This document shows positions 1-38,318 of a stretch of 38,318 bases of DNA, in pieces. Each line of letters starts with the position of its first letter. The stretch's first letter is position 1. Source of the DNA: an uncultured Mediterranea sp. (GTDB taxonomy: Bacteria > Bacteroidota > Bacteroidia > Bacteroidales > Bacteroidaceae); NCBI GenBank assembly GCA_939791845.1, contig CALNEX010000003.1, positions 1 to 38,318 of the forward strand, written 5' to 3'. Position numbers and translations under genes: made by a program. The notes under the pieces were generated by a model, which was not told where the DNA came from, did not search any database, and was given only the letters and a program-made list of their open reading frames with translations.

Positions 1-76
1 AGGCTATCTGTACGCCGAAGAAGCCGAAGCTGATGTTCCACAGCTTCCAGAAACTATGGTTGGGTATTTCTTTCAT
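1..76 (-). CDS. MFS transporter, SLC45/maltose-transporter-like, N-terminus only (runs off the left edge)
   Basis: Reverse strand from ATG at 76 reads MKEIPNHSFWKLWNISFGFFGVQIA, the typical N-terminus of Bacteroidetes MFS sugar transporters next to malQ. Confidence 0.7.
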   Translation of the reverse strand, partial: MKEIPNHSFWKLWNISFGFFGVQIA

Positions 77-109
77 TGGTTTTGGTGTTGTAAATAGGAA
101 TTTAGTTTA

Positions 110-212
110 GGCGCGGATTACGCGGATGGACGCGGATTTATTATTTGTGAAACCATTGGCATTCATAATTCTATGATAAAACTTAATCCGTGAAATCCGT
201 GTAATCCGCGCC
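110..212. repeat. Imperfect inverted repeat (arms 110-138 and 185-212), short CGCGGATTA-type intergenic element
   Basis: Left arm GGCGCGGATTACGCGGATGGACGCGGATT; reverse complement of the right arm is GGCGCGGATTACACGGATTTCACGGATT. Confidence 0.75.
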
Positions 213-236
213 AAAAATCCACCGATAAATTATCAT

Positions 237-2909
237 TTACCGTCCGCTCTCGTCAATCATCTTTCGGATTTTCTCGTTGAAAGCGTCTTGTTTCATCAGG
301 TCCTCCAGCGTGACGTGCATGCGCCAGCGCCAGTAGTGGTGCGGGTTGGCGGGCACGTTGATGCGCTCGATGGCGATGTCGGGGTTGCGCAGCGTCTCGT
401 CCATGGCCGTCCAGTCCTGCCACGTCAGGATGCAGAGCATCGAGGGACTGTAGAGGTGCCGGCGGATGACGTCCTCGCACAGCCAGCCGGGAGCGTGCCG
501 GGGCAGTTCGCCCCAATGCCTCAGCTCGTTGTAGAAGAAGCGGGAAGACTGCATGCGGTCCTCTTCCCACCAGCCGCGGAAGCTGCTCATGTCGTGCGTG
601 CCGATGGTGCACACCGAGCGGAAGGGGTAGGCCCACACGTGTCCGAACTCGTCCTCCGGATGCTTGGGCATGCGCTGGATTTCGAGCGAGAGAATCTGGA
701 GCTGCTCCATCACCCAGGGCACGCAGTCGGGCACCATGCCGAGGTCTTCGCCGCACACCAGCATCTGCGTGGATTGCGTCAGGACGGGGAGCTTCTTCAT
801 CGCCTCGCGATACCAGAAGTCGTTGTGGCGGCGGTAGTAGTAGTCGTTGTAGAGGCGGTTGAAGACGTCCTTCTCCCACGGGTTCAGTTGGCGGTAGACG
901 TAGTCGTTCTGCACGGCGATGCGCGGGTGGTACATCTCCGGGTTGTCGCGGTCGGGGATGAAGAGCACGTCGCTCACCAGGGCGTAGAGTCCCTCCTTCA
1001 AGGCGAGGGTGTCGGCATCGTCCTGTCCGGCGAAGTAGGCTTCAATCTTGCGCTGGGTGTCGAACTCGGGGCGCATCTCGTAGCGGTCGTCGTGCAGGGG
1101 TTGCACGAAAGTGTCGCGCACCATGTTTGCCCGCTGGCCGAACATCTGGTTCAGCATGAAGTCGTTGATGAACGGGCGCGTCATGAAGTCTTTGCGGAAG
1201 TGCAGGCCGTAGCGCTGGATTTCGTCCACGCTCATGGGCAGGGCGGGCACGAACTGGCCGAGCAGGCCATGCACGGAGTGGGTGGGAATCTCCCAGATGC
1301 GGAAGAAGCCCAGGATGTGGTCGATGCGGTAGGCGGAGAAATAGTCGGCCATCTTGCGGAAGCGGCGTTTCCACCACTGGTAGCCGTCTTCTTCCATCAC
1401 GCGCCAGTTGTAGGTGGGCAGTCCCCAGTTCTGTCCCTTGGTGGAGAAGGCGTCGGGGGGCGCTCCGGCTTGTCCGTTCATGTTGAAGTAATACGGCTCC
1501 ACCCAGGCCTCCACGCTCGTGCGGCTGATGCCGATGGGGATGTCTCCCTTGACGATGACGCCCCGTTCGCGGCCGTAGTTGCAGGCGTCCAGCAGCTGGA
1601 TGTGCAGCAGGTATTGCACGAAGCAGTGGAAGGAGGTCTCCGCGTAGGTCTCGCTCTCCGGCGCGCAGAGTTGTTCGGCTATTTCCGTGCGGTAGGTGGC
1701 ATATTCGCCCCATTGGTGGAAGTCGGGTGTCCGGAAGCGGTCGCGCAGGTAGCAGAAGGCGGCATACGGGCGGAGCCACGAGGCGTTCTCCCGATAGAAG
1801 GCCTGGTAGCCTTCGGAGGCGAGCACGGCTTCCTGCTCTTGCTGGAAGACGGCTTTCAGGTAGGCGCGCTTCCAGTGGTTCACTTCTTCATAATCCACCT
1901 GGGGCAGGGCGTTCAGTTCCTGGCGTTTCTGCTCGAAGGCGATGCTGGCCTCGTGGTCGTGCAGGGGCGGTAGCTGGCGCAGGTCCACGAACATCGGGTG
2001 GAAGGCGTAGATGGAGATGGAGCTGTAGGGATAGGAATCCGTCCACGTCTGGGTCATCGTGGTGTCGTTGATGGGGAGCACCTGCACGGCGTGCTGGTGT
2101 GTGTCCGCCGCCCAGCGGATGAAGGTCTTCAGGTCTCCGAAGTCGCCCACGCCATAGCTTCCCTCGGAGCGGAGGGAGAAGATGGGGATGGCGCTTCCCG
2201 CCACTTTGTAGTGCTCGCTGGCGAAGAAGGCTTCTTCTTCCACGCCCACGTAGGTCTCGCCCGGCTGGAGCGCGGGGGGAGCCAGGAAGCGGTTGTCGTG
2301 CGACTCCCATTCGGCTATGCCCTGTCCGTCTTCATCGAGGGTCACATATTTGTATTGGAAGGCGGGGGGCAGGGTGGAGGCGTCCAAGGCCAGTTGCCAC
2401 ACGTTGGGGCGCACCTCCTGCATCCGGAGCGGGGCGGAGGCTCCCCAGTTTCCCAACGCCTTGCAGTTGCCGGACAGGGCCAGCGTGCGGCGTTTCGTGT
2501 TTCCGGCGGGACACAGGACGCGGAGGATGATGCGCGTGTCGCCTGCGGGCTGCGTGAGCGTCTCTCCCGTGCTTTCTTCGCCCGTGTGGCAGAAGGCGGA
2601 GCTGAAGCGGTAGGATTCCGCGGGCAGGTCGCGCCAGGCGTCTTGCAGGAGATAGTGGCGCAAATCATCGTCCACAGGGCAGAACGTGTGCGGGATGGCT
2701 CCGAACTCCACGCGCACGGGGTGCCCGTCCCGGTAGACGGCATAGCGGTAGGAGACAGGAGCATCGGAGTTGGCCGGCCGGAAATGGGCTTGGCCTTGCC
2801 ATACGTTTCCGTCCACGGTGGACAACTCGGCTTCGGGTCCTTCGTTGACAAGGACACGCAGGCTCTCGCCCCACGTGGTGTGATACTGAATTCTGAAGGT
2901 AATTGTCAT
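237..2909 (-). CDS. malQ: 4-alpha-glucanotransferase (GH77) with N-terminal CBM20-like starch-binding domains
   Basis: Long ORF; starts MTITFRIQYHTTWGESLRVLVNEG; contains GVGDFGDLKTFIRWAA, QVLPINDT, AYRIDHILGFFRIWEIP, CGEDLGMVPDCV. Start set at 2909 because the longer ORF runs back over a promoter element. Confidence 0.93.
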   Translation of the reverse strand: MTITFRIQYHTTWGESLRVLVNEGPEAELSTVDGNVWQGQAHFRPANSDAPVSYRYAVYRDGHPVRVEFGAIPHTFCPVDDDLRHYLLQDAWRDLPAESYRFSSAFCHTGEESTGETLTQPAGDTRIILRVLCPAGNTKRRTLALSGNCKALGNWGASAPLRMQEVRPNVWQLALDASTLPPAFQYKYVTLDEDGQGIAEWESHDNRFLAPPALQPGETYVGVEEEAFFASEHYKVAGSAIPIFSLRSEGSYGVGDFGDLKTFIRWAADTHQHAVQVLPINDTTMTQTWTDSYPYSSISIYAFHPMFVDLRQLPPLHDHEASIAFEQKRQELNALPQVDYEEVNHWKRAYLKAVFQQEQEAVLASEGYQAFYRENASWLRPYAAFCYLRDRFRTPDFHQWGEYATYRTEIAEQLCAPESETYAETSFHCFVQYLLHIQLLDACNYGRERGVIVKGDIPIGISRTSVEAWVEPYYFNMNGQAGAPPDAFSTKGQNWGLPTYNWRVMEEDGYQWWKRRFRKMADYFSAYRIDHILGFFRIWEIPTHSVHGLLGQFVPALPMSVDEIQRYGLHFRKDFMTRPFINDFMLNQMFGQRANMVRDTFVQPLHDDRYEMRPEFDTQRKIEAYFAGQDDADTLALKEGLYALVSDVLFIPDRDNPEMYHPRIAVQNDYVYRQLNPWEKDVFNRLYNDYYYRRHNDFWYREAMKKLPVLTQSTQMLVCGEDLGMVPDCVPWVMEQLQILSLEIQRMPKHPEDEFGHVWAYPFRSVCTIGTHDMSSFRGWWEEDRMQSSRFFYNELRHWGELPRHAPGWLCEDVIRRHLYSPSMLCILTWQDWTAMDETLRNPDIAIERINVPANPHHYWRWRMHVTLEDLMKQDAFNEKIRKMIDESGR

Positions 2910-2947
2910 AAGTCGTTTCGGTATTAGTAAATTACATAATCGTGACG

Positions 2948-2955
2948 CAAAAGTA
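2948..2955 (-). promoter_or_regulatory. Bacteroides-type -7 promoter element for malQ
   Basis: CAAAAGTA on + = TACTTTTG on - (TAnnTTTG), 38 nt upstream of the malQ ATG. Confidence 0.5.
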
Positions 2956-3070
2956 GCGAGAGAAAAGGGAAACACCCGCGCAAAGAATGAAAATATAAAT
3001 CAATTTAGGCTAAAAACGCCTCCAGAAGCACTTGTGGGGCGGGTTCTCCTGGATGAAAATATAAACGGAC

Positions 3071-3160
3071 GATAGGGCGGGGAGGTGCCGTCAGCATCTG
3101 TTCACGGATGTGAGAAAACGCTGACGGGGCTTCTCCGGGTTTCCATGGATTTGCCCTATC
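3071..3160. repeat. Nested inverted-repeat element in the malQ/pulA divergent intergenic region
   Basis: GATAGGGC 3071-3078 / GCCCTATC 3153-3160 encloses CCGTCAGC 3088-3095 / GCTGACGG 3120-3127. Confidence 0.55.
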
Positions 3161-3250
3161 TCTTGACGTTATTTGCTGATACACAGACAGGTGCATAGGA
3201 TGCAGCCTCTATTTTCTTTCTATTTCCGAGGTTATGACGGACAAAGCGTG

Positions 3251-3258
3251 TATCTTTG
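3251..3258 (+). promoter_or_regulatory. Bacteroides-type -7 promoter element for the pullulanase gene
   Basis: TATCTTTG matches TAnnTTTG, 44 nt upstream of the ATG at 3303. Confidence 0.55.
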
Positions 3259-3302
3259 CAGCAAAACTCAAAACTCAATTATCCACATCTAAACGTTTAC
3301 GT

Positions 3303-5297
3303 ATGAAGTTGAAGCACTTGTTGATTTTGCCGGCATTGTCGGTAATGGGATGCCAAGACGTGCAGCCATCCCAAGATGAGTATGACAAGTATCCCGTGCC
3401 GGAAGGCGAATGGGAAGAAATGAACTATGCTCCTGCGGGCACCAAGTTCGCCCTGTGGGCGCCCTCCGCCGAAGAGGTCAGCCTGAAGCTCTATGCCGAG
3501 GGGCTGGGCGGCGAACCTGTCCAAGTCCTCCCGATGAAGGAGGCCGACGGCGGGATGTGGCGCGCCGAGGTATCGGGCGACTTGAACGGCCAGTTCTACA
3601 CCTTTGATGTGAAGGTGGATGGCGCCTGGCTGGGCGACACGCCCGGCGTATGGGCCAAGGCCGTGGGCGTCAATGGAGACCGCGCCGCCATCCTCGACCT
3701 GGACACGACCGACCCCGAAGGCTGGGACAAGGACGTCCGCCCCGAACTGAAAAGCTTTGCAGACATTATTGTTTATGAGATGCACCACCGGGACTTCTCC
3801 ATCGACTCCCTCAGCGGCATCGCGCACCGCGGCAAGTTCCTGGCCCTGACCGAGGAAGGCACCACCTCCGCCCGCGGGCAGAAGACGGGCATCGACCACC
3901 TGAAGGAGCTGGGCGTCACCCACGTGCACATCCTCCCTTCCTTCGATTATTCCTCCGTGGACGAAACCCGCCTCGACCAACCCCAATACAACTGGGGATA
4001 TGACCCCAAGAACTACAATGCCCCCGAAGGCTCTTACTCCACCAATCCCTACGACCCCGCCACGCGCATCCGCGAGTTCAAGCAGATGGTGATGGCCCTG
4101 CACCGGGCGGGCATCCGCGTGGTGATGGACGTGGTGTACAACCATACCGCCGTGACCGACGGCAGCAACTTCGAGCGCACCGTGCCCGGATACTTCTACC
4201 GCCACAAGCCCGACGGCACCTTTGCCGACGCCTCCGGATGCGGCAACGAGACTGCCTCCGAGCGCACCATGATGCGCCGCTACATGGTGGAGAGCGTGAA
4301 GTATTGGGTGGAGGAGTATCACGTGGACGGCTTCCGCTTCGACCTCATGGGCATCCACGACTTGGGGACGATGCGCGCCATCCGCCAAGCCCTGGACGAG
4401 ATAGACCCCACCATCTACGTCTATGGCGAGGGATGGGCCGCCGGCGCTCCCCAGCTTCCCGCGGATTCCTTGGCGATGAAGAACAACATCGGCCGCCTCT
4501 CGCGCATTGCCGCCTTCAGCGACGAGTTCCGCGACAGCCTGCGCGGTCCCTTCGGCAATGACGCGCAAGGCGCTTTCCTGGCCGGACTGAAGGGACACGA
4601 GGCAGGCATACGCTTCGGCTTGGCAGGAGGCGTGGAGCATCCGCAGGCCAACCTCAGCGAGGCGCGCCGCACGCCCAAGTTCTGGGCCAACGAACCCACC
4701 CAGTTCATCAGCTACGTCAGTTGCCACGACGACATGTGCCTGGCCGACCGGTTGAAAGCCACCCTGCCCGATGCGGATGTGGCCGTGCGCAAGGCCCTGC
4801 ACAAGCTGGCGGAGACTGCCGTGCTCACCTCGCAGGGCGTGCCCTTCATCTTCGCGGGCGATGAGGTGATGCGCGACAAGCAAGGCGTACACAATTCCTA
4901 CAACAGCCCCGACAGCATCAACGCCATCCGCTGGGAGCTGAAGCGGGAGAACCGCGACGTGTTCGACTACGTCTGCGGCCTCGTCAAGATGCGCCGCGCC
5001 CACCCCGCTTTCCGCCTGGGCGATGCGAAGTTTGTGCGTGAACACCTGGAGTTCCTGCCCGATACGGAGGACAACGTGGTGGCCTTCCGCCTGAAGGGGC
5101 AGCCCGCGGGCGACACGTGGAAAGACATCACGGTCATCCTCAACGCACGCGACCGCGCCACGAAGGTCAGCCTGCCCGCGGGCACCTGGCAAGTGGTGTG
5201 CCGCGACGGGAGAATCAGTCCCGACCGCGCCCTGGGCACCGTGCAGGGCGGACCCGTGAGCGTCGCCCCGCGCTCGGCGCTGATTGTGCACCAATAA
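3303..5297 (+). CDS. pulA: Type I pullulanase (GH13), predicted lipoprotein
   Basis: MKLKHLLILPALSVMGC (lipobox-like); CBM48-like FALWAPSAEEVSLKLY; GH13 motifs VVMDVVYNHT, DGFRFDLMG, YGEGW, YVSCHDD. Confidence 0.93.
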   Translation: MKLKHLLILPALSVMGCQDVQPSQDEYDKYPVPEGEWEEMNYAPAGTKFALWAPSAEEVSLKLYAEGLGGEPVQVLPMKEADGGMWRAEVSGDLNGQFYTFDVKVDGAWLGDTPGVWAKAVGVNGDRAAILDLDTTDPEGWDKDVRPELKSFADIIVYEMHHRDFSIDSLSGIAHRGKFLALTEEGTTSARGQKTGIDHLKELGVTHVHILPSFDYSSVDETRLDQPQYNWGYDPKNYNAPEGSYSTNPYDPATRIREFKQMVMALHRAGIRVVMDVVYNHTAVTDGSNFERTVPGYFYRHKPDGTFADASGCGNETASERTMMRRYMVESVKYWVEEYHVDGFRFDLMGIHDLGTMRAIRQALDEIDPTIYVYGEGWAAGAPQLPADSLAMKNNIGRLSRIAAFSDEFRDSLRGPFGNDAQGAFLAGLKGHEAGIRFGLAGGVEHPQANLSEARRTPKFWANEPTQFISYVSCHDDMCLADRLKATLPDADVAVRKALHKLAETAVLTSQGVPFIFAGDEVMRDKQGVHNSYNSPDSINAIRWELKRENRDVFDYVCGLVKMRRAHPAFRLGDAKFVREHLEFLPDTEDNVVAFRLKGQPAGDTWKDITVILNARDRATKVSLPAGTWQVVCRDGRISPDRALGTVQGGPVSVAPRSALIVHQ

Positions 5298-5302
5298 CTT
5301 CG

Positions 5303-5378
5303 GGACAATCCTTCACGGAGGCAAGGACAATCCTTCGCAAAGCCCCGGACAATCCCTCGCAAAGGCGGGGGATTGTTT
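5303..5378. repeat. Tandem intergenic array A: three copies of GGACAATCC-TTCRCRRAG at an exact 22-bp period, plus an inverted fourth half
   Basis: GGACAATCC at 5303, 5325 and 5347; inverted GGATTGT from 5370. Confidence 0.85.
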
Positions 5379-5381
5379 TTT
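5349..5381 (+). terminator. Rho-independent terminator of pulA
   Basis: ACAATCCCTCGC-AAAG-GCGGGGGATTGT: 12-bp stem (one G.U), AAAG loop, then T6. Confidence 0.85.
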
Positions 5382-5426
5382 CATCTGATTCGGGCAAAAA
5401 AAGCATGAACTTCCAATGATAATCCT

Positions 5427-5434
5427 TATATTTG
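5427..5434 (+). promoter_or_regulatory. Bacteroides-type -7 promoter element
   Basis: TATATTTG, 25 nt upstream of the GTG start at 5460. Confidence 0.5.
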
Positions 5435-5459
5435 CCCCCTGTGTTCAAGACCGAAGAAA

Positions 5460-7724
5460 GTGAGACGTATATGCTATATACTCCTGGGGGTGTGCCTCCT
5501 CTTGCCCGCCGCCCTGCACGCCAGGAAACGACAGTCTCCCGTCCCCCCGGACACGCGGGAGGTCAGGGCAGACTCGCTGATGTCCCGCGTCATCTTCTTC
5601 GCCCCGATGTACGAGGAGGCCGTGTCCGCCTACAAGGCAGACCTCTACATCAAGGGACGCATCCATATAAAGAAGCAGAATTTCCTCCTCCGCTTCTGGC
5701 CCAGCATCTTCCGGTTGAGGAAGGGCGTGCGGGAGTATCTGATGGAGACCTGCGGAGAGCTGAACTACACGGCCCCCGACCAGTATGACCAGCGCGTGAC
5801 GGCCACGATGGGCACGGCCTCCGAGTTCTGGGAGATGGACCACCGCCTCCCGGAGTATTTCCACATCAACATATACTCTCCCACGCTGCTCAACGATAAA
5901 CTCATCTCCCCCTTGTCCGCGAAGGCCGACCGGTATTACCGTTACCGGCTGGACTCGGTGTGGGGACCCCGCCACGACCGCACCTACCGCATCAGCTTCA
6001 CCCCCCGCACCAAGAGCTTCCAGCTGGTGGAAGGACATGTGGTGGTGAGTGACAATGTGTGGAGCGTGCGCGAGATGCGCTTCTCGGGACGATCGGAGTG
6101 GTTCAGGTTCAACGTACTGCTCCGCATGGGCGGGGTGGGGAAGGCCGAAGAGTTTCTGCCCCTCAGCTGCGACCTGGAGGGCCGCTTCGGCCTGCTGGGC
6201 AACCAAATCGAGGGACGATACACCGCCCTGCTGGACTATGAGGAAATCACCCCCCGCGCCGACAGGGAGGCCACGCCCCGCCGGGGACGCAGCCGCTACG
6301 ACCTGACGGAGTCCTACGTGCTGCGCTGCGACACCAACGCCCTGGTGCGCGACACAGCCGTCTTCAACGACCTGAGGCCCCTGCCGCTCACCCCCCACGA
6401 GCAAACGGTCTACAAGGACTATTACCTGGCGCAGGACACTCTGCCACGCCGCAGGCGCCGGCGCAGCAAGTCGCTGGAATTCATGGGGCAGGTGGGCGAC
6501 CTCCTCATCAGTGACTACACCCTGAAGCTGGCCAAGGTGGGGAGCGTGCGATGCTCGCCGCTCATCAACCCCCTGCTCGTGAGCTACAGCGGCTCCAACG
6601 GCTTCTCCTACCGGCAGGAGTTCAAGTACAACCGCCTCTTCCCGGGCGACCGCCTCCTGCGCGTCGTGCCCAAGATGGGATACAACTTCACCCGGAAGGA
6701 ATTCTACTGGTCACTCGATACAGACTTCGACTACTGGCCCCAGAAGCGGGCGGCCTTCCACATCAATGTGGGCAACGGAAACCGCATATACAACAGCCGC
6801 GTGCTCGAGGACCTCAAGGCCATGCCGGACAGCATCTTCGACTTCGACCAGATACACCTGGACTACTTCAAGGACCTCTACTTCCGCCTGCGCCACACCT
6901 GGGAGATTGTCAACGGCCTGACACTGGACCTGGGCATCTCCATCCACCGCCGCACGGAGGCCGAGCGCAGCAACTTCGAGTACGTCTACCCGGAGACCCC
7001 GCCCGTCAAGTCCCTCGGAAAGGCCGACGGCGGCACCCCCGGCTCGCCCTCCGCCATACCGGCGTTCGACCCCGCGCTGCTCAACCGCTTCCGCCATTCC
7101 TACAACAGCTTCGCGCCGCGCGTCGTCCTCACGTGGAGGCCCGGCCAATACTACTACATGGACGGCAGGCGCAAGGTGAACCTGCACTCCAACCTCCCCA
7201 GCGTCTCCGTCGACTGGGAGCGGGGCATCGCGGGAGTCCTGCCCAACTCCGGCTCCTACGAACGCTTCGAGGTGGACTTCCAGCACAAGCTGCCCCTGGG
7301 GCCGATGAGGACCCTGTATTACCGCATGGGATGGGGAAAGTTCACCGACCAGGACGACATCTACTTCGTGGACTTTGCCAACCTGACCCGCCACAACCTG
7401 CCCGTGGGGTGGAACGACGAGATAGGCGGCGTCTTCCAGCTGCTGGACGGGCGGTGGTACAACTCCTCGCGCGAGTACCTCCGCGGCCACCTGACCTACG
7501 AGGCGCCCTTCCTCCTCCTGCCACACCTGATGAAGTACACCCAGTATGTGCTGAACGAGCGCCTCTACCTCAACGCGCTGGCCGTCCCGCACCTCAAGCC
7601 CTACCTGGAGGCGGGCTACGGCGTCGGCACACACGTATTCGACTTCGGCGTCTTTGTAAGCTTTGCCAATTGGAAATACCAGGAAGTGGGATGCAAGTTC
7701 ACCTTCGAGTTGTTCAACCGCTGA
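5460..7724 (+). CDS. DUF5686-family outer-membrane beta-barrel protein
   Basis: GTG start; signal peptide MRRICYILLGVCLLLPAALHA; 754 aa with barrel-like alternating aromatic strands and a C-terminal aromatic-rich strand; resembles Bacteroidetes DUF5686 proteins. Confidence 0.75.
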   Translation: MRRICYILLGVCLLLPAALHARKRQSPVPPDTREVRADSLMSRVIFFAPMYEEAVSAYKADLYIKGRIHIKKQNFLLRFWPSIFRLRKGVREYLMETCGELNYTAPDQYDQRVTATMGTASEFWEMDHRLPEYFHINIYSPTLLNDKLISPLSAKADRYYRYRLDSVWGPRHDRTYRISFTPRTKSFQLVEGHVVVSDNVWSVREMRFSGRSEWFRFNVLLRMGGVGKAEEFLPLSCDLEGRFGLLGNQIEGRYTALLDYEEITPRADREATPRRGRSRYDLTESYVLRCDTNALVRDTAVFNDLRPLPLTPHEQTVYKDYYLAQDTLPRRRRRRSKSLEFMGQVGDLLISDYTLKLAKVGSVRCSPLINPLLVSYSGSNGFSYRQEFKYNRLFPGDRLLRVVPKMGYNFTRKEFYWSLDTDFDYWPQKRAAFHINVGNGNRIYNSRVLEDLKAMPDSIFDFDQIHLDYFKDLYFRLRHTWEIVNGLTLDLGISIHRRTEAERSNFEYVYPETPPVKSLGKADGGTPGSPSAIPAFDPALLNRFRHSYNSFAPRVVLTWRPGQYYYMDGRRKVNLHSNLPSVSVDWERGIAGVLPNSGSYERFEVDFQHKLPLGPMRTLYYRMGWGKFTDQDDIYFVDFANLTRHNLPVGWNDEIGGVFQLLDGRWYNSSREYLRGHLTYEAPFLLLPHLMKYTQYVLNERLYLNALAVPHLKPYLEAGYGVGTHVFDFGVFVSFANWKYQEVGCKFTFELFNR

Positions 7725-7750
7725 CGCGGGAGCCCGCGCCGCCCGCCCCC

Positions 7751-8737
7751 TCAGTCGTGGAGCCAGCTCAGCAGGCGGTTCAGCCAGCCCCACCTCAGGC
7801 GGAACCACCGGCGGGTGCTGGTCTGCCGTCCGCCGAAGCGCAGCACGAACTCGCGGTAGCCATGACGGTGGAAGGGCAGCCCCACGTCCATGTATTCCAG
7901 GTGACGGTACCCGCGTTGGCGGGCGTCCACCAGGGCATGCCACACGGCCAGAATCCCCGGATACTGGCGCAGGTACGTCTTGCGCATCCCGCCGGAGAAC
8001 CACAGGTAGGCCGTGCTGCCGGAGTAGACACACACGCTGCCCCCGATGATGCGCCCGCGGTAGGTGACTATGAAGATGCGGCTCCGCTCGCCCTCCGTCA
8101 GCCAATGCTCCAACTCGCGGAAGAAGCGCAGGCTGGGGAAGTGGCGCCGCACCTTGAAGGAGTACACCCTGTGCAGCATCCGCGCGAAGGCCTGTATCTC
8201 CGCCGGGTCGTGCGTCTCGCGCACCTCCGCCCCGTTCTGCAGGCCCTTGCGTATCTGGCGCAGGCGCGAGGCGCTGAACCGCTTCTCCGGCGGAAGGGTG
8301 CCGTGCAGCGAGTTGCGCACCCTGAGCCAGTTGACGGGGAAATACCCTTGGTGGCGGAACAGCCGGTAGCCGAACTTCGCGTCGTCCAGGTTGCGGAACT
8401 CGATGAGGAAAGACCGCCGGGCCGCCTCCGTCGTCAGCGCGGACAAGAGTTCAGCAAAGACAGGCTCACGCTCGTCGGCAGGGCAGAAGTACTCCCCCGT
8501 GCCATACACCTCGCAGCGGCGGATGAAGGCAGGGGGCGTGAGCCGCACGCTCCGGCGGACGACGCCCAGCAACTTGCCCGCCACCGCGCCGCCTTCACCG
8601 CGGGCAACGGCCAGCAAGGGGCTGTAGCCGGGCGTGGAGGCATACAGGCGGAACAGTCCCGAGGAATGGAAGAGGTCCGTCCCGGGCAGGTCGGGAGGCG
8701 GGCTCTTGCGGCGGTATATGGTAACTTGCAAAGCCAT
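7751..8737 (-). CDS. GNAT/FemAB-like acetyltransferase-domain protein
   Basis: MALQVTIYRRKSPPPDLPGTDLFHSSGLFRLY...; GRIIGGSVCVYSGSTAYLWFSGGMRKTY...GILAVWHALVDARQRGYRHLEYMDVG is typical of PF13480-type proteins. Confidence 0.7.
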   Translation of the reverse strand: MALQVTIYRRKSPPPDLPGTDLFHSSGLFRLYASTPGYSPLLAVARGEGGAVAGKLLGVVRRSVRLTPPAFIRRCEVYGTGEYFCPADEREPVFAELLSALTTEAARRSFLIEFRNLDDAKFGYRLFRHQGYFPVNWLRVRNSLHGTLPPEKRFSASRLRQIRKGLQNGAEVRETHDPAEIQAFARMLHRVYSFKVRRHFPSLRFFRELEHWLTEGERSRIFIVTYRGRIIGGSVCVYSGSTAYLWFSGGMRKTYLRQYPGILAVWHALVDARQRGYRHLEYMDVGLPFHRHGYREFVLRFGGRQTSTRRWFRLRWGWLNRLLSWLHD

Positions 8738-8743
8738 CGGCCG

Positions 8744-8751
8744 CAAATATA
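8744..8751 (-). promoter_or_regulatory. Bacteroides-type -7 promoter element for the GNAT-like gene (possible leaderless mRNA)
   Basis: CAAATATA on + = TATATTTG on -, only 6 nt from the ATG at 8737. Confidence 0.45.
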
Positions 8752-8772
8752 GGAAAAATCTGAGACTTTGCT

Positions 8773-8780
8773 TATCTTTG
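8773..8780 (+). promoter_or_regulatory. Bacteroides-type -7 promoter element for the nitroreductase gene
   Basis: TATCTTTG, 26 nt upstream of the ATG at 8807. Confidence 0.5.
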
Positions 8781-8806
8781 CCCCCGATTTTGTCAAAAAC
8801 ACTATT

Positions 8807-9337
8807 ATGGAAAGTTTCAGCCAACTCATCAAGCTACGCCGCAGCATGCGGCAATACACTCCGGAGGACCTGACCCAGGACCAGGTGGTGGCCCTGATGC
8901 GCGCCGCGCTGATGGCCCCCTCGTCGAAGCGCGGCAACCCCTGGCAGTTCATCCTCGTGGACGACAAGGAACTGTTGCGCCGCCTCGCCCTCTGCAAGGC
9001 ACAGGGGGCACAGTTCATAGCCGACGCCCCCCTGGCCATCGTGGTGGCGGCAGACCCCCTGGCCAGCGACGTCTGGATAGAAGACTGCGCCATCGCCGCC
9101 GCCTACATACAGTTGCAGGCCGAAGACCTGGGACTGGGCAGCTGCTGGGTGCAGGTGCGCGAACGGGCCACCGCCTCGGGCCGGCCCAGCAATGACTATG
9201 TGCATGATGTCCTCGACCTCCCGCTCCAGCTCCAGGTGCTCTGTATCCTGGCCGTCGGCCACAAGGGGATGCAGCGCAAGCCCTTCAACGAGGAACACCT
9301 GCAGTGGGAGAAGGTGCACCTCATGTCCAACCGATAA
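8807..9337 (+). CDS. Nitroreductase family protein
   Basis: MESFSQLIKLRRSMRQYTPEDLTQDQVVALMRAALMAPSSKRGNPWQFILVDDKELL... FMN-dependent nitroreductase signature; GLGSCWVQ. Confidence 0.92.
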   Translation: MESFSQLIKLRRSMRQYTPEDLTQDQVVALMRAALMAPSSKRGNPWQFILVDDKELLRRLALCKAQGAQFIADAPLAIVVAADPLASDVWIEDCAIAAAYIQLQAEDLGLGSCWVQVRERATASGRPSNDYVHDVLDLPLQLQVLCILAVGHKGMQRKPFNEEHLQWEKVHLMSNR

Positions 9338-9349
9338 ACCCTCCGCACC

Positions 9350-10147
9350 GTGAAACGTAGCATAGAAGACACATCCATCGTGATGGTGGGGGCCGGCAAC
9401 CTGGCCACCCACCTGGCGCGGGCCTTCTACAAGAAAGGCTTCCGCATCCTGCAAGTGTACAGCCGCACCCCCGAGTCTGCCGCCCGGCTGGCCCAGGAGG
9501 TGGAGGCAGACCCCGTCACCGACCCCGCGGCGCTGACCACGTGGGGGCGCCTCTACATCGCCGCCCTGACGGACGAGGCCCTGCCCGGCCTCATTCCGGC
9601 CCTGACCTCCGGGCGCAACCGCGCGCTCTGGGTGCACACCGCGGGCAGCCTGCCCCTGGACCTCTGGGCCGGGCACGCGGAGAGGTATGGCGTGTTCTAC
9701 CCCCTGCAGACCTTCAGCCGGCAGCACGAGGTGGACTTCGGCCGCATACCCGTCTTCGTGGAAGGCAGCGACCCGGACACCACCGCCCTGCTGCGCGCCG
9801 TGGCGGCCACCGTCTCCACCAAGGTCTACGAGGCCACCTCGGCACAGCGCCGCTACCTGCACCTGGGGGCCGTGCTGGCCTGCAACTTCACCAACCACCT
9901 CTACACCCTGGCCTCCGACCTCCTGGTGCGCCACGGCCTGCCCTTCGACGCCCTCCAGCCCCTGATAGACGAGACGGCGAGGAAGGTGCACGAGCTCTCC
10001 CCCCACCAGGCGCAGACCGGACCCGCGGCACGCGGGGACCGGCACGTCATGGACGAGCACCTGCGGCTGCTGGAGGAAGACCCCTACCTGGCGCAGGTGT
10101 ACCGCCTGCTGTCACAAGGAATAGAAGAACGCAAGAACAAGGACTGA
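9350..10147 (+). CDS. Rossmann-like/DUF2520 domain protein (F420-dependent NADP oxidoreductase-like)
   Basis: GTG start; IVMVGAGNLATHLARAFYKKGFRILQVYSRT; YGVFYPLQTFSRQHEVDF; directly upstream of the kdsC-like gene, as in many Bacteroidetes. Confidence 0.85.
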   Translation: MKRSIEDTSIVMVGAGNLATHLARAFYKKGFRILQVYSRTPESAARLAQEVEADPVTDPAALTTWGRLYIAALTDEALPGLIPALTSGRNRALWVHTAGSLPLDLWAGHAERYGVFYPLQTFSRQHEVDFGRIPVFVEGSDPDTTALLRAVAATVSTKVYEATSAQRRYLHLGAVLACNFTNHLYTLASDLLVRHGLPFDALQPLIDETARKVHELSPHQAQTGPAARGDRHVMDEHLRLLEEDPYLAQVYRLLSQGIEERKNKD

Positions 10148-10162
10148 ACAAAGACACTGACC

Positions 10163-10693
10163 ATGAGTACCATCAATTATGACCTCTGCCGCCTGCGCGC
10201 CCTGCTGTTCGACGTGGACGGCGTCCTCTCCGCCACCGTCATCCCCATGAGTCCCGAGGGCGAGCCCATGCGCACCGTCAACATCAAGGACGGCTACGCC
10301 CTGCAGCTGGCCGTGCGCCGCGGCCTGCACGTGGGCATCATCACCGGGGGGCGGACGGAAGCCGTGCGCAGGCGTTTCCTGTCGCTGGGCCTGGACCCCG
10401 CGGACATCTACCTGGGCTCGTCGCTCAAGGAGAAGGACTACCGTGACTTCCGCCTGCGCCACGGCCTGGCGGACGAGGAAATCGCCTTCATGGGCGATGA
10501 CATCCCGGACCTGCCCGTGCTGCGCCTCTGCGGGCTGCCCTGCTGCCCCCGCGACGCCGCGCCCGAGGTGAAGCAGGCGTGCCGCTACCTGTCGCACGCC
10601 GACGGAGGCCACGGCTGCGGCCGCGACCTGGTGGAGCAGACCCTGAAGGCGCAGCGCCTCTGGCTCTCGGACGACCAGGCGTTCGGCTGGTAA
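10163..10693 (+). CDS. kdsC: HAD-family KDO-8-phosphate phosphatase-like protein
   Basis: [50 protein letters not shown]...[15 protein letters not shown]/KdsC motifs. Confidence 0.88.
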
Positions 10694-10730
10694 TGTGCGT
10701 GCCGGGGGCTCCATGAAGCCGCCGGTTGCC

Positions 10731-10835
10731 ACTCTATGGAGTTGTCCTCGACAACTCTATGGAGTTATTTAATATGACTCTATAGAGTTTTCGGCACAAA
10801 CTCTATGGAGTTCTAATTTGCAACTCCATGGAGTT
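10731..10835. repeat. Tandem intergenic array B: five 13-nt palindromic cores ACTCyATrGAGTT at an exact 23-bp period
   Basis: Cores start at 10731, 10754, 10777, 10800 and 10823; 10-nt spacers all differ. Confidence 0.9.
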
Positions 10836-10951
10836 GCAGCCGCCCCCTCCACGGGGTGAAACGTGCTTGAACCAAGACACGACGACGGCCTGCGCAAGGG
10901 TGTGGCAGGCCGTCACTGTATGCAATGAATCATCTTAATTTCCCAAGAAAT

Positions 10952-11542
10952 ATGCTTGACAATCTGAAGAATTACCGCATCGTCCTCGCGAGCCAGTCGC
11001 CCCGCCGCAAGGAACTGCTGGCGGGCCTGGGGCTGGAGTTTGAGACGCGCGTCCTGCCGGACGTGGACGAGTCCTTTCCCCCCGGCCTGGCGGGCGGCGA
11101 CATCCCGCTGTTCATAGCGCGCGAGAAGGCGGAAGCCTACCGCCCGTCCCTCGGGGCGGACGAGCTGCTCATCACGGCGGACACCATCGTGTGGCTGGGG
11201 GGCGAGGTGCTGGGCAAGCCCGCGGACCGGGCGGACGCCCTGCGGATGCTGCGCCTGCTGTCCGGGCGGACGCACGAGGTGCACACCGGGGTGTGCCTGA
11301 CGGCGGCGGGCTGGCAACGCGCCTTCACGGCCCGCACCGAGGTGCGCTTCTCCCCGCTGGAGGAGGAGGAGCTGACCTGGTACGTGGACCGCTTCCGCCC
11401 CTTCGACAAGGCCGGGGCCTATGGCGTGCAGGAGTGGATAGGCTACGTGGGGGTGGAGCACATCGCGGGCAGTTACTACAACGTCATGGGCCTGCCGGTG
11501 CAGCGGCTGTACAGGGAGCTGAGGCAGGTGCCGGCGCTTTAG
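10952..11542 (+). CDS. maf: Maf family nucleotide pyrophosphatase
   Basis: NYRIVLASQSPRRKELLAGLGLEFE...ADTIVWLGGEVLGKPADRADALRMLRLLSGRTHEVHTGV; canonical Maf motifs. An alternative start at 10925 is possible. Confidence 0.93.
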   Translation: MLDNLKNYRIVLASQSPRRKELLAGLGLEFETRVLPDVDESFPPGLAGGDIPLFIAREKAEAYRPSLGADELLITADTIVWLGGEVLGKPADRADALRMLRLLSGRTHEVHTGVCLTAAGWQRAFTARTEVRFSPLEEEELTWYVDRFRPFDKAGAYGVQEWIGYVGVEHIAGSYYNVMGLPVQRLYRELRQVPAL

Positions 11543-13728
11543 AGGACGAGGTCCATGATGAGCGGCATGTCGTCCGGCTTCACTCCCAGCTCGCGCAGGG
11601 TGTTGCGGTCGTGGAAGAAGGCTTTCCGCAGCTTGGCGTGGCTGCCGTAGAGGCTGGCGGCCCGGCGGTAGCATTGTGCTGCCCGGGCCGGGTCGGCGGT
11701 GACGAGGTGCACGTGCCCCAGGTTCAGCCAGTCGTCGGCGGTGCGCTCCTGCTCCGGTATGCGGTCGTAGTATTTGGCGGCCTGTTCGTTCTTGCCCAGC
11801 ATGAGGGCGCACCAGGCAATGCCTCTCCAGGCGCGGAGGCTGTGTTCCTCGCCCAGGTCCACGCGGAAGAAGTATCCCTGCGCCTCCTCGTAGAGCTGCA
11901 TGGCCAGGTGGCAGATGGCCTGGTGGTAGGTCATGTCGAGGTCGTCGGGGCAAATGCGGAGTATGCGCTCGTAGGTCAGCAGGGCTTCGTCATATTGTCC
12001 CAGCATGCGGTGGCAGGTGGCCAAGTGGCGCAGGTTCCAGAGGCTGTCCGGCTTGATGTCGTCCGCAGCCTCGTAGGCGAAGATGGCTCCCTGGTAGTCC
12101 TTCTGCTTCTGGCGGCAGAGGCCGATGCGCTGGTAGGTCTCGGCGTTGGGTTCTTCCAGGTCGTCCAGCCGTTCGTAGACGTCCTTGGCCTGCTCCCAGC
12201 GTTGCTGTCGGATGAGGAGCCCGCCCACCTGGCGCATCAGCGGCTGCTGCTCCAGGATGAGGGCGAGGATTTCCCCGGCGTAGGGGTCCATGTTGTCGCA
12301 GAAGGGGTCATGGAAGTCGGCCTTGCGGCGGAAGAGCTTGAAGAAGCGGTAGAGGTCGTGGATATACTGTCTGCTGACCGTTTCGGGTTCCCGGGCGTTT
12401 TCGGTCAGGAGTGCGTAGCGTTCCTCGTCGATGGGCACGTTTCCGTACTGCCGGTTCATCTCGGCCAGCATCATCTCCCGCTGGGGGGCCGGGAGGTGCT
12501 GCATCATGAGCGTGATGGAGTATTTGTCGCTGTTGCAGGCCACGCCTCCGTCCAGCATGGGCTTGAGGATGTTTCCCGGCCCGTCCACCTGGCTCAGTAT
12601 GGAGGCCACGGCGGAGTGTCCGGGGTCGAAGGGCAGGAACCAGTTGGGCATCTCTTGGAAGAAGGGGAAGGCTTTGAGGTTCTTGAACGTGCTCATGAAG
12701 ACGTCGTTTCCTTCCAGCTGGAGGTCGTTCATCTCTCGGAGTGTGTCGGTCAGTCCTGTCTTGTCCAGTGCCTCGTCCCAGTCGGGGTTGATGTCTGCTT
12801 CCTCCTTTTCGGGCCCGAAGCTTAGCCTGCGGAAGAGGTCTTTGTTCTTCATGACCACGGGCATGATTTCTTCCTGCATCTTTCGGTCGATGCGTGCCGT
12901 GTCGCGGCTTCGCAAGAGTTGGATGATGACGGTGTTCATGCGCCGGGCCAGGTCGTATTTCCTCTCGTGTATGCAGATGAGGTCGCAGAGGTCCTTGTAG
13001 TCGTCCACCCGTTTCCCCCAGTGCATGAGGGCCAGGGTGAGCCCCACGAGTGCCCGCTCGCTCACGTCGGGGTCCATCGGGAGTGTGGCCGTGAGCAACC
13101 ATTGCACCTTGGCGGGGTCCAGTATCTCGAGGAGGCTCATGCCCACCGCGCTTGTCATGAGGCAGAGAGCCTGGGCCGGGACGCCGGGAGTCTCCAGCCA
13201 TTGGCGTGCCTGCTGTGAGTCTTCGGCGGTCCAGGGGTCGGCGGTCCAGATGTCGATGAAGAACTGCCTGGCGCTCGCCTCATAGGTGTGCAGGAGTTCG
13301 TCGGGGACGTTTCCGTTGTGCGGCGGCAGTTGGCAGAGTGCGATGTTGTCTGCCTGGTTTTGCAGGATGTTCAGCCAGCCTTCGATGGATGATGACTTCT
13401 GCTGGTGTGCGCGCAGCCTCCTTTGCTCGTGGTAGTAGGCAGGCGATACCTTGTCGAGTGCGAACAGTCGGGCGAGGTCGGCCAGTTCCCGGAGCTCGAG
13501 GCAGAGTCGGCGGTGGAGTTTCGGGCGTTGCGGGTCGTTGGTGCCTTGTTCCAGGTACTCCAGCATGTAGTTGTAGGAAATCTTGTTTTGTTCCAGGTGC
13601 TCGGTCAGGTCCCAGTAGGCGGACTGTTCCGCGAGTGTCTGGAGTTGTGCCTGGGCTTCTTTGAGCCGTTTTTGTTCGATGAGGGCCATGATGCTCTCAT
13701 GCAGTTGGTTGATGGATGCTTCGTTCAT
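11539..13728 (-). CDS. Tetratricopeptide-repeat protein (729 aa)
   Basis: Multiple TPR-like helical pairs in the C-terminal half (e.g. WNLRHLATCHRMLGQYDEALLTYERILRICPDD). Confidence 0.8.
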   Translation of the reverse strand: MNEASINQLHESIMALIEQKRLKEAQAQLQTLAEQSAYWDLTEHLEQNKISYNYMLEYLEQGTNDPQRPKLHRRLCLELRELADLARLFALDKVSPAYYHEQRRLRAHQQKSSSIEGWLNILQNQADNIALCQLPPHNGNVPDELLHTYEASARQFFIDIWTADPWTAEDSQQARQWLETPGVPAQALCLMTSAVGMSLLEILDPAKVQWLLTATLPMDPDVSERALVGLTLALMHWGKRVDDYKDLCDLICIHERKYDLARRMNTVIIQLLRSRDTARIDRKMQEEIMPVVMKNKDLFRRLSFGPEKEEADINPDWDEALDKTGLTDTLREMNDLQLEGNDVFMSTFKNLKAFPFFQEMPNWFLPFDPGHSAVASILSQVDGPGNILKPMLDGGVACNSDKYSITLMMQHLPAPQREMMLAEMNRQYGNVPIDEERYALLTENAREPETVSRQYIHDLYRFFKLFRRKADFHDPFCDNMDPYAGEILALILEQQPLMRQVGGLLIRQQRWEQAKDVYERLDDLEEPNAETYQRIGLCRQKQKDYQGAIFAYEAADDIKPDSLWNLRHLATCHRMLGQYDEALLTYERILRICPDDLDMTYHQAICHLAMQLYEEAQGYFFRVDLGEEHSLRAWRGIAWCALMLGKNEQAAKYYDRIPEQERTADDWLNLGHVHLVTADPARAAQCYRRAASLYGSHAKLRKAFFHDRNTLRELGVKPDDMPLIMDLVL

Positions 13729-13760
13729 GGGTATGTCAGGGGGTATGGTTTATGTGTATG

Positions 13761-14798
13761 TCAGAATCTCACTTGCACCTGCGCCTGCACGAGGTTTGAG
13801 GCGTCGCGCAGCTTGGGGTCGCGGTAGGTGTATTGCAGTTGCAGGCGGCATTTGGGGTAGAACCACCACTGCACGCCGGCCACGTAGTTGGTCTGCTTGT
13901 CCTCCAGGGTCTTGTTGCGGTTGAAGTAGTCGTAGGAGGCGATGATGTCGAAGGAGGGGAGCACGTGTGCGGACAGGGTGAGGTAGTAGCCGTCGCTTCG
14001 GACGTTTCCGTCCTTTCCGTGCAGGTATTCCGTTCGGATGTCTATGGGCTTGAAGTGCAGTTTGGCCCCGGCTGCCCAGCGGTTGCGGTCATAGTTTTGC
14101 CCCACGGCAATGTCCGGGTTGACAGCCGACGTGGCCACGGCGCAGCCTTTTCCTTTGATGAAGGATCCTCCCACGCTGAGCCATGAGAGGGGGTTTACCA
14201 GGAGCGAGCCCACGATGTCTTTCTGGTTATTGGCGTCCTTGCGGTTGATGCCTTGCCCGTTCATCAGTCCCACGTTGTAGGTGATGAGCTTGTCAAACAG
14301 GTCTCCGTAGACCAGGAGTCCTATGTCTCGTCCCGTGTGCGAGCCGTACAAGGGGTCGCTTCCGTCATAGCCCGAGAGGTAGTTCACTGCCTGTGAGTTG
14401 CAGTTGATGAGTTCGAGGTTGCAGGGAGACATGGGGTTCTCGAAGGAGAACATGGTCTTGAACTCTCCGACGCGCACTGTCAGCTCCGGTAGGAACTTGT
14501 ACTCTGTGTAGGCTTCCAGTATCTTGCCGGTGTTGGCGAAGCTGTACATGAAGTAGCAGGACCACTTGTCCGTTATCTTGCCCCGCACCATCATGATGGC
14601 CCGCTTGACCTCGAAGGTATTGGCCTTGGCTCCTTCGGTGTCGTCGTAGGTGTAGGCCAGCTGGGCGTATCCTTCCAGGGTGAGTCTGTCTTTCAGTGTG
14701 TTTACTACTTTGTTTACGTTGTTTTTGTTCTCCTCTTGTGCCTGAGCCAGGGTTGCCGTCAAGGCTAGCAGGAGGAGTGTGATGAGTGTTTTCTTCAT
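13761..14798 (-). CDS. OprO/OprP-like outer-membrane porin
   Basis: Signal peptide MKKTLITLLLLALTATLAQA; EGYAQLAYTYDDTEGAKANTFEVKRAIMMVRGKITDKWSCYFMYSF; VRVGEFKTMFSFENPMSP; beta-barrel pattern, terminal F. Confidence 0.85.
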   Translation of the reverse strand: MKKTLITLLLLALTATLAQAQEENKNNVNKVVNTLKDRLTLEGYAQLAYTYDDTEGAKANTFEVKRAIMMVRGKITDKWSCYFMYSFANTGKILEAYTEYKFLPELTVRVGEFKTMFSFENPMSPCNLELINCNSQAVNYLSGYDGSDPLYGSHTGRDIGLLVYGDLFDKLITYNVGLMNGQGINRKDANNQKDIVGSLLVNPLSWLSVGGSFIKGKGCAVATSAVNPDIAVGQNYDRNRWAAGAKLHFKPIDIRTEYLHGKDGNVRSDGYYLTLSAHVLPSFDIIASYDYFNRNKTLEDKQTNYVAGVQWWFYPKCRLQLQYTYRDPKLRDASNLVQAQVQVRF

Positions 14799-14813
14799 AA
14801 TGCAAGTAAAAAC

Positions 14814-14850
14814 AAAGGCAATCCGTAGGCGTTGCCGTCGGATTGCCTTT
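14814..14850 (-). terminator. Rho-independent terminator of pgk (minus-strand direction)
   Basis: Perfect 12-bp stem AAAGGCAATCCG / CGGATTGCCTTT; on the minus strand followed by TTTGTTTTTA-type sequence. Confidence 0.8.
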
Positions 14851-14870
14851 GGGGTAAGTGATGTGAATCT

Positions 14871-16127
14871 TTATTCGTTGATGGCTGCAATGCCCGGGAG
14901 CACCTTGCCTTCGATGGCCTCCAGGAGTGCGCCGCCGCCCGTGGATACATAGGATACTTCCTTGGCCAAGCCGAACTTGTTGATGCAAGCCACGGAGTCA
15001 CCGCCTCCTACCAGCGAGAAGGCGCCGTTCTTGGTAGCCTCCACGATGGCCTCGGCCACTGCGCGTGAGCCGTGCGTGAAGTTTTCGAACTCGAACACGC
15101 CCGTGGGGCCGTTCCACAAGATGGTCTTGGAGCTCTTGATGACGTTGGCGAAGAGTTCTTCCGTCTTCGGGCCTATGTCAAGTCCTTCCCAACCGTCGGG
15201 GATTTCGTTGACGTTGCAGAACTGCGTGTTGGCATCGTTGGAGAAGGAGTCGGCCACCTTGGCATCCACGGCCAATACCATGTTGACACCTTTGTCCTTG
15301 GCCTTCTTGAGCAGGTCGAGGGCCAGGTCAAGCTTGTCGTCCTCGCAGATGGAGAGGCCTACCTTGCCGCCCAGGGCCTTGGTGAAGGTGTAGGTCATGC
15401 CGCCGGCGATGATGAGGTTGTCCACCTTGTTCAGCAGGTTCTCGATGATTTCAATCTTGGAGGATACCTTCGAACCACCCATGATGGCGGTGAACGGGCG
15501 CTGGATGTCGTTCAGCACCTTGTCCACGGCCTTCACTTCCTTTTCCATCAGGTAACCGAACATCTTGTGGTCCTTGTCGAAGTACTTGGCGATGAGGGCC
15601 GTGGAGGCGTGTGCGCGGTGAGCCGTGCCGAAAGCGTCGTTTACGTAGCAGTCGGCATACGAAGCCAGCTTCTTGGTGAATTCCTTCTGGCTTTCCTTGA
15701 CGGCCTTCTTGGCAGCAGCCTTCTCTTCGTCCGTGGCGTCATCGGCCAGGCCGCGGGGCTTGCCTTCTTCCTCGGCATAGAAGCGGAGATTTTCCAGCAC
15801 CAGCACTTCACCCGGCTTCAGGGCTGCGGCCTTTACGGCAGCTTCCTCGCCCATGCAGTCGTTGGCGAATTGAGGCTCGACGCCCAGCAGTTCGCTCAGG
15901 TGCTTCAGGATGTGTTTCAGGGAGAACTTGTCAGCCACGCCTTTCGGACGACCCAGGTGAGAACCGATGATGACGCTGCCACCGTCGGCCAGGATTTTCT
16001 TCAGTGTGGGAAGGGCGGCACGCATACGGGTGTCATCAGTGATGTTGAAGTTCTCGTCCAGGGGCACATTGAAATCCACGCGGACGAATGCCTTTTTACC
16101 GGCAAAGTTAAATTGATCGATTGTCAT
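14871..16127 (-). CDS. pgk: Phosphoglycerate kinase
   Basis: [52 protein letters not shown]...[12 protein letters not shown]...[14 protein letters not shown]. Confidence 0.97.
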
Positions 16128-16176
16128 AACTTTATATTTTTAGATTAAAAGTGTAACTTCTTTCCTTTCGTTGCCG

Positions 16177-16184
16177 CAAAGTTA
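16177..16184 (-). promoter_or_regulatory. Bacteroides-type -7 promoter element for pgk
   Basis: CAAAGTTA on + = TAACTTTG on -, 49 nt upstream of the ATG. Confidence 0.5.
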
Positions 16185-16222
16185 GCATTTATTTCTTTTG
16201 GCCAATATAAAAAAACCTTATT

Positions 16223-16897
16223 TTATTCGCTTTCTTTGTCAGCTTCCGGCCGAATCTTGTATTTTTGTTCATAATGTTTGCAGAACAGGCGGAGTCCGCA
16301 GGCATCACATTGAGGCGTACGGGCTTGGCAAGTGTAGCGTCCATGCAGGATGAGCCAATGGTGTGCGATGGGGATGTCTGCCTCCGGGATGTTCTTCACC
16401 AGCTCTTTCTCCACACTGAAGGGGGTGGTGCATCGGTCGTTCACCAAGCCCAGGCGGTGGCTGACGCGAAACACGTGGGTATCCACCGCCATGGCCGCCT
16501 TATTGAAGGCCACAGACTGGATGACATTGGCCGTCTTGCGTCCCACGCCGGGTAGCTTCAGCAGGTTGTCCATCGTGTCGGGCACCTGCCCGTTGAAGTC
16601 TGTCAGCAGCATGCGGGCCATGCCCACCAGGTGCTTGGCTTTGTTGTTGGGGTAAGACACGCTTCGGATGTATTCGAATACGGCTTCGGGGGTGGCCGCT
16701 GCCAAGACCTCGGGGGTGGGGAAAGCCTCGTAAAGGGCGGGAGTCACCATGTTTACCCGCTTGTCCGTGCATTGGGCGGAGAGTATGACCGCTATCAGCA
16801 GTTGGAAAGGATTCTCGTAGTGCAATTCCGTTTCGGCCACGGGCACGTTTTCGCGAAACCAAGCCAGTATCTTGTCATATCTTTCTTTTTTTCTCAT
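16223..16897 (-). CDS. nth: Endonuclease III
   Basis: FQLLIAVILSAQCTDKRVN...LPGVGRKTANVI...VDTHVFRVSHRLGL; C-terminal 4Fe-4S cysteines CQARTPQCDACGLRLFC. Confidence 0.96.
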   Translation of the reverse strand: MRKKERYDKILAWFRENVPVAETELHYENPFQLLIAVILSAQCTDKRVNMVTPALYEAFPTPEVLAAATPEAVFEYIRSVSYPNNKAKHLVGMARMLLTDFNGQVPDTMDNLLKLPGVGRKTANVIQSVAFNKAAMAVDTHVFRVSHRLGLVNDRCTTPFSVEKELVKNIPEADIPIAHHWLILHGRYTCQARTPQCDACGLRLFCKHYEQKYKIRPEADKESE

Positions 16898-18096
16898 CGC
16901 AACTTGTTCTTATGATAATGAGGTGACACCTTCAGATGGAAATAAAGGGTGGAGACGATGGTGAGGCACGCGCCGAACAGATAGGCCCGGTCGAAACTGC
17001 TCACTTCGGCAATGTAGCCTCCCGCCAGCATGCCGATGCCGATGCCCACGTCCCACGATGTCAGGTAGGTGGAGGTGGCCGTGCCCCGCTGGTTGTTGGG
17101 TGCCAAGTTGACAAACAATGTATTGTAGGCGGGAAACATGATGCCGAAGCCCACCCCCAGCATCAGCGCGATGCCGAAGAACAGCACGCCGCACACAGCC
17201 GCATCCCAACGAATGATATGGACGCACCCTGCCAGCAGGAAGAAGCTGGCAATGACCAGATAAAGCCCCGCACCAATGACCTGCGTGATTTTGCCGTGGT
17301 CTACCAATCGCCCGGAAAACAATCGCGATACCGCCATTCCCACTGCCATGAACGTGAAGAAGAATCCGGTGGACACGTCCAGTCCAATTTGCCGGGCATA
17401 CATGGCCACATAGTTGGTGGTCATGCCATAGGGGATGGAGAGCAGGAGCAGGCTCAATCCTGCGGGCATACCCTTGAGCAGGATGAAGCGGTCAAGTGAC
17501 ACGGGGGCACGCTTGACGGGCGGCTTATAAGGCGTCTTAACCAGCAAGGCGCAGAGCATCCCCAACAGGCACGAGCCCAAAGAAGTGCAGAAGATGACGG
17601 GATAGCCCGTGCCGGCATCGTGCATGAACAAACCCACCATCGGTCCGATGGACATGGCCGTATTGTTGGCCAGCCCGTAGTAACCTAACCCCTCGCCGCG
17701 GCGCGAGGAGGGCATGATGTCGATGACAATTGTGTTGCCGCCTACCGTCACAGTGCCAAAAGCCAGACCATGGATGATTCGGAGCACAATGAACAACGTT
17801 AGCGTCCCTGCTACCAGATACCCGCCGAAAATGGTCGTGAATACGAAGTAGGCCAGCAGATACAACGGCTTGCGGGCGAACGTGTCCAACAGGTAGCCTG
17901 AGAAAGGACGGATGCACAGTGCCGCGATGGTGTAGCACGACAACACGATGCCGATGACCGCTTTGTCCGCCCCGAACACTTCGGAGAGGTAGAAAGGCAA
18001 CACCGGCATCATCAGCCAGAAGCCGAAGTATAGCAGGAAGTTGGCCGCCAAGATGAAGCAGTAGCTGGGGGTGATGAGTTTGTCTCTCATCTTCAT
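16894..18096 (-). CDS. MFS transporter (drug/arabinose efflux-like)
   Basis: 12-TM hydrophobic pattern; 4-bp overlap with nth (translational coupling). Confidence 0.88.
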   Translation of the reverse strand: MKMRDKLITPSYCFILAANFLLYFGFWLMMPVLPFYLSEVFGADKAVIGIVLSCYTIAALCIRPFSGYLLDTFARKPLYLLAYFVFTTIFGGYLVAGTLTLFIVLRIIHGLAFGTVTVGGNTIVIDIMPSSRRGEGLGYYGLANNTAMSIGPMVGLFMHDAGTGYPVIFCTSLGSCLLGMLCALLVKTPYKPPVKRAPVSLDRFILLKGMPAGLSLLLLSIPYGMTTNYVAMYARQIGLDVSTGFFFTFMAVGMAVSRLFSGRLVDHGKITQVIGAGLYLVIASFFLLAGCVHIIRWDAAVCGVLFFGIALMLGVGFGIMFPAYNTLFVNLAPNNQRGTATSTYLTSWDVGIGIGMLAGGYIAEVSSFDRAYLFGACLTIVSTLYFHLKVSPHYHKNKLR

Positions 18097-18108
18097 TCTT
18101 CATAAAAA

Positions 18109-19143
18109 TCAGTAGGCCGCTTCGAACTCGCGGAGGAAGCGCGTGTCATTCTCCGAGAACATGCGCAGGTCCTTCACCTGATACTTCAGGTTGGTGATGC
18201 GCTCAATGCCCATACCCAGCGCGTAGCCGCTATATACCTTACTGTCTATGCCGCAGGCATCCAGCACGTTGGGATCCACCATGCCGCAGCCTAGGATTTC
18301 CACCCAACCCGTGTGCTTGCAGAAAGGGCATCCTTTGCCGCCACAGATGTTGCAGCTGATGTCCATTTCGGCACTCGGCTCCGTGAAGGGAAAATAGGAG
18401 GGGCGCAGACGGATTTTCGTGTCGCTGCCGAACATTTCTTGGGCGAAGAGCAGCAGCACTTGCTTCAGGTCGGTGAAGGACACGCCTTTGTCTATATAGA
18501 GTCCTTCCACCTGATGGAAGAAGCAGTGTGCGCGGTAGCTGATGGCCTCGTTGCGGTAAACACGGCCCGGGCAGATGATGCGGATGGGCGGTTGGGCGTG
18601 CTCCATGGCGCGCACTTGTACGCTGCTGGTGTGCGAACGTAGGATAATGTTCTTGGTCACGTCGCCCGGATTAACCTCCACGAAGAAAGTATCCTGCATG
18701 TCGCGGGCTGGATGGTCGGCTGCAAAGTTCAACTTGGTGTAGACATGCAGGTCATCCTCTACTTCGGGGCCGTCGGCAATGTTGAAGCCCATGCGGGCGA
18801 ATATGTCGATGATTTCATTGCGGACGATGCTCAGCGGGTGGCGTGTGCCAAGTTCCATGGGATAGGCCGTGCGGGTCAGGTCCAGTTCGTCCAAGCCTGT
18901 GTCTTGAGTTTCAAACTGTTCCTTCAAGGCGGCAATTTTCTCCTGTGCCTTGGTTTTCAGTTCGTTCAGTCGCATGCCCACGGCTTTCTTTTGGTCGGCG
19001 GGGACGTTGCGGAAGTCAGCCATCAGTTCGTTGACGGCACCTTTCTTGCTGAGGTATTTGATGCGCAGTGCCTCCAGCTCATCGGCGTTCGAGGCTTGCA
19101 GGTGTTCTACTTCTTGCAGAAGTTGTTCGATTTTCTCTATCAT
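18109..19143 (-). CDS. pheS: Phenylalanyl-tRNA synthetase alpha subunit
   Basis: HPLSIVRNEIIDIFARMGF, RSHTSSVQVRAME, FHQVEGLYIDKGVSFTDLK, YFPFTEPSAEMDI motifs. Confidence 0.97.
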   Translation of the reverse strand: MIEKIEQLLQEVEHLQASNADELEALRIKYLSKKGAVNELMADFRNVPADQKKAVGMRLNELKTKAQEKIAALKEQFETQDTGLDELDLTRTAYPMELGTRHPLSIVRNEIIDIFARMGFNIADGPEVEDDLHVYTKLNFAADHPARDMQDTFFVEVNPGDVTKNIILRSHTSSVQVRAMEHAQPPIRIICPGRVYRNEAISYRAHCFFHQVEGLYIDKGVSFTDLKQVLLLFAQEMFGSDTKIRLRPSYFPFTEPSAEMDISCNICGGKGCPFCKHTGWVEILGCGMVDPNVLDACGIDSKVYSGYALGMGIERITNLKYQVKDLRMFSENDTRFLREFEAAY

Positions 19144-19181
19144 TTTTTGTAGGGTTTATATTCGTTGTTTTATGAACGGTG

Positions 19182-19189
19182 CAAAGATA
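19182..19189 (-). promoter_or_regulatory. Bacteroides-type -7 promoter element for pheS
   Basis: CAAAGATA on + = TATCTTTG on -, 38 nt upstream of the ATG. Confidence 0.55.
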
Positions 19190-19374
19190 CGAGTTTCTCT
19201 TTTAAAATTAGGATAGGTGGAAGGGCAAATTTGAGTTGGACATGGTTTTTATTAAAAATGCAGAGGTTGGCGATAATATGTAAAGTTGTCCAAGTGGCAT
19301 GAAAAGCTATGTTTTGGTAAGTGCCGTGCGATTAAAAACAAAGCAGCGGATTTTCCCGTGTCGAAGAATTTGCG

Positions 19375-19382
19375 TACCTTTG
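19375..19382 (+). promoter_or_regulatory. Bacteroides-type -7 promoter element for lepA
   Basis: TACCTTTG, 33 nt upstream of the ATG at 19416; it lies inside the overlong ORF, supporting the shorter start. Confidence 0.55.
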
Positions 19383-19415
19383 CACACCTTTTTTATATCA
19401 GTAACAACGATACAG

Positions 19416-21197
19416 ATGAAGAATATCCGTAATTTTTGCATCATTGCCCATATCGACCACGGCAAGTCGACCTTGGCAGACCGTCTGTTGGAATACACCA
19501 ATACCATCCAAGTGACCGAAGGACAGATGCTGGACGATATGGACCTGGAGCGCGAGCGTGGCATTACCATCAAGAGCCATGCCATTCAGATGGAATATAC
19601 TTATGGGGGAGAGAAATACATATTGAACCTTATCGACACCCCGGGCCATGTGGACTTCTCCTACGAGGTGTCCCGCTCCATCGCCGCCTGCGAAGGCGCG
19701 TTGCTCATTGTCGATGCCTCGCAGGGCGTGCAGGCGCAGACCATTTCCAATCTTTACATGGCCATCGAGCACGACTTGGAAATCATTCCTGTCATCAACA
19801 AGTGTGACATGGCCAGTGCCAACCCCGACGAGGTGGAGGATGAAATCATCGAACTGCTGGGCTGTAAACGCGAGGAGATAATCCGTGCTTCGGGCAAGAC
19901 GGGCATGGGCGTGCCCGAGATACTCCAAGCCGTCATCGAGCGCATCCCGCATCCCGTGGGCGATGAGGACGCGCCGTTGCAGGCACTTATCTTTGACTCG
20001 GTGTTCAATTCTTTCCGGGGCATCATTGCCTATTTCAAGATAGAGAACGGCGTTATCCGCAAGGGTGACAAGGTGAAGTTCTTCAACACCGGCAAGGAGT
20101 ATGAAGCCGATGAGGTGGGTGTGCTGAAGATGGACCTTGTTCCTCGCAATGAATTGCGCACGGGCGATGTGGGCTACATCATTTCCGGCATCAAGACCTC
20201 CCGCGAGGTGAAAGTTGGCGACACCATCACGCACATAGCGCGTCCTTGTGCCGAGGCCATTGCCGGCTTCGAGGAAGTGAAACCGATGGTCTTTGCCGGT
20301 GTCTACCCCATCGAGGCCGAGGACTTCGAGGATTTGCGCTCGTCGCTGGAGAAACTGCAGCTGAACGATGCCTCCCTGACTTTCCAACCCGAATCTTCCC
20401 TGGCATTGGGCTTTGGTTTCCGGTGCGGCTTTTTGGGCTTGCTGCACATGGAGATAGTGCAGGAACGTTTGGACCGCGAGTTTGACATGAACGTCATCAC
20501 CACGGTACCCAATGTTTCCTATAAAGTCTATGACAAGCAAGGCGGTTGCACCGAGGTGCACAATCCTGGTTCCATGCCCGAGGCTACCCTTATCGACCAC
20601 ATCGAGGAGCCTTACATCCGGGCATCGGTCATCACGCAGACCACCTACATCGGCCCCATCATGACGCTCTGTCTGGGCAAGCGCGGGGAGTTGGTGAAGC
20701 AGGAATACATATCGGGCAACCGCGTGGAAATCTACTACGACATGCCCCTCGGCGAAATCGTCATCGACTTCTACGACAAGTTGAAATCCATTTCCAAGGG
20801 ATATGCCTCTTTCGATTACCATCCCAACGGCTTCCGTCCTTCGAAGCTCATCAAACTGGACATTCTGCTCAACGGTGAGCCTGTGGACGCCCTCTCCACT
20901 TTGACCCATGTGGACAATGCTTATGACCTGGGCCGCCGGATGTGCGAGAAATTGAAGGAGTTGATTCCCCGTCAGCAGTTCGAGATAGCCATTCAGGCCG
21001 CCATCGGGGCGAAAATCATTGCGCGTGAGACCATCAAGGCCGTGCGCAAGGATGTCACGGCCAAGTGTTACGGAGGTGATGTCAGCCGTAAACGCAAATT
21101 GCTGGAGAAGCAGAAGCGGGGAAAGAAGCGCATGAAGCAGATAGGCACGGTGGAAGTGCCTCAGAAGGCTTTCCTTGCCGTCCTCAAGCTGGATTGA
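19416..21197 (+). CDS. lepA: Elongation factor 4 (LepA)
   Basis: [28 protein letters not shown]...[16 protein letters not shown]-terminal [27 protein letters not shown] typical of LepA. Confidence 0.97.
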
Positions 21198-21222
21198 GCG
21201 GTTTGAAACCGCAAGGACATCA

Positions 21223-21271
21223 AGAAACCCCGTCTCGACATTCCCACGAAGGGAAGCGTGACGGGGTTTCT
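21223..21271. terminator. Hairpin terminator between lepA and tRNA-Lys
   Basis: AGAAACCCCGTC / GACGGGGTTTCT 12-bp perfect stem with a 25-nt loop, just after the lepA stop. Confidence 0.65.
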
Positions 21272-21306
21272 CTTACCTTTATTAACCACCATTTGCTCTA
21301 TGGCTG

Positions 21307-21379
21307 TACACCCTCAGGGATTCGAACCCTGGACCCACTGATTAAGAGTCAGTTGCTCTACCAACTGAGCTAAGAGTGC
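21307..21379 (-). tRNA. tRNA-Lys (CTT anticodon)
   Basis: Cloverleaf on -: GCACTCT TA GCTC AGTTGGTA GAGC A ACTGA CTCTTAA TCAGT GGGTC CAGGG TTCGAAT CCCTG AGGGTGT A; 73 nt; CCA not encoded. Confidence 0.95.
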
Positions 21380-21403
21380 CTGTCCTTTATCGGTTAGCGG
21401 GCG

Positions 21404-21411
21404 CAAAGGTA
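21404..21411 (-). promoter_or_regulatory. Bacteroides-type -7 promoter element for tRNA-Lys
   Basis: CAAAGGTA on + = TACCTTTG on -, about 24 nt upstream of the tRNA 5' end. Confidence 0.5.
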
Positions 21412-21456
21412 GGGCTTTCTTGTGAATCTACCAAGGATTCGGGCCATTTTTTATCA

Positions 21457-22266
21457 TTACTCCAGTTCATACACCTCCGAAGGGGTGGTTCGTTTCAGCG
21501 GGGTCAGCTGCAGGTCTTGCCCCACCCGGATGCCGGCTTCCTTCAAGCGTAGCTCGAAAGTCTTTGTAGCCAAGTCCGGATGGTTGTTCTCCTGGCTGAG
21601 GTGGCACAACCAGACGTGGCGCAGGCCCGGATGCCAGTGTGTGGCCAGAAATTCTGCCGATGCGGTGTTGGACAAGTGCCCCCGGGGGCCGGAAATGCGC
21701 TCTTTCAAATAAGGAGGGTAGGGACCGTTCAAGAGCATTTCCGTGTCATAGTTGGCCTCAAGGACCAAGTAATCGGCCCGGGCCATGAAAGGCTCTGCGG
21801 TGGCAGGCACATGGGCCAGGTCGGTCATGAAAACCATGGTGCGCCCGTCGGCCTCGATGCAGTAGCCCACATTGTCCGTGCCGTCGTGCGGCACCTCGAA
21901 AGCCTCGATGCAGAAGTTTCCGACATGTACAGGCACGCCCTTTTTCAGGGTGCGGGCCGATGTGTACAGGCGTTCCTTGACGCAATAACTCCGGCCTATT
22001 CCCTCGTGTGTCAGCGCGGTGGCGTAGATGGGGATATGGAGCCGTTCGCCCAGGTTGACCACGCTTTTGATGTGGTCGGCATGGTCGTGTGTGATGAAGA
22101 CAGCCAAGATGTCCTCCAGGGAGACACCGGCATCGCGCAGATGCTTGCGCACGGTGCGGGTGGCCACACCTGCATCCACCAGTATGCCTTGTTGCCCGAT
22201 GCCCAAGTAGTAACAGTTGCCACTGCTGCCACTGGCAAAACTCATGAAACGTAGTGGCATAGGCAA
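21457..22266 (-). CDS. MBL-fold metallo-hydrolase, WalJ/YycJ-like
   Basis: FMSFASGSSGNCYYLGIGQQGILVDAG...FITHDHADHIKSV; MBL HxHxDH motif. Confidence 0.9.
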   Translation of the reverse strand: MPMPLRFMSFASGSSGNCYYLGIGQQGILVDAGVATRTVRKHLRDAGVSLEDILAVFITHDHADHIKSVVNLGERLHIPIYATALTHEGIGRSYCVKERLYTSARTLKKGVPVHVGNFCIEAFEVPHDGTDNVGYCIEADGRTMVFMTDLAHVPATAEPFMARADYLVLEANYDTEMLLNGPYPPYLKERISGPRGHLSNTASAEFLATHWHPGLRHVWLCHLSQENNHPDLATKTFELRLKEAGIRVGQDLQLTPLKRTTPSEVYELE

Positions 22267-22893
22267 TCAGATTTCGTCCAGTTCTTCGGCCGTGCGCTCC
22301 ATGATGCTGGCCGCCAGGCTGTCCGCTGCTTGTATGATGGAAACCAAGGGGTAGAGCTTACGAGAGGTGTCATAGCTGCGCTGGTCCTCGAAGCTGTTCA
22401 TGTTGATGCCCCACGCTCCCATGTGCCAGCGGATGGCCAGCATCTCGTCATCGGCCATTTCGAGCCCGTTGCAGAGGAGCAGGATGACGGATTTCTCGCC
22501 GTGCCCCATCGGGAAGTTCTTGTAGGACACCTTGTATCCTTCGGTATCCTCCCATTGCCCCAAGGCATTCTTTTTTTTCTTTACCGAGCGGAAATAGATG
22601 TCGCTCTTGCAGACGTCGTGCAGCAGGCTGGCCAGTATGACGCTGTCCCGGTGCACTTCCTTGTCCAGGCCGGGCTCAAGGGCCTTCATGCCTTCATAGA
22701 CCATCAGTGCCGCCTTGCAGGTGTTGAGCGAGTGCAGCAACAATCCGCCTTCGGTGTTGAGGTGGTGGTTGGCCGATGCCGGTGCCGTGAAGAAGCCCAT
22801 CTCTTCGAGTCCTGCTATGACATCCTCCACGCCGTCGCGCCCGGTGGAGCGCAACAATTCGATGAATTCTTTCTTATACTTTTGTATGTCCAT
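22267..22893 (-). CDS. HD-domain hydrolase
   Basis: NTEGGLLLHSLNTCKAAL...VILASLLHDVCKSDIYF; abuts the MBL gene directly. Confidence 0.8.
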   Translation of the reverse strand: MDIQKYKKEFIELLRSTGRDGVEDVIAGLEEMGFFTAPASANHHLNTEGGLLLHSLNTCKAALMVYEGMKALEPGLDKEVHRDSVILASLLHDVCKSDIYFRSVKKKKNALGQWEDTEGYKVSYKNFPMGHGEKSVILLLCNGLEMADDEMLAIRWHMGAWGINMNSFEDQRSYDTSRKLYPLVSIIQAADSLAASIMERTAEELDEI

Positions 22894-22943
22894 TGCAATA
22901 TGTTTTTAGAGGCTTTGTTTGGCATTGATGCCGAATTCGCGTG

Positions 22944-22951
22944 CAAAGCTA
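22944..22951 (-). promoter_or_regulatory. Bacteroides-type -7 promoter element for the HD-walJ operon
   Basis: CAAAGCTA on + = TAGCTTTG on -, 50 nt upstream of the ATG. Confidence 0.45.
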
Positions 22952-23007
22952 TGAAATATTTCCGGTACTGTTTCCTCACCTCGCGGAAAAATGCGATATT
23001 TGCACCC

Positions 23008-23661
23008 ATGATTCAGATAGAGACCATACTCGATATCTTGTGGAAAGGCTTCATCATCGGTGTCATTGTGTCGGCGCCGTTGGGGCCGGTGGGGGTGTTG
23101 TGCATCCAGCGTACGTTGAACAAAGGACGGTGGTATGGCTTTGTCACCGGGGTGGGAGCCTCCCTGAGCGATATCTGTTACGCCCTGCTGACGGGCTATG
23201 GCATGAGCTTCGTGTTTGATTACGTCAACAAGAACATATTTTATCTCCAGTTATTCGGCAGCGTCTTATTGCTTGCGTTTGGCATTTATACTTTCCGCAG
23301 CAATCCGGTGCGGTCGCTCCGCCCCCCCTCGGGCAACAAAGGGACCTATCTGCACAACTTTGTGACGGCTTTCCTGGTCACGTTGTCCAATCCGCTCATC
23401 ATCTTCCTTTTTGTGGGCTTGTTCGCCCGATTCTCTTTTGTGGGCAATGGGGCACTGGTGTCCGAGACGGTGACGGGATATATGGCCATCATCGCGGGCG
23501 CATTGACTTGGTGGTTCGGCATCACGTATTTTGTCAATAAGGTGCGCAAGCAGTTCAACCTGCGGGGCATCTGGATGCTGAACCGCATCATCGGCAGTAT
23601 CGTGGTGATAGTGTCACTTCTCGGTTTGGGATTTACCCTGATGGGGGAGTCCCTTTATTAG
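23008..23661 (+). CDS. LysE family translocator
   Basis: MIQIETILDILWKGFIIGVIVSAPLGPVGVLCIQRTLNKGRWYGFVTGVGASLSDICYALL; 6-TM LysE pattern. The longer ORF in the track is an upstream extension. Confidence 0.88.
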   Translation: MIQIETILDILWKGFIIGVIVSAPLGPVGVLCIQRTLNKGRWYGFVTGVGASLSDICYALLTGYGMSFVFDYVNKNIFYLQLFGSVLLLAFGIYTFRSNPVRSLRPPSGNKGTYLHNFVTAFLVTLSNPLIIFLFVGLFARFSFVGNGALVSETVTGYMAIIAGALTWWFGITYFVNKVRKQFNLRGIWMLNRIIGSIVVIVSLLGLGFTLMGESLY

Positions 23662-23691
23662 TTGAGAGTTGAAAGTTGATAATTGACAGTT

Positions 23692-24234
23692 ATGAGAATC
23701 GCTCAGTCATTGAAGGAAAAGAATATCGCAGAATACCTTATATATATGTGGCAAACCGAAGATTTGATTCGGGCCAATGATTGTGACATGGACAAGGTGA
23801 AGGCGAACGTCATCAGCCAATTTGCGGCCGAAGACCGGCCGGCATTGGAAGAATGGTATGGAAACCTGGTGGAGATGATGCGTGCCGAAGGCGTGAAGGA
23901 GCACGGGCATCTGCAAATCAACCGCAATGTCCTGCAGGAACTGACAGAACTGCACGGACGCCTGCTGGCCTCCACGCGCCATCCTTTTTACAACGCCGCC
24001 TACTTCAAGGCACTGCCTTTCATCGTGGAGCTGCGCCAGAAGAACGGTCACAAGGACGAGCCGGAGTTGGAGACGTGTTTCGAGGCACTTTATGGAGTGT
24101 TGCTCTTGCGTTTGCAGAAGAAAGAAGTCACCGCCGCCACGGCCACGGCCCTCAAGGCCATCAGCAACTTCATGGCCCTGCTGGCTTCTTATTATGCGCA
24201 GGACCGGAAGGGCGAACTGGATTTGGACGATTAA
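23692..24234 (+). CDS. DUF4924 family protein
   Basis: MRIAQSLKEKNIAEYLIYMWQTEDLIRAND...; matches Bacteroidetes DUF4924 proteins upstream of rfbD. Confidence 0.8.
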   Translation: MRIAQSLKEKNIAEYLIYMWQTEDLIRANDCDMDKVKANVISQFAAEDRPALEEWYGNLVEMMRAEGVKEHGHLQINRNVLQELTELHGRLLASTRHPFYNAAYFKALPFIVELRQKNGHKDEPELETCFEALYGVLLLRLQKKEVTAATATALKAISNFMALLASYYAQDRKGELDLDD

Positions 24235-24259
24235 GATGATACATAAAACCACGAAAGCT

Positions 24260-25120
24260 ATGAATATTTTGATAACCGGTGCCAACGGACAACTTGGCAA
24301 CGAGATGCGCGACCTCTCCGCAGGACATCCGCAACACACTTATTTCTTTACCGATGTGCAGGAATTGGACATCTGCGATGCCCAAGGAATCCGCGCCTAT
24401 GTGAAGGAGCACGCCATCGACCTCATCGTCAATTGTGCGGCTTATACGGCCGTGGACAAGGCGGAGGACAACCGCGAACTGTGTGACAAACTGAACCACC
24501 TGGCCCCTGCCTATCTGGCCGACGCGGCTGAAGAGTGCGGGGCTGCCCTGATACACATTTCCACGGACTATGTGTTCGACGGCACGGCCCATGTGCCTTA
24601 TACGGAAGAAGTCGTGCCTTGCCCCAATTCGGTCTATGGCTCCACGAAGCTGGCGGGCGAGCAGGAGGTGATGAGCCGTTGCAGCCGTGCGATGATTATC
24701 CGTACCGCCTGGCTCTACTCCGAATACGGCAACAACTTTGTGAAGACCATGCTGCGTTTGGGACGTGAACGAGACGCATTGGGCGTGGTGTTCGACCAGA
24801 TAGGTACGCCCACCTATGCGGGAGACCTGGCGAAAGCCATCTATGCGGCTGTGGAGAAGGGCATCGTGCCCGGCATCTACCACTTCAGCAACGAGGGCGT
24901 CTGCTCGTGGTATGACTTCACGGTGGCCATCCATCGCTTGGCGGGCATCACCACCTGCAAGGTATCGCCCCTGCACACGGACGAATATCCTGCGAAGGCA
25001 CCGCGTCCGCACTACTCTGTGCTGGACAAGACGAAGATCAAGCAGACGTTCGGCATCGACATCCCCCACTGGGAAATGAGCCTGGCCGGCTGCGTTGCAA
25101 AATTGAAAATAGAACTTTAA
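24260..25120 (+). CDS. rfbD: dTDP-4-dehydrorhamnose reductase
   Basis: [22 protein letters not shown]...[35 protein letters not shown]. Confidence 0.94.
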
Positions 25121-25128
25121 AGAGATAT

Positions 25129-26700
25129 ATGGCCAATCAAGAAATTGAAAGAAGAAGGACCTTTGCCATCATCGCCCATCCGGACGCCGGTAAAACCTCG
25201 TTGACAGAGAAACTCCTGCTGTTTGGCGGCCAGATACAAGTGGCCGGCGCGGTGAAGAGCAATAAAATCAAGAAGACCGCCACCTCCGACTGGATGGACA
25301 TCGAGAAGCAGCGCGGCATATCAGTGACCACCTCGGTGATGGAGTTTGACTATCACGGATACAAAATCAACATCCTCGACACACCGGGCCACCAAGACTT
25401 CGCCGAAGACACCTACCGCACGTTGACCGCCGTGGACAGTGTCATCATCGTGGTGGACGGAGCCAAGGGTGTGGAGACCCAGACACGCAAGCTGATGGAG
25501 GTGTGCCGCATGAGGAACACGCCAGTCATCATCTTCGTCAACAAGATGGACCGCGAGGCCAAGGATCCTTTCGACCTGCTGGACGAGCTGGAGGAAGAAC
25601 TGCACATCAAGGTGCGCCCCCTGACATGGCCCATCGAGAGTGGTGTCCGCTTCAAGGGCGTATACAACATCTACGAGCACAACCTGAACCTCTTCCAGCC
25701 CTCCAAGCAGGTGGTGACGGAGAAGGTGGAGGTGGACATCCACACCGAGGAACTGGACAACCGCATCGGACACGACCTGGCGGACCGTCTGCGCGGGGAA
25801 CTGGAGCTGATAGAAGGCGTTTATCCCGACTTTAATGTCGAGGATTATCTGGCGGGACATCTTGCCCCCGTGTTCTTCGGCTCGGCACTGAATAATTTCG
25901 GCGTGGAGGAGTTGCTGAACACTTTCGTCGAGATTGCCCCCAGTCCCCGTCCCGTCAAGGCGGAGGAACGCACGGTGATGCCCGAAGAGCCCAAGTTTAC
26001 GGGTTTCATCTTCAAGATAACGGCCAACATCGACCCCAACCACCGCTCGTGCGTGGCTTTCTGCAAAGTGTGTTCGGGCAAGTTCGTGCGCAACGCACCG
26101 TATTACCACGTGCGTCACGACAAGACGATGCGTTTCTCCAGCCCCACGCAGTTCATGGCCCAACGCAAGACCACCATCGACGAGGCTTGGGCGGGTGACA
26201 TCATCGGCCTGCCGGACAACGGCACGTTCAAGATTGGCGACACGCTGACTGAAGGCGAACACCTGCACTTCCGCGGCCTGCCCAGCTTCTCGCCGGAGAT
26301 GTTCAAGTATATCGAAAACGCCGACCCGATGAAGCAGAAGCAGTTGGCCAAAGGCATTGACCAGCTGATGGACGAGGGTGTGGCACAGTTGTTTGTCAAC
26401 CAGTTCAATGGGCGCAAGATTATCGGCACGGTGGGACAACTGCAGTTCGAGGTCATCCAGTACCGCCTGCTCAACGAATACAATGCCTCCTGTCGCTGGG
26501 AACCCCTCAGCCTCTACAAGGCTTGCTGGATAGAGAGTGACGACCCTGCCGAGTTGGAGGCCTTCAAGAAGCGCAAATACCAATATATGGCTCGTGACCG
26601 CGAGGGGCGCGATGTCTTCCTGGCCGACTCGGGCTATGTGCTGCAGATGGCACAAAACGATTTCAAACATATCAAGTTCCACTTTACCAGTGAATTTTGA
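25129..26700 (+). CDS. prfC: Peptide chain release factor 3
   Basis: [39 protein letters not shown]...[20 protein letters not shown]...[16 protein letters not shown]. Confidence 0.97.
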
Positions 26701-26746
26701 TGGCCTGTATCACTGACACCCAATAAGTGCGCAGAGCCTTTTCAAT

Positions 26747-26796
26747 AGTAGAACGTGGCCTTGTCCGTCCGGTGACGGGCAGGGTTACGTTCTACT
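26747..26796 (+). other. Long uninterrupted hairpin downstream of prfC (23-bp stem, CGGT loop), unassigned
   Basis: AGTAGAACGTGGCCTTGTCCGTC-CGGT-GACGGGCAGGGTTACGTTCTACT; all 23 positions pair, 4 as G.U on the + strand; no U-tract follows. Confidence 0.75.
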
Positions 26797-26891
26797 CTAT
26801 TAGTAAGTAGGCGGATCAGGACATCATTGCTGCCTGCTTTGCGAATGTTCCAATAACCATTTTGGGTTTGTTCTTTTTGAAGGTAATCTTG

Positions 26892-27157
26892 TTATTGCTT
26901 GTTTATTAAATCATCGGTCCAATTCCGGATGGCATCCCGGCTTGCTCCGTTCAGCAATTTACCGTCCTGCCATTCCAAGTCGGGATATGTTCGTTTCAAT
27001 TCTTTCAGGCTATTGCTTATACTGCTACCACCGGAAGTGGCAAACGGTACGAGTGTCTTGCCTTTCAGGTCGTGGCTCTCAATGAATGTGTTGATGATTC
27101 GTGGAGCCTGGTCCCACCAAATGGGATAGCCGATGAAGATGACATCGTGGGCAACAA
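26892..27157 (-). pseudogene. Flavodoxin-like protein remnant (C-terminal part only)
   Basis: Minus strand reads ...HDVIFIGYPIWWDQAPRIINTFIESHDLKGKTLVPFATSGGSSISNSLKELKRTYPDLEWQDGKLLNGASRDAIRNWTDDLINKQ*; the N-terminal FMN-loop half is missing, replaced by AT-rich sequence. Confidence 0.85.
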
Positions 27158-27372
27158 TATGAAAAAATATATAATATATTGATATTGTGCGATTTGTACT
27201 ATATAATAAAATTACAACCTATAATTTAGTACCATTTTAGAACCACTATATTATCCCTCAGAGCAACAGTAAAAATACCTCCTTTATAGTATTTATGAAA
27301 AAGCAAGATATAGCTTTGCTGGACATGAATCATCATTGTGACAAGTCATGTGGATAAAGAGTTTATGATTGG

Positions 27373-28380
27373 TCAGACCGAATAGTATGGTATATCTGAA
27401 CCCCAAAAAATCAGAGAACTAATGTCTTTACCTCTTTCTGTCAATAGTTTTGCGACTGACCATAGTTGTCTTTCTTTATCAATAGTAGGTCCAACTGCTA
27501 TTATTTTTAGCGCATCTAATGGTAAGTCAACCTCAACATAAGGAAATAATAAGCCCTTGCGCTCACGAAAATATAATTCTTTATTGTTGAATTCCCTACA
27601 AATAAGCCTGTATTCATCTTCATACTTGTAGGAAGGGTTCTTTATTTTACAAGGAATTATGTTATACAAAGCGAAATAATTATACAGAGCAATATTGGAA
27701 TTCTCGTCTATTATTTTAATTTGATTAAAGTTTTGCTCAATGAATGTCATGGTTTGCTGATACATATACTTAACATATTCCTTCCATCGTTCCAATTCCT
27801 CGTTATTCATTTGCGAATCGGAAATACTTTCTCCTATTCCGTAAACGATTCCATCCAATGTATCCATATTACGAGATTTTAAGTATTCATTGACACTCTT
27901 TAAGTCGAATCCAAGGCATATTCCGTTGCAATCTTGTCCATACATTTTCCACATAGGAAGAGTATCAAATGTTTTAGAAAAAGAAACTGAATATACATTT
28001 ACCAGACTTTTTCTTTCCAGACTTTTAATTTTGACGAATTTATTTAATTCATCTCTATCAAGTTCGGTAATCCGCTTCACTTTGGGGATGGATAAATCAT
28101 TTTCAACATCCTTCAGTACCTCCCACATTTTATCAACACCATACTTTCGTTCTTCTTTATCATTCATGTACGAAATATGCGATGCCCAAAAAGTTAAATG
28201 CGCATTTTCTTTAGTTGTGTTTTTAAGCATACCTATTAGCGCTCCTGCTGTTGTATAGTGAAAAACACAGGACGATGCTACTTGTTGAACTTCAATTAAA
28301 TTTGAGATTGCTTTCTTTTTAACCTCTTCTGCCTCCAATGCTTTCAACCTCTGTAAGCTTTTTTTTTCTTCATTATTCAT
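27373..28380 (-). CDS. DUF2971 domain-containing protein
   Basis: CVFHYTTAGALIGMLKN...LTFWASHISYMNDKEERKYG...VYSVSFSKTFDTLPMWKMYGQDCNGICLGFDL, typical DUF2971. ATG at 28380 (the track used a TTG at 28413). Confidence 0.82.
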   Translation of the reverse strand: MNNEEKKSLQRLKALEAEEVKKKAISNLIEVQQVASSCVFHYTTAGALIGMLKNTTKENAHLTFWASHISYMNDKEERKYGVDKMWEVLKDVENDLSIPKVKRITELDRDELNKFVKIKSLERKSLVNVYSVSFSKTFDTLPMWKMYGQDCNGICLGFDLKSVNEYLKSRNMDTLDGIVYGIGESISDSQMNNEELERWKEYVKYMYQQTMTFIEQNFNQIKIIDENSNIALYNYFALYNIIPCKIKNPSYKYEDEYRLICREFNNKELYFRERKGLLFPYVEVDLPLDALKIIAVGPTIDKERQLWSVAKLLTERGKDISSLIFWGSDIPYYSV

Positions 28381-28413
28381 AGCTGATATTTCCGAAATCA
28401 AATATTTACACAA

Positions 28414-31400
28414 TCAGTCATTATACAGTTCATTTATGAACTTATTAAGCCGCTGTTCTATATCATCGGTATTCCTATTTTCTCTTTTTAGGGCAATGAT
28501 TTGTTTTACTAAATCTTCAATAACCTTTTTTTGTTCAGGAGTAGGAATGACAATAGGCAGAGGTTTCAGCTTTTCCAACTTGACTTGTGGAAATACACGG
28601 CCTCCTTCTTTTACATTCTGCTCATAGATTTTCCTCATATAGTCCGAGTTGAGCAAACCGCATAGGTACTCATAAGATATTATACTCGTGTATTCAGCCT
28701 TAATCAAGCCTGCTTGAATACTGCGACCAAACCAAATGCCTCTATAGTCTATAGCGCATATTGGATATGGTGCTGTTTGCCGCCATATTAGTTTAGGGCA
28801 GATACAAAAATAATCTTCGTTTAGAATTACGCGTTCACCCTCTCGCAATGATATATTCGTGCGACAATATCTTGATGTATGCTCTGCTATACTGAAGCTG
28901 TTTATATCAACGCCTTTCCAGTATTCAACATCTATTTCAGACTCTTTTTTTCCTACATACAATAACCTTGAGCTTAAATCAGACTTACCTTTTTGGGATA
29001 GTCCTACTTTTACACGTTGATAGTTTATTCCTGCATCCTTAAATCTCAATATGGAATCAAGCTCCACTGTGGTTTCTGATAGTTTTTCATATTTTCCTAT
29101 GAAACTATTATTTCTTGTTTCCATCCAATATTGTTGTACAATATTATCCAGTTTAAGTTGATTAAGTTGTTCTTTTGCATTTTGAACAGTAATAGACGCA
29201 GTTAAATCTGCAAATAGCGTTGTATTATTGACTGCTTCAAAATTTTTGGAAAGACAAATAGCTACCGGAACAACAGCATCAACAAATATATTCTCCCCAA
29301 GGTCAATGATTTGCATAATAGTTGTTTTTAGCAAAATTCTTCTTAAGTCACCATATCGAGGTTGTCTAAGAAATGTATTGGGAGTAATAAAACATACTAT
29401 CCCATTTTCCGCACAAATAGAAAAACTAAAATCATAGAAGTACTTATAAATATCCTTGTACCCATGCGATGTCTCCGGGTATAACTTTTCATAGACTTGG
29501 ATTAAGTCATCTATGTTGGCACCATACGGCGGATTTCCAATCACAATATCAAAGCCATTTTTCCTGCTCTCTCTGCTGAACACATCACTAAACCATGTAT
29601 GCCAAAGGAAAAACTGCTCATTTCCGGCAAGGTTGATTTGCTGGAGTTGGGCAAGAATTTTAGTATCTATTGCCTGTACTTCAAGTTGTTCATTGATTGT
29701 ACGAGCGATTCTGTTTTGCAACCCTACTTTCCGTTCATGGTCAGAACAAGAATAGTAGGACAACAGAAGTTGTAATACAATTTTCTGGAGTTTGTTCTTT
29801 TCATCATCAAACAGTGACACCACGCCCTTGTCCTTACTGTTTTCCCGTTCGTATGTCAGTTTACTCAAATCCACGCCCATGAAACTCTCAATAAGCGAAT
29901 TGCCCTGCATGATTTTGTAGTCGAGGTTAGGGAGTGGGGACGGTGTTTCCTCATCTACCACAATGGAAAGCCAAAAGCGCAACCGTGCTATGTCTATCGC
30001 CCCTTTGTCAATATCCACGCCGTAGATGTTGTTTTGGATGATGCTTTTCTTTATTTCCGCACGGTTGCAACGTTCGCCGGACAAGGCTTCACGGCAATGT
30101 AGCAATTCATTCAGCAACCCCATCGGAAAAGCCCCAGAACCAATGGCCGGGTCGCATATCTTGACGTTCTCCAATGCCGCAAGCAGTTTACTTCGTTTAT
30201 TCTCCGGGATATTGGCCACGGCTTCTTCCGGTGAGGTTACAAATGCACGCACTTTGTCACTTGCTATGGATGTCTCGGCATCCAAATAGGCGATGAGTGA
30301 TTCCTGGCACATATACCTCACAATCTCCTTAGGAGTGTAGAACGCTCCCTTATCCTTGTTGTCCTCCAACAGGTTCTCGAAAATCTTGCCAAGCATTTCA
30401 GGGTCAACGCCAATAACCGCATCGTTGGGGTCGTTCTCATCCACCGTGAAGTTGTATTCGCTGAAGAATTGGAACAGCCGTCGGAAATATTCTGCGGGGA
30501 ACACACTTTCCGGTTCATCGTCCTCGTCACGCTCAAACAGTCCTCCGTTCAAATAAGGGATGTCTTTCCACTCGGCAAGCAGCGATTTATCCCAACCGAA
30601 CGAATCAAACAAAGCCTTCCTTTCGTTCGGTTTAGTGTTCAATATCCCGAAAAACAACGGTTCGAGAACGGAGTCCAAATAGTCGTCCTGATAAGAGGAA
30701 CGTTCAAACAGATTCTGCATATAGTTCAAGTCGCCATTCATCCATCTTTTACGCTGCAAGAAATGGAGGAACGTAATGCGCCCCATCATTTTCTTGATGT
30801 AATCACGTATCTTCTTCTCGTTGTTTCCGAAAGCCTGCATCAACGCAGGATTGGGGTCGCTTAATGTCTTTTCCTGCCATTTGTTGCCAACTTTGATGAA
30901 TCGCTTTCCGGTAACATACTGTATGAAGTCGGCATACTGCTCACGGTATCTGTCAAAGAACTCATCAGACAAAGCCTCCACTGAAAATGCAGTCCGCAAG
31001 CTGTTGAATGATATGCCGGATTTTACCAAATACTTGAAACGCTCAATAGGCGTTTTGTACAACAGTTCGTTGCTTCCGAAAACGTATGTATAACGCTTAG
31101 GGGCTGTAGCCTCCCCTTTGATGTCGCAAATGAACGAAAGCCGCCAATGGTCTCCACTGTCGAAAACCGCCAACGCCGCATCGAAATTTCCTATACGGGG
31201 ATTGATGAATGACTTGACAAGGTTTCTAAGTCCCACATGCTTGTTGGCCACAGTCCCTTTATCAATGGTATAACGGAACAATCCTATGCGATAACTGTCA
31301 GGAGTGTCTATGCACCCTAAATAATATCCGTTGCCAAAGTTGTTTTCCACTTCCTCCGGCATCTGCCTCAATTCAGTTGCATGGAAAAAATATAGCAAAA

Positions 31401-31473
31401 GTTCATTCCAATCTTCTGCATCGAACGGTGATTGGAAAATGCTTCTCAATTTTTCGTCAGTATATGCTTGCAT
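28414..31473 (-). CDS. Eco57I-type N6-adenine DNA methyltransferase / restriction-modification protein (1019 aa)
   Basis: Motif I DPAIGSGAFPMGLLNELL (about 30127-30153) and motif IV NPPYG (about 29524-29535); C-terminal region resembles TaqI/Eco57I target-recognition domains (LKPLPIVIPTPEQKKVIEDLVKQII). Confidence 0.9.
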   Translation of the reverse strand: MQAYTDEKLRSIFQSPFDAEDWNELLLYFFHATELRQMPEEVENNFGNGYYLGCIDTPDSYRIGLFRYTIDKGTVANKHVGLRNLVKSFINPRIGNFDAALAVFDSGDHWRLSFICDIKGEATAPKRYTYVFGSNELLYKTPIERFKYLVKSGISFNSLRTAFSVEALSDEFFDRYREQYADFIQYVTGKRFIKVGNKWQEKTLSDPNPALMQAFGNNEKKIRDYIKKMMGRITFLHFLQRKRWMNGDLNYMQNLFERSSYQDDYLDSVLEPLFFGILNTKPNERKALFDSFGWDKSLLAEWKDIPYLNGGLFERDEDDEPESVFPAEYFRRLFQFFSEYNFTVDENDPNDAVIGVDPEMLGKIFENLLEDNKDKGAFYTPKEIVRYMCQESLIAYLDAETSIASDKVRAFVTSPEEAVANIPENKRSKLLAALENVKICDPAIGSGAFPMGLLNELLHCREALSGERCNRAEIKKSIIQNNIYGVDIDKGAIDIARLRFWLSIVVDEETPSPLPNLDYKIMQGNSLIESFMGVDLSKLTYERENSKDKGVVSLFDDEKNKLQKIVLQLLLSYYSCSDHERKVGLQNRIARTINEQLEVQAIDTKILAQLQQINLAGNEQFFLWHTWFSDVFSRESRKNGFDIVIGNPPYGANIDDLIQVYEKLYPETSHGYKDIYKYFYDFSFSICAENGIVCFITPNTFLRQPRYGDLRRILLKTTIMQIIDLGENIFVDAVVPVAICLSKNFEAVNNTTLFADLTASITVQNAKEQLNQLKLDNIVQQYWMETRNNSFIGKYEKLSETTVELDSILRFKDAGINYQRVKVGLSQKGKSDLSSRLLYVGKKESEIDVEYWKGVDINSFSIAEHTSRYCRTNISLREGERVILNEDYFCICPKLIWRQTAPYPICAIDYRGIWFGRSIQAGLIKAEYTSIISYEYLCGLLNSDYMRKIYEQNVKEGGRVFPQVKLEKLKPLPIVIPTPEQKKVIEDLVKQIIALKRENRNTDDIEQRLNKFINELYND

Positions 31474-31485
31474 GGCTTTTTCTTG

Positions 31486-34400
31486 TTAAATAAAGGTTTC
31501 TGAAATAATTATTTGTGGGGACGATGAATCGTCTCGACTTTTCTCTGCCCCCTGTGTCTTATACTCTTCTACCAGTGCATTGACTTCGGTTTGAAGCCTG
31601 TACTCGTCACTTCTCATCTTTGCCCGGTCCCCTTTGTACTCACGCGAAAGAGTTTTCAGGTAGCGCGGCAATTTGGCATAAACACCGTCATTGATATAGC
31701 CCATGAGTAGGTCACATTGCTCTTTCAGCTTGATGTCACCTGTCACTTGCTTGACCGACCTGAGGAAATTCCTTGCCTCAAGTGAGGTGCGGTCAAGGTC
31801 AGTTCTTTCTGCGGAGGCCGTATCGGCAGATTTTGTATATTCGGCCTCAAACATCCCCAATGCCTTGTTTACATGGATATAATGTTGGCCACTATCGGTA
31901 AAAGGCACAGCTTGTTCTTCCGGTTTGGCCTTCAGGTATTTCACCGCATCAAGAAAATCTACCGGCATAACCTTGTTGTCCTTTACCAAATAAAATTCAC
32001 TCTTTACGTCTGACGAAAGGAATACCACGGAACACCCGACATGCTTCCCTGTGCTGCGCAACACCCGGCTCTTCATCGGCAATGCCTTGATTTTGTGGTA
32101 AAGTTCACGGTTGGTGTTGTATAGCTCACGAACTTCGCGTATAAGTGCGATTTTCTTGTCCACGCTGTCCTTCACGTTGCTGTCGAACAGGGTGAACTGT
32201 TTGACAATTTCCTCGCGTGAATAGATTTGTGCGTCTTCCCCAAAAGCGGAATGGAAACCTTGCAGCTTGATAAGCGCGTTCTTATACAACTGGATTTCGT
32301 TGTCTCCCTGCTTTGATGGGTAAAACATATAATTGTAGATGTTCGGAGCGGACGAGCCGATACGGTTCACACGCCCTATGCGCTGCATAAGCCTTGTCGC
32401 ATTCCAAGGGGAATCATAATTGACTATGACATTCGACCTGTGAAGATTGACACCTTCGGCCAGCACGTCTGATGTAAGGATTATGTTGTACTGTCCGGCA
32501 TCCGTTGAAGTGTTAGCATCGAAATTGTCCTTGATGGCTTGCTTCAAACGGTCACGGTTGGAGGCTGTTACCATCAGAATATCCTTACGTCCAAGTCCTT
32601 TTGTCAGCCTGCCATACAAATAAGACAGCGTATCAACGCTTTCAGAGAACACTACCAACTTGCCTGTCGGGTTGATGCCCGGGTCAAGGAACTCATGCTT
32701 CAACCGTTGAACGAACAGGTCGAATTTGGGGTCTTCATGCTCTTTCGCCCATTCAGCATTCAGCTTTTCCAATATTGCTTTATCATGCTGGAGCATGTCA
32801 AGAAACTCAGGGCGGAAAGCATCTTTCTTGAATAGAATTTCCTCTTCCGAGTACCCTTTATCCAGAGCAATTTCAATGATTTGGTCGAGTTCAAGCCCGC
32901 TTGCCAGCAGACCCTTCACATTCAGTTCCGGGGCAATGATAACCTTGTCCCTGTCGAACATCATAATCATGTCGTTGGTGATGCGCAAGAGTGTGACGAG
33001 CGACTTATTAAATGCGTAGAAACTGCTTTCGAGCCGCTTCACCATGTGGACACGGTATATTCCGGCCAAAGTCTGTCCGATATGCTCCGCATTTTTGTAC
33101 CGCTTTCGATATTCCTCTTTCAAGTATTCAACCGCACGGTAACGGGCATAGTACAAACCTGCCCCATTAGGGTTGTCTTCTGTTTTGAAATCTGTCAGTT
33201 GCCTGAGTGTTTCATAGAACCGGGAGCTTGTGTCGGGCTTCATCTGGTACTCCAATTCATTAGGAGGCAAGATATGAGGAAATACTATGCCTTGGAGCTT
33301 TATGTCTTCTTTATAGTCCGGGTCGTTCAAGATATTGTTCCTTGTCCGGCGCACAGTAACCTTGTCGATTACGCCATTCCTTATCTTTTCATATATTTTG
33401 TCCACTTCCGCCGTTACATCGCGGCTATCCCTTTCGCGCATCAACTTGTTGTATTCCTGTATCAAAGGAGAAAAGAAGCCTTTGAGGTTGGGGATTCCGT
33501 CAATGGTACAGCTTTGACTGTTTTGGAACAGAAGCAACAAGTTCTGCAAATCATCCGGGCGGTTGTTCAAAGGGGTAGCAGACAGAAGCATGACTTTTTT
33601 CTGCGTACTTTTCAGCAAACCCATGTTGGCGCATGGTGACTTGCATATCTTCTGTAGTTCATCATATTTGCCTGAATTGTCACTACGGAACCCGTGGGCT
33701 TCGTCCACTATAATCAGGTCGAATTCCTCCTTGTCCTTGTATTGGTCACGCCCTTCCAAAATCTTCGACAGACTGCCGTTGGTAATGAATTGTGCTTTCT
33801 TGGTTATGCCGAACAGCTTGAATGCTTCTTTCCAGTTGCTTTCCAATGTCGGTGGATAAACGACCAGCACATTCGTATGCTTGCCGTTGGCCTCAATGAA
33901 CCGCTTGGCTATCATGGTGGCAATCATGGTCTTCCCTAATCCCACGACATCCGCCAAAAACAGACCGTTGTGTTTCAACAGTATCTGATAGCCTTGTATG
34001 ACCGCATCTTTTTGGTATTTCAGTTCCTTTATTCCGTCGGGCAGTTCGATTGAAAAGTCATCTTCCACTTGGTCGCCAAAGGTTTCAATCAACACTTTGA
34101 TGTAAAGCTCGTATGGCGTGGGCTGATAACCCAAGTATGTTTTTCCTTTATAGGCGGCTATGTCACCCGTGGTCAAAGGAATTGCCTCTTCCCACAACTT
34201 GTTGAACTCGTCATGGCAATATTTCACATCATCAAAATCTTTCATGGCCACGTTCAATTCATAACGAGGGGATTGGGTTATGCCCAAACCAGATTCCGAT
34301 ATGTTGGAAGAACCCATAATGACCCAACCGTCACTGTTCTCATTATGATTTCGAGGCAGACATAAATAGAATTTCGCATGAAGATTCTTCGTGGCATGAA

Positions 34401-34773
34401 TCCTCATCTGCAAACGTCCGCTGGAAAGGTCGTCGCACATCTGCAAGATGCCTGCCTCCACTTCGGGTGCATACCTGGCATCTATGATGTCCTGCTTGAA
34501 CTCTTGGAAATATTTTTCTTTTGCCTCGCCCTCCTTGCCCAACATCAACAAGGCTTTGTTGTGCTTGCGGAATATGTCGTCAATGTTTATACCTACCAGT
34601 ATCTTGATTTCTGAAATATCCCCCAGTTCATCCCTCAGTTTGAAATAGCCGGATGAACGGAAGAAACCGACAACAGCAAGAAACCTGTTGAATGTCGCCA
34701 TCTCCTTGGCAATACCTTTCAGTTTGTCGAAAAGCGTATTGCCTATGCCGTTATTGAAGAATTTTGTACTCAT
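31486..34773 (-). CDS. PLD-like nuclease domain fused to SNF2-family DEAH helicase
   Basis: N-terminal PLD motif LHAKFYLCLPRN...GSSNISESGL; helicase DVVGLGKTMIATMIAK (about 33928), VDEAH (about 33694-33705), LLSATPLNNRPDD, LMQRIGRVNRIGS. Start at 34773 because a promoter element lies within the longer ORF. Confidence 0.9.
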   Translation of the reverse strand: MSTKFFNNGIGNTLFDKLKGIAKEMATFNRFLAVVGFFRSSGYFKLRDELGDISEIKILVGINIDDIFRKHNKALLMLGKEGEAKEKYFQEFKQDIIDARYAPEVEAGILQMCDDLSSGRLQMRIHATKNLHAKFYLCLPRNHNENSDGWVIMGSSNISESGLGITQSPRYELNVAMKDFDDVKYCHDEFNKLWEEAIPLTTGDIAAYKGKTYLGYQPTPYELYIKVLIETFGDQVEDDFSIELPDGIKELKYQKDAVIQGYQILLKHNGLFLADVVGLGKTMIATMIAKRFIEANGKHTNVLVVYPPTLESNWKEAFKLFGITKKAQFITNGSLSKILEGRDQYKDKEEFDLIIVDEAHGFRSDNSGKYDELQKICKSPCANMGLLKSTQKKVMLLSATPLNNRPDDLQNLLLLFQNSQSCTIDGIPNLKGFFSPLIQEYNKLMRERDSRDVTAEVDKIYEKIRNGVIDKVTVRRTRNNILNDPDYKEDIKLQGIVFPHILPPNELEYQMKPDTSSRFYETLRQLTDFKTEDNPNGAGLYYARYRAVEYLKEEYRKRYKNAEHIGQTLAGIYRVHMVKRLESSFYAFNKSLVTLLRITNDMIMMFDRDKVIIAPELNVKGLLASGLELDQIIEIALDKGYSEEEILFKKDAFRPEFLDMLQHDKAILEKLNAEWAKEHEDPKFDLFVQRLKHEFLDPGINPTGKLVVFSESVDTLSYLYGRLTKGLGRKDILMVTASNRDRLKQAIKDNFDANTSTDAGQYNIILTSDVLAEGVNLHRSNVIVNYDSPWNATRLMQRIGRVNRIGSSAPNIYNYMFYPSKQGDNEIQLYKNALIKLQGFHSAFGEDAQIYSREEIVKQFTLFDSNVKDSVDKKIALIREVRELYNTNRELYHKIKALPMKSRVLRSTGKHVGCSVVFLSSDVKSEFYLVKDNKVMPVDFLDAVKYLKAKPEEQAVPFTDSGQHYIHVNKALGMFEAEYTKSADTASAERTDLDRTSLEARNFLRSVKQVTGDIKLKEQCDLLMGYINDGVYAKLPRYLKTLSREYKGDRAKMRSDEYRLQTEVNALVEEYKTQGAEKSRDDSSSPQIIISETFI

Positions 34774-34805
34774 CTGAATATGTTGGCAACCCTGCCAAGA
34801 GAATA

Positions 34806-34998
34806 ATCTCTTGATAAGAGTTATAGTTAATATTGCAAAGATACGCATAATATTGCAAAATCTACGTTCCTTCCTCATTTATAATGGGATATGAAACGAT
34901 TTTTGTATGAAATTGTTTAGCTGATATGCCTGTGCGAATTTGTTAATATGCTGATTTGCAGTATTCTGATTTTTGGAATATATCTCTTATCAAGAGAT
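34806..34998. repeat. Pair of 15-bp inverted copies of ATCTCTTGATAAGAG (34806-34820 and 34984-34998), each itself a dyad; candidate operators
   Basis: Copy 2, CTCTTATCAAGAGAT, is the exact reverse complement of copy 1; each has CTCTT-nnn-AAGAG dyad symmetry. Confidence 0.7.
34836..34843 (-). promoter_or_regulatory. Bacteroides-type -7 promoter element for the helicase/methylase/DUF2971 operon
   Basis: CAAAGATA on + = TATCTTTG on -, 62 nt upstream of the ATG at 34773. Confidence 0.5.
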
Positions 34999-35038
34999 TC
35001 GGATTTACGCTAAACAGATTTCACCAAAGAACTTCCTG

Positions 35039-35445
35039 CTATAAGTCTTTCAGGATAAGGCTGTTTGCCTTGTCCACCGCGCTGTTGTCCAACGATGCAA
35101 GATAGATGCGCGTTGTTTCCTCCGAATCGTGCCCCATGCCCTCACTTATGACTGAAAGAGGGATATTCTTGCTCTTGGCCACACTTGCCCAGCAATGCCT
35201 CGCGCAGTGCATGGTCAGCTGTATCTGCAGTCCTGCCAGACGGGCGACTTCTTTCAATGCCACGTTGATGCGGCTGATGGCGTTCCTGTATTGTGTCCGC
35301 TCATTGGCATGTAGTTATTGTACACGTAGTCGAAGATGTAGCCGATGGCGATGTTGTGTGGATTCAACGCCGACACGTTTACACCCATGCGCCCCATCGG
35401 GCGGTATTGTAACAATCTTACGTATAATAAAATCCCAGCAATCAC
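35039..35445 (-). pseudogene. Degenerate tyrosine recombinase/integrase (C-terminal catalytic part, frameshifted and truncated)
   Basis: NERTQYRNAISRINVALKEVARLAGLQIQLTMHCARHCWASVAKSKNIPLSVISEGMGHDSEETTRIYLASLDNSAVDKANSLILKDL*; in-frame stop just upstream, and the adjacent coding-like segment GYIFDYVYNNYM is in another frame. Confidence 0.75.
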
Positions 35446-35451
35446 ATCGTG

Positions 35452-35620
35452 GCTTTCAAGGGAAATCCCTTGAAAAACATGTCAAAGCCCCTTGAAAAAC
35501 ATATCAAAGCCTCTTGAAAGTTCTATTTCCAGGCTGGAAATGTGTATTTCCAGGTTAGAAATACATATTTTCAGGTTAGAAATGTACATTTCCAGCCTGG
35601 AAATGAAGTTTTCTAGCTAC
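35452..35620. repeat. Tandem intergenic array C: CTTGAAA units at a 22-bp period followed by TTTCCAGGCTGGAAA-type dyads at an exact 21-bp period
   Basis: CTTGAAA motif three times at 22-bp steps; dyads centred at 35533, 35554, 35575, 35596 and a degenerate one near 35617. Confidence 0.88.
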
Positions 35621-35871
35621 ATCGGCAGTTTTTTAGAGCAGATTTGACTGTTTTTTCACGTACTTTCCTCATTCTTTGCTGATGCAGAGAAGGGCGATAT
35701 GGAAATCATCCCTCTTTGTCCCCGCATAGGAAGAATCTCTATTGATGCTGTCAAATTGTCCTTTATATGAATCGTTTTCCTGCATTTTTTGTCAGCCGAC
35801 ATCCCTTGGCAAGTCTTTTGCCGTCCGATAGTCGTATTTGATTATAACTATATTAGAAAGGAGAACGAGAT

Positions 35872-38318
35872 ATGAATTTCAACAACTTTACCATCAAGGC
35901 GCAAGAGGCGGTGCAAGAGGCCGTGAACCTGGTGCAAGCCAAGGGGCAGCAGGCCATCGAGCCCGTGCACTTGCTTGCCGGAGTGATGAAGGCGGGCGAG
36001 AACATCACCCGCTTCATCTTCCAGAAGCTGGGCATCAACGAGCAGCAAGTGTCGCTGGTGCTCGACCGTCAGATTGATTCGCTCCCCAAGGTGTCCGGCG
36101 CAGAGCCTTACCTGAGCCGCGAATCGAACGAAGTCTTCCAGAAGGCGATGGACTACTCCAAGCAGATGGGCGATGAGTTCGTTTCCATCGAACCCGTCCT
36201 GCTGGCCATCCTTAATGTGAAGAGCACGGCATCCTCCATCCTGAAAGACGCGGGGATGACGGAAAGTGAACTGCGCAAGGCCATCGAGGAATTGCGCAAG
36301 GGTGACAAGGTGACTTCCCAGTCGAGTGAGGACACCTACCAGGCCCTGGAGAAGTATGCCATCAACCTGAACGAAGCTGCAAGGAATGGCAAGCTCGACC
36401 CGGTCATCGGCCGTGACGAGGAAATCCGCCGGGTGCTGCAAATCCTGAGCCGCCGTACCAAGAACAACCCTATCCTGATAGGTGAGCCGGGTACGGGCAA
36501 GACCGCCATCGTCGAAGGATTGGCGCATCGAATTCTTCGCGGAGACGTGCCCGAAAATCTGAGGAACAAACAGGTGTATTCCTTGGACATGGGTGCGCTG
36601 GTGGCCGGTGCCAAGTATAAAGGCGAGTTCGAGGAGCGTCTGAAGGCCGTCATCAACGAGGTGAAGAAGTCCGAGGGGAACATCATCCTCTTCATCGATG
36701 AAATCCACACCTTGGTGGGTGCCGGCAAGGGTGAGGGAGCCATGGATGCAGCGAATATCCTGAAGCCTGCCTTGGCGCGCGGCGAACTGCGGAGCATCGG
36801 TGCCACCACGCTGGACGAGTATCAGAAGTACTTCGAGAAGGACAAGGCCCTGGAGCGTCGTTTCCAGGTGGTCATGGTCAACGAGCCGGACACGCTGAGC
36901 ACTATCTCCATCCTGCGTGGCTTGAAGGAGCGGTATGAGAACCATCACCACGTGCGCATCAAGGACGATGCCATCATCGCCGCCGTGGAACTGAGCAACC
37001 GCTACATCACCGACCGTTTCCTGCCGGACAAGGCCATCGACCTGATGGACGAGGCCGCCGCCAAGCTCCGCATGGAGGTGGACTCCGTGCCCGAGGAACT
37101 GGACGAGATTACGCGTAAAATCAAGCAACTGGAGATTGAGCGCGAAGCCATCAAGCGGGAGAACGACACCGCCAAACTGGAGCAAATAGGCAAGGAACTC
37201 TCAGAGCTGAAAGAGCAGGAAAGCTCCTACAAGGCGAAATGGCAGAGCGAGAAGGCGCTGGTGAACAAAATCCAGCAGAACAAGGTGGAGATAGAGAACC
37301 TGAAGTTCGAAGCCGACAAGGCCGAGCGTGAGGGCGACTACGGACGGGTGGCCGAAATCCGCTACGGCAAACTCCAAGCCTTGAACAAGGAGATTGAGGA
37401 GACTCAGCAGAAGCTCCACCAGATGCAAGGCGACAAGGCCATGATCAAGGAGGAGGTGGATGCCGAGGACATTGCCGACGTGGTTTCCCGCTGGACGGGC
37501 ATCCCCGTGAGCAAGATGCTGCAAAGCGAGCGCGAAAAGCTGCTCCATCTGGAAGACGAGCTGCACAAGCGGGTCATCGGGCAGGAGGAAGCCATCGAGG
37601 CCGTGGCCGATGCCGTGCGCCGCAGCCGTGCCGGATTGCAAGACCCCAAGCGGCCCATTGGTTCGTTCCTCTTCCTCGGCACTACGGGCGTCGGCAAGAC
37701 GGAACTGGCCAAGGCATTGGCGGAGTTCCTCTTTGATGACGAGTCGATGATGACGCGTATTGACATGAGTGAGTATCAGGAGAAGCACACCGTGTCGCGA
37801 CTGATAGGAGCGCCTCCCGGATACGTGGGTTATGATGAGGGCGGCCAGCTGACCGAGGCCGTAAGGCGCAAACCTTATTCGGTGGTCCTGTTCGACGAGA
37901 TTGAGAAGGCTCACCCCGATGTGTTCAACATCCTCTTGCAGGTATTGGACGATGGCCGCCTGACCGACAACAAGGGTCGCACGGTGAACTTCAAGAACAC
38001 CATCATCATCATGACCTCCAACATGGGCAGCCAGTACATCCAAAGCCAGATGGAGAAGCTGAACGGGTCGAACAAGGCTCAAATCATCGAGGAGACCAAG
38101 CGTGAGGTGATGAACATGCTGAAGAAGACCATCCGTCCGGAGTTCCTGAACCGTATCGACGAGACCATCATGTTCCTGCCGCTGACGGAGAAGGAAATCA
38201 AGCAGATTGTCAACCTGCAAATCGGCAACGTGCAGAAGATGCTGGCCGAGAACGGCGTGGAGTTGAAGCTGACCGAGGCCGCCACGGACTTCCTCACCAA
38301 GGTGGGTTACGACCCCGA
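35872..38318 (+). CDS. clpB: ATP-dependent chaperone ClpB (3' end beyond the window)
   Basis: [40 protein letters not shown]...; Walker [16 protein letters not shown] and [19 protein letters not shown]; open to the window edge, so absent from the supplied + ORF track. Confidence 0.97.

Follow-up and report, generated by a model that had tools for sequence, protein, structure and literature searches.

Type-2 BREX-related (BR) systems carry an HKD domain fused N-terminally to an SNF2 helicase together with an N6-methylase, and are proposed to act in restriction-modification (RM) (PMC12839542). In BR loci a DUF499 ATPase is central and DUF3780 is present in 98%, and the methylase contains DUF1156 and a TRD insert (PMC12839542). 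The locus described here shares the HKD-SNF2 fusion and the N6-methylase with these systems, but it has neither the DUF499 ATPase nor DUF3780, and its methylase architecture differs. The HKD + SNF2 architecture is also common to the PADLOC model 'HKD+Snf2' (C3a139) and to the NCBIfam phospholipase D-like anti-phage helicase (NF042964), against which our helicase scores 125 with a cut-off of 1100; the PADLOC model DMS_other is a loose catch-all (PMC11811056). DISARM has an SNF2 helicase (DrmD-like), an adenine methylase and a PLD domain as common ingredients; here, however, DrmA and DrmB (DUF1998) are missing, the PLD is fused to the helicase, and the scores lie under the cut-offs. Type ISP, type I and type III RM systems share an ATP-dependent motor with a nuclease, an adenine methylase and an exchangeable recognition domain, but the nuclease of our locus is of the HKD rather than the PD-(D/E)XK kind, its chain is separate from the methylase, and there is no HsdS. 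Common to this locus and to Bacteroidales invertons that use tyrosine invertases are the repeat-flanked promoter, the adjacent tyrosine recombinase (here a remnant), and MobC and a relaxase nearby (PMC11892184). The reported RM example among them inverts the hsdS coding sequence (PMC11892184), whereas here a predicted ON/OFF promoter precedes a whole RM operon, and related promoter cassettes also front different RM types.

The window, the whole stretch of 38,318 nt that was analysed, belongs to a gut bacterium (an uncultured Mediterranea sp.) whose assembly is 63% complete and consists of 190 contigs. As the original prediction had described, it holds an operon of three tightly packed minus-strand genes, lying in an AT-rich island (G+C 34-47%, against 52-68% in most of the remaining contig):

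31486..34773, minus strand: helicase-nuclease, 1095 aa, with an N-terminal HKD/PLD nuclease, an SNF2-type motor and a helicase C domain
28414..31473, minus strand: Eco57I-type N6-adenine DNA methyltransferase, 1019 aa, with a C-terminal TaqI_C specificity domain
28417..29523, minus strand: interchangeable target-recognition part (TRD) of the methylase, approximately residues 651-1019
27373..28380, minus strand: DUF2971 protein, the optional third gene, 335 aa (Pfam PF11185, 1.4e-9; ATG at 28380)

The helicase and methylase genes are separated by 12 nt, and those of the methylase and DUF2971 by 33 nt. These three are the only intact genes with a family assignment between prfC and clpB; in a search of relatives for the empty site, prfC was kept and clpB was not found behind it within reach. 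The helicase contains the Pfam domains PLDc_2, ResIII/SNF2-rel_dom and Helicase_C, and the match to C3a139 (8e-46) spans residues 64-867 of a longer, 1130-aa ORF. This alternative ORF reaches 34878, and the ATG at 34773 is the likelier start because the longer frame would begin upstream of the -7 box of the promoter. The methylase matches Eco57I (3.4e-34) and TaqI_C (2.4e-13). HxK, GSSN, GLGKT, DEAH, SATP and QRIGR are present in the helicase and DPAIGSGAF and NPPY in the methylase, and the catalytic motifs of both proteins are kept in 59 relatives at 28-80% identity. A further nuclease in the methylase N-terminus (FDAAL...CDIK) is not proposed, because the signature occurs in close relatives and is missing from distant ones. 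Type IIG, with nuclease and methylase in one chain, was likewise rejected: the nuclease motif lies in the helicase, and the methylase N-terminus has no family-conserved nuclease signature.

The two-gene pair is conserved well beyond this genome. Within Bacteroidaceae, helicase and methylase remain adjacent over a range of 28% to 80% in helicase identity, and the adjacency holds across a phylum-wide sample of Bacteroidota; the helicase family is present in 25 Bacteroidota genera, and the sampled loci share the same two-gene core. The recognition domain, in contrast, is exchanged. The methylase is ~77% identical to close relatives over residues 1-640 and ~15-25% identical in the C-terminal TRD; helicase identity stays at 73-91%. 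Locus L065 of Leyella lascolaii khD1 and locus L071 of Parabacteroides faecalis AGMB00274, both cultured strains, have helicases that are 99% identical and TRDs that are 22% identical, the TRD of L071 being the same as that of the window. Whole methylases are exchanged in L043, L047, L048 and L049. Target specificity therefore appears, in the sequences compared, as a property that would be set by the exchangeable domain.

Upstream of the helicase lie the elements of a candidate promoter switch:

34805..34825, no strand: helicase-proximal arm of the inverted repeat, 21 nt, with 95% complementarity to the distal arm
34836..34843, minus strand: operon promoter, -7 box of the Bacteroides type, TATCTTTG, directed into the operon (ON)
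34979..34999, no strand: distal inverted repeat arm, 21 nt
35042..35299, minus strand: tyrosine recombinase remnant, the last 86 of 403 residues, presumably a former invertase

The arms are spaced 153 nt apart (null probability of a score of at least 15 below 1/1460), and the genome contains no further copies of the repeat. The -7 box sits 10 nt from the proximal arm, and the -33 element matches the Bacteroides consensus poorly. A promoter flanked by inverted repeats is what characterizes an invertible promoter (inverton). The remnant, with a Phage_integrase match (6.2e-8) on 35039-35263, shares 92% identity with its intact counterpart in L249, and an intact recombinase adjoins the switch in L037, L071 and L249-L251. 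The -7 box is ON in the window and mirrored (OFF) in L037, L065 and L071. A homologous switch is seen in both orientations in L265 versus L261, L262 and L264, with flanks 95-100% identical; for the window's own switch, the 63%-complete assembly contains the ON orientation alone. We infer past or present phase variation of the operon, with the ON state in this assembly, because its promoter lies between repeats, relatives retain the recombinase intact, and both orientations of a related switch occur. The repeats around the promoter, the recombinase remnant and the interchangeable recognition domain had been overlooked in the original prediction.

The pair is best explained, with good though not full confidence, as a two-subunit ATP-dependent RM system of an HKD-SNF2/Eco57I-methylase type, placed behind an invertible promoter and with DUF2971 as an accessory. 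In the broad sense of RM, a methylase with intact motifs adjoins a nuclease in 59 loci, and from its sequence the pair probably destroys foreign DNA. The C-terminal domain of the methylase would read a short DNA motif and the adenine of self DNA would be methylated, while the SNF2 motor and the N-terminal HKD nuclease would cut unmarked DNA, probably guided by the recognition domain of the methylase within a putative complex. Transcription would begin within the invertible segment, ON in the assembly. Since the local invertase is reduced to a remnant, the switch may be fixed in its ON state, barring a recombinase that acts in trans from elsewhere.

Of the original interpretation, RM-type DNA-modification defence stands, and a three-component system does not. 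That DUF2971 is an essential third partner would fit the tight spacing of the window genes, the methylase and DUF2971 genes of L074, which overlap by 4 nt, and the recurrence of DUF2971 in the same third position in L037, L041, L046 and L074; these 4 of 51 other loci lie far above random placement (P ~4e-11). However, DUF2971 stands behind the pair in only five of the 52 readable Bacteroidaceae loci, from several divergent lineages, and is missing from 47, of which 24 lack any co-directional gene in the 200 nt behind the pair. L071 has the TRD of the window and no DUF2971, and in the phylum-wide sample DUF2971 never adjoins the pair. What is conserved is two genes and not three; DUF2971 is optional although recurrent, and an obligate trio is improbable.

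A second possibility is that the locus is mainly a phase-variable epigenetic regulator, whose flipping methylase alters gene expression, with restriction secondary or lost. The invertible promoter and exchangeable TRD are in keeping with this, but the HKD and helicase catalytic residues are kept in 59 of 59 relatives compared and helicase and methylase are under the control of one and the same switch, making such a role rather unlikely. Descent from a DISARM- or BREX-like system by loss of partners, already disfavoured, is very improbable: although the helicase has a DrmD-like NCBIfam score (4e-45), the methylase core a PglX-like one (1.2e-31), and BrxX is a PDB relative across part of the methylase, both scores fall far under the curated cut-offs (154 vs 610 and 110 vs 500 bits), and the two-gene state is no local loss, because the helicase family occurs in 25 Bacteroidota genera and the sampled loci share the same core. 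Membership of DISARM or BREX was rejected on the sub-cut-off scores and the missing partners (DrmA/DrmB, PglZ, BrxC), whose absence had been remarked on from the start; none of the curated NCBIfam models is matched at or above its cut-off.

DUF2971 remains, as originally judged, the least explained component. A TTG-started ORF extends it to 28413, and it matches PADLOC PDC-S31 (1.4e-7). It is the sole Pfam family found directly behind the pair in more than one locus; it also occurs beside type I, type III and McrBC-like systems, and its neighbours include genes unrelated to defence, for example those of LRR surface proteins. We infer that several types of RM locus have taken it up as an accessory. 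In Foldseek searches with two AlphaFold models, the DNA ADP-ribosyltransferase DarT is the leading PDB neighbour, a weak match (E ~0.01-0.2, low TM-scores); hhalign against DarT profiles gives no significant similarity, the single local match covering the first strand and helix, and no partner antitoxin gene adjoins the DUF2971 gene of the window. The ExExR, W and Y residues of DUF2971 are invariant, which is suggestive of an enzyme. Tentatively, from the models, DUF2971 may be a DarT-like ADP-ribosyltransferase, a backup effector for cases in which restriction fails. A literature search found no functional description of the family, and searches of viral contigs with the window's sequence and alignments A1 and A4 returned nothing usable. 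The scales are evenly balanced on whether DUF2971 is instead a regulator, a factor in immunity or anti-restriction, or a passenger that defence islands carry as cargo: it is found near many unrelated genes and has no significant profile link to any known toxin, but the invariant residues and its unique recurrence behind the pair weigh against these readings. This alternative bears on the third gene alone and can stand beside the two-subunit RM reading of the pair. More speculatively, and on the doubtful side, DUF2971 could be a general DarT-fold ADP-ribosyltransferase family, a fail-safe recruited repeatedly by RM systems of many kinds (HKD-SNF2, type I, type III, McrBC-like), with the RM core here travelling as a module downstream of a mobilisable ON/OFF promoter cassette into which different RM systems can be fitted.

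The comparison tells a fixed part, the HKD-SNF2 motor and adenine methylase, apart from swapped parts, namely the recognition domain, the third gene and the promoter cassette. The pair is probably a widespread Bacteroidota defence pair, and a testable hypothesis is offered for the DUF2971 family. The findings suggest that whole RM operons of Bacteroidota can switch on and off within a population, which would influence sensitivity to phages, the uptake of plasmids and methylome typing.

The operon consists of three minus-strand genes, lying where the original prediction had placed them, and their domain assignments are backed by Pfam:

31486-34773, minus strand, HKD (PLD)-SNF2 helicase (PLDc_2, ResIII/SNF2 and Helicase_C)
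28414-31473, minus strand, Eco57I-type adenine methylase (Eco57I and TaqI_C), 12-nt gap to the helicase gene
27373-28380, minus strand, DUF2971 protein (DUF2971), 33-nt gap to the methylase gene

The surrounding AT-rich island, also predicted, is real (G+C 34-47% versus 52-68% in most of the contig) and is flanked by prfC and clpB; the source assembly is 63% complete. A truncated coding remnant immediately downstream (26899-27150, minus strand), flavodoxin-like by eye, possibly marks the left edge of the island.

The three genes had been proposed to form one system, but the conserved unit is the helicase-methylase pair, not the trio. Relatives of the helicase were traced in Bacteroidaceae genomes, GTDB contigs and a phylum-wide genome sample, in which 33 of 396 genomes, from 25 genera, carry it. 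At helicase identities from 28% to 80%, a co-directional methylase follows almost everywhere, sometimes with one gene between. Among the 52 loci readable past the methylase, DUF2971 comes next (by Pfam) in only five, namely the window and the comparison loci L037, L041, L046 and L074, whose DUF2971 proteins are 18-57% identical to that of the window, and 24 have no co-directional ORF of at least 100 aa within 200 nt. With ~0.3 DUF2971 genes per genome, its presence at four of the 51 other loci far exceeds random placement (P ~4e-11, under a null that ignores defence-island clustering), and it is the only Pfam family directly behind the pair that recurs in more than one locus. The pair often abuts a gene on the opposite strand, as a self-contained unit would (L034, L039, L042, L044, L065).

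Catalytic motifs of both proteins are kept in 59 loci (helicase HxK/GSSN, Walker A, DEAH, SATP and QRIGR; methylase DPAxGSGAF/NPPY). Because no family-wide nuclease signature is conserved in the methylase N-terminus, the helicase is the likely nuclease of the pair. The methylase may also guide the nuclease. Where helicases are at least 73% identical to that of the window, methylase residues 1-640 show ~77% identity in most loci, and identity falls to ~15-25% after NPPY, in the target-recognition domain (TRD). L065 and L071 have helicases 99% identical and TRDs 22% identical, versus 87% and 88%, respectively, for L065 and L046. One TRD is common to the window, L037 and L071 (70-74% identity), and in L043, L047, L048 and L049 the methylase has been exchanged as a whole. 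Such a pattern is the hallmark of exchangeable sequence specificity.

DUF2971 also occurs beside other restriction-modification (RM) genes. Of 40 DUF2971 loci sampled irrespective of RM, 10 or more lie next to such genes: HsdS (L147, L153), HsdM (L152, L175 and, by matching layout, L176), a type III Res that overlaps DUF2971 by 4 nt (L158), a methylase-S with PDDEXK (L151), a McrBC-like AAA_5/DUF2357-PDDEXK pair (L166) and, with one gene in between, HsdR (L159) and Eco57I (L155). Neighbours in the remaining loci include surface LRR proteins and unrelated genes. AlbA_2/Schlafen-like ATPase genes adjoin DUF2971 in L157, where DUF2971 lies behind, and in L159, and in L097 such a gene precedes a distant helicase-methylase pair. 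DUF2971 also comes after Res in L158 and after the McrBC-like genes in L166, which makes it a candidate for a general add-on of RM systems. The invariant residues of DUF2971 include N73-D74, W144, Y147, K247 and E254-x-E256-x-R258. The window protein and a shorter homologue were modelled with AlphaFold (pLDDT 79 and 80, respectively). When the models were searched against the PDB, DarT accounted for six of the first seven matches of the former, the other being the ART-fold Tpt1, and for all first five of the latter, with E >0.005 and low TM-scores throughout. Profile comparison with DarT gave no significant similarity. An ADP-ribosyltransferase effector is a lead rather than a result.

Upstream of the operon (34805-35299) lie an invertible-promoter architecture and a recombinase remnant, absent from the original prediction. 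A 21-nt inverted repeat (95%) surrounds a 153-nt segment, within which a -7 box (TATCTTTG), 10 nt from the proximal arm, is directed into the operon. In L037 and L065/L071, where 15-nt repeats of different sequence enclose 160 and 145 nt, respectively, a similar promoter core faces away at the mirrored position. None of 1460 Markov-shuffle trials attained a score of 15, the lower score, and no further copy of the window's repeat was found in the searched genome. By sequence, the operon's promoter appears to lie in an invertible segment. Both orientations of one switch are seen in L265 versus L261/L262/L264, with flanks 95-100% identical and an interior matching only as reverse complement (94%); it also precedes the helicase in L065/L071 (93-99%, orientation allowed for). 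The window recombinase retains only its last 86 residues (92% identical), and its switch may therefore be frozen ON, pointing into the operon. Elsewhere in the genome, two other members of the recombinase family are full-length and could act in trans, but only if they recognise the window's repeat.

Combinations of HKD-SNF2 with an adenine methylase have been reported, as RM-like, from type-2 BREX-related systems, but these are built around DUF499 and DUF3780 (PMC12839542). HKD together with an SF2 helicase is found in CxC-ABC/Pbe systems (PMC10853773), and PADLOC has an existing 'HKD+Snf2' model. Tyrosine invertases and MobC/relaxase accompany known invertons of Bacteroidales, some of which shuffle hsdS (PMC11892184), and invertible promoters have been suggested to control methyltransferases (PMC10333322). 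Within the literature searched, which covered few subscription papers or preprints, what appears to be new is a two-gene unit that swaps its TRD, an ON/OFF promoter cassette that it has in common with other RM types, and the link of DUF2971 to several RM types.

Switches of the type found at the window's operon (consensus TCTCTT..AAGAGA) directly follow a complete tyrosine recombinase of 400-403 aa in L037, L071, L249, L250 and L251. The RM system behind the cassette differs: it is the studied pair in L037 and L071, a type ISP enzyme in L249, a fusion of helicase and methylase in L250 and a distant HKD-helicase pair in L251. A repeat-flanked segment of this kind also comes after most of 30 related recombinases from other genomes, in some cases ahead of non-RM genes. 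Where this recombinase family and promoter type front non-RM genes (L259, L268, L281 and others), these include, by eye, one resembling a sigma factor and one for a short-chain dehydrogenase. In L249, L250 and L037, the recombinase and switch come after a protein of 260 aa, a relaxase of the MobA type and a small MobC-like protein. Related MobC-relaxase-p260-recombinase-invertible-promoter cassettes (L249, L250, L251, L037) may serve as mobilisable carriers for RM operons that are interchangeable.
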